A stretch of DNA of 58,841 nucleotides from an uncultured Lachnospiraceae bacterium. GTDB lineage: Bacteria; Bacillota; Clostridia; Lachnospirales; Lachnospiraceae. Of the stretch, positions 1-58,841 are shown piece after piece (position 1 is the first letter of the stretch; every line of letters begins with the position of its first letter). The translations under genes and the position numbers were made by a program. Location of the stretch: positions 1-58,841 of the forward strand of contig CAMWCA010000016.1 in assembly GCA_947172705.1 (NCBI GenBank), in the 5' to 3' direction. The notes under the pieces were generated by a model. That model ran no database searches. It was given only the letters and a program-made list of their open reading frames with translations, and had not been told where the DNA came from.

Positions 1-97
1 AGGCTCATCGGAATGCTCCGCACAATGGAAGGCGCACAACTTTTTTGTGCAGATTGCCAGGCGCACTCCGCAGCCAGGGCTTTTGACACCCACATCA
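1..97 (+). repeat. Partial copy (A) of large cruciform intergenic repeat
   Basis: This is the right half of an element seen complete at 57,357-57,597 and as a diverged copy at 51,111-51,326. It starts inside the conserved core motif GAGGCTCATCGGAATGC and runs through the outer arm to the shared end TTTTGACACCCACATCAT. It matches the reverse complement of the left half of the 57-kb copy with few changes. The left half lies outside the window. It is just downstream (by transcription) of the minus-strand gene ending at 115. Confidence 0.85.
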
Positions 98-114
98 TAT
101 GATATTTATTCCGT

Positions 115-1263
115 CTATTTACCGCCGATTGCCGGTGTATAATTATCAAAATAGCTGTAGTTGCATCTCACACAGGTATAAGACGTATATCCCTGGGTAT
201 GTGCCGTTGCCGGAATTACCACAGAACGGAAGGTATGCCTGTTTAAGTCCAGTTCTATAGGCTCTGCATAACTGCTGCCGCAGACGCAGGAGAAGGAACG
301 TATTCCCTTTTCCGTACAATTTGCCTCCTTCAAAATATAAGATTTATAATCGTGAACATGAGGCGTGGGCGTAGGAGCCGCTGAGGGTGTAGGCGCTGCC
401 GTGGGCGCCGCAGTAGGCGCTCCGCTTGCCGCCGGGCTCTGCGCCGGTGCCTGGGTCTGTGTGGGCGTCTGGGTAGGCGCTGTGGAAGGACTTGGTTCCA
501 GCATATTAATAGGTCTGGAATCCAGAACCACTCCGCACACACTACAGGTTCTCTGCTCTGTTCCCATCTTTGTGGTGGTTGCCTCCGCCGCCACCTCCCA
601 GTCAGTTGCAATATGACCCGGGGCGGGAATCATTTCCGTATAAAAGTTTCCACAGCTGCAACTGTATTTCCGAAGCCCTGCCAGAATACAGCTGGCTTCT
701 CTCTCCGTGGAAGCCGTATATTGATGGATATGGGGCGCTTTCTCCTCTCCTTCCTGGCCACTTCCCTCTTCCTTCTTGAACTTTATGTTTTCCTGTGCAA
801 CGATCTCATCGCAGTAAATACATTTTTTAACCTGAAGCCCCTCCCTTTCTTCCGTAGGCTTCCGGGTAACCTCCCAGTCTCCGGCAACATGTCCGGTTGA
901 CATAACATCTACATAATAGGTATCCCCGCACTCGCTGCAGGTATACTTGATCTTTCCCGGTTGATAGCAGTTCGCCTTTTTCTCCACAGACTCCTCATAA
1001 TCATGTACATGATCCGGGTCGGCTGTAGGCTCCGCTATGGGTTCCGGTGTCTGCTCCGGTTCCGGCTCCGCCGTAGTTTCCGGCGCCTGGGTAGGCACTG
1101 CGGGGTCCGGCGTGGGGCTCGGCTCTTCGGTCTGCGCCGTCTGTACGTTTTTATTATCTCCTCCGCCTATCATGGAATAGCCGACGATCCCTATTGTTGC
1201 AAGACAGGCGATCACCGCCAGCACACCGAGAATGCCTGTCAGTATTTTTACAAATGCGTTCAT
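115..1263 (-). CDS. Membrane-anchored surface protein with three Cys/His repeat modules
   Basis: 382-aa protein of unknown function. An N-terminal hydrophobic segment (about residues 6-32) should anchor it in the membrane. Pro/Thr/Glu-rich linkers (about 43-84 and 255-301) separate three related modules starting near residues 85, 178 and 302. Each opens with H-V/I-H-x-Y and carries spaced Cys pairs such as TCSECG, CSCG and TCVRC. Such modules are common in clostridial surface proteins; metal binding by the Cys/His residues is inference. The start is supported by GGAGA seven bases upstream. A spacer of about 190 bp separates it from the next minus-strand gene, so it may have its own promoter. 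Confidence 0.8.
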   Translation of the reverse strand: MNAFVKILTGILGVLAVIACLATIGIVGYSMIGGGDNKNVQTAQTEEPSPTPDPAVPTQAPETTAEPEPEQTPEPIAEPTADPDHVHDYEESVEKKANCYQPGKIKYTCSECGDTYYVDVMSTGHVAGDWEVTRKPTEEREGLQVKKCIYCDEIVAQENIKFKKEEGSGQEGEEKAPHIHQYTASTEREASCILAGLRKYSCSCGNFYTEMIPAPGHIATDWEVAAEATTTKMGTEQRTCSVCGVVLDSRPINMLEPSPSTAPTQTPTQTQAPAQSPAASGAPTAAPTAAPTPSAAPTPTPHVHDYKSYILKEANCTEKGIRSFSCVCGSSYAEPIELDLNRHTFRSVVIPATAHTQGYTSYTCVRCNYSYFDNYTPAIGGK

Positions 1264-1455
1264 CTTGATTCTCCGTTGTCTATCGTTTTATAACCTTAAG
1301 TATATAGTTTTTCGCGGTTTTTGTAAAGATACTGCTTACTTGAATTTCTATATACGGGGCGCGCTGGGAAATTTTTCACGCCTGCGTCAGAGATCGGCAG
1401 AGCACAGCCAGGTCGTCGATACGCTTCTGCTCCTTGCGGCAGGGCGGAACTGTTG

Positions 1456-2094
1456 CTATATATGACACTCGATCAGATCCTCAAGTCTTTGAATCTTCAG
1501 GTCTACCTTATCGCTGCAATTCCCTCCCTGCATCAGTATGGTTTTCATCCCAGCCGCTTTTGCGGCGCAGATTCCGGACTGAGCATCCTCCACCACCGCG
1601 CATTCCTCCGGCGGCAGCCCCAAACCTTCCGCCGCTTTTAAAAACACTTCCGGATGAGGTTTGGAATGGCGCAGGTCATTCCCATCCGAAACGAATTCAA
1701 AGTATGGCAAGAGTTCCGTCCGCTCCAGTATGATCTTCGCATTTTTACTGGAAGACCCTACGGCAAGAAGGTATCCCAGATCTTTTAATTTCACCAGTGT
1801 ATCCCTTACGCTCTGTGAGATATCCGAACGTTTCATATTTTTCAGCAATTCACGGTATGTACGGTTTTTTTCTTCCATCATTTTCGATTTTTTCTCTTCT
1901 CTAAAAGGCGCGCCATGATAATTTTCCAGTAAAATTTCCAGGCTTTCCCGTCTGCTGACGCCCCGCAGGCGATGGTTGATCTTTTCATCAAAATAAATTC
2001 CCAGGCGGTCCGCCAGCTTTTTCCACGCCTGATAATGGTACTGATCCGTAAAAACGAGCACACCGTCCAGATCAAAAATGATTCCTTTTATCAT
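1456..2094 (-). CDS. pgmB: HAD hydrolase, beta-phosphoglucomutase-like
   Basis: Probable phosphosugar mutase of the HAD superfamily, which converts beta-glucose-1-phosphate to glucose-6-phosphate in the cytoplasm. Visible features are the nucleophile motif FDLDGVLV near the N terminus followed by the YHYQAWKKLA cap signature of beta-phosphoglucomutases, the GVSRRESLE cap segment, the SSKNAK motif and the acidic VVEDAQSG motif. The start is ATG at 2094, overlapping the upstream GH3 stop as ATGA. A longer reading from 2118 would lie inside the upstream gene. As last gene of the carbohydrate operon it suggests phosphorolysis of an imported disaccharide; a generic HAD phosphatase is the alternative. 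Confidence 0.8.
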   Translation of the reverse strand: MIKGIIFDLDGVLVFTDQYHYQAWKKLADRLGIYFDEKINHRLRGVSRRESLEILLENYHGAPFREEKKSKMMEEKNRTYRELLKNMKRSDISQSVRDTLVKLKDLGYLLAVGSSSKNAKIILERTELLPYFEFVSDGNDLRHSKPHPEVFLKAAEGLGLPPEECAVVEDAQSGICAAKAAGMKTILMQGGNCSDKVDLKIQRLEDLIECHI

Positions 2095-3815
2095 AATCTG
2101 GTATCCCACCTTTCGCAAAATGCATCTACCGGGCTTTTCCCCTTAAAAGGCGATTTCCCGGTGAGCTTGTCAAACAACGCGTCGATCGCCCTGTCCTCGG
2201 AGCTGTACACATTAATGAACGTTTTTACTCTGGGCACGTCCAGCAAATGATAGGGATTCTCCACCGAAATAAAAACGATGGGCTTTTCATGAATGTATAC
2301 CGGGCAATTGGCTCCCATGGGCTGCATCCACTCGATCCTCACTGTGGTCTGGTTGCTTTTTGTGGCATAGTTGGCACAGTACAGACACAGATCGTAATGA
2401 TCCAGAATCGCCGTAGAGGGGCTGATGTGCCCTTCCATATTGGCTTTGTCCACAAAATAGGTGTCCACCTGAAAACCTGCGTCCACTAATCTTCTTCTCA
2501 CATTCTCACAGACGCCTCCTTTTACGGAATATCCGAATTCCGCAGTATCCGCCTCCAGAGGATAATACAGGATTCTCGGGTATCGCTGAGGCGTCAGGGG
2601 AAAGACCCCCATTTCCTCCTTTACCAGAGTAATCGCCTGATCTGCACAGTCATAAGCCCAATCGCCGTATTTTTTCTGTGCCACAGCCTTTTTTGCCTCC
2701 TCCGGCTCCGGTATCTGAACGCCTCTGTGCAGCCCCAGCGCAGCCTTCAGCCCCAGAATCCTCATAACTGCTTCGTTTAATCTCTGTTCGGACAGGATTC
2801 CCGCCTGATATCCTTCCCTCATAAACCGCACGTCTTCCTCTTCATTCCGGGTAAACAGGAACATATCGCTGCCTGCTTCTATGCAGTAAGGCACCGCCTT
2901 TTTTCTGGGCATAGCCACTGTAAATCCGGTCATGGTGGTGGCATCCGTGCAGATCAGCCCGTTAAATCCCAGTTTTTTTCGCAACAGACCTTCCAGCAGT
3001 TCCCGGGAAAGAGAGCATGGAAGAATATCTTCGTCCTTTAGCTGAGGATTCAACATTTTGGAATATGCAGGCTGCATAATATGACCTGCCATAATGGTCA
3101 TAACGCCGGCGTCAATGCACTCCCGGTAGATTTCCCCGTAAGACGCATCCCATTCCTCTACGGACTTGTCATTAATGGTGGTGACCAGGTGCTGATCCCT
3201 TTCGTCGCACCCGTCTCCCGGAAAATGCTTTGCCGCCGCCGCAAGCCCTCGGCTTTGTATTTCCCTGATATAGGCGCTTCCCATTTCTTTCACAAGGAAG
3301 GGATCTGATCCGAAGGTTCTCGTATTGGTAATGGGATTTCTGAAATTATAATCCACGTCTACGATGGGAGCGAACGCCCAGTTGCAGCCTGCCGCCTTTG
3401 CTTCCACGGCACAGATCTCCCCCAGCCTTCTTGCATTTTCCGGATCTCCTGTTGCCGCTATTTCCAGAGGCGAAGCAAAAAAGGTTCCCTCCTTCACAAC
3501 GCCGCTTCCTCCCTTTTCCAGATTTGCCGCAATCAACAGAGGTACCTTTGACTGCTTTTGCGCCATTTGGGTATAGGAAAGGGCTTCCTTCAGAGAGGCG
3601 GGACGGTACATCAGCCCGCCGGGCTGGAGATGCTTTTGGGTCTCCTCCCAGTTTTTTTCTGTGAAATCCAAAACGGACAGGCAGAACAGCTGCCCTATCT
3701 TCTCATCATCACTAAGGGATTCCAGGGTATTTCTCACCCAGTCTATCCCCTCACGGTCAAGATGAAAAGGCTTCCTGCCCAGAATATCCTCATAGTTTAA
3801 AGGAGCTTTCTTCAT
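2091..3815 (-). CDS. Glycoside hydrolase family 3 protein (cytoplasmic)
   Basis: 574-aa GH3 protein, probably a beta-N-acetylhexosaminidase or beta-glucosidase acting on sugars imported by the neighbouring ABC transporter. The GH3 barrel shows the KHFPGDG motif and the candidate nucleophile Asp in CTDATTMTG. About 200 residues of a second alpha/beta domain follow. There is no signal peptide, so it should be cytoplasmic. It overlaps the upstream AraC-type regulator by 4 bp and the downstream HAD gene by 4 bp, which points to translational coupling. Substrate specificity cannot be read from the sequence. Confidence 0.85.
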   Translation of the reverse strand: MKKAPLNYEDILGRKPFHLDREGIDWVRNTLESLSDDEKIGQLFCLSVLDFTEKNWEETQKHLQPGGLMYRPASLKEALSYTQMAQKQSKVPLLIAANLEKGGSGVVKEGTFFASPLEIAATGDPENARRLGEICAVEAKAAGCNWAFAPIVDVDYNFRNPITNTRTFGSDPFLVKEMGSAYIREIQSRGLAAAAKHFPGDGCDERDQHLVTTINDKSVEEWDASYGEIYRECIDAGVMTIMAGHIMQPAYSKMLNPQLKDEDILPCSLSRELLEGLLRKKLGFNGLICTDATTMTGFTVAMPRKKAVPYCIEAGSDMFLFTRNEEEDVRFMREGYQAGILSEQRLNEAVMRILGLKAALGLHRGVQIPEPEEAKKAVAQKKYGDWAYDCADQAITLVKEEMGVFPLTPQRYPRILYYPLEADTAEFGYSVKGGVCENVRRRLVDAGFQVDTYFVDKANMEGHISPSTAILDHYDLCLYCANYATKSNQTTVRIEWMQPMGANCPVYIHEKPIVFISVENPYHLLDVPRVKTFINVYSSEDRAIDALFDKLTGKSPFKGKSPVDAFCERWDTRL

Positions 3816-5422
3816 ATTTTTTCATCCTTTCTGTATTTTAACGGTTCCATGCCCGTTTTCTTTTTAAAGATCTTGGAAAAATAGGAAAAGGACTGGAATC
3901 CCACCTCCAACGCTATTTCGCTGACGGAAAGAGATGTGGTCAATAAAAGTTCCTTCGCCTTTTCGATTCTCTGACTGCTGATATATTCAGACAATGTGAT
4001 CCCTGTTTCCTTTTTAAAAATGCGGTTCAGATAATCCACATTTAGAAAAAGGTATTGGGCGATCTGTTCGCTCAGCAGGCGCTCGTCCAAATGCTCTCCT
4101 ATATACTCCTTTGCCCTGTCTGAAATCAGCTTTCTCTTTTTCTGATAAATGCCCCTTCGCCTTTCGCAAAGGGTATGGATCAGCATGGCTGCAAAGGTTT
4201 CATATCTCTCCACGCTTCTACAGGCATTGTGTATCTCCGACTGCATTTCCCTTCCCATAAGAAAATCCGTACCGATCTTCCACTCTGTGACACAGGCATA
4301 TGCCGCCTGCATACAGGCGCCTGTGCACTGCTCCAGAATCCCATTATTCAGGCTTTCCTCCGTTGCGTTTCTTCTCACAAAGCTCCGAAGTTCCTCCAAA
4401 ATTTCCTGTTCCGACCCGGTTTTAAAAAGCCCGATCCACCGTTCCGGATCGGGAAGGGGAAACTCCTTCCTGTACACGGTCAGTTCCTCATCCCCCCGCA
4501 CGATCATTTCCTTTTTGATCACCTGCTGCTTTGCCTTTTCCCAAAGGGTCTGATATTGCCCTCTGATCTCCTCCATGGAAATTACCGGCGAATAGAAAAC
4601 GTTAAAATAACACTCCAAATGCTGTTTACAAATCTCAAAAAATTGACGGAAACTGCCTTTTAGCGCTTCTTCCCGGCGCAACGCTTCCGCCTGGGACATC
4701 CCTTTTTGTTCCCGTAAAATACCGATCAGTATCTCATTTTCCTGAAAGAAAACCCAGCCCTGCTTCCTGATCAAAATTTCTTCCGCCATATTCCATATGG
4801 CAAACCGCACGTTTCCGTCGTCCTGCGCCTCCACATCTTTATGCATAAAAAGCAGATCTATCAGAAAAATCCGATACCCGGCTTCCTTTTCAAATTCCAT
4901 GCCGTTATAGGAGTACAGCTCCGCCATCAGCTTCTCAGATGCGGTCAGTTCACCGGACAAAATCTCCTTCCACAGCTTCTCCACCAGATGCTTTCTCCCT
5001 TTTATAAACAGCTTTTCTCTGGTGTGGGCATCCCTTTCCCGTGTGAGCAGACGCACTTTCTCTATTCCACGGCGAACCGCTTCCTCCACCTCTTCATAAG
5101 CGACCGGTTTCAATATATAGTCCAGGCTTCCCAGCTTTAAAGCGCTCCGGCTGTACTCAAAATCTGCATGGCAGGTCAAAATAATGGTCACTACAGGAAG
5201 CTGATATTCTTTTACCCACCGCAGCAGTTCCAGACCGCTTTCTCCCGGCATCTCAATATCGCACAGCATAATATCGATCTGCTCTGTGAGAAGCAGCTGC
5301 CTGGCGGCAACGGCATTGCAGGCTGTATATACTTTTTCAAACCCTATTTTCTCAAAAGGAACCCCGTGGCGTAAGCCTTCCAGGGTGTGCTCCTCATCAT
5401 CGACCAACAAGATCCGATACAT
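3812..5422 (-). CDS. YesN-type response regulator (REC + AraC HTH)
   Basis: 536-aa regulator. The N-terminal receiver domain (about 1-120) has the phospho-acceptor Asp in MLCDIEMPG. A long central region of unknown fold follows, and a C-terminal AraC-type double helix-turn-helix (about 430-530) ends with SYFSKIFKKKTGMEP. This is the usual partner of YesM-type kinases and normally controls an adjacent carbohydrate ABC operon. It overlaps the kinase gene by 26 bp and the GH3 gene by 4 bp, so kinase, regulator and hydrolase are made together. The likely target is the promoter upstream of 15,216 (inference). Confidence 0.9.
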   Translation of the reverse strand: MYRILLVDDEEHTLEGLRHGVPFEKIGFEKVYTACNAVAARQLLLTEQIDIMLCDIEMPGESGLELLRWVKEYQLPVVTIILTCHADFEYSRSALKLGSLDYILKPVAYEEVEEAVRRGIEKVRLLTRERDAHTREKLFIKGRKHLVEKLWKEILSGELTASEKLMAELYSYNGMEFEKEAGYRIFLIDLLFMHKDVEAQDDGNVRFAIWNMAEEILIRKQGWVFFQENEILIGILREQKGMSQAEALRREEALKGSFRQFFEICKQHLECYFNVFYSPVISMEEIRGQYQTLWEKAKQQVIKKEMIVRGDEELTVYRKEFPLPDPERWIGLFKTGSEQEILEELRSFVRRNATEESLNNGILEQCTGACMQAAYACVTEWKIGTDFLMGREMQSEIHNACRSVERYETFAAMLIHTLCERRRGIYQKKRKLISDRAKEYIGEHLDERLLSEQIAQYLFLNVDYLNRIFKKETGITLSEYISSQRIEKAKELLLTTSLSVSEIALEVGFQSFSYFSKIFKKKTGMEPLKYRKDEKI

Positions 5423-7142
5423 CCCATTCTCCTTCCATTTCTACCGGAATGGTCAGCTTCACCGCCGCCCCTCCCGTCTGCCTGTTTTCAAAACAGACGA
5501 ACACCTGCCGCTCATAACTGATCCTGAGTCTTTCACAGACATTATAGATTCCGGTATGCTCTCCCTCCCCGTCTGATAAAGGTTTGTGCTCCTTAAGCTG
5601 TTCCAGAATTTCCTCCTGAAAGCCTTTTCCATCATCCTCCACCTGAATCTCCATATAGCCTTCTCTTCCGCTTCTCTTGATGCTTACCCGAATGTGTAAT
5701 GCCCTGCCTGCAATTGCGCCATGTTTGTATGCATTCTCCACCAGCGTCATGATGGTAAAGGGCGGAAGTTTTACGCTGCTTAGTTCCTCATCCGCATCGA
5801 TGGCAACCGTCATGACCTCCTTCTGCAGAATTTTTCTGATCTCCGCATAGCTATACACATATCGGCATTCCTCCGAAATTTTCACAAAATTTTTGTCAGC
5901 CCCAAAAATATAACGGAAGTAGCTTGAGAGACTTAACACCATTTTTTGAATCACACCGTTTTGCCCTGTTTCCGCCAGATTATAAATCCCATTTAAAGAA
6001 TTTAGAAAAAAATGGGGTCTGATCTGATAATGAAGCTGCAGCAGCTTCATCCTCTGCTCTCTTTTCTGCTTTTCCAGAATCTCCTCCTGAAGCAGCTGAA
6101 TCTGGTCCATCATATCGTTAAAGGATTCATAGATCATTTGAAGCTCTTTCGCCATATTCTTTTCCTCCATGGCGCGAATCTCCATATCTCCTTCCGCAAT
6201 CAGTGTTATTGCACTGGTCAATCCGCAGATAGGCTTTAAGATTTCTTTCCGGATCAGCATGACGCACACCGGAATCAGCAGCATCCCTGCCAGAATCAGA
6301 CTGCCTGATACCAAATAGACTCCTGGAAGATTTTCATACACTTCCTTTTCAGGAATCACCCCTGCCAGATAGAAATCTCCCATCTGGGATTCCGTATGCA
6401 CCTGGAGATAACGTGTATCGTGAATTTCGACCCATTCACCGCTTTTCAATTCCCCCAGGGCGAGACTGTGGATCTCCATGGGATAAAGACTGTCGATGCA
6501 CCTTCCCTCTTCATCGCACATCAGCACATTGCTGCCCGGGGTAAAATAATTGCTGATATTCAGGCAATTCTCCGCCTTTAACAGAATCCCGATCTGTACA
6601 TCCCCGTATTTGATATTTCTGATCAGATACGCCTTTTCACTTTCAAAGCAATGCCATGTGGAGGAAAGCTTTACGCCGCTCTCAAAGGTCCTTTTCAGGT
6701 CCTCCACCAGCTTTGTTTTAACACGGTAATCTTTTTCCGATTTCCCTGCAATATAGCACTTTTCCTGTCTGCTGTCGTAAATATACATGTAATCGATAAA
6801 GCCGTGAGCCGATACAGCGTTGACCAGCTCCTGATATGCCTGATATTTATATAGCTCATATTTCTCAGGATAAACCTTCCGGAAAGCAAATGCCTGAATC
6901 GCTGCGTTAGTGGTGGTATAAGACCGTAAGTAGTCCTCCAGGCTTTCCAGTCTTCCATCCAGGTTTTGAATATAGGATCTGACCATCTGCGTCTCCATCT
7001 CAAAAGATTTTTTCTTCAAAGCCTCTACACTGTAAAACAGGGAAAAAATCAGTAAAATGATCAAAGGCAGATACACACTCCCCAAAATAACCATAGATTT
7101 AAATTGTAAGGAATTATTTCTTCTGTTTCGCCAGTCGTTCAT
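5397..7142 (-). CDS. YesM/LytS-type sensor histidine kinase
   Basis: 581-aa membrane sensor kinase. Two transmembrane segments (about 18-40 and 278-300) flank an extracellular sensor region. A HAMP-like stretch, the His_kinase motif QIRPHFFLNSLN with the phospho-acceptor His, and a C-terminal ATPase domain (ENAYKHG, DDGKGF) follow. Kinases of this family sense extracellular sugars or the state of a cognate binding protein. Its stop codon touches the end of the P-type ATPase gene and its end overlaps the YesN-type gene, so it sits mid-operon. Confidence 0.9.
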   Translation of the reverse strand: MNDWRNRRNNSLQFKSMVILGSVYLPLIILLIFSLFYSVEALKKKSFEMETQMVRSYIQNLDGRLESLEDYLRSYTTTNAAIQAFAFRKVYPEKYELYKYQAYQELVNAVSAHGFIDYMYIYDSRQEKCYIAGKSEKDYRVKTKLVEDLKRTFESGVKLSSTWHCFESEKAYLIRNIKYGDVQIGILLKAENCLNISNYFTPGSNVLMCDEEGRCIDSLYPMEIHSLALGELKSGEWVEIHDTRYLQVHTESQMGDFYLAGVIPEKEVYENLPGVYLVSGSLILAGMLLIPVCVMLIRKEILKPICGLTSAITLIAEGDMEIRAMEEKNMAKELQMIYESFNDMMDQIQLLQEEILEKQKREQRMKLLQLHYQIRPHFFLNSLNGIYNLAETGQNGVIQKMVLSLSSYFRYIFGADKNFVKISEECRYVYSYAEIRKILQKEVMTVAIDADEELSSVKLPPFTIMTLVENAYKHGAIAGRALHIRVSIKRSGREGYMEIQVEDDGKGFQEEILEQLKEHKPLSDGEGEHTGIYNVCERLRISYERQVFVCFENRQTGGAAVKLTIPVEMEGEWDVSDLVGR

Positions 7143-8986
7143 CAGGAATTCTCCAATATTTTATTTCCGATCTTCTTCATTCTGTTTGCGTTCCACATCA
7201 CCCCAACAGAACTGAGGGACATGGCAAAGCCCGCCAAAAGAGGTGAAAGCATACCGGATACAGCCATTATAATTCCCACTGTATTGTAGAGGAAAGACCC
7301 CAGAAGATTTTGGCGGATGTTTCTGTTCATGGCTCTGCTCAACCGAATCATTTCCGGTATACGATCCAGGCGGTTACTGCCTATAACCAGATCCGCACAG
7401 TCCTGTACGGCGCCGCACCCTGCATTCAGGGTGATTCCGATCTGCGACTTTAACATACCGGGGAGATCGTTGATTCCGTCTCCCACCATAATAATCCTGT
7501 CCCCCCCATGTTCTATCCAGTCCGCCTTATCCTCCGGCGAAAGACCGCTGTATACGGTTTCAATTTTCAGTGTCCCCCCTATCTTTGTGACATTCTCCTC
7601 CCGGTCTCCACTGAGGATCGCTATGGTAAGCCCCAATGCCTTTAGCTGCTCTATGGCGCGGTATGCTTCTCCGCGAAGGGTATCTTCAGATTCAAAAGAA
7701 TCTTTGCTTGAGATCCTTCCTTCGGTCAATGTACCTGTTTTATCGAATACGATCTTTTCCGCTTTTCCCAGCTGCTCCAGTTTTCCCTCTTCCCGAATAA
7801 AAATTCCATGGGCTGCCGCGCATCCTACCGTATGGATCACACTTAAGGGAACGGCAAGACCCAAAGCGCAGGGACATGCCGTCAGCAATACCGCCAAAGA
7901 ACACTCCGCCGCCTTCTGAAGATCTCCCGGTTTCCCTGCTCCGTACCAGAAAAACAGCGTAAACACTGCCACCAACAGTACGCCGGGCACAAAATATTCC
8001 AGAATCCGATCCACTACTGTAATGACCGCTATTTTTTTCCCCGACATGGCAAGGGAGGCATCCTCCAGCAGCTGGTAAAAATAAGTTTCCTCCAGTTTCT
8101 TTTCCACCCTGCAAAGAGCGCTGCCTCTAATCACATAGCTTCCTCCTGTGATACTGTCGCCAGGCGCCTTTTCAATTGGGAAATATTCTCCCGTAAGGAT
8201 CGATTCATCCACACTGACGCTGCCCTCTAAAAGCTTGCTGTCAATGGGCGCTTTCTCCCCGCTTTTAATCCGGATCTCCATTCCCGGACAAAGCTCCATC
8301 ACTTTCAGGCAGATCTCCTCTCCTTCCTGTAAAACCCTTGCCGTTTCGGTTCTGCTTTGAAAGAGCTTCCGGATGCTTTTGCCGCTTTCCATTCTGGTGC
8401 CAAGCTCTATGAAGCGACCGATCAGCACCATGGTAACGATTGCCGCCAGATTATCAAAACATGGCGACAGGTTTTCTCCTTTCCCCCGGATGACTGCATA
8501 TACGCTGTATAGATAACCTGCCGTCGTTCCAATGGCGATCAACAACGACATATTTCCCTTTTTACTTGCAATACCGTTTCCCGCGTCTTTATAAAATTCT
8601 TTTACCACCACAACCTGTACTACCGTCGCTAAAAACAGTGTGACCAGATCCGGCAGTAAATATTGAAGGGAATTCAGCAAAAGAGAACAGGTAAAAACCA
8701 GCAGTATTTTTCTCCGAAGATTTTTCTTTCTCTTCTGTCTCAGCCTTCTCCCCTGCCGTTTCCGGGCATCCGTCTCCTCTTCTTCCAGCTTATAGCCTGC
8801 CTTTGCCGCCGCCTTTTGAATACGCTCCAGATCTGTCAGCGTCTCCTCGTAGCGCACCAGCATGGTATCCGTCATGTAGTTTACTTCTGCCGTCCTGACT
8901 CCCGGTACTTCTTTTACAGCGTTTTCCAGAATATCCGTGCAGGCATAGCAGACCATTCCGTAAACCTGCAGCCGTTTAGTCGTCAT
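7142..8986 (-). CDS. P1B-type heavy-metal ATPase, FixI/CcoI-like
   Basis: 614-aa P1B ATPase, probably moving copper(I) across the membrane. One N-terminal HMA domain carries GMVCYAC (Cys13 and Cys16). The core shows the metal-site motif ACPCALGLA, the phosphorylation motif DKTGTLTEG and the hinge MVGDGINDLP. The actuator loop reads TGEY where most relatives have TGES. The start at 8986 has GGAAGGA upstream and overlaps the end of a small membrane-protein gene by 11 bp; a reading from 9025 has no better support. A SafE-like gene plus a FixI-like pump resembles cytochrome oxidase copper-loading units, yet no oxidase is near and the neighbours are sugar genes. Confidence 0.85.
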   Translation of the reverse strand: MTTKRLQVYGMVCYACTDILENAVKEVPGVRTAEVNYMTDTMLVRYEETLTDLERIQKAAAKAGYKLEEEETDARKRQGRRLRQKRKKNLRRKILLVFTCSLLLNSLQYLLPDLVTLFLATVVQVVVVKEFYKDAGNGIASKKGNMSLLIAIGTTAGYLYSVYAVIRGKGENLSPCFDNLAAIVTMVLIGRFIELGTRMESGKSIRKLFQSRTETARVLQEGEEICLKVMELCPGMEIRIKSGEKAPIDSKLLEGSVSVDESILTGEYFPIEKAPGDSITGGSYVIRGSALCRVEKKLEETYFYQLLEDASLAMSGKKIAVITVVDRILEYFVPGVLLVAVFTLFFWYGAGKPGDLQKAAECSLAVLLTACPCALGLAVPLSVIHTVGCAAAHGIFIREEGKLEQLGKAEKIVFDKTGTLTEGRISSKDSFESEDTLRGEAYRAIEQLKALGLTIAILSGDREENVTKIGGTLKIETVYSGLSPEDKADWIEHGGDRIIMVGDGINDLPGMLKSQIGITLNAGCGAVQDCADLVIGSNRLDRIPEMIRLSRAMNRNIRQNLLGSFLYNTVGIIMAVSGMLSPLLAGFAMSLSSVGVMWNANRMKKIGNKILENS

Positions 8987-9104
8987 AGCCGTATCCTTCC
9001 CGATCCAGTTCCTCTTTTTCCTCAAATCCCAGAAAGCTCTTTATCTCTTTGAAATTGATCACAAATTTTGCGATCAATATGGCTCCTACAATACAGCACA
9101 GCAT
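8976..9104 (-). CDS. Small single-pass membrane protein (42 aa)
   Basis: Short ORF between the SafE-like gene and the P-type ATPase. It starts at ATG 9104 with GGTGGAG just upstream, spans the membrane once (residues about 1-18, rich in Leu/Ile/Val with a CC pair) and ends in an acidic tail ending YGYDD. It overlaps the ATPase start by 11 bp, which suggests translational coupling and a role as a small pump partner, comparable in position though not in sequence to CcoS/FixS. A longer in-frame reading from 9311 overlaps the SafE-like gene and is less likely. Confidence 0.55.
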   Translation of the reverse strand: MLCCIVGAILIAKFVINFKEIKSFLGFEEKEELDREGYGYDD

Positions 9105-9139
9105 ATACTCCACCGCCCTATTCTTTAAGCATAAGCCTT

Positions 9140-9799
9140 TCACAATATCCCTGCAGCTTTTCCAAGCAGTTTCAGCCCCAGCAGAACAGTAATCACACCG
9201 CTTATTTTTACGGTAATCCGCCTCATCCTTCCCGTAATTGCCGCATGGAGCGTTCCCAAAAGTACCAGCACCGGGATCGTTCCGGCAATAAATGCGATCA
9301 TACAGGCACACGCTTCCATCACATTTCCCGTTCCCGCCGCATAAACCTGAGCTGCATTCAGCACTCCGCAGGGCAGCAGCCCTGTCAAAATTCCCGCCGG
9401 CAGAGCTCCTCTTGCTTTTATGCAGGAAAACAGCTTTAAAAACGCCTTGTGTATAACGGGCAGGGAGATCCTGTCCATCACCCCCAGATAGGAAAACCCC
9501 ATATAGATCATAAGGCTGCCACAGACCGCAGGAAATAATTTTTTAAAATAAGGGTTAAGGACAAAAAGCTCTCCCGTAAATCCCAAAAGAAGTCCCCATA
9601 AGACTCCTGTCAGCAGACGTCCCAGATGATACGCGGTCTGCTTTTTCCACATAAAGCTTTTTTTATCCCCTTCACAAACCGTTACAGACAAGATCATTCC
9701 GCCGCACATACCAATACAATGCAGGGATGCCGTGCAGCCGTATATAAAAACGCCAAGTATTGAAAGCATATTTCCATGGTAAGCTGCCCCAATCTCCAT
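9140..9799 (-). CDS. SafE/DsbD_2-type polytopic membrane protein
   Basis: 219-aa protein with about six hydrophobic segments and the signature HCIGMCGG (residues 27-34) of the DsbD_2/'sulfite exporter TauE/SafE' group that often precedes FixI-type copper ATPases. A second conserved segment, GLLPCGVLNAAQVYAA, lies near the middle. Its role is likely metal handling or redox transfer in the membrane together with the pump. The ATG at 9799 abuts the upstream stop (TAAATG), so it is translationally coupled to the Ldi-like gene; an internal Met11 is an alternative start. Confidence 0.8.
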   Translation of the reverse strand: MEIGAAYHGNMLSILGVFIYGCTASLHCIGMCGGMILSVTVCEGDKKSFMWKKQTAYHLGRLLTGVLWGLLLGFTGELFVLNPYFKKLFPAVCGSLMIYMGFSYLGVMDRISLPVIHKAFLKLFSCIKARGALPAGILTGLLPCGVLNAAQVYAAGTGNVMEACACMIAFIAGTIPVLVLLGTLHAAITGRMRRITVKISGVITVLLGLKLLGKAAGIL

Positions 9800-11788
9800 T
9801 TACACCCTCCTGATCCGTATTTTCAACCGCTTTTCCAGATTTACCTGAAGGCTTGCTCTTCCGCTTTCATCCGCCTTGATCCGCCGTCCCAGTCCTTCTG
9901 CCAGATAAACCTGTCCCGGCTGGAGACGCCCGATCTGAATCTCCTGTTCCTTTCTGCTACTGCCACCGCATAGAACCAGTTCCAGATCCTCTCCGTCGGT
10001 GCTTTCGGCTCGCGCCACCAGTACATCGGGATAAGAGCACTCCTCCAATACAGGACCTTTCAGGGCGTTTTCTCCCGGTCCCTTATGAATCACGTCGTAC
10101 CAGTCTCCCTGTTTTGCCCATTTGCTCAGGGCAAGGTAAGCCATATTGATCACCGCAACACCTTTATAGCGTAAGACCTCAGGATTTTTACTTGCCTTCA
10201 AATAGTGCCTTTCCACCGCTTCCACTGCCTGTAGCAGCTCCCGGTCTCCGTATTCCGCCGCAAGCTGTTCCAGTAAGCCGCAGTACATACTGGGATTTTT
10301 CGTCATGGTTCCCAGATCTACCGCCTCTTCCCAGGGCATTCCGTGAATATACGCCATCCCGTTTCTGATCTCTATGACTTCATCCCTGAGGATTCCATAG
10401 CATCGCTTCGCCAGTCCCGGATCGATGAGACGATACTGCATGGCAATGGAAATCCCTCCTATCGGCGACACATTCATGGCAGGCTTATGCATAAAGCGGC
10501 TGGCTCCAAATAAATAATGTCGCATATCCGCAACACATCCGTCCGCTTCCACGAAATCTCTTCGAAGCGTTTCATTATACAGATCCAGAATTTCCGCCAT
10601 ATGATCCGTACCGTGATCCCTGTCATAGATCATGCCTCCCAATATGCCATATGAATTACAGATGGGAAATGCAATATGGGGTTCGCAGGAAATTAAAATC
10701 CCCGGGTATTTCCTGTCCCTCCACTGATCCACAAGCAGTCTCGTCAGTTCCCCTGCGCTGTATCCGTATTCTCTCGTATTTTCCCTGTAAAAAGGGTGAA
10801 AACGGACGGCATTTTCTTTTTCGAACCTGCGGTCTCCCGTATTGGCTCCGTAACCGTTGACAACAGGAAGCATCCAGCCGCTGAGCATAATATTCTCATT
10901 GGCAACAGGATCAGGATTCCATTTCAACCGCCCGCCCAGGTACTCCCACTTCCAGTAGGCGCAGCATCTGGGGTCTGTAAAAGCTTCGATCAAAAAACGC
11001 CATGCCTTACTCTGATACCCGTGGAAATTAGGCGTATACTTGCACTGCATCAGCATAAGGGCATATCCCAGGGCGGAAAACTGATAGCGGTAGGCTCCCA
11101 TGGAATTAATGCTGGTCTTGTTATAATCCCTGAAATCCCCTTTTTCCCTTACTGTCATATCAAACAGGTAGCGCGCCGCTTTCAAAGCGTTATCATCAAG
11201 TTCCCTGTAGGTCTCACTCTCCTTTTGAGGCAGGCTTTCCACTTTCTGAACGATCTTATCAAACCTTTCCTCCCGTCTTGCCCGGTCTTTCAGTATCCTT
11301 TTTTCCAGACGAAACTGTTTCCATTCAAAGTAAGAAAAACACAGGGTTGCCACAACTGCCACAACGATCAGGGACCACAGATCAGGCATCCGTTTGGAAA
11401 AAAGACCTCCAAGAGCTCCTCCTGCCCACAGGAACGCCATCAGGACAATATTCCCATACCACTCGATCACACTCCTTCCGATCGTAAAAAAGGCAACCAG
11501 AATTGCCATTCCCGCCAAAGCGCCAAATAAACTCACATGGGCAAAAAATCCGCCGCCTGGAATCACAAAACCAAGAAACATATTTACCATTCCAGGATTC
11601 AGATCCATTCCAAATATCACAGACAAAACCCATGGAATCATTCCGATCACGCACAGCAGCGCATACTGTATTCTCCTTTTTCTCCTTATGGAACACATCA
11701 GCTCCGAATTGGCTCCGGAGACCGGTCCCGTCTCGCTGACCAGGGGAATCTTATCCCATTTTTCCAAAACTTCCTGTAGCTTTTTCAT
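9800..11788 (-). CDS. Membrane-anchored linalool dehydratase/isomerase (Ldi)-fold protein
   Basis: 662 aa. The N-terminal part has about four membrane segments (residues 41-60, 67-104, 113-131, 137-155). The C-terminal (alpha/alpha)6-type domain resembles linalool dehydratase/isomerase. Aligned by eye to remembered Ldi sequence, it has DPVANENIMLSG in the place of DPIEKENIMYKG, then SCEPHIAFPIC with the Cys pair at the same nine-residue spacing as the two active-site cysteines (here Cys368 and Cys377), then DRDHGTD. The Ldi active-site His is replaced by Trp305. The true substrate is unlikely to be a terpene; within a sugar operon a polysaccharide or glycolipid is plausible. It abuts the SafE-like gene. 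Confidence 0.7.
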   Translation of the reverse strand: MKKLQEVLEKWDKIPLVSETGPVSGANSELMCSIRRKRRIQYALLCVIGMIPWVLSVIFGMDLNPGMVNMFLGFVIPGGGFFAHVSLFGALAGMAILVAFFTIGRSVIEWYGNIVLMAFLWAGGALGGLFSKRMPDLWSLIVVAVVATLCFSYFEWKQFRLEKRILKDRARREERFDKIVQKVESLPQKESETYRELDDNALKAARYLFDMTVREKGDFRDYNKTSINSMGAYRYQFSALGYALMLMQCKYTPNFHGYQSKAWRFLIEAFTDPRCCAYWKWEYLGGRLKWNPDPVANENIMLSGWMLPVVNGYGANTGDRRFEKENAVRFHPFYRENTREYGYSAGELTRLLVDQWRDRKYPGILISCEPHIAFPICNSYGILGGMIYDRDHGTDHMAEILDLYNETLRRDFVEADGCVADMRHYLFGASRFMHKPAMNVSPIGGISIAMQYRLIDPGLAKRCYGILRDEVIEIRNGMAYIHGMPWEEAVDLGTMTKNPSMYCGLLEQLAAEYGDRELLQAVEAVERHYLKASKNPEVLRYKGVAVINMAYLALSKWAKQGDWYDVIHKGPGENALKGPVLEECSYPDVLVARAESTDGEDLELVLCGGSSRKEQEIQIGRLQPGQVYLAEGLGRRIKADESGRASLQVNLEKRLKIRIRRV

Positions 11789-11840
11789 TTTCAGCCCTGT
11801 TCAGGGCCAAGCTCCGGGGAGCACAGCCCTGACCCTTCTC

Positions 11841-13358
11841 TTATTTTCTTGCATCCATCTGCTGCTGTTTGCATGCGATAATGGCGTCTATTCCCGCTGC
11901 CTTTAATTTATCCCGAAACTCGGCAAGCACTTCCTCCGGCTCCACCGTTCCGTTTTCCAAAACCATTCGGTACTGGCTCATGGTTGAATTCACCGCCGCA
12001 ACTTCTGTGGAAACGTCATTTAAATCAAAAGATAAGCCGAACGCCGGCGATTTTTTTGTGCTCTTGTTAAACTCTTCTGTGATGGTCCATAAGTCGTCTA
12101 CATCGTTGTCCCATAGATGTGTGATAAAGTTGTTTCCGATCTCCCAATGGTTGAACACATACCCGCTGTCCGTAACCCCTTCCGGCAGCGATGCTTTTCC
12201 CTGATCGTTTAATACATAATGTTGACCTTCTATGCCATTGGTGAGCAGATTCATCAGATCCGCATCCGTATACAGCAGATTTAAAAATGCCAGAGTCTTT
12301 TCTACGTTTTGGCAATTGCGGGCAATTCCCATCTGTAAAGCGGCAACATCCTGAGTACAGGCAATGGGTTCTGAAAGATTCACCTGCACCAGTTCCACGC
12401 CGGAATTCTTACTTTCCTGCTCCGCATAGCCTGGTTTCATATTGGCAAGCCATGCAAAGGCTTTTCCCGCTGCCATCAGGCTGGAACCAGTCTCCTGTGT
12501 GGTGGTTATGTCCTGATAAACGTATCCGCTTTGATACCACTCACGAACCAGCTTCAATGTTTCCTCGTATTCCGGCGTTTCAAATAAATTTACCACCGTT
12601 TTATTCTGATCCCCTAATTTCACCACTCCCATTTTATCCTGTAAGAGATCATAATCACTTCCCAGAATCATTTCTCCAATGGAGGTGGCGGAATCAAAGC
12701 TCACCAGCGGATAAACCTCCGGTTCATTTTCCTTAATTACCGCAAAAACATCTCCCAGATCTTCCCATGTCTTAATACTATCCAGATCGATATTATATTT
12801 TTCCACCAGATCCTTGCGCATAACGGCGCCGTATTCAACGCCGTACTCCTTGGTAGGCGGCAATCCGTACAATACGCCGTTCACTTTACAGCCTTCCAGA
12901 TTCTCCGCTCCAATCACTTCTACCGCGTCCGGGCACCAGGTTTCAACCAGTTCCGTAATATCTACCAGCTGCCCCTGAGCGATCTGGCTGCTCATATTAA
13001 AATTCTGAGAAATCAGTAATGTGTCCAGTTTTTCATCTCCGGAAAGCATCAACGTCATTTGTTCCACAAATGATACTACGTCCATGGGCATCAGTTTCAC
13101 CGTCACGTTGATTTTTTCTTTTGTAATTTTACTCATTTCCTGAGAGACCGCTTCCGCGTCTGCATAATTGCCCATGGCAAAATATGCCATAACCACCTCG
13201 TAAGGCTCCTCGTCTGCAGGTTCTGAAGCCTCCTCGCCCTGATTTTCCGAAGGGGTCTTTTCCCCCTGACCCGAATCCGCCGCTTTACTCCCGCAGCCGC
13301 TCAACAGTCCCGCTGCCATGACCATACACAGCAGCCTTGTTAATAATTTCTTTTTCAT
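11841..13358 (-). CDS. Extracellular solute-binding lipoprotein (LplA type)
   Basis: 505-aa substrate-binding protein of a carbohydrate ABC importer. The signal peptide ends in the lipobox LLSGC, followed by a Gly/Ser/Glu-rich linker, so it should be lipid-anchored outside the membrane. Length and the family pattern (VVMAYFAMGN near the start of the mature domain, a C-terminal domain with FGLSFDLNDV) match the LplA/DUF3502 group. It follows the two permease genes with a 33-bp gap. The 52-bp gap to the Ldi-like gene holds a GC-rich hairpin (about 11,798-11,831) that could slow or partly stop transcription. Confidence 0.88.
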   Translation of the reverse strand: MKKKLLTRLLCMVMAAGLLSGCGSKAADSGQGEKTPSENQGEEASEPADEEPYEVVMAYFAMGNYADAEAVSQEMSKITKEKINVTVKLMPMDVVSFVEQMTLMLSGDEKLDTLLISQNFNMSSQIAQGQLVDITELVETWCPDAVEVIGAENLEGCKVNGVLYGLPPTKEYGVEYGAVMRKDLVEKYNIDLDSIKTWEDLGDVFAVIKENEPEVYPLVSFDSATSIGEMILGSDYDLLQDKMGVVKLGDQNKTVVNLFETPEYEETLKLVREWYQSGYVYQDITTTQETGSSLMAAGKAFAWLANMKPGYAEQESKNSGVELVQVNLSEPIACTQDVAALQMGIARNCQNVEKTLAFLNLLYTDADLMNLLTNGIEGQHYVLNDQGKASLPEGVTDSGYVFNHWEIGNNFITHLWDNDVDDLWTITEEFNKSTKKSPAFGLSFDLNDVSTEVAAVNSTMSQYRMVLENGTVEPEEVLAEFRDKLKAAGIDAIIACKQQQMDARK

Positions 13359-13391
13359 TGGTAACCCTCCTTCTTTTTTATGGTGACGCTT

Positions 13392-14270
13392 TTAGCCTTT
13401 TACAGCGCCAAGCGCAATACCCTTCACAAAATACTTCTGAAAAAACGGATATGCCGCCAGCATAGGCACCACACCGATGATCGCTATCGCCATCCTCACC
13501 GTCTGGCTTGGCAGATCAGCGGCAGTCACATTGCCTCCCAGGCTCGTAGAACTTAAAAACTGTATATTGGATGTCATTCTGTTTAACAGATTCTGAAGGC
13601 TGAACAGCTTGCTGTCCGTCAAATAGATCAACCCGTTTGTCCAGTCATTCCAATAGGTCACGCTGATAAACAGCCCCAAAGTTGCAAAAATAGGCTTTGC
13701 AAGGGGCAAAACGACTTTTCCGAAAATCGTGGTTTCTCTTGCCCCATCCACCCTAGCGGCTTCCAGGACTTCCACAGGGATGGAGGTCTGAAAAAAGGTT
13801 TTTGCCAGCATCACATTGTAAGCCTGCACTAAAATATTGGGAACCAGCAGCGCCCATATGGTATTTTTGATGTGAAAATATTGGGTATATGTTAAGTATG
13901 TGGGCACCAGACCCCCATTAAACAGCATGGTGAAAAACACATAAAAATTCATGACCTTACGCCCCGGCAGTTCCCTCCTTGACAGGGGATAAGCACATAA
14001 TACCGTCATTACCAATCCCCAAACGGTTCCCACAACCGTTACAAAAATGGAAACCAGATACGCCCTGACGATCGTAGCGGAGCTTTTTCCCAAATATGCA
14101 TAGGCATTCAAACTGAATTCCTTAGGAAAAAAGCTGTATCCATTCCTTGTGATGGAGATCTCATCCGTAAAGGAAGACATCAACAGCAACAGAAAGGGCA
14201 GGATGATCGATATGCCAATGAGACCGATCACTATATACGCAAAGACTTCCATTTTTCTGCTTTTAATCAT
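13392..14270 (-). CDS. Carbohydrate ABC transporter permease (LplC/YtcP type)
   Basis: 292-aa inner-membrane permease with six hydrophobic segments and the EAA loop EAARVDGARETTIFGKVVLP that contacts the ATPase. The N terminus and the C-terminal FFQKYFVKGIALGAVKG are typical of LplC/YtcP proteins that import complex oligosaccharides. No ATPase gene is present in the operon; such systems usually share a general MsmK-type ATPase encoded elsewhere (established for the family). It follows the LplB-type permease by 25 bp. Confidence 0.9.
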   Translation of the reverse strand: MIKSRKMEVFAYIVIGLIGISIILPFLLLLMSSFTDEISITRNGYSFFPKEFSLNAYAYLGKSSATIVRAYLVSIFVTVVGTVWGLVMTVLCAYPLSRRELPGRKVMNFYVFFTMLFNGGLVPTYLTYTQYFHIKNTIWALLVPNILVQAYNVMLAKTFFQTSIPVEVLEAARVDGARETTIFGKVVLPLAKPIFATLGLFISVTYWNDWTNGLIYLTDSKLFSLQNLLNRMTSNIQFLSSTSLGGNVTAADLPSQTVRMAIAIIGVVPMLAAYPFFQKYFVKGIALGAVKG

Positions 14271-14295
14271 TTTCTCGATTCCTTTCGTCTATTTC

Positions 14296-15216
14296 CTAGA
14301 ATAAAGCATTGTCAGGATTTCTTCTCTTTACCATCCAGTTTGCCAGGATCACCACTGCAAATCCCACCACAGACTGGTAAAAGCCTGCCGCAGAGGACAT
14401 GCTGATATTCCCTACGCTCAGAAGCGCATTGTAAACATATACGTCGATGGTATTGGTGACGTTATAGAGCGCTCCTGCATTCATGGGAACCTGATAAAAC
14501 AGCCCGAAGTCAGAATAAAAGATTTTGCTGACTCCCAGTAAAACCATAATCGTTATCACCGATGTCAGTTCTGGTAGGACAACATGCCTGATCTGCTGCC
14601 ATTTCGTCGCCCCGTCCAGCGCCGCCGCCTCATAATAGGTTGGATCGATTCCTACCACAGCCGAAAAGTACACAATGCTCAGGTAACCGCAATTTTTCCA
14701 AAGCTGTACAAAAGTAAGGATAAACGGCCAGTATTTTTCCTGTGCATACCAGGATATTTTTTCCATGTCAAAAGCTTTTAAAACCGTATTATTGATAAAT
14801 CCTGATTCTCCGCTTAAAAAACCATAGACCAAATAGCTTATAATAACCATGGAAATCAGATAAGGCAGCATCAAAATACTCTGTAATAAATTTTTTGCCA
14901 TTTTATTACGGATCTCGTTTAACAAAATGGCAAGCGCCACACACACCACGGTATTCAGGGCAATAAACAATACATTATAAAACAGCGTATTTCTGGTGAT
15001 GATCCATGCGTCTGAGGTCTTAAATAAGTATTCAAAATTTTTCAACCCGACCCAGGGGCTTTTCCATATGCCAAGGTTAAAATTTATCTTTTTAAATGCA
15101 ATTACCAGTCCCCCCATGGGCAGATAATTGTTTATAAAAAAATAAATCCCGGCAGGTAAAAACATGATATATAAAGGCAAAAATCTTCTGAATCGTTCAA
15201 ACTTACTCTTTTTCAT
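14296..15216 (-). CDS. Carbohydrate ABC transporter permease (LplB type)
   Basis: 306-aa permease, partner of the next gene. It has about six membrane segments and the EAA loop EAAALDGATKWQQIRHVVLP. It is the first gene of the long minus-strand operon. A TATAAT-like -10 box lies at 15,245-15,250 in reverse and AAGGAGG precedes the start. No clear -35 box is seen, which fits activation by the downstream-encoded YesN-type regulator (inference). Confidence 0.9.
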   Translation of the reverse strand: MKKSKFERFRRFLPLYIMFLPAGIYFFINNYLPMGGLVIAFKKINFNLGIWKSPWVGLKNFEYLFKTSDAWIITRNTLFYNVLFIALNTVVCVALAILLNEIRNKMAKNLLQSILMLPYLISMVIISYLVYGFLSGESGFINNTVLKAFDMEKISWYAQEKYWPFILTFVQLWKNCGYLSIVYFSAVVGIDPTYYEAAALDGATKWQQIRHVVLPELTSVITIMVLLGVSKIFYSDFGLFYQVPMNAGALYNVTNTIDVYVYNALLSVGNISMSSAAGFYQSVVGFAVVILANWMVKRRNPDNALF

Positions 15217-15321
15217 TTCTCTTTGCCTCCTTCCCTATGATTTCATTATAAAGACAGGATGAGGAAAAAAATAAAACTTTGAAGATGTAAATTAGAAATA
15301 TTCCGACTTTTTTGAAAAAAT

Positions 15322-15366
15322 AAAAAAGACCTTGAAATGAGATGCCGCTCCCATTTTAAGATCTTT
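15322..15366 (-). terminator. Rho-independent terminator of the 15.4-15.9 kb gene
   Basis: Reading the minus strand, a stem formed by AAGATCTTAAAATG and CATTTCAAGGTCTT is followed by a run of Ts. It separates the small membrane-protein gene from the LplB operon promoter. Confidence 0.75.
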
Positions 15367-15392
15367 AAAAATATATCGGTATGGACTTAACG

Positions 15393-15896
15393 CTACGATC
15401 TAATCCTTGCAGTATAAGTGTTAATGCATCCAATAACGGTAATGACCACGCAATACCCGCAGCTTGCTATTGCAATCCACAATTTGGGTTTAAAAAACGA
15501 ATAGCATAAAAGCCCAAAAAACACAACAAGCGCATATTCAAATCCCATTATAATACGGTAGGCGATCAGCCGCCCACCTGACGGGGCATAGACCAGCCGG
15601 GCAATCAAATTGGGCAGGAACAGAACGACCGCTGCAATTGCGATCAGAACGCACATAACGATCATAAATCCGGTGGCGAGCGCCCCCATGGCATATGCAC
15701 CGCCGCTTGCCAGCAATGCATATCCTTCCACGTCTCCGATTTCGTCCTGTTGTTGTATTTCTTTTATCGTTTCCCTGGTACCGGTCAATTCATTTGTGGA
15801 GGAAAGAGTCATAAAACACAGCGCCACCGCCACGACCAATAATGCAGCTGAAATCAGCAGGATCGATACGAAATTAAAGTTTACTCTTTTTTTCAC
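15393..15896 (-). CDS. Four-pass membrane protein, unknown
   Basis: 167-aa protein with four hydrophobic segments (about residues 10-30, 67-95, 110-130, 138-160). A short polar loop rich in Glu/Gln lies between the first two. No family is recognised. The start is GTG at 15,896 with AAAGGAG about seven bases upstream. It stands alone between terminators at 15,322-15,366 and 15,955-15,984 and is probably monocistronic. Confidence 0.6.
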   Translation of the reverse strand: MKKRVNFNFVSILLISAALLVVAVALCFMTLSSTNELTGTRETIKEIQQQDEIGDVEGYALLASGGAYAMGALATGFMIVMCVLIAIAAVVLFLPNLIARLVYAPSGGRLIAYRIIMGFEYALVVFFGLLCYSFFKPKLWIAIASCGYCVVITVIGCINTYTARIRS

Positions 15897-15954
15897 ATTA
15901 TCTCCTTTTCTCTTTTGGGTAATTGATTCTTAATTCTGATAATAAGCATACAGG

Positions 15955-15984
15955 AAAATCCGCACTTTGGCAATGCGGATTTTT
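15955..15984. terminator. Bidirectional terminator-like hairpin
   Basis: A perfect 10-bp stem AAAATCCGCA / TGCGGATTTT with a nine-base loop, followed by T on the plus strand. It isolates the AbiF-like unit from the divergent gene at 15,393-15,896, although the hairpin lies upstream of both. Confidence 0.6.
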
Positions 15985-16020
15985 CAAACCTTTTGTTATT
16001 TGAAATAAAGCTTTTGTTTC

Positions 16021-16049
16021 TTGACATTTTCCTCATTTATGTTAATATT
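16021..16049 (+). promoter_or_regulatory. Promoter of the AbiF-like unit
   Basis: A perfect -35 box TTGACA at 16,021 is followed after 17 bases by AATATT (or TAATAT after 16). It predicts transcription starting near 16,056, leaving an untranslated leader of about 69 nt before the AbiF-like start codon. Confidence 0.75.
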
Positions 16050-16055
16050 ATATTA

Positions 16056-16110
16056 ACATCTCCCTCAGGCCTCTGTGGAAACACATGCACACTTGAGGGT
16101 GTTTTGTTTA
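16056..16110 (+). ncRNA. Structured leader RNA upstream of abiF-like gene (candidate abiF RNA)
   Basis: The predicted transcript begins with a hairpin whose outer stem CCCTCA / TGAGGG (16,062-16,067 / 16,094-16,099) encloses a TGTG-GAAA-CACA stem-loop, and then a T-rich tract TGTTTTGTTT, so it can act as a leaky terminator. A conserved RNA motif named abiF is known to sit upstream of abiF genes and is proposed to be the RNA antitoxin. I cannot run the covariance model, so identity is inference from position, promoter and structure. Confidence 0.5.
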
Positions 16111-16124
16111 CAAGGAGTTATATT

Positions 16125-17006
16125 ATGGCAAATAAGGATTTTAAAACTGTTGAAGAGCAGGTGCAAATCCTTCGTTCCCGCGGTCTTACTATTGATGATG
16201 AGGACAAGGCTAAAGATTTTCTGCTCTACAACAATTACTACCGCATCAGCGGCTATTCTCTAACACTTCGCAAAGATAACGTTTTTTCCAAATCTGCAAC
16301 TTTCCAAAATATTATTGACATTTGCAATTTTGACCATGAATTCAGACACATTATTCTTCAATATCTGGAAATAATTGAAGTGCAGATAAAATCTATATAT
16401 GTCTATGAATTCACGAAAATCCACGGTCCTATCGGTTATCTCAATGCATCTTTTTTTACTGACGAAACCAAACACAAACAGATCATTGCTAAAGCAAATC
16501 ATCAAAAAATCCGCCGACTCCCTCACGAAGCATATTTGAAGCATTACATAAATGACTTGCACCAGGATATCCCTCTATGGGCATATGTAGATTTATTTAC
16601 CATATCAGATATCTCATTTCTATATTCCATTTCCGAACAGCCTGTCAGAAATGCTGTTGCCCGTACTTTTGGTTTAACCATGAGCAAAGGTGCCTCCATT
16701 CTCGGAAGTTATATGCATAGTATGACTATTATCCGCAATCTGTGCGCACATGGAAGCAGGATATACAACCGTCTTTTTGAGCAAAAACCTTCACTGAATA
16801 AAAAGGAAAAAGCACTTTTAATTAAAAACAGCAACGGAGAAATCGACAATGCTCATTTTTATGGTTTTCTATTAATTATGAAGCGAATTCTTCCTGCTGA
16901 TAAGTTTCCTGAAATGAAAAAATCTATCATAGCGCTAACCAATAAATATCCGTTTGTAAAAATGGAGTATTATGGTTTTCGTAACGACTGGCAGCAAACC
17001 TTATAA
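16125..17006 (+). CDS. abiF: AbiF-like abortive infection protein (Abi_2 family, HEPN)
   Basis: 293-aa Abi_2 family protein (AbiD/AbiF group), a predicted HEPN ribonuclease toxin. The N-terminal part has the family motif NNYYRISGY (residues 36-44). The HEPN catalytic pattern R-x4-H is RNLCAH (Arg204, His209). Family knowledge: AbiF pairs with a small RNA antitoxin and is the proposed ancestor of Cas13. The start ATG 16,125 has AGGAG seven bases upstream; a longer reading from 15,993 would run through the promoter. The gene is isolated and convergent with a deacetylase gene, as expected of a mobile defence module. Base composition is more AT-rich than its neighbours. Confidence 0.85.
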   Translation: MANKDFKTVEEQVQILRSRGLTIDDEDKAKDFLLYNNYYRISGYSLTLRKDNVFSKSATFQNIIDICNFDHEFRHIILQYLEIIEVQIKSIYVYEFTKIHGPIGYLNASFFTDETKHKQIIAKANHQKIRRLPHEAYLKHYINDLHQDIPLWAYVDLFTISDISFLYSISEQPVRNAVARTFGLTMSKGASILGSYMHSMTIIRNLCAHGSRIYNRLFEQKPSLNKKEKALLIKNSNGEIDNAHFYGFLLIMKRILPADKFPEMKKSIIALTNKYPFVKMEYYGFRNDWQQTL

Positions 17007-17027
17007 TATTTTTTCCCTATCAGCATA

Positions 17028-17112
17028 TAATATTTAAGACTTCTCCCACGAGCCAGCTCAGGCGCAATATTGTGGGCGATTTGTCGCCAGAGGCTTAAGC
17101 CTCTGGTTTTTT
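17028..17112 (+). ncRNA. Structured RNA/terminator downstream of abiF-like gene
   Basis: A TATAAT box in the AT-rich spacer (about 17,028-17,036) precedes an 85-base region with stems CCCAC/GTGGG (17,045-17,076), GGCGA/TCGCC (17,075-17,088) and a perfect terminator palindrome CCAGAGGCTTAAGCCTCTGG (17,087-17,106) followed by six Ts. The stems partly exclude each other. It may be only the toxin terminator, or a separate small RNA; no good -35 box is seen. Confidence 0.5.
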
Positions 17113-17151
17113 AATATGAACAGTAACTTCATACGCCGTTATATATCCTCA

Positions 17152-18156
17152 TTACCCCTGATCCTGTATCTGCCGCCCTTCATGATTCAAATGATAATGA
17201 TCCTTATAGAGTAATTCCGAAAGGGGCACGATGGTATACCCCTGTTCCTCCAATGCCGTGATCAGCGCGTCTAATGCCTCCGCTGTATATTCTGCGCCGT
17301 TGTGGCAGAGTATAATACTGCCGTTCCCCAAATTTTTGTGCCCCGTAACGGTTTTCAGTATGGAATCTACCCCCTGATTCTGCCAGTCCAGACTGTCCAC
17401 ATCCCATTGAATAGGATAATAACCGCAGTCCTTCACGGCATCTACCGTGGCGTTGTCATAGTCTCCATAGGGAGGGCGGAACAAGAACATCTCATATCCG
17501 GTGAGATCCTTCACCTGATCATGCACCTTCCTGATCTCTTCCTTTTTCTCTTCTTCGGAAAGCTGACTCATATTTTTATGATTTTCACTGTGGTTTCCCA
17601 AATCATGCCCGGCGGCAAGAATCGCCTTCACATCCTCCGGATACCTCTCCACCCAGCCTCCTGTCATGAAAAAGGTCACATGAAGCCCATGGCTTTCAAG
17701 CGTTTTCAAAATCTTTTCCGTATCCTCATTTCCCCATGCCGCATCAAAGGTAAGCGCCACTTTTTTCTCCTGCGTCTCCACACAATAAATGGGCAGATTG
17801 CGACCATTTACATCGTGATCCGCCGTTGTCCAGTCTATGGGCGTTTCCGCTTCCTCCTGGGGTTCCTCTGCCAGATCAGGCTCCTGCCTGCTTACTTCCT
17901 GTGTTTCCAACGTCTCAATATCTTCTGTCACACCTGCCGCCGTATCCGCCAGGGCATAATTGTCTGTGCTTTCCTTTAAAGCGTTTTCTTTCAGTGCACT
18001 TTCCTTCTGGGTGGTTTCTTCCTGGGCATTTCCCTCCGGAATGTCTCTTTCCTGAACGCTGTTTTTTCCTTCCTCTACTGTTTCTTTTTGAACGCTTCCG
18101 CAGCCTGCCAGCAGCGCAAAGCTCAACGCCAGCGCCATCATTCCTTTTCTTCTCAT
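17152..18156 (-). CDS. Polysaccharide deacetylase lipoprotein (NodB domain)
   Basis: 334-aa lipoprotein with signal peptide and lipobox LLAGC, a Glu/Thr-rich low-complexity linker (about 20-110) and a C-terminal NodB deacetylase domain. Catalytic motifs are TFDAAWGNEDT (first Asp pair replaced by D-A-A-W, as in clostridial PdaB-like proteins), HSENH (metal His pair), RPPYGDYD, WDVDSLDW and ILCHNG. It should remove acetyl groups from peptidoglycan or another surface glycan outside the cell. It lies 52 bp downstream of a 47-aa membrane-protein gene on the same strand. Confidence 0.88.
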   Translation of the reverse strand: MRRKGMMALALSFALLAGCGSVQKETVEEGKNSVQERDIPEGNAQEETTQKESALKENALKESTDNYALADTAAGVTEDIETLETQEVSRQEPDLAEEPQEEAETPIDWTTADHDVNGRNLPIYCVETQEKKVALTFDAAWGNEDTEKILKTLESHGLHVTFFMTGGWVERYPEDVKAILAAGHDLGNHSENHKNMSQLSEEEKKEEIRKVHDQVKDLTGYEMFLFRPPYGDYDNATVDAVKDCGYYPIQWDVDSLDWQNQGVDSILKTVTGHKNLGNGSIILCHNGAEYTAEALDALITALEEQGYTIVPLSELLYKDHYHLNHEGRQIQDQG

Positions 18157-18208
18157 CCCGCCGTTTTCTCCTCTGTAGCCGTCTTTCGCCTATTTTCTCT
18201 TATCCTGG

Positions 18209-18352
18209 TTATCCCATCAACATCAAAGACCTGGAAGCAAGAACAATGGACACTCCGATCATCAAGATCCACAAAATAATGCCTCCTACCGCCCTGATTC
18301 GTCTTTTTTCTTTTTTCTCTTCTTCATCGATATACATTCTCATTTGCATCAT
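18209..18352 (-). CDS. Small single-pass membrane protein (47 aa)
   Basis: Short gene found by reading the minus strand between the deacetylase and the Rieske oxidoreductase. It begins MMQMRMYIDEEEKKEKRRIR, a charged cytoplasmic head, followed by one membrane helix (residues about 22-42, IILWILMIGVSIVLAS). A very strong AGGAGGAG site lies eight bases before the first ATG at 18,352. The end is TAA at 18,209. Function unknown; it probably shares a transcript with the deacetylase gene. Confidence 0.7.
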   Translation of the reverse strand: MMQMRMYIDEEEKKEKRRIRAVGGIILWILMIGVSIVLASRSLMLMG

Positions 18353-18448
18353 AGCCTTCTCCTCCTGTTCCGCTCATTTAAAATATTACACGGCTCATGC
18401 ATCAAAACCCCATCATTTTTGCATCATTTTTGCATCATCTGAAAATTT

Positions 18449-19894
18449 TCAGGATCTGATGCTCCTTCTTGCCGGATCGTCTATCAGGTTTCCATGATAA
18501 TCAAATCTTGAACCATGACAGGGACAGTCCCAGCTTTTCTCGTCAGGATTCCAGCTCAGCTCACAGCCCATATGGGGACAGCGAAGAGAGATTCTGTGCA
18601 GGGTTCCGTCTTCCTCTCTGTAACAGCCGTATCGCCTGATGCCCTTTCGCACAACGCCGCCCTGTCCCTTTAAAAGTTCCGATTCTTTGGGCAGGTTCCA
18701 GAAATGGCGCAGCCATAGAAGCCCCGCCGCGCTTTCTCCAAAATCAATTATCCATTTTTTCAGAGAAGGGAAAAAATTCCACCGCTGGGGTGAGAAAAGC
18801 CGGGCATAGGGATTTTCCCTCCTTGCAATATTGTCCGACAGGATCATTGCCCCCAGCATGGAAAAGGTCATGCCCCATTTTCCGAACCCTGTGACCACAT
18901 GCCAATAAGGGCGGAACACAGAATATTTTCCGATCAAGGGCAGACCGTCATGGGTAATGCAGTCCTGCGCCGACCAGTATGCCCTTTCCCGCAACCCTGG
19001 GAAATCCTGCTCTACCTTTCTTCTGATCCCCTCATAGCGCCCTCCCCGCTCATTTTTACCGGTGCGGTGGGCGCCGCCTCCGGCAAGAAGCAAGTCCCCA
19101 TAGCTTCTGTAAGACAGACCGTTCTGGTCTATGCTGTAATACATACCCTCAAGAGGATCTGCGCCTTCATATGCCGCCACATAGCTTCTCTCCTGATGAA
19201 GCCGCAAAAAGTAAAACCCCGGCACAATAAGCATGGGATAATGCACTGCAAAAACGATCTGCCGGGCGTTCACCTTTCCCCGATCCGTCTGAACCCAGTG
19301 CCCCTTTACCCTCAGTACCCGGGTGTTTTCGTATATCTTCAGTTTTTCCGCCAGCCCCTCTATAAACTTCAAAGGATGGAACTGCGCCTGATCCTCAAAG
19401 CATACCGCCCCCGCCGTCTCAAAAGGCAGGGTAACCTTTTCACAAAAATGAGCGGGCAGCCCCAATTGGGAAGCTGCCTGGGCTTCTCTGATCAGTTTTT
19501 CTTTAGCGGGATTTCCTTCTTTAGAATACAGATAAGCGGGAAGTCTTTTAAAGCCGCAAAAAATAGCTTCCTTTTCAATGATCTCCTGATACTTATCTAT
19601 CGCCGCCTGATTTCCTTCCCCGTACAGGCGCGCTTTTTCCCTGCCGAATGTTTTGATCAGCTTCTCATAGATCATGCCGTGCTGACTGGTGATCTTCGCT
19701 GTGGTGTTTTTGGTCTGACCGCTGCCGATGCGATCAGCCTCCAGGACGATCACCTCCATGCCCTGCCGGGAGAGAAAGTATGCGGTGAGGATGCCTGCCA
19801 TCCCCGCGCCGATGACGGCAACGTCCACGCTCTGGTTTTCGGTAAGGGGCTGCCTTGGGGGGATTTTTGTGGTTTCAGTCCATATGGATTTCAT
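18449..19894 (-). CDS. FAD-dependent oxidoreductase with C-terminal Rieske domain
   Basis: 481-aa cytoplasmic flavoprotein of the DAO/YhfW type. An N-terminal dinucleotide motif VIGAGMAG (about 27-35) binds FAD. The C terminus (about 400-470) is a Rieske 2Fe-2S domain with CPHMGC and CPCHGSRFD. Homologues are found in Firmicutes as glycine/amine oxidase-like proteins without a firmly assigned substrate. The start at 19,894 has GGAG six bases upstream. It is followed by a 96-bp gap before the small membrane protein gene. Confidence 0.88.
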   Translation of the reverse strand: MKSIWTETTKIPPRQPLTENQSVDVAVIGAGMAGILTAYFLSRQGMEVIVLEADRIGSGQTKNTTAKITSQHGMIYEKLIKTFGREKARLYGEGNQAAIDKYQEIIEKEAIFCGFKRLPAYLYSKEGNPAKEKLIREAQAASQLGLPAHFCEKVTLPFETAGAVCFEDQAQFHPLKFIEGLAEKLKIYENTRVLRVKGHWVQTDRGKVNARQIVFAVHYPMLIVPGFYFLRLHQERSYVAAYEGADPLEGMYYSIDQNGLSYRSYGDLLLAGGGAHRTGKNERGGRYEGIRRKVEQDFPGLRERAYWSAQDCITHDGLPLIGKYSVFRPYWHVVTGFGKWGMTFSMLGAMILSDNIARRENPYARLFSPQRWNFFPSLKKWIIDFGESAAGLLWLRHFWNLPKESELLKGQGGVVRKGIRRYGCYREEDGTLHRISLRCPHMGCELSWNPDEKSWDCPCHGSRFDYHGNLIDDPARRSIRS

Positions 19895-19973
19895 GTATTC
19901 TCCTATCCTGTGCTTGCAATGATATTTTACAGGATAGTTTTTACAGTTTCTTATGTTTTAGTCAGGAACATTG

Positions 19974-20037
19974 AAAAACCGCCAGCAATTTACTGGCGGC
20001 CACAATACTATTATTTAAGAAAAGGATATTTGGTGGG
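19974..20037 (-). repeat. 64-bp direct repeat, copy 1 (contains terminator)
   Basis: Identical in 59 of 64 positions to 22,374-22,437. On the minus strand it ends with the hairpin CCGCCAGTAAATTGCTGGCGG (19,979-19,999; 7-bp stem) plus a T run, so it terminates the PBECR-like gene. The other copy terminates the DUF4258/YgiT operon. Confidence 0.85.
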
Positions 20038-20111
20038 TGTGCCCCTTCCCACATTTCTTTTGACCCATAGGGTGCGTAGCAGCACAATCTCTACTTCAAA
20101 TATCCTGTTCT
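20018..20111 (-). other. Multi-stem structured sequence 3' of the PBECR-like gene
   Basis: A 15-bp outer stem with one mismatch (AGAAAAGGATATTTG at 20,018-20,032 pairs with CAAATATCCTGTTCT at 20,097-20,111) encloses small hairpins GTGC/GCAC, ACCC/GGGT and GTGGG/CCCAC. It lies between the PBECR-like stop and the terminator. It could be a structured 3' UTR, a small RNA or the trace of a mobile element end. Confidence 0.45.
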
Positions 20112-20135
20112 TATTGTAATTTTATTATAACGAAA

Positions 20136-20519
20136 TTATTCTTTTCTGTAAAGTAATGCATTTTTCTTAATTAACTTTTTTAAATTTCGTTCCCTTATCC
20201 GATAAAAAGTCATGACTGAATTCCTCAATCCACTTTTATCTGTATCTAACGCCAGTCTTAATACTACATTTAAATTCGTATCTGGTAATTTTCTAACCAT
20301 AAATACTGTACCTGCATTTTTATAATCTTTTATGATATAGTCTGGATTTTGTATACACTCTATACCGTATTTTTCAAATAACTCATAATCAATTAAATGT
20401 CTTCCTTTAATATGCTCTATCCGTTCACTTGTTACAATGGTTTCACTTGTCTGTATTTTTCCAAATTCTTTTTCCAGAATAGAAATATTTATATTTCCTA
20501 AAGTCCAAATTTCTGCCAC
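20136..20519 (-). CDS. PBECR-like nuclease domain protein, probably the 3' part of an interrupted gene
   Basis: 127 residues resembling the phage-Barnase-EndoU-ColicinE5/D-RelE-like (PBECR) nuclease group: TSERIEHIKGRH, then a Pro-Asp-Tyr-Ile segment (NPDYIIKDYK), beta strands and a basic end. The best start is GTG at 20,519 with GAGGAG eight bases upstream. However, the frame stays open about 60 codons further upstream, back to 20,690, into group II intron domain VI, with no ATG. The 5' part of the gene was therefore probably lost when the intron inserted. It may be a toxin or phage-derived effector, possibly inactive. Confidence 0.6.
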   Translation of the reverse strand: MAEIWTLGNINISILEKEFGKIQTSETIVTSERIEHIKGRHLIDYELFEKYGIECIQNPDYIIKDYKNAGTVFMVRKLPDTNLNVVLRLALDTDKSGLRNSVMTFYRIRERNLKKLIKKNALLYRKE

Positions 20520-20655
20520 TGCATACTCCTCTTTAGTTACTGCTCTATTTATTATAGCAAATTCAGCCGCTTTGTCTATATCCGTACAACAATTCCTTTC
20601 TAAATGTTCTCGCGGATCACTTGAACTTTTGACAGGATCAGCAATAAATATAATT

Positions 20656-20704
20656 AATCGAGTAGGAGGGAAAATTAAATAAATTCTCCCGACCTCTCAC
20701 ACCA
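20656..20704 (-). other. Group II intron domain VI and 3' splice site
   Basis: The minus strand reads GGTGTGAGAGGTCGGGAG, an AT-rich hairpin tip, then CTCCTACTCGAT. This is the characteristic 3' end of bacterial group II introns with the branch-point A in CTACTCG. Domain V should lie directly upstream but is 1.28 kb away at 21,986. Confidence 0.75.
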
Positions 20705-20798
20705 TATTGCATATCCAAATTGATACAAATATTTCTTGAATGCTATCGATTTATCATTTGGTACTGCCGCATTTTAGGTTTTTCAGAGTATAAGATTT

Positions 20799-20838
20799 AA
20801 CGATAACCCATTTTTTAGGGTGGCTATCGTTATTTTTT
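20799..20838 (+). terminator. Terminator-like hairpin inside the inserted element
   Basis: Stem AACGATAACCC / GGGTGGCTATCGTT around a T-rich loop, followed on the plus strand by ATTTTTT. It lies at the outer end of the element's gene unit and could work in both directions. Confidence 0.5.
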
Positions 20839-20856
20839 GCACCCAATGCTCCTGCG

Positions 20857-21063
20857 CTATATTTTACCAGAATAAGCGGCGGATTTCTCTCCGTTGACCT
20901 CCTCCGCTTCGCTATAGATGCGGCTACAGTCCGTCAGCGCCTCCATGACCGCCCTGCAGTCCGCTATGACAGTTTCCCGGATTTCTGCCAATGCTGTAAA
21001 ATATACGCCTACACAATTATCGAATACCCTGGGGTTCTCACCAAGAAATGATGCCCATATGAT
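20857..21063 (-). pseudogene. Gene remnant (about 68 codons, no start)
   Basis: An open minus-strand frame ending with TAG at 20,857 encodes a plausible helical tail (YFTALAEIRETVIADCRAVM, then EALTDCSRIYSEAEEVNGEK). It is preceded by a stop at 21,064 and has no start codon. It overlaps the 3' end of the 76-aa ORF in another frame, so the two may be parts of one frameshifted gene. It resembles small helical WXG-like proteins only loosely; function unknown. Confidence 0.4.
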
Positions 21064-21239
21064 TTATATACCCAAGAGAGAATTCCTGCTATATGATGCA
21101 TATTCATGTTTGGAATTCTGGTATGAAGAATCCTGTGTACTGCCCGCATCAAGGTTCTTGTGTTGATTCCGCTTGGACTTGCCAATATTTGGCTTTCCAT
21201 CGTGTTTTCAATTATTCTCTTCTCATTGTTCGTAAGCAT
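21009..21239 (-). CDS. Hypothetical protein (76 aa), cargo of inserted element
   Basis: Starts at ATG 21,239 with GGGGAG six bases upstream, one base after the stop of the 175-aa ORF, so the two are translationally coupled. The His/Arg-rich sequence (RTLMRAVHRILHTRIP, then HHIAGILSWVYKSYG) suggests a small helical or winged-helix fold, but no family is recognised. A reading from 21,257 would overlap the preceding gene. It may be truncated by a frameshift, since a coding-like frame continues past its stop (20,857-21,063). Confidence 0.5.
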   Translation of the reverse strand: MLTNNEKRIIENTMESQILASPSGINTRTLMRAVHRILHTRIPNMNMHHIAGILSWVYKSYGHHFLVRTPGYSIIV

Positions 21240-21240
21240 A

Positions 21241-21768
21241 TTAGACTCCCCTTTCAATATAGAATTTTTTTACTATTTCATTGATTTTCTGTGTCACGTT
21301 ATTTGCCTCGGAATCGCTGTCACTTTTTTCCAGTATTCCAATAACTTTCTTTAACAAATTCAGCTTGTTAATTTCCTTGTAATCTTTTTCTGACATTTCA
21401 TTGATATCTGATATATCAGAGTTTTCTTTGGAAATATCTCCAAATTCTGATGCTGACATCCGAAACAACCTTTTTCCAGAAACTAAATCCCCAAAATTCA
21501 AAGAATGCGACTCATCAATTAGGTACATACTAAATACCCTCAAACTTCTTGATACCTGTGAGATATTAAGAATTTCTTGGCTTCGAAAAATAATCCTTAT
21601 GGTCTGGTCATCAATCACAGTCAGTTCAGTGATTTCCTTGGGATTAGTAGCAACCCGGCTTTTCATGTTAAAATAATCCTTTGCTTCCATAAGATATGGT
21701 TCGAAACCAGGAGTTCGAAATGTTGGCGCATCTGCTTTCGCAAATTGTGCTATTACCTCATAAAACAT
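21241..21768 (-). CDS. Hypothetical protein (175 aa), cargo of inserted element
   Basis: Unrecognised protein. The N-terminal two thirds look like a mixed alpha/beta domain (IAQFAKADAPTFRTPG, ELTVIDDQTIRIIF). The C-terminal third is highly charged and Ser/Asp/Lys-rich, probably coiled or disordered. There is no signal peptide or membrane segment. The start ATG has GAGAGG nine bases upstream and a good promoter at 21,815-21,843. It forms an operon with the 76-aa ORF. Possible roles include defence or control of the host element, but nothing in the sequence proves this. Confidence 0.55.
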   Translation of the reverse strand: MFYEVIAQFAKADAPTFRTPGFEPYLMEAKDYFNMKSRVATNPKEITELTVIDDQTIRIIFRSQEILNISQVSRSLRVFSMYLIDESHSLNFGDLVSGKRLFRMSASEFGDISKENSDISDINEMSEKDYKEINKLNLLKKVIGILEKSDSDSEANNVTQKINEIVKKFYIERGV

Positions 21769-21814
21769 ACCAATACCTCTCTTTCTTAGCGCATACTTCG
21801 CGCTTATTTATTTT

Positions 21815-21864
21815 ATTATGACATAAGGAAAAGCATCCGTCAAGTAAAAAACATTAAGCGCTAA
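21815..21864 (-). promoter_or_regulatory. Promoter with repeated AGCGC sites for the 175-aa gene
   Basis: The minus strand has TTGACG (21,838-21,843) and CATAAT (21,815-21,820) with 17-bp spacing. The palindrome TTAAGCGCTAA (21,854-21,864) lies just upstream of the -35 box. A related pair TTAGCGC...GCGCTTA (21,786-21,806) lies downstream of the start point. These look like operator sites for an unknown repressor. Confidence 0.6.
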
Positions 21865-21985
21865 ATAAAATCATCAAAATTCTCCTGGACAACAATCTCC
21901 CAGGGGGGTGTCAAGAAAAACCTATTGTTAAAATTTGCCCCTAAACTCATGCTTGGGTGCATTGTATCAAATTGTGGTACGCAAG

Positions 21986-22018
21986 CCACCGTGCGTACCG
22001 TTCGGTACACGGCGGTTC
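21986..22018 (-). other. Group II intron domain V
   Basis: The minus strand forms the 33-nt hairpin GAACCGCCGTGTACC-GAAC-GGTACGCACGGTGG (written in parts), the catalytic domain V of a bacterial group II intron. It should be followed directly by domain VI but is joined to the inserted element instead. Confidence 0.8.
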
Positions 22019-22025
22019 AATCACC

Positions 22026-22342
22026 TTAACAAGTGACACACCTTTCGGTGTAGTAATCTAGCATAGAGATTAGTCCAAAAGCGGCTAGTCACTTATTGTT
22101 TATGGCAACATTTACAGCACCCTTGTTGCATACATAGGCTATTCTTCTTCCTGTATATGCACCCTTCTTGCTGTGTCTCTGTCAATGCCAAGTTTTACAA
22201 GGTTTTTCTCTCGATTCTGTGGTGTTTTCCATTGTTTCCATATGCACATGCGAAGTCTATAACGGATGTGTCTGTCCATTTCTTTGCAAAGAATTTTCAT
22301 ACTCCCTATCTTGAAATAGTTAATCCATCCTCTGATTTCACC
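22026..22342 (-). pseudogene. Group II intron maturase, C-terminal fragment
   Basis: The minus strand encodes a maturase-specific (GIIM) domain tail: IRGWINYFKIGSMK, RYRLRMCIWKQWK, then VKLGIDRDTARR. A frameshift follows and the reading continues as AYTGRRIAYVCNKGAVNVA, a stop codon, LAAFGLISMLDYYTERCVTC and the terminal stop. The reverse transcriptase domain is missing. The frameshift and internal stop make it a pseudogene. Confidence 0.8.
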
Positions 22343-22373
22343 CGTTAGAACGCGCCCATGGCGCGCAAACTAT

Positions 22374-22437
22374 AAAAACCGCCAGCAATTTACTGACGGT
22401 CACAATACTATTATGAAAGAAAAGGATATTTGATGGG
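22374..22437 (-). repeat. 64-bp direct repeat, copy 2 (contains terminator)
   Basis: Second copy of the sequence at 19,974-20,037, five mismatches in 64. It starts 14 bp after the YgiT stop and ends in the hairpin at 22,379-22,399 plus a T run on the minus strand. The intron begins immediately after the T run. Confidence 0.85.
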
Positions 22438-22450
22438 TCGTTTTATTGCA

Positions 22451-22678
22451 TTATGCAGCACTGCTATAATTTACAATGGAAATTTCCTGTGTAAATTGTT
22501 TTGCCTGCTCTCTAATCTGCTCCAATCTCTTAATAACATCGCCTGTATAAATAACTTCGTTACATTCTGTGCATTTATAGCAAGGAACATTGCGCACGAT
22601 TAAAAGGCAATTTCCCAGATCCGTAACGCTTGTTGTATATCCTTTTTCTGCTTTTGCTCCGCATTCCATACATAACAT
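22451..22678 (-). CDS. YgiT-type zinc finger protein (MqsA-like antitoxin)
   Basis: 75-aa protein with two CxxC motifs (CMEC near residue 3 and CTEC near residue 37), the zinc-binding pattern of YgiT/MqsA N-terminal domains. The DNA-binding HTH of full MqsA is absent, as in the short antitoxins paired with DUF4258. The start at 22,678 has AGGAG ten bases upstream; a reading from 22,711 would overlap the toxin gene. It probably neutralises the upstream DUF4258 protein and may help repress the operon. Confidence 0.85.
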   Translation of the reverse strand: MLCMECGAKAEKGYTTSVTDLGNCLLIVRNVPCYKCTECNEVIYTGDVIKRLEQIREQAKQFTQEISIVNYSSAA

Positions 22679-22682
22679 AAAT

Positions 22683-22997
22683 TCAACGCTCCTTTCTCGT
22701 CTTGAAGTCACTTTCCCATATATTAGGATCAGGAAAATATGCAGTTATCAGATATATAAATTCTGTATCACAACTTAATACTATATGAAGATATTCCGAT
22801 TTGACAGAAAATCCTAAAACCAGACAACTTGCCAATGGCTTATCATCTGGATATTGTTTTATGATTTCTCCTGTATTTATACCATTTATAATATCATCAA
22901 CGATAATATTTCTTTCAAATAAACGAATCCTGGCATGTTCTGTTATTGCTATATTCTCAGGTTTATTTAATGCTATTAACTGTTCTATCGTTATCAT
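22683..22997 (-). CDS. DUF4258 protein (predicted toxin of a type II TA pair)
   Basis: 104-aa protein of the DUF4258 family. The N-terminal ITEHARIRLFERNI holds the conserved His/Arg pattern and the C terminus ITAYFPDPNIWESDFK matches family ends. DUF4258 genes are typically followed by a YgiT-type zinc-finger gene, as here with a 4-bp gap, and are treated as RelE-like ribonuclease toxins. The start ATG at 22,997 has only a weak ribosome site (GGTG). It lies next to mobile-element debris, as usual for TA modules. Confidence 0.85.
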   Translation of the reverse strand: MITIEQLIALNKPENIAITEHARIRLFERNIIVDDIINGINTGEIIKQYPDDKPLASCLVLGFSVKSEYLHIVLSCDTEFIYLITAYFPDPNIWESDFKTRKER

Positions 22998-23095
22998 GAT
23001 ACACCAACTTTTCTATTGTTATTCCCATTATACCAGAATACCTTGATTTTTCAAGCGTCACAAATACCTATAGCTCAGCAATAAACATAATAAAA

Positions 23096-23128
23096 GAGAC
23101 AGTCTCCGCCTGGAAACTGCCTCCTTTT
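23096..23128 (-). terminator. Terminator of the ABC/two-component operon
   Basis: The minus strand reads GGAGGCAGTTTCC-AGGC-GGAGACTGTCTC followed by TTTTATT, just after the permease stop at 23,137. Confidence 0.8.
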
Positions 23129-23136
23129 TTTCACTC

Positions 23137-25347
23137 CTACATCATCGTATCGTCCCTCAAAACCTCCGCCAGCCGTATTTTCCGTATATTCCGCCAGGCA
23201 AGCCCATACGCCGCCGTCACTGCCCCCAAAACAGCCAGCACAAAAACAGCAACCGGCGTCAGTGGTGCCTGCGCCAGAAATTCTCCCACTTCCAGATAGC
23301 TCAGTTTCAGCATATACCCCACGGCAAGAACTGCAACAGGCAGGGCAAGCAGGATCGGACGGAACGCAACCAACATCCCTTCGATCCAGAACATCTTGCA
23401 GATTCCCCCGGGCGTCAGCCCCACAGACATGTACCTTGCAAACTCTCTTTTCCGCTGGCGCACGAAACCCATGGTGTTGGAAAACACATTACCGATACCG
23501 ATCAACGCCAGCAAAACACAAAAGCCGCCAAATATCATCCTTGAGCCCTGTATCATCTTGCGGTTCGCCTGATACTCCTGAATGCGGTTTTCGCTTTCCA
23601 CCGTATATACCTGACCAAGAAGCCTCTGCAGCTCTTCCTGCATCCCTGCAAGTTGATCCAGCGTTACATTTTCTCCTCCAAGGACGCGGATATAGATCTC
23701 CTTTTCCGCTCCCCCTATCTGTCCCTTGATCTCCCGCCACAGGGATACCGGAAGGAAATGCACAAGCTCATAATAATCAAGCGTTGCATATTCTTCCCGC
23801 AAAACAGGCGCTTCCGTTGTGTATGAGAGAACAGAAATCTCCGCTGATTTTTCTTCATCACCTGACTGTCTTAAAATACTTACGGGATTTTCTTTTATAT
23901 AATTTCCATACCTGGGATGCCTGAAATCCGGATTTGTCACGTCACGGATGCGGTTTAAAATCACCCCGCCATCCAGCCGGGGGACAATTCCAAGCTGCAC
24001 GCAGTAATCCAAAAAGCTGTTATCATCCAATACCACTATGGGCGCGTTTACCAGCCAGCCCTCATCCGTCCTCGTCACATCATTGGCGGAAGCATAGGAA
24101 AAACCGCCAAATGTCTTCATTTCTTCGCTTACTTCCTCTTCCCTGACAATTCTTTTTGCCATCGCCTTTTGATACACCACCGCACTCTCCACTCCGGGAA
24201 GGTTCTGTACCTCTTCCGTTTCCCTGAAGGTATCCGCCTCTGCATCTTTAACCGTCGCCATAATATCCCAGGCGTCCTGATACCGCTCAAAGTAGGTTTC
24301 TCTTGTGCTGATCTCCGAAGTGGTAAAAAAACACTGCATGATCGTAAACGCCATAAAGGAAAAGATCAAAGACAAGGATGCTGTACGCAGAGCCTTCCGC
24401 TGCGCCTTCAACGCATTTCCAGCCAATTCCCCTTCCACCCCAACTAAAAATGAAAGTACAGGAGATCGCTTCTTTCGTTTTAATTGCAGTTCTTCGGTGT
24501 TTCTGATCGCCTCAAGGGGCGTAAGCCTGCTCAGTTTCCCCGCCGGCATCCAGGCAGAAATCCATATAGTTATCACCGTTACAAGCAAGGATGCTCCCAA
24601 AACCAACGGATGATAACCAAAGACCGCCTTATGCCTTCCCGGCACATCACTTCCAAGCAAAACATTTGATATTTCGATCAGCCCCATGCTGATCCCAATT
24701 CCCAGCAGATTTCCAAGGAGAACCGGCACAGCGCACAACGCCGCCGCTTCCTGCAAAAGGCACGTCCTGATCTGCCTTGGGGTTGCCCCGATGCTGGACA
24801 AAATGCCAAACTGATGAATCCTCGCGTTCATGGAAGCGGCAAAGGAATTGTGTATGATAATGATCAGGGAAAATGCCGCCAATACCATGATCAGAAGAAA
24901 CATGGGAAAAAGCAGTCTCGGCGCCGTATCCCCGGAATCACGTATTAAATACATGGCAAGAAGTTCATAATTGTAATGAATCCCTTCCGCAGACGCCCCT
25001 GCCAGTTCGGCGATCCGGGGGGTGTCCTTCAAAACCGCTCCATAATCATAAAAATAAAGCTCCAGCGCAGTTTCCCCTTTTTTCTCCTTTCCCCGGCTTA
25101 CCGTCACGGCTTTTACACTGTCAAAATTCTCCACAGCAGCAATATCTTCCCTGTTAAATTCCCCAACGATCCGGCTCTGCCATCCGCCCTCCTCCAGTTC
25201 TATCCTCTCCACTTCATACTTCCACAGATTATAAAACAACCCGCATAAAAGGGATAAAAACAGGGCGGAAATAAACGCCGCCGTCACAACGGCTACGCCT
25301 GACGAACGATTATTTTTAAGGTAGCCTGATGAATAATCTCTCCACAT
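23137..25347 (-). CDS. FtsX-type ABC transporter permease
   Basis: About 736-aa permease with two FtsX/MacB-type membrane units. Hydrophobic segments lie near the N terminus, in a block at about 165-280, near 330 and in a C-terminal block at about 605-730; large extracytoplasmic loops lie between. Such permeases with a dedicated ATPase and adjacent two-component system respond to cell-wall-active peptides (BceAB/VanRS-like context). ATG at 25,347 has GGAGG eight bases upstream and is preferred over GTG at 25,356, which overlaps the ATPase stop. It is the last gene of its operon. Confidence 0.85.
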   Translation of the reverse strand: MWRDYSSGYLKNNRSSGVAVVTAAFISALFLSLLCGLFYNLWKYEVERIELEEGGWQSRIVGEFNREDIAAVENFDSVKAVTVSRGKEKKGETALELYFYDYGAVLKDTPRIAELAGASAEGIHYNYELLAMYLIRDSGDTAPRLLFPMFLLIMVLAAFSLIIIIHNSFAASMNARIHQFGILSSIGATPRQIRTCLLQEAAALCAVPVLLGNLLGIGISMGLIEISNVLLGSDVPGRHKAVFGYHPLVLGASLLVTVITIWISAWMPAGKLSRLTPLEAIRNTEELQLKRKKRSPVLSFLVGVEGELAGNALKAQRKALRTASLSLIFSFMAFTIMQCFFTTSEISTRETYFERYQDAWDIMATVKDAEADTFRETEEVQNLPGVESAVVYQKAMAKRIVREEEVSEEMKTFGGFSYASANDVTRTDEGWLVNAPIVVLDDNSFLDYCVQLGIVPRLDGGVILNRIRDVTNPDFRHPRYGNYIKENPVSILRQSGDEEKSAEISVLSYTTEAPVLREEYATLDYYELVHFLPVSLWREIKGQIGGAEKEIYIRVLGGENVTLDQLAGMQEELQRLLGQVYTVESENRIQEYQANRKMIQGSRMIFGGFCVLLALIGIGNVFSNTMGFVRQRKREFARYMSVGLTPGGICKMFWIEGMLVAFRPILLALPVAVLAVGYMLKLSYLEVGEFLAQAPLTPVAVFVLAVLGAVTAAYGLAWRNIRKIRLAEVLRDDTMM

Positions 25348-25352
25348 ATCCC

Positions 25353-26039
25353 TCACCTCCGCCGTTCGTCGCTGACGACGCGCCCATCCTCTATGGTAAT
25401 AATGCGCTCCGCCTCCAGGGCAACTTTTTCATCATGAGTAATCAGCAGAATTGTCTGATCCAGATTGCGATTGGAAAGCTTCAGCATATCAATGATCTCT
25501 CTGGAATTTTTCTGATCCAGATTTCCCGTTGGCTCATCCGCCAAAAGCAGCGCCGGACGGTAAATCAGGGAGCGGGCAATGGCGACTCTCTGCTGCTGCC
25601 CGCCGGAAAGCTGCCCCGGCAATGCCTCCAGCTTATCAGAAATCCCAAGCGAATCCACGATCCTGTCAAAATACTCCTGATTAGGCTTTTTCCGATCAAG
25701 GGCAAGGGGCATCAGTATATTTTTCCTCACATTAAGGGTAGGGATCAGATTATAAAACTGATACACCAATCCCACTTTCCTCCGCCTGAAAATCGCCGCC
25801 TGGGTGGGATTTAAACCTGCAATATCCGTCCCGTCTATCATCACCTTTCCCTCCGTAGGCTTATCCACACTGCCAAGAATATGCAGCAAAGTGGATTTCC
25901 CTGAACCGGACGCCCCAACGATCGCCACAAACTCTCCCTTACTCACCGAAAGATCGATCCCATTAAGCGCCGCCACCTGACTTACCCCTCCATGTCCTCC
26001 ATAGATCTTCCGGACTCCTTCACACTTTAAAATTTCCAT
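25353..26039 (-). CDS. ABC transporter ATP-binding protein (MacB/LolD type)
   Basis: 228-aa ATPase: Walker A GASGSGKSTLL, signature LSGGQQQRVAIARSL, Walker B LLLADEPTG and the H-loop LITHDEKVA. Size and sequence match the LolD/BceA group that partners FtsX-type permeases. The start chosen is ATG 26,039 (AAAGGA ten bases upstream); an in-frame ATG at 26,111 would add an atypical 24 residues. It is coupled to the permease gene. Confidence 0.92.
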   Translation of the reverse strand: MEILKCEGVRKIYGGHGGVSQVAALNGIDLSVSKGEFVAIVGASGSGKSTLLHILGSVDKPTEGKVMIDGTDIAGLNPTQAAIFRRRKVGLVYQFYNLIPTLNVRKNILMPLALDRKKPNQEYFDRIVDSLGISDKLEALPGQLSGGQQQRVAIARSLIYRPALLLADEPTGNLDQKNSREIIDMLKLSNRNLDQTILLITHDEKVALEAERIITIEDGRVVSDERRR

Positions 26040-26149
26040 AATATTTCTATCCTTTCCTCCGTTCCGAAGCGTTTTACACTGTCCAACATAAATAAAAATG
26101 CCGCGCTGCATTTATTACATTTTTCAGTATATCAAGGAAAAGTTACAGC

Positions 26150-27064
26150 TTAGTGACTGTAAAAGTAAAACCGAATTTCAAAAAGCGCCCCTCCCTCAAC
26201 TCTGTTTCTCGCCCTTATGGTTCCATTCTGACGCTCGATGATCTCCTTTGCCAAAGCAAGACCGATTCCGATTCCCCCTCGGCTTGCATTCCTCCCCCGA
26301 TAGAACCGCTGGAAAAGATGAGGAATGTCCTCTTTGGCAAACCCTTCCCCCTCATCCCAGATCAAAATTTCCGTATAAAGTGGATTCTTTTCATAGGAAC
26401 AGCATATCCTTCCGCCGCCGCTGTGCTCCATGCAATTTTTCATTAAGTTCATAAGGGCTTCCATCGTCCAGTCCAGATCTCCCGAAATCAGTGTCTCTCC
26501 CAACTCCGGTATCTCTATGGAAGTTCCTGTATCCTGAAATAATTCCTGCAGATTATCCGCCGCCAGAACAAGTACCGTAAAAACGTCTATTTCCTCCTTT
26601 TTCAAAGGCAGCGTTCCCGCGTCAAGCTGTGCCAGCACTAGCAGCGCCTCCTCCAAATGAGCGAGACGCTGCAGTTGCTTTTCCATTTGTTCCAAATGAT
26701 TTTCCTCCGGATTCCGTTTCATCATCTGAATTGACAGAGAGATCGCCGTAATAGGCGTTTTGATCTGATGTGCAATATTGGACAGATTTTCCGCAAAATT
26801 ATTCTTTTCCTGTACTGCCCTGTCCTTAGTCTGATAAAGATATGTCACGGTTTTATAGATCTCGTCCTCTAATTTAGAAAAATCATCCTCTCCCAAAGCG
26901 GAGAGGACGACTGCTTTGCCCATATTCACCTGTTCCAGGTAATCTTCCAGGGCATGAATGCGCATGGCTTCCTTCCTCTTCCGCCGCAAGAAAATAAGCA
27001 GAACAAGAAAGCTGCCCGCCATAAACCCTGCTGCCATAAATAAAATATTTTCCCATCCGCTCAC
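26150..27064 (-). CDS. Sensor histidine kinase (single-TM)
   Basis: 304-aa kinase with one N-terminal membrane helix (about 5-27) and no sizeable extracellular domain. The dimerisation motif NIAHQIKTPITAI carries the phospho-acceptor His, and the ATPase domain shows NLMKNCMEHS, DEGEGF and GIGLALAKEI. Kinases of this kind often sense through their partner ABC transporter. The start overlaps the regulator stop by 4 bp. Confidence 0.9.
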   Translation of the reverse strand: MSGWENILFMAAGFMAGSFLVLLIFLRRKRKEAMRIHALEDYLEQVNMGKAVVLSALGEDDFSKLEDEIYKTVTYLYQTKDRAVQEKNNFAENLSNIAHQIKTPITAISLSIQMMKRNPEENHLEQMEKQLQRLAHLEEALLVLAQLDAGTLPLKKEEIDVFTVLVLAADNLQELFQDTGTSIEIPELGETLISGDLDWTMEALMNLMKNCMEHSGGGRICCSYEKNPLYTEILIWDEGEGFAKEDIPHLFQRFYRGRNASRGGIGIGLALAKEIIERQNGTIRARNRVEGGALFEIRFYFYSH

Positions 27065-27732
27065 ACCGTATCCTCCATGCGGTATCCCACACTTCTTACC
27101 GTTTTAAGGCAGCCCGGCTGGTCAAGCTTATCCCTCAGCCGCTTCATGGTAACGGTGAGGGTGTTGTCATTGACATAACTGCCCTTTACATCCCATACCA
27201 TTTCCAGAATTTTTTCTCTGGTAACCGTTCTTCCTTTATTCTCCATCAAACACAAAAGCAGCTGATACTCCGCCGCGCTTAAGCCGATCTCCCGGGCATG
27301 GCTGGAAACCGTCTGGCGGTTTAGATCCATTACAATTTCATCGCAGGAAAGATACGATCGGGCAGCGTTGTCGGTTCTGCGCAGCAACGCCTGAATTCTG
27401 GAATATAGTACCTCCAATTCAAAGGGCTTTACCACGTAATCGTCCGCACCGTTTTGAAAGCCCGAAACAATATCCGCCGAATCTCCACGAACGGTGATAA
27501 AAATAATGGGAAGCTCCTTCCAGTTCCTGCGTACCCACCTGCACAGACCGTCCCCATGCCCGTCCGGCATATTCCAGTCCAGCAGGAGCAATGCAGGCAA
27601 ACGGGTTTTGATCCCATATCTCGCCTCCTCCAGGGTGGCATAGATCCTGACCTTAAATCCCTTCTGTTCCAGATACTCCTTTACAACCTGCGCAATATTG
27701 GGATCGTCTTCCACATAATATATTTCATCCAT
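27061..27732 (-). CDS. OmpR-family response regulator
   Basis: 223 aa. A receiver domain (about 1-115) with phospho-acceptor Asp in LLLDWNMPDG and a C-terminal winged helix ending SVGYRMED. It is the first gene of the regulator-kinase-ATPase-permease set and probably controls it. The 40-bp spacer to the PfkB-type gene upstream carries no clear promoter, so read-through from that gene is possible. Confidence 0.9.
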   Translation of the reverse strand: MDEIYYVEDDPNIAQVVKEYLEQKGFKVRIYATLEEARYGIKTRLPALLLLDWNMPDGHGDGLCRWVRRNWKELPIIFITVRGDSADIVSGFQNGADDYVVKPFELEVLYSRIQALLRRTDNAARSYLSCDEIVMDLNRQTVSSHAREIGLSAAEYQLLLCLMENKGRTVTREKILEMVWDVKGSYVNDNTLTVTMKRLRDKLDQPGCLKTVRSVGYRMEDTV

Positions 27733-27772
27733 AATCCGTTTCCGCCTTTTTCCTAATCATAGCAGACAAAAG

Positions 27773-28705
27773 TTACAATTCCGTGACAACCTCCTCCACA
27801 ACGATTCCGCTATTTTGATAATAAGCCTCCACCGTCGCTTCCTCCACAAATCCTTTCGCCCCTCCGCTGCAGCGTATTTTCAGGGCAGCAAAAACCTCCG
27901 CCCGGCTCAACGCGCAGACCGGATCATACCCCTTCCCATAATAATTGATAAAAGCGGAAAACAGCGCGTCTCCGGCTCCCAGGGTATTCACTACCTCTCC
28001 CACATTTGCCGCTCCCAGCTTATATATTCTGTCTTCTGCACGTACATACAGTAAGGCTCCTTCCTTGCCCCTCCCCATCACGATTATCTTTGAAGGATAT
28101 TTTTCCTTCATTTTCACAAGAAACTGCCGGGGTTCGCAGGGCAGCCGTTCGTCGCTTAAAAACAGAATATCCGCATATTCCATAAAATCTTTATTAAAGG
28201 CGTCTTCCAGGTCGCTTAACACATGAACGTCGCTGGCGATCGGTTTTCCCATTGCCTTTACCCTTTTCAGCAGAGGACGGTTAAAATTTGTATTGCATAA
28301 AACCACCAGATCGCTGTCTTTTATGCCTTCCTCAAGAGCCATAAAATCCAACTCTTTTTCCTGCACATCCTTTAGATCACAATAAATCTGCCTTTTCCCC
28401 TCCTGATCATATAAGGTAACCGTCACAGGAGTCTCCTTTAACTCCTGACGAATAAACTCTGTTCCTATTTTTTCCCTCTCCAGCTTTTCCAGTATCCTCT
28501 TCCCCTCTTCATCATCCCCGATCAACGCTGTCAGCCGAACCTCATTCCCCAAGGTCATAAGCGCCTTCGCCACATTAAAAGCAACTCCTGACACATCCGA
28601 ATGAATACCGAAAAAAGGATAATCGATAGGAAAATAGGGAATGGGAAATTCCCTGATCTTCAATGTAGTTTCCACATTAACCAAACCCGACACCATTACT
28701 TTCAC
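27773..28705 (-). CDS. PfkB-family carbohydrate kinase
   Basis: 310-aa sugar kinase. The N-terminal signature VSGLVNVETTLKI and the C-terminal anion-hole motif NTLGAGDALFSAF (catalytic Asp) define the PfkB/ribokinase family. It phosphorylates a sugar or nucleoside in the cytoplasm; the substrate cannot be read from sequence. It overlaps the upstream TrmB-like regulator gene by 4 bp, so regulator and kinase are one unit controlled by the palindrome at 29,514-29,542. Confidence 0.88.
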   Translation of the reverse strand: MKVMVSGLVNVETTLKIREFPIPYFPIDYPFFGIHSDVSGVAFNVAKALMTLGNEVRLTALIGDDEEGKRILEKLEREKIGTEFIRQELKETPVTVTLYDQEGKRQIYCDLKDVQEKELDFMALEEGIKDSDLVVLCNTNFNRPLLKRVKAMGKPIASDVHVLSDLEDAFNKDFMEYADILFLSDERLPCEPRQFLVKMKEKYPSKIIVMGRGKEGALLYVRAEDRIYKLGAANVGEVVNTLGAGDALFSAFINYYGKGYDPVCALSRAEVFAALKIRCSGGAKGFVEEATVEAYYQNSGIVVEEVVTEL

Positions 28706-29499
28706 TCTTCACCTTCTCCTCTCTGGCGGATCTCAAAATCCGTATTTAAATATAGACCCTCATCATATATTTTCTTTCCGTATTTGCCCTTAAGCTTCAG
28801 CAGGTAAATGTCATGATGAATATGCTCCGACAACAGCTTGATCAGCAATTCATTACTGCTTACCGTTCCATTCCATTCCTCCAATTCCCCTCCCCTGTCG
28901 GCAATCAGCGCAATTTCCTGATCCACTGCCAATACCAGCCTGGATGCCTCCTGCCCCGGTTTCCTGCTTCTGTGATGAGAATAAAATTCCACATTTCCTC
29001 CTGTAACAAGCTCATAAAAAGAAAAAACGATCACCCTGACCTTCTTTTCCTTTAACAGCCTGAACTCCTCCTCAAAACAGCCCAAATCAAAATCCGCATT
29101 GATATAGACTTCCTTTTCCGCCTTTTTCAAAATCTCCTTCGCTTTAAAAACAGCCGTTTCAAACCCCTTAAACACAAACTGGATATTTTCTCTTTTTCCT
29201 TCCCTGTACGCTCTCAACTGCTTTTGGGAAGCCTCCATTGCTCCCTCCATTTCAAAACGCATTTTCTCAAAAAGCACCTCCGGCTCCTGCGCCCTGTACA
29301 GCGCCGTATCCCCCGGCGCCATCTCAACCATCCCCTTATCCAGCATATGCTCCAGCGCATTATAAATAGAGGTTCTCGAAATATCGATCTTCTTCGCCAA
29401 CTGATACGCCGACAACGGCTCCGCCCCCAACAAAGCAAGATAGATCTGCGCCTCCAGCCTTGAAAAATTCAATTTCTCCAAGTTTTCCTGAATATTCAT
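28702..29499 (-). CDS. TrmB-like sugar-sensing transcriptional regulator
   Basis: 265 aa. The N-terminal winged HTH (NFSRLEAQIYLALLGAEPLS, then DISRTSIYNALEHM) matches the TrmB family. The C-terminal part resembles the phospholipase D-like effector domain of TrmB regulators (VYINADFDLG, VIVFSFYE). It likely binds a sugar or sugar phosphate and controls itself and the downstream PfkB kinase through the palindrome upstream of its start. Confidence 0.88.
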   Translation of the reverse strand: MNIQENLEKLNFSRLEAQIYLALLGAEPLSAYQLAKKIDISRTSIYNALEHMLDKGMVEMAPGDTALYRAQEPEVLFEKMRFEMEGAMEASQKQLRAYREGKRENIQFVFKGFETAVFKAKEILKKAEKEVYINADFDLGCFEEEFRLLKEKKVRVIVFSFYELVTGGNVEFYSHHRSRKPGQEASRLVLAVDQEIALIADRGGELEEWNGTVSSNELLIKLLSEHIHHDIYLLKLKGKYGKKIYDEGLYLNTDFEIRQRGEGEE

Positions 29500-29513
29500 A
29501 AAATCACCTTTAA

Positions 29514-29542
29514 TTATAGTTGTACATTTTATACAACTATAA
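29514..29542. promoter_or_regulatory. Palindromic operator upstream of the TrmB-like gene
   Basis: A perfect 11-bp inverted repeat TTATAGTTGTA / TACAACTATAA with a 7-base spacer lies 15 bp before the regulator start codon and overlaps its likely -10 region. It is a strong candidate for autoregulation. Confidence 0.75.
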
Positions 29543-29721
29543 TACTATATTTATTTTCCGCTTGCAATACCAATTAACTCACTGACTGAAAAATCACCCG
29601 GCAGTTTTGTCCGGCGTTTATACGCTTTCCCACCCTTCATAAATTATTCAGAATTTCCATATAGCATTTCTTTTTCCAACCCACTATAATAAAAACCAGA
29701 AATTCATTCGAGGTTCATTTC

Positions 29722-30384
29722 ATGAAAAATATTTTAATAGTAGACGATGATATCAATATTGGAAACATGCTGGAGGAAGTCCTCACCAAAGAGGGCTACG
29801 GGGTATCCCGCGCCTATTCCGGTACCGAAGCCCTGTACGTGCTGTCCTCCCAGAAGCCTGATCTGATCCTGCTGGATCTGATGCTCCCCGGGCTTGACGG
29901 CAAGGAGCTTCTGCCCCGGATAAAAGACATCCCTGTGATCGTTGTCAGCGCCAAAACGGCAACCGAAGATAAGGTAGCTCTCCTTCTTGAAGGCGCTGCC
30001 GATTACGTGACCAAGCCCTTTGATATTCAGGAGCTGCTGGCAAGGATCACCGTACAGCTGAGAAACCCTTCCTTTGGCAATCCCTCCGTACTCACCTTTA
30101 ATGCCCTTTCACTTGACACCGCCTCCCACGACGTTGCCCTGGACGGGCGATCCGTCAAATTGACCCGCACGGAATACGCCATCCTGAAGCTCCTGATGCA
30201 GAATCCTTCCCAGGTAGTAACCAAGTCCCTCCTTCTGGATCGTCTCAGCGAAGACACCCCGGACTGCATGGAAAGCTCCCTGCGGGTGCATATCAGCAAC
30301 CTGCGCAAAAAGCTTCGGGACATAAACGGCAAAGATTACATCGAAGCAGTCTGGGGCATCGGCTTTAAAATGAAAGAGGATTAA
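29722..30384 (+). CDS. OmpR-family response regulator (BcrR/BceR type)
   Basis: 220-aa regulator: receiver with DDD acidic pocket and phospho-acceptor Asp in LILLDLMLPG, the Lys of VTKPFD, and a winged-helix output domain ending AVWGIGFKMKED. It opens a plus-strand locus with an ABC ATPase, a permease and a kinase. Direct repeats in the following 106-bp gap are its probable binding sites. Confidence 0.9.
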   Translation: MKNILIVDDDINIGNMLEEVLTKEGYGVSRAYSGTEALYVLSSQKPDLILLDLMLPGLDGKELLPRIKDIPVIVVSAKTATEDKVALLLEGAADYVTKPFDIQELLARITVQLRNPSFGNPSVLTFNALSLDTASHDVALDGRSVKLTRTEYAILKLLMQNPSQVVTKSLLLDRLSEDTPDCMESSLRVHISNLRKKLRDINGKDYIEAVWGIGFKMKED

Positions 30385-30400
30385 ACCTCCCATCCAGAAA

Positions 30401-30460
30401 TTTTTACAGTTTCTTTACTCTTTTCTTAACAGCTTTCTTAACAATTGTCCGTTATGATAC
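30401..30460 (+). promoter_or_regulatory. Direct-repeat operator and promoter of the ABC operon
   Basis: Four related T-rich repeats spaced about 11 bases (TTTACAG, TTTACTC, CTTAACAG, CTTAACAA; the pair TTTCTTAACA / TTTCTTAACA is exact) end just before TATGAT, a -10 box 36 bp from the ATPase start. This is the layout of an OmpR-type activator site replacing the -35 box. Confidence 0.65.
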
Positions 30461-30490
30461 TGCCATCATCAAAACAAGGAGGCTTGATTT

Positions 30491-31405
30491 ATGGAGTATG
30501 TTTTAAGTACTGACAGCCTGTGTAAAAATTACAGGCACTTCAAAGCGTTAAACGGACTTTCCATGCACGTTCCCAAAGGAGCGATCTATGGATTCGTAGG
30601 TAAAAACGGCGCGGGAAAGACCACCCTGATCCGTCTGATCTGCGGACTGCAGGCGCCCACTTCCGGCGAATACACCCTATACGGGATTAAAAGTTCTGAG
30701 GGAAGCATTACAAAATCCCGGCGGCGCATCGGCGCCGTGGTAGAGACCCCTTCCATCTACCTGAACATGACGGCGGAAGAAAATCTAAAGGAACAGTATC
30801 TTATTTTGGGGCTGCCCTCCTTCGACGGCATACCGGAGCTTTTACGTCTGGTGGAACTGGAAAATACCGGAAAGAAAAAGGCAAAAAACTTCTCTCTGGG
30901 TATGCGCCAGCGTCTCGGCATTGCCATTGCTCTCTGCGGCGACCCTGATTTTCTCGTTCTGGACGAACCCATTAACGGGCTTGACCCCCAGGGTATCATT
31001 GAAATACGTGAATTGATTTTAAAGCTGAACCGTGAAAATCAGATCACCTTTCTGATCTCCAGCCATATCCTGGACGAGCTTTCCCGTCTCGCCACACACT
31101 ACGGATTTATTGACAACGGGCGTCTCATCAAAGAGATCAGCGCCCAGGAACTGGAAGCGGCATCCCAGAAGTGTATGCGTCTGGAGGTTTCCGATATGCG
31201 GGTCCTTACCCGGGTAATGGATGAAATGAATCTGGACTATCATATTTTCTCCGATACGCAGGCGGATGTATTCGCTCAGGTCACGGCTACCAAAATTGTG
31301 CTGGAACTTGCCAAAAAAGGGTGTGAAGTAATCTCCATCCATGAGCGGGATGAAAGCCTTGAAAGCTATTATGTAAGTCTGTTGGGAGGTGACGCTGATG
31401 AATAA
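30491..31405 (+). CDS. ABC transporter ATP-binding protein (BcrA/LanF type)
   Basis: 304-aa ATPase: Walker A GKNGAGKTTLI, signature FSLGMRQRLGIA, Walker B LVLDEPINGLDP. The longer C-terminal region matches the bacitracin/lantibiotic immunity group (BcrA, NisF-like). With the next gene it should form an exporter or membrane-protection complex. AAGGAGG lies nine bases upstream. Confidence 0.9.
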   Translation: MEYVLSTDSLCKNYRHFKALNGLSMHVPKGAIYGFVGKNGAGKTTLIRLICGLQAPTSGEYTLYGIKSSEGSITKSRRRIGAVVETPSIYLNMTAEENLKEQYLILGLPSFDGIPELLRLVELENTGKKKAKNFSLGMRQRLGIAIALCGDPDFLVLDEPINGLDPQGIIEIRELILKLNRENQITFLISSHILDELSRLATHYGFIDNGRLIKEISAQELEAASQKCMRLEVSDMRVLTRVMDEMNLDYHIFSDTQADVFAQVTATKIVLELAKKGCEVISIHERDESLESYYVSLLGGDADE

Positions 31406-32249
31406 ACTGATAGCTGCCCATTTCATGCGTTTAAAAAAAGACAAGTGCTTTTGGATCTGCACCCTGCTTACGGTCTTTGCGGCGGTCTTCCAGAATCTGG
31501 ACTCCTATTTCATGTCAAAAAAGTACAACTTTACCTGTACCCTAGAGTCCATGTTCTTTTCCTTTATCATGTTAATGACAATGCTTTCCCCTGTTTTCTG
31601 CAGTCTGTTTTCAGGTACGGAATTCAGCGACGGAACCATCCGCAATAAACTGGCGGTGGGGCATAACCGGACGAACGTCTACCTATCCAGCCTGATTCTA
31701 TGCGGAATCGTAAATATCCTTCTGTGTATTGCCTACATGATCCCCTGTCTGTGCCTGGGGATACCCCTGTTTGGCTTTTTTACCATCAGCCTGAAGGCGG
31801 TTCTGATCCAGATGGGCTGCTGCCTGGTACTTGCCATCGCCTATGCCGCCCTCTATACCACAATTGCCATGCTGAATCAAAACCGCGCCGTCACCGCCGT
31901 TATCTGCATTATGGGTATGTTTTTGCTGCTCTTCTTCGGCACGCTTCTTCACTCCCGTTTGGGCGAACCGGAAACCTATGGTCCCTATGTCTATGTTTCA
32001 GAAACCGGAGAGCTTGTGCAGGAAGAGGACTCCCCCAATCCCTTTTATGTAGGCGGTACCCGGCGTGTAATATACGAATTTCTGGACGAAGCGCTTCCCG
32101 GTGGTCAGACCTGCAGCCTTTCCTCCTCCAATTCCTCCCTCTATGAGGAATCCGGAAAGCCTGTACGCCTTATCCTGTACTCCGCCCTGCTTTCGCTCCT
32201 CTCCACCGGCTTAGGCATATACTTTTTCCGTAAGAAAGACATTAAGTAA
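31398..32249 (+). CDS. ABC transporter permease (ABC-2 type)
   Basis: About 283-aa membrane protein with six hydrophobic segments and an extracytoplasmic Glu/Ser-rich loop (about 180-245). The family pattern FSGTEFSDGTIRNKLAVGH is typical of ABC-2 permeases of the BcrB/lantibiotic-immunity type. The start ATG 31,398 has GGAGGTGA upstream and overlaps the ATPase gene by 8 bp; a start at 31,389 is less well placed. Confidence 0.88.
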   Translation: MNKLIAAHFMRLKKDKCFWICTLLTVFAAVFQNLDSYFMSKKYNFTCTLESMFFSFIMLMTMLSPVFCSLFSGTEFSDGTIRNKLAVGHNRTNVYLSSLILCGIVNILLCIAYMIPCLCLGIPLFGFFTISLKAVLIQMGCCLVLAIAYAALYTTIAMLNQNRAVTAVICIMGMFLLLFFGTLLHSRLGEPETYGPYVYVSETGELVQEEDSPNPFYVGGTRRVIYEFLDEALPGGQTCSLSSSNSSLYEESGKPVRLILYSALLSLLSTGLGIYFFRKKDIK

Positions 32250-32261
32250 AGGAATCCTGTG

Positions 32262-33176
32262 ATGGAAATCATATTATGGCTTTTAATTGGAATTCTCTTT
32301 TTTGTGATCCTGCTGATGGGAATCAAAATCTATCTCCTTCAAAAATCAGCAGAAGAAATCAGAGACGGGCTTACAGACAAGCTCGCCTCTGAAACCAATA
32401 CCCTGATCGATATCTCAAGCCGCGACCGCCACATGCGCAGCCTTACCGCCGACCTTAACGGACAGCTTGCAAAGCTGCGCCGGGAAAGACACCGGTTTCA
32501 GCAGGGGAACCGCGAAATTGCAGAAACTATAACCAACATCTCCCACGATTTGAGAACCCCCTTAACTGCCATATACGGTTATCTGGATTTACTGAAAAGA
32601 ACGGAGCAGTCGGAAGATGCCATCCGTTACCTGACCATTATTGAAAACCGCGTTGACGCCCTGAAGCAGATGACGGAAGAGCTTTTCCGCTATTCCGCAG
32701 CTTCCTCCGCCATCCACGATACGCTTTATGAAAAAATTATATTGAACAGTTTCCTGGAAGAAATCCTCTCTGCCTATTACGTTGCATTAAAAAGCAGGCA
32801 GATCTCCCCTCAGGTCACCATGCCTGAGGAAAAAATCGCCTGCTTTCTGAACAGAAACGCACTTTCCCGTATTTTCGCAAATATCATCAGCAACGCCATC
32901 AAATACAGCGACGGCGACTTAACCGTCACTCTCTCAAAGGAAGGCGTCATTGCCTTTTCAAACCATGCCTCCGAATTGAATGAACTGGCAGTGATGCGGC
33001 TCTTCGACCGCTTCTATACAGTGGAGACCGCCTCGAAATCCACCGGGCTCGGGCTGTCCATTGCCAAAGAACTGACGGAACAGATGGGCGGAACCATACA
33101 GGCAAAATACAGTGAGCATGTGCTGTGTATTGAGGTTACAATTCCACTTTCTCTCACAAAAAGTACCAGACTTTAA
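32262..33176 (+). CDS. Sensor histidine kinase
   Basis: About 304-aa kinase with a single N-terminal membrane helix (about 1-24), phospho-acceptor His in NISHDLRTPLTAIYGYLDLL and an ATPase domain (NIISNAIKYS, GLGLSIAKELTEQMGG). It is the partner of the regulator at 29,722 although separated from it by the transporter genes. The start ATG 32,262 has AAAGGA eight bases upstream. A terminator follows at 33,179. Confidence 0.9.
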   Translation: MEIILWLLIGILFFVILLMGIKIYLLQKSAEEIRDGLTDKLASETNTLIDISSRDRHMRSLTADLNGQLAKLRRERHRFQQGNREIAETITNISHDLRTPLTAIYGYLDLLKRTEQSEDAIRYLTIIENRVDALKQMTEELFRYSAASSAIHDTLYEKIILNSFLEEILSAYYVALKSRQISPQVTMPEEKIACFLNRNALSRIFANIISNAIKYSDGDLTVTLSKEGVIAFSNHASELNELAVMRLFDRFYTVETASKSTGLGLSIAKELTEQMGGTIQAKYSEHVLCIEVTIPLSLTKSTRL

Positions 33177-33178
33177 AT

Positions 33179-33197
33179 CCGCATTTGCGGTTTCTTT
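33179..33197 (+). terminator. Terminator of the second ABC/two-component operon
   Basis: Hairpin CCGCA-TT-TGCGG directly followed by TTTCTTT, three bases after the kinase stop. Confidence 0.7.
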
Positions 33198-33295
33198 CGC
33201 TTCGTAAAATCATTATAATACTTTAATAAAAACTAAGGAGAGCTACCAATTATGCGGTTGACAAAAAAGAGATAAAAGAAATACCTGAATGCACG

Positions 33296-33319
33296 TTGTC
33301 TTCAACGTGTCTTCAAAGG
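33296..33319 (-). repeat. Tandem TTGAAGACA motif, copy 1
   Basis: The minus strand reads TTTGAAGACA-CG-TTGAAGACAA. A near-identical tandem (TTGAAGACAG twice) lies at 35,014-35,033, beyond the secreted-protein gene and next to tRNA-Gly. The surrounding 33,198-33,359 holds only a 7-codon ORF with a good ribosome site (33,252) and nothing else recognisable. Confidence 0.5.
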
Positions 33320-33359
33320 AAAACTATTGAACATAGCGAACGAAGCCAAAGCAAAATGG

Positions 33360-33395
33360 AAAAAGACTGTCTTCTATTCATGGGCAGTCTTTTTT
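33360..33395. terminator. Bidirectional terminator
   Basis: AAAAAGACTG / CAGTCTTTTTT stem with a 15-base loop. A-rich on one side and T-rich on the other, so it can stop the minus-strand RHH gene and anything coming from the left. Confidence 0.7.
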
Positions 33396-33415
33396 GAAAA
33401 AGAATATCGCTAATC

Positions 33416-33583
33416 TTAAATATCGCTGTTTGTTGCATGAGTGTTATTTACAAGCCAGTCTTTTAATATTTTATTGATGTATTGGCTAAATGAACGGTCG
33501 TCTTTCTCTGCTAAATCTTTTATTTCCTTTATTATATTGTCGTCAAGTGTTATGCTTACTTTCGTTTTTAATGGTTTCATCAT
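33416..33583 (-). CDS. Ribbon-helix-helix DNA-binding protein (55 aa)
   Basis: Short gene read on the minus strand: two Met codons (AAGGAG six bases upstream), then LKTKVSITLDDNIIKEIKDL, a beta strand followed by a helix, and RSFSQYINKILKDWL, the second helix of an RHH (Arc/CopG/ParD) fold. It is followed by a bidirectional terminator. It may be an orphan antitoxin or a small repressor; no toxin gene adjoins it. It may act on the divergent promoter at 33,630. Confidence 0.75.
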   Translation of the reverse strand: MMKPLKTKVSITLDDNIIKEIKDLAEKDDRSFSQYINKILKDWLVNNTHATNSDI

Positions 33584-33629
33584 AGTTACTCCTTTTTATT
33601 GAAAGCATATCACCTTGGGGGATGAAATA

Positions 33630-33658
33630 TTGACAAGTAGCTTTAAGTAGTATATAGT
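33630..33658 (+). promoter_or_regulatory. Promoter of the secreted-protein gene
   Basis: TTGACA (33,630-33,635) and TATAGT (33,653-33,658) with 17-bp spacing. It gives a leader of about 240 nt before the gene at 33,909. The leader holds a 13-codon ORF (ATG at 33,687 region) and a possible attenuator stem AGCAC/GTGCT followed by Ts near 33,795-33,835. Confidence 0.65.
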
Positions 33659-33908
33659 AGGATATGGTAGGATAAAAAGGTAATGATATGTCCTATAAAA
33701 GAATATATAAAAGTGTTGTGATGATGTAGGTTTTGAGGTTTTTGTGGACGCAATTTGTGGCACTTTAAGGGGGTGATGTGTGGGCGACAGGTAAGAGCAC
33801 AAGGGAAAATGTGGAGCAATGTGCTTTTTATACCATTTTGCATACAATAACTTAAAAAACGAATTTACATCACAAAACAAAATATTTTAACATGGAGGTA
33901 CATAATTT

Positions 33909-34655
33909 ATGAAGAAACATATTTTTAAGGTACTGGCAACAACTTTTGCAGTAGGTCTTTTTGTGGTTTCCCCTTCTGCAACCATGACAACTCATGCATT
34001 TGGATTTAATGCTGATGCAAATGACACTAGCAACAGAGGTACTGATGATGATGCTGACGCTTTCTGGGATGCTTATCAAAATGGTTCCAATGACAGTTCC
34101 AGCGATACGGTTGTAGATTATGACGAGCCCAGCCAGCCCGAATACACAGAACCCGCCCAACCTGCCAACACTGGTTCTTCCAGTTCTTCTGCTAATGAAT
34201 CCTATAGCGGCGGTTCTTCCAGCAACAGCGCATCCAGCAATACTGCTTCCGGCAATGGCGGTTCCACCGTTTCTGCCCCCAGCACAGCAAAAGACCCGAA
34301 TGCTTTTAATGTGAAGGTGCCTGATTGCCAAGCATTCCGCATTACAAAAGACCCTACACGTTCGATTTTCAACATTTATCATATGGGTGGACGTAAAGTG
34401 TCTTTTGTTGCAAAGGATGAAGATGGCAACGAGGTATCATACAGTGCAGTAACACTGGAGAAAGGTGATGATGGGTTATGGTACTTGAATGTGACTTATC
34501 CTGCGACAGTTGATACAACTACTATCACTATGGAAGTCCGTACAGGGGATGAGACCTATCTTTCTACTACACTTGGCGTAAGCGGCATCAAAATGAACGG
34601 TGTACTTGCCATCTCTACGGTTCCCGTAGCAGAAACAGAAGCAGAAACAAAATAA
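33909..34655 (+). CDS. Secreted Ser/Asp-rich protein, unknown
   Basis: 248 aa with a clear signal peptide (residues 1-31, cleaved near THAFG), an acidic segment, a Ser/Asn/Gly/Pro-rich linker (about 65-130) and a C-terminal domain of about 110 residues (FNVKVPDCQAFRITKDPTRS to the end), probably beta-rich. No anchor motif is visible. AATGGAGG-type site ten bases upstream supports the start. Function unknown; similar proteins are found in Lachnospiraceae (impression from style, not a search). Confidence 0.75.
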   Translation: MKKHIFKVLATTFAVGLFVVSPSATMTTHAFGFNADANDTSNRGTDDDADAFWDAYQNGSNDSSSDTVVDYDEPSQPEYTEPAQPANTGSSSSSANESYSGGSSSNSASSNTASGNGGSTVSAPSTAKDPNAFNVKVPDCQAFRITKDPTRSIFNIYHMGGRKVSFVAKDEDGNEVSYSAVTLEKGDDGLWYLNVTYPATVDTTTITMEVRTGDETYLSTTLGVSGIKMNGVLAISTVPVAETEAETK

Positions 34656-34667
34656 CAGAATAATTTT

Positions 34668-34711
34668 AAAAGGAATTGCCTGTACCAATGCAGGTAATTC
34701 CCTTTTTTATT
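34668..34711. terminator. Terminator of the secreted-protein gene
   Basis: AAAAGGAATTGCCTG / CAGGTAATTCCCTTTTTT stem, 13 bp downstream of the stop codon, followed by Ts. Confidence 0.85.
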
Positions 34712-34712
34712 A

Positions 34713-34750
34713 CGATAAGCCGACCCGCAAAGCGTGGCGGCGTTCGTTTG
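34713..34750 (+). repeat. Short intergenic repeat, copy 1
   Basis: GATAAGCCGACCCGCAAAGC then GTGGCGGCGTTCGTTT. Related copies lie at 38,125-38,160 (same strand) and 41,349-41,382 (opposite strand), each beside a terminator. Confidence 0.6.
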
Positions 34751-35013
34751 CATATGCGGATATAAACACTATAGAAGGCATTTATCAGCCTGTCCTCCCA
34801 TAAAACGTATTTTGGGAGCAACACTGCCTTGCCGGATAGCCGTAAAAGTTTATGTTGCACCCGCCCATATTTCCCTGTTAATAATTCGCCTGGCGTCCAG
34901 GCTGTCACAAAGCACTTGGAGAGGTAGATTTCAACCACACTTGGATATATATATATATATAATCCGCTTACAGAATCAGAGACATACAATCTCATAACAA
35001 AGGCATTATAGAC
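34751..35013. other. Intergenic stretch without recognised gene
   Basis: AT-rich spacer with an (AT)9-like run near 34,949-34,964. A minus-strand frame (34,666-35,022) is open but starts within the TTGAAGACA repeat without a ribosome site and runs through the terminator, so it is not called. The minus strand also has a promoter-like pair, TTGAAG and TATAAT, at 35,005-35,030. Confidence 0.4.
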
Positions 35014-35033
35014 TGTCTTCAACTGTCTTCAAA
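35014..35033 (-). repeat. Tandem TTGAAGACAG motif, copy 2
   Basis: Two adjacent copies of TTGAAGACAG on the minus strand. See copy 1 at 33,296. Located 60 bp past the 3' end of tRNA-Gly. Confidence 0.5.
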
Positions 35034-35044
35034 TTTGCAGACAC

Positions 35045-35081
35045 AAAGAAAAACGGAAACGCTGTATTTTCAACGTTTCCG
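35045..35081 (-). terminator. Terminator of tRNA-Gly
   Basis: The minus strand reads CGGAAACG, a 12-base loop, CGTTTCCG, then TTTTTCTTT, 14 bp after the tRNA. Confidence 0.85.
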
Positions 35082-35094
35082 CGACTTTAACCAG

Positions 35095-35167
35095 AGCGCG
35101 AGACGGGACTCGAACCCGCGGCCTCGACCTTGGCAAGGTCGCGCTCCACCAACTGAGCCACTCGCGC
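35095..35167 (-). tRNA. tRNA-Gly (anticodon GCC)
   Basis: 73-nt cloverleaf on the minus strand: acceptor stem GCGCGAG/CTCGCGC, D arm GGCTCAGTTGGTGGAGC, anticodon arm CGACC-TTGCCAA-GGTCG with anticodon GCC, and T arm GCGGGTTCGAGTCCCGT. CCA is not encoded. It is a single-gene transcript with its own promoter and terminator. Confidence 0.97.
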
Positions 35168-35198
35168 ATTTTCCGTCTGTACCTGACGGACAACTAAT

Positions 35199-35227
35199 AA
35201 TATACATGATATTTCTCACTTTGTCAA
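35199..35227 (-). promoter_or_regulatory. Promoter of tRNA-Gly
   Basis: The minus strand has TTGACA (35,222-35,227), 17 bases, then TATATT (35,199-35,204). It starts RNA about 25 nt before the tRNA. Confidence 0.85.
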
Positions 35228-35306
35228 CCAAATTTCAAAAATTTATTCATTTTTTTATTTGACTTTTTTATGATATTTTTATAACTCAAAATCATCATTA
35301 TCAGTT

Positions 35307-36632
35307 TTAATCAGACAAAGTATTCTTCTTTTTTACCCGGAAAATCCTTCTCAGAGATTCATCAATTCTCTCTTCCGTAAGGGTTCCGTTATTTACCGCC
35401 TCAAGTACCCCGTTATAGGCGCTCTCAAAATCCTCGGGCATTAAAATCATATCCGCTCCTGCCTGTAATGCCATAACCGCCGCTTGGTCGGAGGTATAAT
35501 AATCTGTGACCGCTGTCATGTTCATGGCGTCTGTAATGACCACTCCCTGATATCCAAGCTGCCCTCTCAAAATTTCTGTAATCATTTTTTCAGAGAGAGA
35601 TGCCGGTGTATTATCTCCGGTAACGTTAGGCGCCGACAGATGGCTGACCATAATCATATCCACTCCCGCCGCTATGCCTGCCTGATAAACAGGAAAGTCT
35701 GTTGCCGCAAAATCATCCAATGTCTTCTCGGTGCTCGCCATGCCCTGGTGCGTGTCGGCTGTGGTATCCCCAAGCCCGGGAAAATGCTTCAGGCAGGCGC
35801 TTACGCCTGTACTTTGTATTCCTTCCACCATAGCAGATACCATAGGCGCTACTACATTAGGATCAGAACCAAAGGAACGATCTCCTATGGTGGTATTACC
35901 CTCTGCCACCACATCGGCAACCGGTGCAAAATCCACATTGAATCCATACCCTGACAAATAATTACCGATCAAAGCGCCAGCCTCCTGTGCTGCCGCCGTA
36001 TCTCCGGTAGCTCCGATCTCCGCTATAATGCCAACATTCTCGGCGAGACCGTTCTCTGCAACTCGGCTTACGGTACCGCCTTCTTCATCTACCCCCAAAA
36101 AAATGGAATATCTACTGGAACTTTTGGTATTTTGAAGCATCTCTGTCAACTGATCTGCGTCCAGAATATTTTTTGAAAAATAGATCAATCCTCCCACCCG
36201 GTATTCATCCAGCTTTTCCCTGGTGGTATCTCCCGCTCTTGTCACAGTATCCATACCGGTAAGTGCTTCCGGTGTAACCATAAAAAGCCCTGCCACCTTA
36301 TCCTCCAGCGGCATTTCTGCAATGCTTGATTCCACGATTTCGCCTAAATAGTCTTTGTCCTCCTCCGGCTCTGTAGATTCCTCCGGTGCTTCCACTGCCG
36401 CCGGCTCCTCTTCCTGGTCGGAAAGCTCCTCCAACTGCTTTTGAAGCTCCTCAGCCTGCTTCTTATCCTTCAATACCGTCATAAGCTTATTCACTCCAAA
36501 AATCCCTCCGGCAATTAATCCGCCAAGAAAAATAATAAGGACAATATAGGCTATCACCTGATTTTTGACTCTGCGCTTTCTTCTAAATTCTCTTCTATCT
36601 TCTTCCTGATCAAGCATTTCGTTATTTGGCAT
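35307..36632 (-). CDS. Membrane-anchored GH3 beta-N-acetylhexosaminidase (NagZ-like)
   Basis: About 441 aa. A basic cytoplasmic head, one membrane helix (about 24-46) and a Glu-rich linker precede an extracellular GH3 domain with LKHFPGLGDT, the substrate-site SHL and the candidate nucleophile Asp in VITDAMNMTAV. The GH3 type resembles NagZ, which removes N-acetylglucosamine from peptidoglycan fragments. ATG 36,632 (GGAGG nine bases upstream) is preferred over 36,662. A TATGAT box close upstream may be a proximal promoter. The main upstream signal is the purine-rich leader at 36,746-37,123. Confidence 0.85.
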   Translation of the reverse strand: MPNNEMLDQEEDRREFRRKRRVKNQVIAYIVLIIFLGGLIAGGIFGVNKLMTVLKDKKQAEELQKQLEELSDQEEEPAAVEAPEESTEPEEDKDYLGEIVESSIAEMPLEDKVAGLFMVTPEALTGMDTVTRAGDTTREKLDEYRVGGLIYFSKNILDADQLTEMLQNTKSSSRYSIFLGVDEEGGTVSRVAENGLAENVGIIAEIGATGDTAAAQEAGALIGNYLSGYGFNVDFAPVADVVAEGNTTIGDRSFGSDPNVVAPMVSAMVEGIQSTGVSACLKHFPGLGDTTADTHQGMASTEKTLDDFAATDFPVYQAGIAAGVDMIMVSHLSAPNVTGDNTPASLSEKMITEILRGQLGYQGVVITDAMNMTAVTDYYTSDQAAVMALQAGADMILMPEDFESAYNGVLEAVNNGTLTEERIDESLRRIFRVKKKNTLSD

Positions 36633-36745
36633 ATCACTCTTCCTCCGTACAATTTCTATCATACCTTATTTATTCCCTAATTTCCACCAGAAATTGCACT
36701 GATCTTACAATATCAGACTTTTGGGTTTATTGTTTACTCCAACGC

Positions 36746-37123
36746 GAAGCGGGTATCAATCTTTTCGATTCATACCCGCTTCTAAGCTACGCTATCCAAT
36801 GGTCTTTACCTCTCTTTTCTTTTTTGGATTTTGCTCCTTATTCAGTTTTCTTTTTTCTCTTTCGTATTTTTGTCCTTTTTCTTTTGTACGTGTGTACTGT
36901 AACGTTGTTTTCTTCTTCTTTTGTTCTTCGTTACCTTCTCTTCTGTACGTAATACGAATTCGAAATTCGCTTTCTTTGGTACTTTGTTCTTTTGTACTTT
37001 AAAAGCTTAACTCTTTCACATTTTGTTATCTGACTTAAACTAGAAAATCAAATAACTCATCTTATGTTTTTGGTGGTCCGTACCTTCCTTTCTTTAAGAT
37101 TATCTATGTGAATTTGTTTTTGT
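36746..37123 (-). ncRNA. Purine-rich transcript or leader of unknown role
   Basis: Downstream of a consensus promoter the minus strand is almost all A and G for about 350 nt, with spaced GTAC-containing units (AAAGTACAAAAG, AAAGTACCAAAG, TACGTACAGAAG, CACGTACAAAAG), no sizeable ORF and little structure until a strong hairpin at 36,746-36,782 (GAAGCGGGTAT / ATACCCGCTTC). No T run follows the hairpin, so it may be a processed 5' leader of the GH3 gene rather than a terminated RNA. Confidence 0.5.
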
Positions 37124-37129
37124 AAGTTT

Positions 37130-37158
37130 ATTATATCCAACCCAATCGTATTTGTCAA
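37130..37158 (-). promoter_or_regulatory. Consensus promoter of the purine-rich transcript
   Basis: Perfect TTGACA (37,153-37,158) and TATAAT (37,130-37,135) on the minus strand with 17-bp spacing. It is among the strongest promoters in the window. Confidence 0.85.
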
Positions 37159-37234
37159 CACATTTTTTCATTTTTTTACCTGTTTTTCTTTTTTTCTGCT
37201 TCTATACTGTTTTTATCTGCTTTTTCTATTTTTT

Positions 37235-37261
37235 TTGTAAAATTATCTCATAATTTTACAA
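37235..37261. promoter_or_regulatory. 27-bp palindrome in the divergent promoter region
   Basis: A perfect 12-bp inverted repeat TTGTAAAATTAT-CTC-ATAATTTTACAA lies about 80 bp upstream of the minus-strand promoter and 150 bp upstream of the LUD gene. It could be a regulator site; no T run suits a minus-strand terminator. Confidence 0.5.
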
Positions 37262-37413
37262 CATTATCCAATATGAGCCGCAGAGTTTCTCCCCTCCATC
37301 CAGCGCATACCTTTCCACACATCCCCAATTTTCAAAAATACCTTTTCCCTGCCTTTCAATTGATTTATAATAAAAATACAATTTCAACATAACCAATCAG
37401 AGGAGGAATCAAT

Positions 37414-38049
37414 ATGACACCTAAACAGCTTGCTTTTCAGACCGCCGCCACAGGCATTATCCAGAAAATGGCTTTGCGGAACATAGAGGGGCATTTTTTT
37501 GAGGACAGTGCTTCCTGTGTAAATGCAATTACCCAAATGATGGAAGAAGGCGCCGTAATCAGTTGGGGAGGCAGTGAATCCATCAAGGAATGCGGGCTTA
37601 TGGACGCTGTCAGAACCGGAGGGTATACCCTGGTCGACAGGCTCAGCGCCAAAACTCCGGAGGAATCCCGGGAACTTTACGCAAAGTCAGTATTGTCCGA
37701 TTATTATCTGATGAGCGCCAATGCTGTTACATACGATGGCGAGTTGATCAATATAGACGGCAACGGCAACCGTGTTGCCTGCCTGATCCACGGTCCTAAA
37801 AATGTTATTCTGGTCGTAGGCATGAACAAAATTGTCGCTGATGTCGAGTCAGGTTATAAGCGAGTACGCAATTCGGCATCCCCTGCCAATGCCCAGCGTC
37901 TGGGACGAAATACGCCCTGCTTCCACACCGGAAGATGCGGCAACTGCCTTGCCGATGACTGCATGTGCAACCACATCGTAGTCACGCGAAGAAGCGGTGT
38001 TCCTGGAAGAATCAAGGTGTTCTTTGTTGCCGAAGAGCTGGGGTATTGA
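37414..38049 (+). CDS. LUD-domain protein (LutC/YkgG-like)
   Basis: 211-aa cytoplasmic protein of the LUD (DUF162) family, linked in other bacteria to lactate utilisation. The pattern VISWGGSESIKECGL, LMSANAVTYDGELINIDGNG and VVGMNKIV is characteristic. The C-terminal Cys cluster TPCFHTGRCGNCLADDCMC could hold a metal or Fe-S centre and is typical of clostridial stand-alone members. AGGAGGA lies eight bases upstream. Monocistronic, ended by a strong terminator. The physiological role of the single-gene form is unclear. Confidence 0.85.
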   Translation: MTPKQLAFQTAATGIIQKMALRNIEGHFFEDSASCVNAITQMMEEGAVISWGGSESIKECGLMDAVRTGGYTLVDRLSAKTPEESRELYAKSVLSDYYLMSANAVTYDGELINIDGNGNRVACLIHGPKNVILVVGMNKIVADVESGYKRVRNSASPANAQRLGRNTPCFHTGRCGNCLADDCMCNHIVVTRRSGVPGRIKVFFVAEELGY

Positions 38050-38069
38050 TTTTCTTTTGCTTTTACCAA

Positions 38070-38115
38070 AAACAGGTATTGCTTCCTTCACGAACGCCGG
38101 AAGCAATACCTGTTT
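38070..38115. terminator. Bidirectional terminator between LUD gene and glyA
   Basis: A 17-bp stem AAACAGGTATTGCTTCC / GGAAGCAATACCTGTTT with T-rich ends on both strands, between convergent genes. Confidence 0.9.
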
Positions 38116-38124
38116 CTTATTAAC

Positions 38125-38160
38125 AATAAGCTGGCGTGCAAAGTGCGGCAGCGTTTGTTT
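38125..38160 (+). repeat. Short intergenic repeat, copy 2
   Basis: AATAAGCTGGCGTGCAAAGT then GCGGCAGCGTTTGTTT. Same family as 34,713-34,750 and 41,349-41,382; directly after the terminator and five bases before the glyA stop. Confidence 0.6.
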
Positions 38161-38165
38161 ATCTT

Positions 38166-39404
38166 TTAATTCAAGGGATATTTATCTGTCAGTTTCTGTA
38201 CGATCGCTCTCGCCTCGGGAATCTTCTCTTCTCCGCCCTTTACGATCATTGCGATCGCCTCTGCGATCTGATCCATATCCTCCGTATTCATTCCTCTGGA
38301 AGTAACTGCAGGCGTACCCAGACGGACACCGCTTGTCACAAAAGGAGACTTGGGATCATTGGGGATCGTATTCTTATTTGCCGTAATATGCGCCTCATCC
38401 AACATCTTTTCCACAGCCTTGCCTGTGAGGTCGTAGGTGGTAAGATCCATCAGCATCAAATGATTGTCCGTTCCGCCGGACACGATCTTAATATCTCTGT
38501 CCATAAGCCCTTTGCAGAGCGCCTGGGCATTATCCACGATATTTTTCTGATAAGTTTTAAACTCATCTGTAAGAGCTTCCTTAAAGCAGACTGCCTTTGC
38601 GGCGATCACATGCATCAGCGGACCGCCCTGGATGCCAGGGAACACTGCCTTGTTAAAATTGTACTTCTCAGCGGCTTCCTTGTTGGCGAGAATCAATCCG
38701 CCTCTGGGACCTCTCAGTGTCTTGTGGGTAGTGGTGGTAACCACATCCGCATAGGGAATCGGGCTGGGATGAAGATCTGCCGCCACAAGCCCTGCAATAT
38801 GCGCCATATCCACCATCAGCACTGCTCCAACCTCATCCGCAACCTCTCTGAATTTCTTAAAGTCAATGGTTCTCGCATAAGCTGAAGCGCCTGCAATGAT
38901 CATTTTAGGCTTGCACTCAAGGGCGATTTCTCTGAGACGGTCATAATCGATAAAACCTTCATCATTTACGCCATAGGGTACGATCTTAAAATATTTTCCT
39001 GAAATATTCACCGGGCTTCCATGGGTCAGATGACCGCCGTGATCCAGATTCATGCCCATAATCGTGTCGCCGGGGTTACAGATCGCAAACTGCACCGCAA
39101 GATTCGCCTGCGCCCCCGAGTGAGGCTGAACGTTGGCGTAATCGCACCCAAACAACTCCTTTGCTCTGTCAATGGCAAGATTTTCCACCACATCCACGCA
39201 CTGGCAACCGCCATAATAACGCTTCCCCGGATACCCTTCCGCATATTTGTTTGTAAGCGGGCTTCCCATAGCCGCCATAACAGCCTTGCTTACCCAGTTT
39301 TCAGAGGCGATCAGTTCAATATGACTGTTCTGCCTTTCCTGCTCATCCACAATTGCCTGGGCAATTTCCGGATCTGCCTTTTTCACCTCATCAAATGAAT
39401 ACAT
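38166..39404 (-). CDS. glyA: Serine hydroxymethyltransferase
   Basis: 412-aa PLP enzyme interconverting serine and glycine with tetrahydrofolate in the cytoplasm. The family sequence is well conserved: [11 protein letters not shown] near the N terminus, [16 protein letters not shown], and the PLP lysine in [14 protein letters not shown]. The start ATG 39,404 has AAGGAGG eight bases upstream; a reading from 39,452 adds 16 unrelated residues. The upstream region has TATAAT and two GGAGAGGTTT direct repeats but no recognisable riboswitch. Confidence 0.96.
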
Positions 39405-39625
39405 ACTTTTTCCTCCTTGTAATATATAATGAGACAAACTTTTACCACACAATTGCGATCATTATATCATAAACCTCTCCTAAAAAAAACCTCTCCCGCA
39501 CACTTTTTCTCAATTCTGAAAAATCTCCTAAGCATTCATTAAGATTTATGGAATATTGCAAAAAAACTTTACTCTTCTGAAAAATACTGCTAAAATAGGT
39601 GAAGATTTGGGGAGACAAAAGAATT

Positions 39626-40603
39626 ATGTATTACATAATCGTAAATCCCGCCTCAAAATCCGGGCGGGGAGCTAAAATCTGGTTAAAGCTAAAGCCAATT
39701 TTAGAAAATAAGGGAATTGCATACAAAGCATTCTTTTCGCGGGAAGCCGGACATATTATCAAACTGGTAAGGGAATTAACGACTTCCTTATTAAATGATG
39801 CCGATTCTGATATGATTTTAAAGTTGATCGTACTTGGCGGCGACGGAACGCTCAACGAAACCCTTCAGGGCATTTCAGACTTTCAGCGGGTACAGCTGGG
39901 ATATATCCCCACCGGTTCAAGCAACGATATGGCAAGAGATTTGCGGCTTCCAAAGGACCCTGTTCAGGTGCTGGAAAATATTTTATCCTGCCGTGAGCCT
40001 GTCTTGATGGATTTAGGTTCGCTCACCTATGAGCAGATGTCCGGGGAATTTTCCAGACAGCACAGCGGCGACCCTGTTTCCACACGGCTTTTTGCCGTCA
40101 GCAGCGGTATTGGATTTGATGCCACCGTCTGCGAGGAAGCCCTTGCATCCAGGTTTAAAAATATTTTAAATAAATTAGGATTAGGAAAGCTTACCTATCT
40201 TACCATTGCGCTGAAGCAGTTGATCAAGGCAAAAAAGGTTACCTGCACTATTACCCTGAATGAGGAAAAGCAGATTTACCTGCCCAAGTTTCTGTTTGTC
40301 GCCTGCATGATCCATCAGTATGAGGGCGGCGGATTTAAATTTTGCCCCGGCGCAAACTTTCATGACGGGCTGATCGATATCTGCTCCGTTGGTAATATCC
40401 CCAAGTGGCTGATCCTTCTGGCGCTTCCCACCGCATTTAGTGGAAAGCATTATCGTTTTCAGGGGATCGACCATTATAGCGCATCCCGGATTCGTCTGGA
40501 AACGTCCCTGCCCCTTTGGGTGCATACGGACGGGGAGGTGGCTGTCAAAAGCAGTTCTCTCACTATAACCTGCGAACCAAAAAAGTTACAGTTTTTACTA
40601 TGA
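39626..40603 (+). CDS. Diacylglycerol kinase-family lipid kinase
   Basis: About 325-aa member of the DagK/YegS family, phosphorylating diacylglycerol or a related lipid at the membrane. Motifs: INPASKSGRG-like start (VNPASKSGRGAK), the catalytic-site VLGGDGTLNETL and PTGSSNDMARDL. The start ATG 39,626 follows GGGGAG. The next gene encodes a PAP2 phosphatase 70 bp downstream, so the two may form a lipid-phosphate recycling pair. Confidence 0.9.
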   Translation: MYYIIVNPASKSGRGAKIWLKLKPILENKGIAYKAFFSREAGHIIKLVRELTTSLLNDADSDMILKLIVLGGDGTLNETLQGISDFQRVQLGYIPTGSSNDMARDLRLPKDPVQVLENILSCREPVLMDLGSLTYEQMSGEFSRQHSGDPVSTRLFAVSSGIGFDATVCEEALASRFKNILNKLGLGKLTYLTIALKQLIKAKKVTCTITLNEEKQIYLPKFLFVACMIHQYEGGGFKFCPGANFHDGLIDICSVGNIPKWLILLALPTAFSGKHYRFQGIDHYSASRIRLETSLPLWVHTDGEVAVKSSSLTITCEPKKLQFLL

Positions 40604-40672
40604 GTTTTGAGGAGAATACTGTGAAAATGCTGACGCCCAAATTTGCAGGTGTTGGCAGCATGGAGGATTATT

Positions 40673-41350
40673 ATGAAAAAATATTACGAAAGGTATAAAC
40701 ATGCTATACCTCTTATCGTTTATGCCATTATTTACTGCACATGGTTTGCCTATCTGGAGCAAAAGGTAAAACATCCTGCAACCATTATCCATATGCAGCT
40801 GGATGATAAAATTCCTTTCCTGGAGGTTTTCGTCATACCTTATTTTTTATGGTTTGCCTATGTTTCCGTTGTTGTGCTGTACTGCTTTTTCAAAAACAAG
40901 CAGGAATATTATAGAACCTGCGTGTTCCTTTTTACAGGAATGACTGTTTTCCTGGTGATTTCAACCCTCTGGCCGAACGGGCACCATCTCCGCCCTCAGA
41001 TAATGCCCAGAGACAATGTTTTTACCTTCCTTATTGCAAACCTTTATAAAGCAGACACGCCCACCAATCTTTGGCCAAGCATCCATGTATATAATTCCAT
41101 CGGTGCCCATCTTGCAGTGGTGCACAACCAAAAGCTTGCAAAAAATAGGAAGCTCTGCACAGGCTCCTTTATCCTGTGCGTCTCCATTATTCTTTCGACA
41201 GTATTCATCAAGCAGCACTCCATGTTCGATGTGATCACTGCTTTTGTAATGGCAGGCGTTATGTATCTGGTGGTATATCAGGCTGATATTGTCACTTACT
41301 GTCAGGTGTACCGCTCCAACTGGAAGCACCGCAGAGTACGTCAGGTGTAA
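40673..41350 (+). CDS. PAP2-family membrane phosphatase
   Basis: 225-aa integral membrane protein with about six hydrophobic segments. The PAP2 motifs are degenerate but present: NLWPSIHVYNSIGAH (the S-x-H part) and KQHSMFDVITAF with the second catalytic His. This arrangement resembles the inositol phosphorylceramide synthase-like branch of PAP2. The start ATG 40,673 has GGAGG six bases upstream. It pairs with the lipid kinase gene. Confidence 0.82.
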   Translation: MKKYYERYKHAIPLIVYAIIYCTWFAYLEQKVKHPATIIHMQLDDKIPFLEVFVIPYFLWFAYVSVVVLYCFFKNKQEYYRTCVFLFTGMTVFLVISTLWPNGHHLRPQIMPRDNVFTFLIANLYKADTPTNLWPSIHVYNSIGAHLAVVHNQKLAKNRKLCTGSFILCVSIILSTVFIKQHSMFDVITAFVMAGVMYLVVYQADIVTYCQVYRSNWKHRRVRQV

Positions 41351-41382
41351 ACGAATGTCTCCGCACTTTGCCAGTCGATTTA
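41349..41382 (-). repeat. Short intergenic repeat, copy 3
   Basis: The minus strand reads CGACTGGCAAAGTGCGGAGA then CATTCGTTT, matching copies at 34,713 and 38,125 in inverted orientation. It sits between the PAP2 stop and the terminator. Confidence 0.5.
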
Positions 41383-41391
41383 GCGCAAATG

Positions 41392-41418
41392 AATGCCCTG
41401 CGTTGACGCGCAGGGCAT
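41392..41418. terminator. Bidirectional terminator
   Basis: AATGCCCTGCG / CGCAGGGCATT-type stem between the convergent PAP2 and GT2 genes, followed by TTTA. Confidence 0.85.
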
Positions 41419-41429
41419 TTTATATTGCA

Positions 41430-42455
41430 TTAATTAAAGTTAAAGAACCGCCGGCAGATCTTATACCCTTCCACCGAAATCTTTCTGCCTCCTCTTCCCG
41501 GCAGGTTCATGCACTGACCAAGTAAACCATATCTCAGCTTTCGATATATGATCCAGTCTTTCTTTTTCAGATAGTCCCACAGTTCCTTTTTCTTATCCAT
41601 ATTCTCCTTGGTGCCGGAGCGGATCAGTAAAATGGACGACACTGTTGTAATAATATCCAGATAGCTGAGCATATAACCAAAGCATTTTTTATTGGCAGAC
41701 ACCTTATTTTTATTTTCTACCATATAATCGATCATCAGCTTATTCACTCTGATCTGCTGGTCGATCCTTCCGATCATCACATCTTCATTCACAGACTGGT
41801 CTTCCCGTCCGATGTAATAGCGATAAAAATTCACATCCAGATAGTACATATTCCGCACATAGGGAAGGGGTTCAAAAACATAAAGATTATCCACATAAAA
41901 GGTGTGTTCCGGAAGCCGCAGCCCGCATTCCCGAAGAAGCTTGGTTCTGAAAATCACGGAATGCATTAAAATATATTGTCCCTTATGGAAATGCTTTACT
42001 TCCTTCCAGGTAAAGAGCTGGTTCACCGGAAGCGCATGCTTATAGCGCATGACCTTATGCCGCTTTTCCCCTACCTTTTCGTATACAAAATTGCTGACCA
42101 GCATATCCAGTACCGTTTCGCCCCCGGCAAGGTTCCTCAGGGTATCCAGGATCTGCCTATAAGCTTCCTCCTTCACCCAGTCGTCGCTGTCCACCACCTT
42201 AAAGTATAAACCTGTAGCATGGTCTATACCGGTATTAACGGCGGAGCCGTGTCCTCCATTCTCCTTGTGCACTGCCTTGATAACCAGGGGATATTTTTCC
42301 GCGTAGCGGTCCGCGATCTGTGCCGTTTCATCTGTAGAACCGTCGTCCACTATGATGATCTCTATATCCTCTCCACCCTTTAACAATGATTCCACACACT
42401 TTTCCATATATGCCGCCGAATTATAGCAGGGCACCACAAAGGATAAAAGCTTCAT
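41430..42455 (-). CDS. Glycosyltransferase family 2
   Basis: 341-aa GT-A fold transferase: N-terminal FVVPCYNSAAYM, sugar-nucleotide site DDGSTDET, and metal motif VDSDDW. There is no membrane segment, so it works in the cytoplasm or at the inner membrane face, adding sugars to a surface glycan or glycolipid. AGGAG lies nine bases before the start. Acceptor and sugar are unknown. Confidence 0.88.
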   Translation of the reverse strand: MKLLSFVVPCYNSAAYMEKCVESLLKGGEDIEIIIVDDGSTDETAQIADRYAEKYPLVIKAVHKENGGHGSAVNTGIDHATGLYFKVVDSDDWVKEEAYRQILDTLRNLAGGETVLDMLVSNFVYEKVGEKRHKVMRYKHALPVNQLFTWKEVKHFHKGQYILMHSVIFRTKLLRECGLRLPEHTFYVDNLYVFEPLPYVRNMYYLDVNFYRYYIGREDQSVNEDVMIGRIDQQIRVNKLMIDYMVENKNKVSANKKCFGYMLSYLDIITTVSSILLIRSGTKENMDKKKELWDYLKKKDWIIYRKLRYGLLGQCMNLPGRGGRKISVEGYKICRRFFNFN

Positions 42456-42520
42456 TTTATTTACTCCTGTTGATCTTTTATTATGTTACCTTTTTATCAT
42501 ACCCATTTTGTCCAAAAGAA

Positions 42521-44251
42521 TCAACTTAAGAAATTCTGAAGATAAACACGATAAGCGGAAGGAATAGCATACTTATCCCTTACCTCCTCAGGCTCCACAA
42601 AAAGCATACCGCTCTTATTTCCCTTTTCCGCCAGTTCGTCCACTCTCACCTCATAGCCGATCATGTGCCATTCCTTGTGGGTAAAAATATGCCTGCTGTC
42701 TTCAAGGGCTTTGACCTTTAGTACGGACAGCCCTTCCTTCTTTAAATAATCTACCACCTGCTTTCCGGACAGGTGTCCCTCCAGGCATGGAAATTCATAC
42801 ATTCCCGCAAGAAGCCCCTTTGCAGGTCTTCTCATGAGTGCGGCGCGGGTATCATCTCGAATGATCAGAACCGTCTTTTCCTCTATGGTTCTGGGTTTTT
42901 TAGGGGTCTTACAGGGAAATTCCAGTTCGCGTTGCTGCTCATGTGCCATGCAGCTTTCCACCCATGGGCATTCCCCGCAATGAGGCATGCCTGTGGGAAG
43001 ACACACCATAGCTCCCAGCTCCATCAACGCCTGATTAAAATCCCCCGGACGCTCCTCTGGCATTTCAAGGGACAATTCCTGCTCGATCCGGGCACGTACC
43101 CCCGATTGTGCTATATCCCTTTGATCTCCCTTTAGTCTGGAAAGCACTCTGAGCACATTGCCGTCCACTGCGGGAACCTTTTTGCCGTAGGCGATGGAAC
43201 TGACAGCCCCTGCCGTATAACTGCCGATTCCCGGCAGCTTGATCAGTTCCTCATATTCTTCCGGCATCCTTCCGCCGTACTCTTCCATAATCATCACAGC
43301 CGCTTTTTTCAGGTTTCTTACCCGGTTATAATAGCCAAGCCCCTCCCATAGCTTTAACAGTTCTCCCTCCTGCGCCCTGGCGAGGGAAGGGATATCGGGC
43401 AGTGCCTTCATAAAACGGTCGTAATAGGGTTTCACAGCCTCCACTCTGGTCTGTTGCAGCATGATCTCCGATACCCACACATGATAAGGGGTTGGCTCCT
43501 CTCGCCAAGGCAAAATTCTTCTGCCCCGGTCATACCACTTCATCAGGTTCTCTTCCGCCGCCTCCAGCAGAGAAAGCTTCACCGGCACCTGCCGGTTGAT
43601 TTCCATGGAATCAGGCGTAACCAGACAATCCCAGGCAAGTACCTTTACCCCCGCTCGGCTGGCTTCCAGAAGCGCCTGGGCAAATTCCGGATGGGTTTTG
43701 CGGTTAGGGGTAAAATATTTTACATTCTCCATCTGCACCACGAAAATAATATATGCCCGATAGCCTGCCTTTACCGCCTCCGCCAGCTCATGGATATGCT
43801 TCACGGCGCGTTGGGAAGGTGCATCGGGAAACAGCACAACGTCCTCCTGCTCCAGGGTGACGCCCTTTACCTCAATAAAAACCTTATCCTTTGGAGTCTC
43901 CACATAAAAATCAAAGCGGGAATTATGATATTGGCTTTCCGGTTTCACTGACACAATATCCGGAAACAGCCCTCCCTTTAAAAGCCACTCCTCCACAGCC
44001 TTATTGGGCGCCTGGGAATCCATATTGATCAAACGGCTGCCCTTTTTAACCGCTACCAGATCATAGGCGGTGCTTCTCTTTGGATTATCGCTTTTATCCA
44101 AGTAAACCTCTGCCTGGTCTGTCAACAGTTCTCGGCATCTTCCCGTATTTTTAACGTGAACCTTTTCCCTTTTGCCCGCCATGTTCACATAGGCTATAAA
44201 TCTGTTTGGGCGGCTCTCGAACCGCCCTTCCAAAATCTCTCTGTATCTCAT
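42521..44251 (-). CDS. SfsA-MutY fusion protein
   Basis: 576-aa fusion. Residues 1-226 are a complete SfsA domain (VKNTGRCRELL, SRFDFYVE, VFIEVKGVTLE, FPDAPSQRA), a putative nuclease. Residues 227-576 are a complete MutY adenine glycosylase: catalytic Glu262 in SEIMLQQTRVE, helix-hairpin-helix LPGIGSYTAGA (339-349), catalytic Asp363 in VDGN, Fe-S cysteines 417/425/428/434 and a NUDIX-like C-terminal domain that reads 8-oxoG. It would remove A opposite 8-oxoG. The start ATG 44,251 has GAGGAAAC upstream; the longer frame from 44,380 overlaps the 5'-nucleotidase gene. Confidence 0.9.
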   Translation of the reverse strand: MRYREILEGRFESRPNRFIAYVNMAGKREKVHVKNTGRCRELLTDQAEVYLDKSDNPKRSTAYDLVAVKKGSRLINMDSQAPNKAVEEWLLKGGLFPDIVSVKPESQYHNSRFDFYVETPKDKVFIEVKGVTLEQEDVVLFPDAPSQRAVKHIHELAEAVKAGYRAYIIFVVQMENVKYFTPNRKTHPEFAQALLEASRAGVKVLAWDCLVTPDSMEINRQVPVKLSLLEAAEENLMKWYDRGRRILPWREEPTPYHVWVSEIMLQQTRVEAVKPYYDRFMKALPDIPSLARAQEGELLKLWEGLGYYNRVRNLKKAAVMIMEEYGGRMPEEYEELIKLPGIGSYTAGAVSSIAYGKKVPAVDGNVLRVLSRLKGDQRDIAQSGVRARIEQELSLEMPEERPGDFNQALMELGAMVCLPTGMPHCGECPWVESCMAHEQQRELEFPCKTPKKPRTIEEKTVLIIRDDTRAALMRRPAKGLLAGMYEFPCLEGHLSGKQVVDYLKKEGLSVLKVKALEDSRHIFTHKEWHMIGYEVRVDELAEKGNKSGMLFVEPEEVRDKYAIPSAYRVYLQNFLS

Positions 44252-44258
44252 TGTTTCC

Positions 44259-45191
44259 TCACGGATCTCTTTTATTTTCCTGTTTATCCTGCTGCTTATA
44301 GGGCACCCTTGCCGAGGGCACCACCTGGGATGCCGACGCCGTATGCACCGCCTGATCGTCAAAGAAGATATGGGCTCCAAATGCTTTTAACACATCCCTC
44401 TTTGTAATCCCGCCCAGAAAGAACGCTTCGTCGATCCGCACATTCCATGCCCTGAGGGTCCTGATCACACGCTCATGCGCAGGCGCGCTTCTTGCGGTAA
44501 CTAATGCGGTGCGTATGGGAGCCTGCTCCGGCGAAAATTCCCTTTGCAGATCGGAAATAGTCTTTAAAAACTTTGCAAAAGGACCCTGGTTCAGGGGACG
44601 CTCCGCCTGAAGCCTTTCGTTTTCTTCGAAAGCCTCCAGCCCCTTTTCCTGAAAAATTCTTTCCGACTCATCGGAAAACAGCACTGCGTCTCCGTCAAAG
44701 GCGATACGGATCTGGGCGATCTCCTTTCCGTTCTCATAGCTTCTGATCTCGTCGCAGCATATAATCCCCGCCGCAATTCCACAGTCCACCGCCGCCTGCA
44801 CATCCGCTTCGTCTGCTGATAAATACAGATCCGTATGAAACGCTTCCAGATAGGGGGCAAGAGAAGCCCCGCTTGCCAGCACCGCCCTTGAAATGTCCAA
44901 CCCATAATGCGCCACAGCGTTAAAAACTCTAAGGGAAGTGTCCGGGCTGTTATGGGACATGATAATTACCTCCACCCGCCCTTCCTGCCCCGGAAGCCTG
45001 TTGATATTCAGCAGTGCTTCGATCAGACGGAACCCGTTCCCCGGCGCCAAAAGCTCCTTCTCATGCTCTACCTGATACTGACAGTATGCCTCCACTCCCT
45101 GAGAACGAAAAATTTCGTTTTCCACGGTGAGATCAAACAGGGCGCGTGAAGACACGCCGATCACCAGTCTGTTTTCCAAATCATATGCCAT
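44259..45191 (-). CDS. Cytosolic 5'-nucleotidase (PF06189 type)
   Basis: 310-aa protein of the 5'-nucleotidase family PF06189: VGVSSRALFDL near the start, IMSHNSPDTSLRVFNAV, a haloacid-like AFDGDAVLFSDESE segment and DEAFFLGGITKRDVLKAF. It hydrolyses nucleoside monophosphates in the cytoplasm. AAGGAG lies nine bases before the ATG. It lies 7 bp upstream of the SfsA-MutY gene and is probably cotranscribed with it. Confidence 0.85.
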   Translation of the reverse strand: MAYDLENRLVIGVSSRALFDLTVENEIFRSQGVEAYCQYQVEHEKELLAPGNGFRLIEALLNINRLPGQEGRVEVIIMSHNSPDTSLRVFNAVAHYGLDISRAVLASGASLAPYLEAFHTDLYLSADEADVQAAVDCGIAAGIICCDEIRSYENGKEIAQIRIAFDGDAVLFSDESERIFQEKGLEAFEENERLQAERPLNQGPFAKFLKTISDLQREFSPEQAPIRTALVTARSAPAHERVIRTLRAWNVRIDEAFFLGGITKRDVLKAFGAHIFFDDQAVHTASASQVVPSARVPYKQQDKQENKRDP

Positions 45192-45233
45192 AAAATGCTC
45201 CTTCCTCTCCGCTGCGGGTTTGGAAGCTGCATC

Positions 45234-45848
45234 TTATCTCAGGCGGTTGCACTCATATTTTTCAAGAGTCATAAGGCAGCTTCGCAGCTGTGCAAGACGG
45301 TCATCCGTATCGCCCTCTCCAATTTCCACATCCACCGCCATCGCCATGGTGTTGATCATCTCATCGGTAATGCGATGCTGCAGCGCCGACAATATGTTGA
45401 GACGCTCCCCATAGCTTCCGGCATCCAAAAACTCCAATACCAGCGGATCTATATTTAATTCCTCTTCTTCCATGGAAGAACTTTCTTCTGAAGAAGTTTC
45501 CTCTCCAAAAGACATTTCCTTCTCTTCCTGAGAAAGCTCCTTTTCTTTCTGCTCCGGCTGCCGCCCTCCCCATTCTTCTTCTCTTCTGACGGAAGAAGGA
45601 ACAGAGGGCTGGATCAACTCCTCCTGAAGGGTGAAGCGGTATTCGGAACCTGCCTCCGGATAAGTTTCACCATCCAGTTTTTCCATAAACATGGCAAGGG
45701 GTCTTGCATAAACCTCATAGCTTCCGTAAAGAGCCTGATAAACCACCAGCTCTTCTCCTGTTTCCGTGTGCTTTGCCAGGGTAACGATTCTATAAAGGTT
45801 TCCCTTAAAATGCTTGTAGATCTGTCCGGGTGACGGAATATTTGACAT
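45234..45848 (-). CDS. DUF1653 domain protein
   Basis: About 204 aa. An N-terminal DUF1653 domain (PGQIYKHFKGNLYRIVTLAK, VVYQALYG, VYARPLAMF) is followed by a Glu/Ser-rich disordered linker (about 95-150) and a short C-terminal helical region. The function of DUF1653 is unknown. The start ATG 45,848 has GGAGG seven bases upstream; 45,869 is less suitable. It is in line with the 5'-nucleotidase gene, 42 bp away. Confidence 0.82.
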   Translation of the reverse strand: MSNIPSPGQIYKHFKGNLYRIVTLAKHTETGEELVVYQALYGSYEVYARPLAMFMEKLDGETYPEAGSEYRFTLQEELIQPSVPSSVRREEEWGGRQPEQKEKELSQEEKEMSFGEETSSEESSSMEEEELNIDPLVLEFLDAGSYGERLNILSALQHRITDEMINTMAMAVDVEIGEGDTDDRLAQLRSCLMTLEKYECNRLR

Positions 45849-45925
45849 AGCTTTCCTCCATTCTGCCATACAGGCGCGTAACTATATCAATTATAAGCCC
45901 TCTCCCGGCTGTTGTCATGCTTCTT

Positions 45926-46312
45926 TTAAGAATCTGTTTCCAGAAATTCATGGTAAATACTACAATCTTCTACAGGAAACGCTATTTCTTCACATTCCTT
46001 AAGCAACGCATCCCGTTCTCCTGCATCCAGCCTGTTAATCCTCCTATGATGGATCGTTACCGTATATTCCCGGCTGCCATCCTCCTGGGTCACTCTGTTC
46101 ATAGTTATCCCGCTGTTACAATACCCCTTTTCCTCCAGCAGGCTGCTGACACGTGCAGCATATTCCTGCTCCAGTATCCGCCAGCTCTGCTCCTCCACCT
46201 GGGCTTTCCCTTTGCTTTGGCAAAATACCGTACCGGAAATGCAAAAAGCTGCAATCAGTATTAAAATCGCTGTTAAAACCGCCGTTATTGCCGCATCCCT
46301 TAATTTCTTCAT
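45926..46312 (-). CDS. Membrane-anchored protein, unknown (128 aa)
   Basis: One N-terminal membrane helix (about 8-31) followed by an extracytoplasmic alpha/beta domain of about 95 residues with TVTIHHRRINRLD. No family is recognised. AGGAGG lies eight bases before the start. It lies 77 bp upstream of the DUF1653 gene on the same strand. Confidence 0.7.
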   Translation of the reverse strand: MKKLRDAAITAVLTAILILIAAFCISGTVFCQSKGKAQVEEQSWRILEQEYAARVSSLLEEKGYCNSGITMNRVTQEDGSREYTVTIHHRRINRLDAGERDALLKECEEIAFPVEDCSIYHEFLETDS

Positions 46313-46386
46313 AAGTCTTCCTCCTGATCCGTTTCCTTTGTCTTTCTTTTCCTGTTATCTATAGTATAAAAAAAGATGTGTACAAT

Positions 46387-46427
46387 AAAAAGGACTCTGA
46401 AATATTAAAATTTCAAAGTCCATTTTT
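46387..46427. terminator. Terminator of the HAD gene
   Basis: Stem GGACTTTGAAAT / ATTTCAGAGTCC read on the minus strand, flanked by A and T runs on both sides. Confidence 0.85.
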
Positions 46428-46461
46428 ACAAACCATTTTCCAGGTCTTTTAAGCTTTTTCC

Positions 46462-47202
46462 TCAGAAAACTTCACCTATCTTTTGCAGCCGCCTGCAGCC
46501 GGAGGGAAGCTGTTCCGGCTCCTCGCCGGATTGTGCCGTAAATATGTACATGCTGTCGATTCCATAGCTTTCCGCTCCCTGGATATCCGCCCGGTACTCG
46601 TTCCCCACCATCACCGACGCCTCCTTTTTCAGGTCATACTTTTGAAAAAGCGCGTCAAAAAAGAAAAGAGAAGGCTTTTTCACTCCCGCATCGGAGGAAT
46701 AAAAAATACCGTCAAAGAGGTCGTATATTCCCAGCATCCGCATTTCAGGCTCCGTAAACATACGCTGGGCGTTGGACAGAAGGTATACCCTTTTCCCTGC
46801 CTTTTTCAAACGCATCAGGAGCTCTTTAGCCCCCTCAAACAGCCTGATATATCCCATGGACAGGCTTCGGAAAACAATGCCCAGCTCACCGATCTGTTCC
46901 GGCGTTGCTAAAACTCCTTTCTCTGAGAGGAGCTTTGCAAATACATTCTCCAAAAGGATTTCGATTTCCTCATCCTCAAGTTCCTGCGTATCCAATCTTT
47001 TCCTCATCTCCCTGCCCGCCTCCGCAAGTTCCTCCGCCACAAGCCGCTGATACTGCCTGTGCAGCTCTGACGGTGCGTAGGGAGCGCCCAGCATGGAAAA
47101 AATACACGACATGTTTTTCCACAGAGAAGCTTTTCCCTCGTTTGTATAAATATCCACCAGGGTTCCATACAGATCAAAAATATAATTCTGATATTCTTTC
47201 AT
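46462..47202 (-). CDS. HAD-family hydrolase
   Basis: 246-aa HAD phosphatase: nucleophile motif FDLYGTLVDI, a helical cap (about 20-95), motif II LLSNAQ, Lys in GVKKPS and the acidic MVGNEYRADIQGA motif. YjjG-like nucleotidase or general phosphatase activity is likely; the substrate is unknown. AAAAGGA lies upstream of the start. It is in line with the DUF362 gene 55 bp upstream. Confidence 0.88.
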   Translation of the reverse strand: MKEYQNYIFDLYGTLVDIYTNEGKASLWKNMSCIFSMLGAPYAPSELHRQYQRLVAEELAEAGREMRKRLDTQELEDEEIEILLENVFAKLLSEKGVLATPEQIGELGIVFRSLSMGYIRLFEGAKELLMRLKKAGKRVYLLSNAQRMFTEPEMRMLGIYDLFDGIFYSSDAGVKKPSLFFFDALFQKYDLKKEASVMVGNEYRADIQGAESYGIDSMYIFTAQSGEEPEQLPSGCRRLQKIGEVF

Positions 47203-47257
47203 ACTCTGTCCGTCCTTTTATAAAACCTTCCTTGGTTTCTCCTGTTATTTTAAACGC

Positions 47258-48373
47258 CTACAACGCTTTCTTCACGGAAATCGCCTTCATGGGGCACATT
47301 TCCTGACAGCAGAAGCAGGAAATGCAGCCTTTTTTCCTGAATTTGGCTTTTTTATTCTCAATCCTGATAATATGGGCAGGACAGCTCTCGGCGCATTTTC
47401 CGCATCCTACGCACAGTTCTTTGTTCAACTGAGGGTAGGATTTAAAGAGCTTTCCTCCCAGAAAGGCAACGGGCTTTTGTAAAAATTTAGGAAATGCCCC
47501 TGTAAAATCCAGCTTGTGAGTATCCGGAAGCTGAAAGGGCGTCAGGTTCTCCGGCGCCGGATCTCCCGTCAGCTCTATTTCCTCCGGTTTTGCCAGCCCT
47601 TTTTCCACTGCCTGCCGAATCATTTCGATTTTCATGGGATCAAGCCCCATAAGCCCTGCCGCAAAATAGTCCTGAGTATAAAAATCCCTCGCCCCCAAAA
47701 GCAGCCCCAAAGGATGGGAGGTACCTCCGGTAGGTCCGTTTCCTTCCATGGCGTCTATAGCGTCTATGATGGTCAGCTGAGGGTTTACCGTCTGGGCAAG
47801 CTCTAAAAGCATCCGGGAAAAATCCTGGATATCCGGCCATCTGTAATGCATCTGGGGTTTTTCAAGCCCGGGTATGGTTCCGAACAGATTTTTAATGCCC
47901 CCCGAATAGCCCGTCATGGCATGGGTCTTCAGTTTGCAGATGTTGATCACATAATCCGCTTCCAGAATCGGCGTAATAATATGAAAGGAATGATTGGAAA
48001 ATCCCCCCGGACAGTTCACCGTCTTCGCAGAAAAATCCATATTCAGCTTAACCTCCGGTTCCAGCTGCCTTAAGCCGCACACGTTATATACATTTTTCAT
48101 GTATTCGCCGTTGTAGAGCCCTCCGGAGCTTTCTGCAAGAAGAATGTCCTCCACCCCCTGCTCTCTCAGCCAGCGCGCCGCCGCCTTAATCACAAGGGGA
48201 TGGGTGGTGACAGGATACGCCGGGCTTTTTGCCATAACAAGGTTGGGCTTGATCACCACCTTTAAGCCGGGACGCATATCTTTTGCAATATCCAGCCTTT
48301 CCATCATCTTGCAGACAGCGGGATAGATCAGCTCCTCTTTATATTCCGGTACCTGGTATAATGTCTGAAGCAT
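47258..48373 (-). CDS. DUF362 protein with C-terminal 2x[4Fe-4S] ferredoxin domain
   Basis: 371 aa. The DUF362 domain (VVIKPNLVMAKSP, LLAESSGG, INICKLKTHAMTGYSGGIKN) fills about residues 1-270. The C terminus has two ferredoxin cluster motifs, CVGCGKCAESCP and CISCFCCQEMCP. Likely an electron-transfer or cofactor-maturation protein of anaerobes; the exact role is unknown. It follows the CopA gene by 18 bp and could be cotranscribed with it. Confidence 0.88.
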   Translation of the reverse strand: MLQTLYQVPEYKEELIYPAVCKMMERLDIAKDMRPGLKVVIKPNLVMAKSPAYPVTTHPLVIKAAARWLREQGVEDILLAESSGGLYNGEYMKNVYNVCGLRQLEPEVKLNMDFSAKTVNCPGGFSNHSFHIITPILEADYVINICKLKTHAMTGYSGGIKNLFGTIPGLEKPQMHYRWPDIQDFSRMLLELAQTVNPQLTIIDAIDAMEGNGPTGGTSHPLGLLLGARDFYTQDYFAAGLMGLDPMKIEMIRQAVEKGLAKPEEIELTGDPAPENLTPFQLPDTHKLDFTGAFPKFLQKPVAFLGGKLFKSYPQLNKELCVGCGKCAESCPAHIIRIENKKAKFRKKGCISCFCCQEMCPMKAISVKKAL

Positions 48374-48391
48374 ATGCTTTCCTTTCTTTCA

Positions 48392-51040
48392 TCAATTGAT
48401 GGCTGTTACCTCATAACCCGCTTCCGTCACTGCATTTTTCAGAGCTTCATCTGATACCGGAGCGCTCAGTGTGAGACTTGCGCTTTTCTCCTCCAGGCTC
48501 ATGGAAACGCTTTCTACCCCTTCAATGCCTTCCAATGCCTTCTGCACCCTTCCTGTACAGTGGGCGCACATCATTCCTTCGATAATCATTGTCTTGTTCA
48601 TTTCTAATTTCTCCTTCTTTTCATTTAAATTTTCATTTTCATGACTGCTTTCCTTTTCCATTCCCTCCGGAACCTTAAACCGCCGCAGCCGCAGGGCATT
48701 TCCCACCACGAAAAGACTGCTGAGACTCATTGCCGCCGCGCCGAACATAGGATTTAACCGGATGCCAAAGACAGGATACCATACCCCCGCCGCAAGGGGA
48801 ATACCGATCACGTTGTAGAAAAATGCCCAGAAGAGATTTTCCTTGATATTGGTGATCACGGCGCGGCTTAAGCGGATCGCCGTAATGGCATCGGTGAGCC
48901 TGCTTTTCATTAAGATAATATCTGCGCTGTCCAATGCCACATCTGTGCCTGCGCCGATGGCAATTCCCACATCCGCCGCGGCAAGCGCCGGCGCATCGTT
49001 GATGCCGTCGCCGATCATTGCCACCTTTTTTCCCTGCTGCTGAAGCTTTCGGATCTCCTTTTCCTTATCCTCCGGCAGCACCTGGGCAACCACCTGATTG
49101 ATACCCAGCTTTTTCTGTACGGCATGGGCTGTCCGCCTGTTGTCTCCGGTTAACATAACAACCTCAATTTTCATGTGATGCAGTTCCTCTATGGCTTTCA
49201 CCGAGGAATCTTTCACCGTATCCGCAACGCCTATAACCGCCGCCAGTTTTCCGTCGATGGCAAACAGCAGGGGGGTCTTGCCATCTTCTGACAGCTGGTC
49301 CGTAACGTCCTTATGCTCCTTTGTCACCGCAACGCCGTTTTCCTCCATGAATCCGGCATTTCCGGCAAGGCATTTTTGACTGCCGCAGATGCCCATGACC
49401 CCTTTTCCAAAAACAGCCTGAAATTCAGAAACGCCGGGGATGGACAGGTTTTTCTCCTGCGCCTGGCTCACCACCGCCTCCGCAAGGGGATGCTCGCTGG
49501 GCTTCTCGATCGCCGCCGCAAGGGCGATGATTCGATCCTGATCAAAATCCTGCCCAAAGCAGACCACATCTGTCACCTTCGGCTTTCCCTCGGTAATGGT
49601 TCCCGTTTTATCCAGAACCACCGTGTCAATGTCTCTTGCCGACTGGAGGGCGTCCCCGGATTTGATCAGGATGCCGTTTTTGGCTCCCACTCCGGTTCCC
49701 ACCATGATCGCCACCGGCGTGGCAAGCCCCAGGGCGCAGGGGCAGGAGATCACCAGCACCGCAATAGCGCTGGACATTGCCACCTCAAATCCGCCTCCTG
49801 CAAGCATCCATACCAGGAAGGTGAGCAATGCAATTCCCATTACCGCAGGTACGAAAACACCTGCTATTTTATCTGCAAGCCTTGCAATAGGCGCTTTAGA
49901 CGAGGAAGCCTCCTCCACCAGCCGGATGATCTGCGCCAGGGTAGTGTCCTCCCCCACCTTTACCGCCTTACACACCAGCCTGCCCGCCTTGTTCATGGTG
50001 GCGGACACCACCCTGTCGCCGGGCTGCTTTTCCACCGGAATGCTTTCTCCCGTAATCGCCGCCTCATTGATGCTGGAGGTTCCCTCCACCACAATGCCGT
50101 CCGCCGGAATCAGACTTCCGGGCTTCACAAGAAATAGGTCGTCCTTCAAAAGCTGATGGGTGGGAATTTCCTTTTCTTCCCCCTCTTTGGTCAAAAGGAT
50201 CGCCGTCTTGGGGGATAGATCCATTAGCTTCTGGATCGCCTCTCCGGTTTTTCCCTTAGAGCGGGTCTCCAGATACTTTCCTACGGTGATCAATGCAAGG
50301 ATCATGCCCGCCGATTCAAAATACAGATCCGAGGCATAGCGGCTTACCAGCTCCCCGTCTCCATGACCTAATCCATAGCCGATTCGGTAGATGGCAAAAA
50401 CACCGTATACCAGCGCCGCACCCGAACCAATGGCGATCAGACTGTCCATATTGGGGCTTAAATGGAACAGGGTTTTAAAGCCCGTCTGAAAATACTTTCG
50501 GTTTACATAAATAATCGGCAAAGTGAGTAAAAACTGGGTAAAGGCAAAGGTCAGCGCGTTTTCATTGCCGTGAAACAGCCCCATGAAAATTTCCGGCACG
50601 GGAATGTGCAGCCACATGAAGAACATGTGATGCATGGACACGATCATCAAAAGTATCATGAAGACAATGGAAATGGTCAGCCGCAGTTTCATCTCTCTGC
50701 TTTCCTTTTTCCCTTTCAGAGCCTCCCGCTTATTTCCTGCTGCCTCCTGCCCTCCGATCTCTCCTGTATATTCGCCGCCGTCTCGCCGATACTCTTCCTT
50801 TTGTGTCTGATCAAAATTTCTCTGTCCTTTGTCAAGGCTTGCCCCATAGCCCGCATGCTCCACAGCGTCAATTACCTGACTGGCGTCACAGACCCTTTCG
50901 TCATAAGACACCTGCATACTGTTGGTCAGCAGGTTGACTGTTACTTCTTCCATTCCCTGTAGCTTCCTGACGCTCTTCTCAACGTGGGAAGAGCATGCCG
51001 AGCAGGTCATGCCTGTTACTGCATACTTTTCTTTTATCAT
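48392..51040 (-). CDS. copA: Copper-exporting P1B ATPase CopA with C-terminal CopZ-like domain
   Basis: 882-aa copper pump. N-terminal HMA domain with GMTCSAC (Cys13/Cys16), a charged Glu/Lys/Arg linker (about 75-118), membrane helices, actuator TGESIPVEK, metal site SCPCALGLATP, phosphorylation site DKTGTITEG and hinge MIGDGINDAPAL. After the last helices a Glu/Asn/Lys linker leads to a second HMA domain with MCAHC (Cys825/Cys828), which looks like a fused CopZ chaperone. Exports Cu(I). It lies downstream of csoR and is probably in the same operon, with the cruciform repeat between them. Confidence 0.95.
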   Translation of the reverse strand: MIKEKYAVTGMTCSACSSHVEKSVRKLQGMEEVTVNLLTNSMQVSYDERVCDASQVIDAVEHAGYGASLDKGQRNFDQTQKEEYRRDGGEYTGEIGGQEAAGNKREALKGKKESREMKLRLTISIVFMILLMIVSMHHMFFMWLHIPVPEIFMGLFHGNENALTFAFTQFLLTLPIIYVNRKYFQTGFKTLFHLSPNMDSLIAIGSGAALVYGVFAIYRIGYGLGHGDGELVSRYASDLYFESAGMILALITVGKYLETRSKGKTGEAIQKLMDLSPKTAILLTKEGEEKEIPTHQLLKDDLFLVKPGSLIPADGIVVEGTSSINEAAITGESIPVEKQPGDRVVSATMNKAGRLVCKAVKVGEDTTLAQIIRLVEEASSSKAPIARLADKIAGVFVPAVMGIALLTFLVWMLAGGGFEVAMSSAIAVLVISCPCALGLATPVAIMVGTGVGAKNGILIKSGDALQSARDIDTVVLDKTGTITEGKPKVTDVVCFGQDFDQDRIIALAAAIEKPSEHPLAEAVVSQAQEKNLSIPGVSEFQAVFGKGVMGICGSQKCLAGNAGFMEENGVAVTKEHKDVTDQLSEDGKTPLLFAIDGKLAAVIGVADTVKDSSVKAIEELHHMKIEVVMLTGDNRRTAHAVQKKLGINQVVAQVLPEDKEKEIRKLQQQGKKVAMIGDGINDAPALAAADVGIAIGAGTDVALDSADIILMKSRLTDAITAIRLSRAVITNIKENLFWAFFYNVIGIPLAAGVWYPVFGIRLNPMFGAAAMSLSSLFVVGNALRLRRFKVPEGMEKESSHENENLNEKKEKLEMNKTMIIEGMMCAHCTGRVQKALEGIEGVESVSMSLEEKSASLTLSAPVSDEALKNAVTEAGYEVTAIN

Positions 51041-51110
51041 AACTTAATTTTCCTTTTCTTGCTATGTGTTTGTGGAGATAAAGTTTGTGGGGGTAAAATT
51101 CAGGGTTAAC

Positions 51111-51326
51111 GTCAAAAATCCTGGTGCATGGGAGCGGCTGGGGGAGCCTGGGGAAGCGTTTGAAGGAACGACTTTTGCACCATGGAGATGAGACTCAAAA
51201 ATCGTGGAAGCCGCTGCTGACACGATTTTAGCTTTAAGAGGCTCATCGGAATGCCCGGTGCAACGGAGCGACGCCGAACGCTTCCCCAGGCTCCCCCAGC
51301 CGCTCCCATGCACCAGGATTTTTGAC
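51111..51326. repeat. Large cruciform intergenic repeat, copy B
   Basis: 216 bp between csoR and copA. The outer arms 51,111-51,160 and 51,277-51,326 are perfect 50-bp inverted repeats starting GTCAAAAATCCTGGTGCATG. The inner core (51,161-51,276) holds nested stems TTGCACC/GGTGCAA, GATGAGACTC/GAGGCTCATC and AAAATCGTG/CACGATTTT. The core is shared with the copies at 57,357-57,597 and 1-97; the arms are not. Confidence 0.95.
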
Positions 51327-51382
51327 TCCTGAAATTATAAGTTATCTCTTTTTTTTATATGGAAGAAATGATTTATCCGTTT

Positions 51383-51709
51383 TTATTTTAGCTTTTTTAC
51401 TAATTCAATTACTTCTTCCATTATTTCATTATTGCCGTTTAAGATTTCCTCTATTACGCAGGTCTCCATATGTTCCTGTAAGATGATGTAAGCGAAGCTC
51501 TGCAGGGCGCTTTCTACGGCGGCTACCTGGGTAAGGATATCGCCGCAGTAGCGGTTTTCTTCCAGCATTCTGCCGATTCCGTTTAGCTGTCCTGTGATGC
51601 GGTTTAAGCGATTTTGGAGCTGCTTTAGCTGGGCTTCGCTTCTGGGCGTATGTTTGGTGTGGCAGGCACACTCTGAATTTTCCATGAGTTCTTTGTTCTC
51701 TTGCTGCAT
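51383..51709 (-). CDS. csoR: CsoR copper-sensing repressor
   Basis: 108-aa CsoR/RcnR-family helical repressor. The Cu(I) ligands are in place: Cys55 (RYCGDIL), His80 and Cys84 (EHMETC). The N-terminal extension with CACHTKH is extra. ATG 51,709 has AGGAG six bases upstream. It should bind the two operators at 51,733-51,779 and release on copper, turning on itself and copA. The 342-bp gap to copA holds the cruciform element and no clear second promoter. Confidence 0.95.
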   Translation of the reverse strand: MQQENKELMENSECACHTKHTPRSEAQLKQLQNRLNRITGQLNGIGRMLEENRYCGDILTQVAAVESALQSFAYIILQEHMETCVIEEILNGNNEIMEEVIELVKKLK

Positions 51710-51732
51710 CACGCTCTCCTCTCTGTTTTTGT

Positions 51733-51786
51733 ATACCCTACGGGGGTATTTTTTATTATATTATACCCCTATGGGGTATATGTCAA
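51733..51786 (-). promoter_or_regulatory. csoR promoter with two CsoR operators
   Basis: Two GC-box inverted repeats: ATACCCTACGGGGGTAT (51,733-51,749) and the perfect palindrome ATACCCCTATGGGGTAT (51,763-51,779). The minus-strand -35 TTGACA (51,781-51,786) and the TATAATATAAT -10 region (about 51,755-51,765) enclose the second operator, so repressor binding blocks RNA polymerase directly. Confidence 0.9.
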
Positions 51787-51795
51787 GTGGTACGA

Positions 51796-53100
51796 TTATT
51801 TTTCCATACTCCCAGGATCAAGCAGGAAATCATAAATACTCAATGTCAAAATACCGTATTCATCGTAATAGGGTTTCACAATATCTTTCGTTACAATGAT
51901 TTTTTTGAAAGAATCATCAATTTTTCTGAACGGTCGTATTTCCTCCATTCTTTTTGCCTCGTCAGGTATGGCGTATGCCGACTGAATGTAATATCTCGCC
52001 GAGGCAAGATTACATATAAAATCTACTTCAAGCTGTTTGCGTATTACTTTTCCTTTCCGGTCTTTTTCCGCTATCGGTACGATACCTACATCCACACCAT
52101 AGCCCCGCATACGAAGTTCGTTGTAAATTACGTTTTCCATGGAATGCGTCTGTTCGAACTGGCGAAAATTAATGCGGGCATTGCGGAGCCCTAAATCCGA
52201 AAAATAATATTTTTTCGGAGTTTCTATATATGCCTTTCCTTTAATGTCATATCGCTGGGCAGACTCGATCAAAAACGAATCTTCAAAACAATCAAGATAT
52301 CTCTTAATTGTGTTTGAAGTGATGTTGGATTTTTTCATGGTTTTGAAAGTATTTTTCAGTTTTTCAGGGTTTGTCAGAGATCCAATAGATGAGGACAGGA
52401 TGTTAAGCAAATCCTCAAGTTCCCCCTGATTTCTTATTCTATTTCTCTGATAAATATCCCTGATATAAATTTCAGTAAATAAATTTTCAAGTGCCGCCGC
52501 TTTTTCATTCATTCCATTGCGAAGAACGATCAGTGGAATCCCCCCATAGATCATATACTCTGACAGCCCTTCATATTTATCGCCTTTATAAACGGACATA
52601 AATTCGGTAAAGCTTAATGGATACATATGAATTTCATCGCCCCGCCCTGCAAATTCCGTAATAATGTCTTTAGATAAAAATTTTGCATTGCTTCCGGTCA
52701 CATATACATCCATATTTTCTTTCCTGAGATACCCATTTAGCACCGCTTCAAAGCAGTCAAGCATCTGAACCTCGTCCAACAGGAGATAGTACATACCTCT
52801 GTCCGTCATTTTTGAGCGAATATATGACATAAATTTTTCCGGATCAACTCGTTTTTTTCCCTTTTGCATTTTTATAAGACTTTCCCCTAGCAGGTAAAGA
52901 TCATCCGCGGAGTCAAAAGCAAAACGTATAATATGACTTTCATCCACACCGCTTTCAAGAAGATGATTATAAAAGATGGTATTGAGCAAATACGATTTAC
53001 CACACCTGCGAATACCGGTTATAACCTTAATCAGACCATTGTTCTTTCTGCTGATTAGTTTATCCAGATAAAAATCACGCTTAATCTCCATATTTTTCAC
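51796..53100 (-). CDS. ATP-binding protein, AAA + DUF4143
   Basis: 434-aa ATPase of the archaeal-ATPase-like group: Walker A GIRRCGKSYLL (about 28-38), Walker B LLLDEVQML, sensor GSNAKFLS, and a C-terminal DUF4143 domain (KKYYFSDLGLRNARIN, LEVDFIC). Such genes are frequent single-gene accessory units in gut Firmicutes and their role is unknown; the nuclease-like end (E-V-D-F) suggests a link to DNA or defence. It is AT-rich compared with the csoR-copA side. Confidence 0.85.
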   Translation of the reverse strand: MKNMEIKRDFYLDKLISRKNNGLIKVITGIRRCGKSYLLNTIFYNHLLESGVDESHIIRFAFDSADDLYLLGESLIKMQKGKKRVDPEKFMSYIRSKMTDRGMYYLLLDEVQMLDCFEAVLNGYLRKENMDVYVTGSNAKFLSKDIITEFAGRGDEIHMYPLSFTEFMSVYKGDKYEGLSEYMIYGGIPLIVLRNGMNEKAAALENLFTEIYIRDIYQRNRIRNQGELEDLLNILSSSIGSLTNPEKLKNTFKTMKKSNITSNTIKRYLDCFEDSFLIESAQRYDIKGKAYIETPKKYYFSDLGLRNARINFRQFEQTHSMENVIYNELRMRGYGVDVGIVPIAEKDRKGKVIRKQLEVDFICNLASARYYIQSAYAIPDEAKRMEEIRPFRKIDDSFKKIIVTKDIVKPYYDEYGILTLSIYDFLLDPGSMEK

Positions 53101-53271
53101 TCCTTAGCGAAAGATTTTTGCAACTTTTTACTGTTTTCATCTATAAATTACCATAAAATGATGAAAATATCAATTTACTTTACGTATGAAAGAAACTTTT
53201 TCAATTTTGTAAAAATGATGTATAATAGAGCCATCCATAAATCTACATAAAAACTGAAAAGGGGATTTTTT

Positions 53272-53850
53272 ATGCCTGTAAGACCTATTTTAGACAAAAA
53301 TCTGGACAGTAAAACATTTCGTGATTTCTATTATTTAAAAGAAGAGTTAGTGGACTTTTGCAGGGAAAACGATCTGCCCGTTTCCGGCGGGAAATTAGAA
53401 ATAACAGACAGAATCGCTTATTTTCTTGATACAGGCAAGGTATTGCCTGCCTCTAAAGTAAAGAAAAAAGCGGCTGCTCCCTCTCCCGTTATGATCACTG
53501 AAGATGCTGAAATCGAAGCTGATTTTGTCTGCTCAGAAAAGCACAGAGCTTTTTTTAAAGAGCAGATTGGAAACGGCTTTTCTTTCAATGTGGCTTTTCA
53601 AAAATGGCTTAAAACGAATACCGGAAAGACTTATAAAGAAGCGGTTGCCGCTTATTATGAAATTCTTGAAGAAAAGAAAAAAGGAAAAACCAAAATTGAC
53701 AGGCAGTTTGAATACAATACTTATATCCGGGATTTTTTTGAGGATAATCAGGGAAAAACTTTAGATGAGGCAATTAAATGTTGGAAGTACAAAAAGCAAT
53801 TACAGGGGCACAATCGCTATGAACGGTCGGATCTTACGGTTTTGGGCTGA
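53272..53850 (+). CDS. SAP-like/DUF6434 domain protein
   Basis: 192-aa basic protein. Residues 1-60 form a SAP-like helix-extension-helix (KTFRDFYYLKEELVDFCREN, GGKLEITDRIAYFLDTG), often DNA-binding. The C-terminal 110 residues (FFKEQIGNGFSFNVAFQKWL, then FFEDNQGKTLDEAIKCWKYK) look like two related helical repeats matching the DUF6434 type. AAAGGGG lies upstream of the start and TATAAT at 53,221. Function unknown. Confidence 0.8.
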   Translation: MPVRPILDKNLDSKTFRDFYYLKEELVDFCRENDLPVSGGKLEITDRIAYFLDTGKVLPASKVKKKAAAPSPVMITEDAEIEADFVCSEKHRAFFKEQIGNGFSFNVAFQKWLKTNTGKTYKEAVAAYYEILEEKKKGKTKIDRQFEYNTYIRDFFEDNQGKTLDEAIKCWKYKKQLQGHNRYERSDLTVLG

Positions 53851-53878
53851 TATTCTGCCCCAAAGGAGCAGGCGGTAT

Positions 53879-55081
53879 GTGATCCGCCACGCTGTTTTAG
53901 CGCTTCTGCCTGTCATAATTGTTCTCACAGGCTGCCAAAATAATATGCAAATGGAATCCTCCTGGACTGCCCGGGATGTGAAAGCTGATGATGATGCCCG
54001 GGAGGAAGAGCCTTCAGCTGGTCCAAAAGCTTTGGATGACAGGGAGATTTATGAGAATTTCCTGGACGGAAGACTTACAACAGAATTGGAAGAACGCCAT
54101 GTTTATATTGACGAATTATTTTGGAGCAATGATATTGCATACTGTTTTTGGGACATAGACGGCGACGGCTGTGATGAATTGCATGTGAGGGACAATACCA
54201 TATATTATGCAGTAAAAGTACAGGATGAAATACCCAGGATTATTTTTGAAGGCTGGTGGCACTATGAGCCTGTCGCCGCTGACGGGTTATGCGGTATTTT
54301 GCATTCCTCCTCCCAGTACGGGTCCGGAGATCTTGAGTTTATCAAGATGAATGCCGACGGCAGTCAGAAGAGCGATGGCTGGATGCACTGGTCTGACCAG
54401 AATAAAAACGGAATGATCGACGGGGAAGATTCCTTTATTGGCTGTGAAAATGCAGATCAGTATTTTCAATTTTTGAACCAGTATACTGCAATGCAGGCAA
54501 AAAGCAAGCTGAAATGGATAAACATACGATTAAAGCATTTTGATACCTGGCAGGAAGCATACGTTGATTTTATTCAAAAGCTTCACATTACGATACCATT
54601 ACCCGAACCTGAATTTAAATATTTACTTATTTATGTGGATGCCGACTACATTCCCGAGCTCTATATTGATACCGGAGGAATGGCAAGCGGAGAGCTTATC
54701 GTTTCTTTCTATAACGGAAAGGTGCGTGCCCTGAACCGCGGTCGGGTGGGAATACAGTATCTCAAGCACAGCGGACTGCTCTACGGCGGAACCGGTGCAA
54801 TGGGCTTTTATCCCAGCAATGTCTATCAGCTTGAAAAAGGAGAATTTTCGGAAATCGGAACAGGATGGTATACTGACGGTATTGACGATCAGGGAAATAT
54901 GTACTTTGAATATTACTGGGAAGACCTTCCTGTAACTGAGGAGCAGTTTGAAGCGTCCATTAACGAACTGATCGACACCTCAAAATGTGTTATGCCTGAC
55001 ATGCTCGATTCCATGCTCTATTCAGAAGACGAGATCCTGGCAATATTAAATGTTACCCCAAATGAAAGGTTGAATAAATGA
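53879..55081 (+). CDS. Lipoprotein with Asp-rich calcium-loop-like motifs
   Basis: 400-aa predicted lipoprotein. The start is GTG 53,879 with AAAGGAG ten bases upstream, giving a compact signal peptide and lipobox VLTGC; longer frames from 53,765 overlap the SAP gene and bury the signal. Two segments, DIDGDGCDE and DQNKNGMIDGED, resemble dockerin/EF-hand calcium loops. The rest is unrecognised. Its stop overlaps the UgtP-like start (ATGA), so it belongs to the lipid operon and may act on the cell surface. Confidence 0.75.
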   Translation: MIRHAVLALLPVIIVLTGCQNNMQMESSWTARDVKADDDAREEEPSAGPKALDDREIYENFLDGRLTTELEERHVYIDELFWSNDIAYCFWDIDGDGCDELHVRDNTIYYAVKVQDEIPRIIFEGWWHYEPVAADGLCGILHSSSQYGSGDLEFIKMNADGSQKSDGWMHWSDQNKNGMIDGEDSFIGCENADQYFQFLNQYTAMQAKSKLKWINIRLKHFDTWQEAYVDFIQKLHITIPLPEPEFKYLLIYVDADYIPELYIDTGGMASGELIVSFYNGKVRALNRGRVGIQYLKHSGLLYGGTGAMGFYPSNVYQLEKGEFSEIGTGWYTDGIDDQGNMYFEYYWEDLPVTEEQFEASINELIDTSKCVMPDMLDSMLYSEDEILAILNVTPNERLNK

Positions 55082-56238
55082 AAATACTGATATTATCCTG
55101 CAGCACCGGCGGCGGTCACAACGCTGCCGCCATGGCAGTAAAAGAACGGCTTGAATATGAAGGTCATGAAGCGGTTATACTGGACCCCTTTTGGTTATCC
55201 GGCGAGCGTACCGCCGCCATGGTAGGGAATTGTTATATTAACATCGCCAAATATCTTCCCAATTTTTTTGGCTTTCTGTACAGGCTGGGCGCATCGATCA
55301 GCTCATCCAGGCATAAATCCCCCGTTTATTATGCCAATTCCCTTATGACAAAGCATCTGAAAAATTATCTGGCGGAGCACAAATTTGACGCCATTGTAAC
55401 CACTCATTTATATCCTGCTGAAATGCTCACCTGCATGAAGCGCAGAAAGCTGGAGGTTCCCCCTTCTGTTGCAGTCGCCACCGACTACACCTGTATCCCT
55501 TTCTGGGAGGAAACAGAATGTGACTATTACATTCTTCCTCATCAGGAGCTTGCAGAGGAAAATATCGCCCGGGGGCTTCCTGAAGATAAGCTTCATCCTC
55601 TGGGCATTCCCGTTGGCATGGCTTTTTCAACGAAGCCGGACAAACGCAGGGCAAAGGCAAAGCTGCACCTGCCTGCCGACAAGCCTGTGTTCCTGGTTAT
55701 GAGCGGCAGCATGGGCTTTGGAAAAATGCACCTGTTCGTATTTGAACTTACCAGAAAACTCACAGAGGGCGAACAGCTGATCATCATCTGCGGCAATAAC
55801 CGGAAAATGTACCGCATTCTGAAGCGTACCTACAAGAAGAATGAAAATGTCCATATTACGGGCTATACCGACCATGTATCCGAATATATGGACGCCAGCG
55901 ACATTATTTTTACTAAACCGGGCGGGCTTACCTCCACAGAGGCGCTTGTGAAAAATATTCCCATTGTCCACACCGCGGCAATTCCCGGCTGCGAGACCTG
56001 CAACAGAGATTTCTTTGTCTCCAGAGGGCTTTCCCTTGCCTCCGGGCATGTGCACACCCAGATTTCTCAGGGCATTACCCTGGTGAAAAATGAGGAAATA
56101 CGCCGGGCAATGATCTTCACCCAAAAAAGATATGCCCATCCCAATGCAAGCGCGGAGCTCGTTCAGCTTCTTACACAGCTTACAGCAAAAAACGGCGCAG
56201 ATTGCCACAGGCAGTCAGAAAAGGAAAAAACTTTATGA
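55078..56238 (+). CDS. Processive diacylglycerol glycosyltransferase (UgtP/MGDG synthase-like)
   Basis: 386-aa GT28-type glycosyltransferase. The N-terminal acceptor domain has SCSTGGGHNAAA (8-19) and the MGDG-synthase pattern. The C-terminal donor domain has VMSGSMGFGKM, ICGNNRKM, ITGYTDHVSEYMDASD and TKPGGLTSTEAL. It should add glucose or galactose to diacylglycerol at the inner membrane face, making glycolipids or lipoteichoic acid anchors. It is coupled to the lipoprotein gene and to the PlsY-like gene by 4-bp overlaps. Confidence 0.9.
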   Translation: MKILILSCSTGGGHNAAAMAVKERLEYEGHEAVILDPFWLSGERTAAMVGNCYINIAKYLPNFFGFLYRLGASISSSRHKSPVYYANSLMTKHLKNYLAEHKFDAIVTTHLYPAEMLTCMKRRKLEVPPSVAVATDYTCIPFWEETECDYYILPHQELAEENIARGLPEDKLHPLGIPVGMAFSTKPDKRRAKAKLHLPADKPVFLVMSGSMGFGKMHLFVFELTRKLTEGEQLIIICGNNRKMYRILKRTYKKNENVHITGYTDHVSEYMDASDIIFTKPGGLTSTEALVKNIPIVHTAAIPGCETCNRDFFVSRGLSLASGHVHTQISQGITLVKNEEIRRAMIFTQKRYAHPNASAELVQLLTQLTAKNGADCHRQSEKEKTL

Positions 56239-56867
56239 AAACTCTCTTATGGATACCCTATCTGTTCTGGACCCTTGTCGGTTATCTCTCCGGCAGTGTC
56301 CTCTACGGCTATTTGATTCCCAAATACTTTTATCACGTCGATGTGCGTCTTCTCAGCGACGATGGAAATCCCGGCACGGCAAACGCCTACAAGTATGCCG
56401 GATTCTGGGCGGGAAGCACTGTGATTTTATGCGAACTTTTAAAGGCATTTCTTCCCGTCTACTTTGCTGCCCGCAGAGTTGATCCCACAGTGCTTCCCTT
56501 TGCATTTGTGATCGCCGCGCCGGTTGCCGGACACGCTTTTTCCCTTTTCTTCAAAGGAAAAGGAGGCAAAGCAATCGCCGCCTCCTTTGGTGCAGTGCTT
56601 GCGCTGTTTCCCAATCTTTTCCCTTTTGCCGCGCTTGCCCTGTTTTACATTTTATTTTCCACGGTGATCGTTGTTTCTCCTCACCTGTTCCGCTCCATTG
56701 TAACTTTTCTCCTTTTTACAGCGGCGGTTCTGGTGAAGGTTACTGTTCCTTCCGTCCGTTTAGGTTGTACGTTGATTACGGCAATCACCGTAAAAAAACA
56801 TCTGGACAGCTATCAGGGCGAAGCTTTTAAAATCCGCCTGGGACGTCATCACAGAACCTCCGGTTAA
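56235..56867 (+). CDS. plsY: PlsY-like glycerol-3-phosphate acyltransferase
   Basis: 210-aa membrane protein with about five to six helices. The three PlsY motifs are visible: SGSVLYGYLI near the N terminus, DDGNPGTANAYKYAG, and GHAFSLFFKGKGGKAIAASFG. It makes lysophosphatidic acid from acyl-phosphate. Compared with classical PlsY the first motif is relaxed, so it may be a paralogue serving the glycolipid operon. The start is ATG 56,235, overlapping the glycosyltransferase stop. Confidence 0.85.
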   Translation: MKTLLWIPYLFWTLVGYLSGSVLYGYLIPKYFYHVDVRLLSDDGNPGTANAYKYAGFWAGSTVILCELLKAFLPVYFAARRVDPTVLPFAFVIAAPVAGHAFSLFFKGKGGKAIAASFGAVLALFPNLFPFAALALFYILFSTVIVVSPHLFRSIVTFLLFTAAVLVKVTVPSVRLGCTLITAITVKKHLDSYQGEAFKIRLGRHHRTSG

Positions 56868-56872
56868 TGCGC

Positions 56873-57319
56873 TCAGCCCAGCATTTCCCCTACGATCTGG
56901 TTCACCAGGCTGCCGTCCGCTTTTCCTTTTACCCGGGGCATAAGTTCTTTCATCACCCTGCCTTTGTCCTTTGCGGAAGGCTCCGTAATGCCAAGGGTAT
57001 CGAACACTTCCTTCACCTGGGCACGGATCGCCTCAGGGCTCATCTCCTCAGGGGCAAAGTCCTGATAAACGGCAAGTCTCAGTTTACATGCCTCGATAAT
57101 ATCCGTCCTGTCCTGGGGCGCTGATTCCATGGTTTCTTTGGTCTGCCTGATCTCCCTTTTTACCACCTCGTACTCTTCCGCTTCCGTCAAGTCGGCACGC
57201 TTGTCGATTGCCTTGTTTTTCAATGCGGAAAGCAGCATGGAAAGAGCGTCCTTTCTGTCTTTATCCTTGCTTTTCATTGCCTCCATCATCTGGGAACGTA
57301 CCGTATCGATCATACTCAT
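56873..57319 (-). CDS. yqeY: GatB/YqeY domain protein
   Basis: 148-aa helical protein of the YqeY family, related to the tail of GatB and thought to act on tRNA-linked steps. MSMIDTVRSQMMEAMKSKDK and the C-terminal GRVMKELMPRVKGKADGSLV are typical. ATG 57,319 (or 57,325) has AGGAAGAG upstream. The frame remains open upstream to 57,490, but that part is the cruciform repeat and is not coding. It converges with the lipid operon. Confidence 0.9.
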   Translation of the reverse strand: MSMIDTVRSQMMEAMKSKDKDRKDALSMLLSALKNKAIDKRADLTEAEEYEVVKREIRQTKETMESAPQDRTDIIEACKLRLAVYQDFAPEEMSPEAIRAQVKEVFDTLGITEPSAKDKGRVMKELMPRVKGKADGSLVNQIVGEMLG

Positions 57320-57356
57320 TTTCATCTCTTCCTTTCTTTTCTTAAAATGATATCTT

Positions 57357-57597
57357 ATGATGTGGGTGTCAAAAGTCCTGGCTGGGGAGTACGCCTGGCA
57401 ATCTGCACAAAAAAGTTGCGCACCTTCCATTGTGCGGAGCACTCCGATGAGCCTCTGAAAACGAAAATCGTGTTCAGCAGAGACTTCCACGATTTTTGAG
57501 TCTCATCTCCGTCGCACAAAAGTCAGTTGCACGAACTCTTTTTGCGCAGATTGCCAGGCGTACTCCCCAGCCAGAGCTTTTGACTCCCACATCATCT
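57357..57597. repeat. Large cruciform intergenic repeat, copy C
   Basis: About 240 bp between holA and yqeY. The outer arms read GATGTGGGTGTCAAAAGTCC from the left and the complementary sequence GACTCCCACATCATC on the right, with few mismatches over about 60 bp. The core, on the minus strand, has GATGAGACTC/GAGGCTCATC, AAAATCGTG/CACGATTTT and TTGTGCG/CGCACAA. It is inverted relative to copies A and B. Confidence 0.95.
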
Positions 57598-57599
57598 TA

Positions 57600-58574
57600 T
57601 CAGTTGCTATACTGAATGATCAGCATCTCTACGCTGATATTGTCGTTCATCCTTCCTGTCTTGATTGCCTCCTCCGCTGCCACACACGCCTCCAGGGCGT
57701 CTCTGATCTCCCGGGTTTTAAATCGGGAAGCCTGGGTCACATATTTTCCCGCGATAAAGCCCGGCAGCCCTACCTTTTCCCCGATCGCTTTATTCTGATA
57801 ACCTTTCCCCGCCAGCTCCTTTACCTGCAAAAGGAGATTAAACTGTCTGGCAATGAGAAACAAGATCCGCATCGGCGGTTCCTTTTGGGCAAGCAGCTCA
57901 TAGTAAAGCTCCAGCGCATGCTTCTGCTTTTTGTCCGCTATGGCGCTGACCATATCAAAAATATGATTGCCGATCCTCTGGGTACAGATCTCTTCAATAT
58001 CTCCTTCTGTGATCGCTTCTTTATCCAGACAGAAACAAAACAGCTTCTCTGTTTCCTTTCGAATATTCTCCATATCCGTTCCGGTTTTTTCAAGGAGATA
58101 GTTTAATGCAGATTCCGAAATTTTCTTATTTTCTTTCTTTACCATTCCCAGTATCCACTTTTTCAGGGTGGTTTCATCCTGAATGCCGAATTCCACCCCG
58201 CAGCCTTTGGAGGAAACGGTCTTATACAGCTTGCTCCTTTTATCCACCTCGGTTTCCACAAAAAGGAAATAAGCAGTTGGAGCCAGCGTTGGGAGATATT
58301 GTGCCAGCTGCTCCCCTCCGCTTTTAAAAAGACCGCTGTTCTCTATGACGATCAGCCTCTTCTCCGCAAAAAAAGGCAGCGTCTCCGCCTGATCGATGAC
58401 CTCTCCCACAGAAATATCCTTCCCCTCATAGTAGTGATAATTCATGGTGTCATCGCCGATGATCGCCTCCTTCAGCCGATCCCTGTACTGCTTTCGCAGA
58501 TAGGCTTCCGCTCCGTAAAGAAGATAAATGTGATTCAGTTCTCCCGTTTTTATATCCTGAACTAACCGCTGCAT
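57600..58574 (-). CDS. holA: DNA polymerase III subunit delta
   Basis: 324-aa clamp-loader subunit. The sequence follows the family: HIYLLYGAEAYLRKQYRDRL at the N terminus, DQAETLPFFAEKRLIVI, a middle domain with FGIQDETTLKKW and the C-terminal ILFLIARQFNLLLQVKEL. It opens the sliding clamp during replication. Its stop lies directly at the edge of the cruciform repeat. The upstream region to the window end carries no gene. Confidence 0.93.
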   Translation of the reverse strand: MQRLVQDIKTGELNHIYLLYGAEAYLRKQYRDRLKEAIIGDDTMNYHYYEGKDISVGEVIDQAETLPFFAEKRLIVIENSGLFKSGGEQLAQYLPTLAPTAYFLFVETEVDKRSKLYKTVSSKGCGVEFGIQDETTLKKWILGMVKKENKKISESALNYLLEKTGTDMENIRKETEKLFCFCLDKEAITEGDIEEICTQRIGNHIFDMVSAIADKKQKHALELYYELLAQKEPPMRILFLIARQFNLLLQVKELAGKGYQNKAIGEKVGLPGFIAGKYVTQASRFKTREIRDALEACVAAEEAIKTGRMNDNISVEMLIIQYSN

Positions 58575-58841
58575 GGCTCTCCTGATTTCTGTATCGCTAT
58601 TCTGGTATTTTTAAGTGCTTTTCACACCTGCGCCGGGGCACGGGATACGGTGTCGGGCAAAAGGAGCGTGGAAGGACACTGCGGAGCACAGCCAATGGGG
58701 CTGGCTATTCCTCATATGGTTTCAGCGCCTTGGCGAGAAATCGGTCATTTCACTTATGGAATGGCAGGATACCCAGGGAGATTCCGCCACGGATGGCGGA
58801 ATCAGGAGTATGCGGCATGGACGCCGCTATACTCCGACCCG
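58575..58841. other. Gene-free end with two strong hairpins
   Basis: No convincing ORF. At 58,778-58,801 a perfect palindrome GATTCCGCCA-CGGA-TGGCGGAATC is followed by a second hairpin GGAGTATGCGGC...GCCGCTATACTCC (58,805-58,835). They may be part of another intergenic repeat or an upstream gene's terminator cut by the window edge. Confidence 0.5.

Follow-up and report, generated by a model that had tools for sequence, protein, structure and literature searches.

The window examined here, a stretch of 58,841 nucleotides (contig CAMWCA010000016.1) from an uncultured Lachnospiraceae bacterium whose genome we call G000, carries long intergenic hairpins whose arms are self-complementary and differ greatly from copy to copy. 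What keeps the two arms of such an element matched while their sequence changes? The first-pass annotation had offered selection on the folded form, gene conversion between the arms, or a hairpin-dependent mobility process. We consider it likely that these are MITE-like mobile hairpins with a conserved core. Complementarity of the arms is most likely maintained by arm-to-arm copying during replication (template switching), a process that would also invert the core now and then.

The hairpin elements and their family

All three copies reported earlier, A, B and C, lie at the positions given for them (Table 1). The arms of copy B proved self-complementary at 50 of 50 positions as claimed (51111-51160 with 51277-51326), and those of copy C (57357-57413 with 57539-57595) are 93% complementary. 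The palindrome of copy A is not checkable because one half only is present, the other lying beyond the contig start; this half matches copy C at 89% over 62 nt and carries the end motif at 77-96 with 0 mismatches. Folding energies were -160.1 kcal/mol for copy B (z -17.3) and -142.3 kcal/mol for copy C (z -16.2), and 0 of 200 dinucleotide shuffles folded as well in either case. Neither B nor C contains an ORF of at least 100 aa within its borders; a 205-aa ORF (56873-57490, minus strand) extends from the neighbouring gene into copy C. The outer arms of B and C had been called nearly unrelated, and they do differ greatly, but both start GTCAAAA.TCCTGG, and by eye an outer CAAAAGCCC-like end is common to many arms across the family.

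Table 1. Hairpin elements of the window, their cores and the duplications around copy C
Feature	Position	Strand	Description
Copy A	1..96	+	C-type element, 3' half only; core in + orientation; rest cut by contig start
Copy B	51111..51326	+	Full hairpin element, core in + orientation
Copy B core, covariance-model match	51148..51297	+	136.6 bits, E 3.6e-37
Copy C	57359..57593	-	C-type element of 235 bp, MITE-like; core orientation -; missing from G034
Copy C core, covariance-model match	57396..57547	-	146.5 bits, E 3.3e-40
Left target-site duplication of copy C	57352..57358	.	7 bp, ATCTTAT; single copy at the G034 empty site
Right target-site duplication of copy C	57594..57600	.	7 bp, ATCTTAT

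The family is real, but far larger than the three copies first described: a covariance-model search of G000 returned 35 rows, of which 10 were opposite-strand echoes, leaving 25 places in addition to copies truncated at contig ends. Of 37 genomes of the genus, 16 carry it, G000 among them; most of the genomes compared are drafts broken into many contigs. In G000 and in G025, several contigs terminate within hairpin elements. By an ORF-based assessment, 15 of the 25 copies in G000 sit between co-directional genes, 6 between convergent and 3 between divergent ones, with 1 undetermined, which is compatible with the earlier statement that they are not ordinary terminators.

No family in Rfam release 15 reaches its gathering cut-off on the elements; two plant miRNA families touch two hairpins, well below their cut-offs. 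Among the titles and abstract openings listed by literature searches there was no description of this family, and neither of two core patterns had an exact match in viral contigs. One exact 20-mer recovered six stretches from the genome collection, four of them in the sister genome used for site comparison, G034 (Lachnospiraceae bacterium UBA7093), and the other two without the remainder of the core. Terminal inverted repeats are common to copies of the C-type and of the G025 type and are not uniform across the family. Direct repeats also differ with end type, being 7 bp in the C-type of G000 and 9-13 bp in 9 of 17 G025 copies; no clear direct repeats were found for the G003/G022 elements.

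C-type copies are mobile

Copy C is a recent insertion, since G034 has an exact empty site and the element is flanked by a 7-bp target duplication. The annotation had placed it at 57,357-57,597; its exact borders are 57359-57593, with the duplications on either side (Table 1). Both ends were found in 8 of 10 C-type copies examined, and the target duplication matched at 7/7 positions in five of these eight, at 6/7 in two and at 3/7 in one; at locus L091 an uninterrupted site was also found, with one substitution in the 7-mer. C-type copies are small (235 bp) and without a transposase gene, as MITEs are, and it was in them only that a target-site duplication marked a recent insertion. For copy B, which has unique arms, no target duplication of at least 4 bp was detected. 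As to the proposed hairpin-dependent mobility, C-type copies are indeed mobile, but what they show is conventional end-repeat transposition with a 7-bp duplication, and we saw no evidence requiring a hairpin-dependent route.

One could suppose that target DNA is copied by fold-back at each insertion, so that the arms are new at every site. The great differences among arms would fit. So would the G034 sites of copy B, where just 31 nt of the left arm are fused to the outer right arm, and of L084: both have left arm and a short stretch of right arm but no core, and could be read as pre-insertion hairpins. These remnants, however, are equally explained by deletion within a palindrome; the C-type insertion in the window carried its arms, its empty site being without them, and outer motifs are common to the arms of different copies. 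We therefore regard fold-back copying as highly improbable. In the more distant genomes, matches around the B site break off before they reach the element from either side.

An IS with a DUF772 transposase, which we take to be IS1182-like, occurs in the same genus and has ends similar to those of C-type copies (GATGTTGGGGTCAAAAGCCCC versus GATGTGGGTGTCAAAAGCCCT); in G004 it shows a 7-bp duplication in two flank pairs. Element C resembles it in ends and duplication and differs in having no transposase gene. C-type-like ends were found in G004 and G029, and also in G019, where the DUF772 transposase is broken; IS copies with such ends were seen only at contig edges or as one copy (L351) with a broken transposase frame. 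When up to 3 mismatches were allowed, the C-type end motif matched in 18 of 37 genomes; among 12 such loci read, only those in G004 and G029 were IS-like, one in G027 was a family element, and the remainder look like chance. In G000 we found no IS with ends matching the C-type. Its sole DUF772 match has different ends, and eight regions with unpaired end motifs, with ORFs listed for two, looked like element copies, contig-edge copies or lone ends rather than a C-type end beside a transposase. The search for a mobiliser of the G025 repeats ended likewise: in 12 unpaired-end regions, with ORFs listed for one, the matched ends were those of full or shortened copies of the element, or lay at contig edges. 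Judging by the similar ends, C-type copies may well have been moved by a DUF772 transposase of an IS with ends of this kind. The annotation's view that no named family has this layout stands for Rfam release 15, but the likeness to IS ends goes part of the way toward the IS-derived MITE with known ends that it had named as evidence to the contrary.

Arms change together at inherited loci

Eight loci carry an element in both G000 and G034, and seven were used to follow arm change (L101 was omitted as truncated). Across 382 arm columns, 80 substitutions separated the species with both arms agreeing within each genome, while there were 0 arm-specific (abab), 0 abba, 14 single-arm and 4 other substitution columns; independence would give, roughly, ~7 paired and ~130 single-arm columns. 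Gap columns were paired in 30 cases and unpaired in 9. The claim that the arms change together is thereby borne out, and strongly. For 12 of the 14 arms compared with a set of 32 (those of L117-L119, where there is an extra hairpin, were set by hand), the ortholog was the best match, which suggests that the arms were altered in place and not swapped in from another copy.

Might arm identity merely mark the recent birth of ordinary IS-derived MITEs? The 235-bp size of the C-type, its end repeats, its 7-bp duplication and the IS with similar ends would all suit such an origin. Old copies common to two species at 15% flank divergence, however, keep matching arms that differ between the species, a pattern that recent birth could not produce, and independent insertions at these loci are unlikely given that the flanks are shared. 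We give this explanation very little credence. Nor do we think assembly artefacts a plausible source of arm identity and core inversion, even though the genomes are mostly fragmented drafts with contigs that end within elements in G000 and G025: an assembler could merge only arms that were already nearly identical, and merging would not produce 80 differences between species that appear on both arms. Arm-specific differences are, moreover, retained elsewhere (L166/L176, below).

Paired arm substitutions (80/343, 23%) were about as frequent as substitutions in noncoding flanks (257/1312, 19.6%; p 0.13). Transitions and transversions numbered 35 and 45 in the arms against 139 and 118 in noncoding flanks (p 0.12); an excess of transversions was clear against mostly coding flanks only (p 1e-6), and we abandoned that claim after the noncoding control. 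Multi-base blocks and paired gaps were among the paired changes. These features bear on the main alternative, a functional RNA or cruciform in which selection favours compensatory second changes. Paired-base covariation is standard evidence for functional RNA structure, and the core, described below, lends this alternative support. Compensatory change by way of G-U pairs, however, should be slower and transition-rich, whereas the arms have a rate and substitution mix not distinguishable from noncoding flanks, with transversions, multi-base blocks and paired gaps, and the 50 perfect pairs of copy B are more than RNA folding needs. As the cause of arm covariation, selection on a functional fold seems to us unlikely, although what it says of the core may well be true. 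Given the neutral-like rate and mix, the multi-base blocks, the paired gaps and the inversion of the core, the best reading is that complementarity is due mainly to arm-to-arm copying and not to selection on the fold. Among the three options first offered, copying between arms is thus the one that fits best; on the core, selection does seem to act.

Paired change was also seen elsewhere. Among eight C-type copies within one genome there were 16 double Watson-Crick changes against 1.24 expected, some of them in adjacent-base runs (three in L089), along with 28 single-side changes. The 17 G025 copies gave no meaningful excess (6 paired changes where 2.4 are expected, every one of them within the outermost three pairs). 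For G022/G003, L166/L176 had 19 arm-specific columns and 2 paired, and L156/L170 had 8 and 0; arm-specific differences persist in pairs of these genomes with alignable imperfect arms. An unfiltered automatic run, which scored 17 of 23 pairs and in which the edge of the core (asymmetric) and a number of wrongly aligned arms were counted too, gave 62 paired and 84 arm-specific substitution columns. Since the G003/G022 elements, most of them short-armed, show no core inversion and some pairs retain arm-specific differences, arm copying does not operate everywhere; how long or how perfect the arms are would have to matter.

The core is conserved and, in draft assemblies, inverted at some loci

At inherited loci, 30 of 402 core positions were substituted (7.5%), significantly fewer than in the noncoding flanks given above (p 1.7e-9). 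The core helices covary, and in the GATGAG.CTC helix 8 of 9 pairs are invariant in 18 sequences. Selection thus appears to act on the core, presumably because it has a function or is needed in transposition.

The core was inverted between species at 4 of 8 G000/G034 loci and at 1 of 4 G016/G007 loci; these are draft assemblies, and an assembler can be misled by arms of about 30-70 bp. No inversion was found at the 10 G022/G003 loci, where most elements are short-armed. Core inversions are more exposed to assembly risk than arm identity is.

Template switching as the probable mechanism, and known systems

In our proposal, the hairpin would let the nascent strand switch to the opposite arm, where a mutation in one arm would be either erased or written into both. 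Strand switching across the spacer would replicate the core in the other direction and could so invert it. Copying of this kind is probably an event of the replication fork and not a product of RecA-type recombination. According to PMC8604942, template switching causes arm homogenisation and spacer inversion at inverted repeats, and according to PMC8794818 it can create and maintain RNA hairpins. The hairpin family shares arm homogenisation, multi-base changes and spacer inversion with these systems: changes copied into both arms occur at the seven G000/G034 loci, though not in L166/L176 or L156/L170, and spacer inversion at the loci counted above. The systems described there involve short inverted repeats and few-base spacer inversions in yeast genes, whereas ours are dispersed bacterial elements at inherited loci, with outer arms of ~30-70 bp and a core of ~100-150 nt. 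The mechanism itself is known.

Bacterial MITEs (reviewed in PMC10969869) are likewise short, multi-copy and intergenic, with end repeats and target duplication, and an IS with similar ends occurs in the genus studied here. The hairpin family differs from them in having a structured core that stays the same from species to species although ends and arms do not, and in the different direct repeats of its end types.

Paired change at orthologous loci at a pace not distinguishable from that of noncoding DNA means that covariation alone would mislead here; evidence for function comes only from the core, which is asymmetric and conserved. More speculatively, and with somewhat less than even confidence, we suggest that mutation and not selection maintains the fold and that the family is selfish: long arms would serve as a copying device that writes each change twice, the conserved core would keep flipping, and each inherited site would act as a slow two-way switch. 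If so, most of the covariation usually read as proof of functional RNA would be a by-product of replication. The inversions imply that the strand on which a given site carries its core may vary. With many loci, varied arm lengths and related species, the effect of arm length and perfection on the rates of copying and inversion is directly testable in natural bacterial genomes. REP/RAYT, ERIC and RUP repeats are also intergenic palindromes in many copies; the present elements are larger and of other sequence.

Hairpin elements in the window and in the genus

The three window copies of the hairpin element family (A, B and C) were found where the first-pass annotation had placed them, and B and C were confirmed as long palindromes. 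In an inverted-repeat search, these two were the only repeats of the window with arms longer than 24 nt and at most 400 nt apart.

Positions of the hairpin copies and other RNA or repeat features in the window
Feature	Position	Strand	Observation
Copy A	1-96
Copy B	51111-51326		Long palindrome; arms 100% complementary (50 nt); folding z-score -17.3
Copy C	57359-57593		Long palindrome; arms 93% complementary (57 nt); folding z-score -16.2
Skipping-rope RNA (RF02924)	20025-20104	-	62.8 bits
65-nt stretch, two occurrences	19974-20038; 22374-22438		92% identical, 2.4 kb apart; overlaps edge of skipping-rope RNA
TwoAYGGAY RNA (RF01731)	58730-58841	+	52 bits; cut at window end

A core pattern allowing up to three mismatches gave 16 rows in the window's genome, G000, with the core present in 15 and absent from one (L016). 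We then built the covariance model proposed in the first-pass annotation from 18 cores (seven from G000, five from UBA7093 and six from four further genomes of the genus); it found 25 places in G000, its 35 rows comprising these and 10 opposite-strand echoes. At an E value of 0.01, matches were present in 16 of 37 genomes of the genus, G000 included, among the matches listed. Per-genome row counts in this search include echoes, as for the 47 rows of G025, and 100 regions of relatives were retrieved from the matches, including 17 places of G025. No Rfam family matched the elements. In 24 genomes sampled from other families within the order, a pattern search gave no convincing element; its three rows look like chance matches.

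When ORFs were simply called at a minimum length of 80 aa, the 25 G000 elements fell between genes, and two of them overlapped the end of an ORF by several bases. The surrounding genes are co-directional at 15 elements, convergent at six and divergent at three, with one lacking an assignment. A 125-aa ORF that spans element L092 is probably spurious.

Paired change of the arms

Querying the sister genome G034 (Lachnospiraceae bacterium UBA7093) with the flanks of 20 G000 elements showed the element in both genomes at eight loci. We aligned all four arms, with borders set by hand, at seven of these, excluding the truncated L101. Among 382 arm columns, 245 were identical in all four arms, and 80 differed between the species with both arms agreeing within each genome; arm-specific differences kept in both species numbered 0, one-arm changes 14 and others 4. 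Gap columns were paired in 30 cases and unpaired in nine; L095/L116 has one paired gap of 6 columns and another of about 7-8. The earlier claim that the arms change together is thus upheld at these seven loci.

The main rival explanation is compensatory selection on the arms. Compared with noncoding flanks of the same loci (1055 identical positions, 139 transitions and 118 transversions), neither the arm divergence (80/343; p 0.13) nor the transition/transversion mix (35/45; p 0.12) could be distinguished from noncoding DNA. The arms were faster (p 2e-4) and transversion-richer (p 1e-6) than all flanks, which are mostly coding and no fair neutral control. When arms were compared with a set of 32, the ortholog was the closest for 12 of 14, so replacement by another family member does not explain the pattern in general.

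Within G000, eight copies of the MITE-like subfamily of copy C (C-type) carried 16 double Watson-Crick changes, against 1.24 expected from single-side rates, along with 28 single-side changes. Several of the double changes lie at adjacent bases (three in L089, two in L086 and two in L088). The 17 copies of G025 had six double changes against 2.4 expected, all in the outermost three pairs; since these extend into flanking DNA, the counts lend no support.

Most elements of two other genomes of the genus, G003 and G022, have only about 8-25 paired columns at distances over 55 nt from the element centre, compared with 43-72 in most full G000 copies. There were 19 arm-specific and two paired substitution columns at L166/L176, whose arms are longer and imperfect, and eight and 0, respectively, at L156/L170. 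The absence of the effect in short or imperfect G003/G022 arms suggests that arms must be long and close to perfect for arm copying to occur. In a broader automatic run, 17 of 23 pairs received a score, with totals of 62 paired and 84 arm-specific columns; this run takes in the asymmetric core edge and several poor alignments.

At the G034 sites of B, L084 and L054, only arm pieces were found and the core was absent. We read these remnants as deletions inside the palindrome; formally, they could also represent a hairpin that preceded insertion.

Core inversion and core conservation

Relative to flanking genes, the core was in opposite orientations in G000 and G034 at four of the eight shared loci (L082/L113, L092/L111, L102/L110 and L103/L119); the two genomes agreed at L094/L118, L095/L116, L099/L117 and L101/L112. 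It was inverted at one of four loci between G016 and G007, where G005 has the G007 orientation, and at none of 10 between G022 and G003; this orientation table leaves out three of 28 rows without orientation, and some rows are based on one flank only. Strand calls were clear, since the two-strand model scores were far apart wherever both were reported (one G000 copy, for example, scored 153.8 vs 34.5 bits).

Paired changes that come in blocks and accumulate at a neutral-like rate, together with spacer inversion, are predicted by template switching between inverted repeats. An excerpt of PMC8604942 names both outcomes for this process, and in an excerpt of PMC8794818 template switching is proposed to maintain RNA hairpins. 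The data do not tell template switching apart from RecA-type gene conversion between the arms. Template switching and MITEs are already known; the literature titles and abstract openings searched described no family of dispersed hairpins that combines core conservation, concerted arm change at inherited sites and opposite core orientations at half of the sites common to two species.

Compensatory selection probably applies to the core. The consensus fold of the 18 cores has 40 pairs, 23 with changes on both sides, and 93.8% of its cells pair, compared with 35-53% when partners were shifted by 1-3 columns. Of five measures of the fold, four were higher than in any of 500 column shuffles, and the remaining one, further pair types, was reached in 51 of them. 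The inner helix, GATGAG.CTC / GAG.CTCATC, is almost invariant (eight of nine pairs never vary), and at the shared G000/G034 loci 30 of 402 core positions differed (p 1.7e-9 against noncoding flanks). The apical hairpin was lost in some old copies (L102 and L103), and a second hairpin was gained in L117-L119. An extra hairpin like AACGCCGGCACGCTTTGCGAGCCGGCTT was seen in core variants L117, L118, L119, L169 and L185, on either the 5′ or the 3′ side depending on the variant.

Mobility of the subfamilies

C-type copies in G000 have the ends GATGTGGGTGTCAAAAG. Both ends were located in eight of 10 copies examined: six of 235 bp, one of 233 bp and one 114-bp deletion derivative. The target duplication was an exact 7 bp in five, 6/7 in two and 3/7 in one. 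The deletion derivative (L211, 932-1046) keeps both ends and a 6/7 duplication. Comparing empty and filled sites, as the first-pass annotation had advised, we found the copy C site uninterrupted in the sister genome, with a single ATCTTAT. The site of L091 is uninterrupted as well, its 7-mer carrying one substitution, and at L083 and L088 the element is likewise absent from G034, with small length differences at the junctions.

Searching by motif showed similar ends in two relatives, G004 and G029. A DNA search brought the tally for G004 to six copies of one end plus four of the other and that for G029 to two, and added locus L351 in G019. At L351, the transposase is broken into shorter ORFs, the first matching PF05598 (DUF772; E 5.2e-9). 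In G004, two of the four other-end copies (L358 and L357) were paired by eye with first-end copies (L352 and L355) through identical 7-mers, ATTAGAT and ATATTAT, the duplication expected of that IS. Given these ends, transposase and duplications, the simplest reading of C-type is as a MITE derived from an IS with such ends, whose enzyme we infer.

G025 carries a separate high-copy subfamily (L190-L206) with the ends TAGGTAATTGCGAAAC, a MITE in which the core is present but degenerate. Nine of the 17 copies read are flanked by direct repeats of 9-13 bp, and no mobiliser was found in 12 regions read. Because these ends differ from those of C-type, the core moves with at least two kinds of ends. 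The window's genome itself has a DUF772 transposase at L360 (G000:C31:4637-4843), whose frame is open over 534 aa and which lacks C-type ends.
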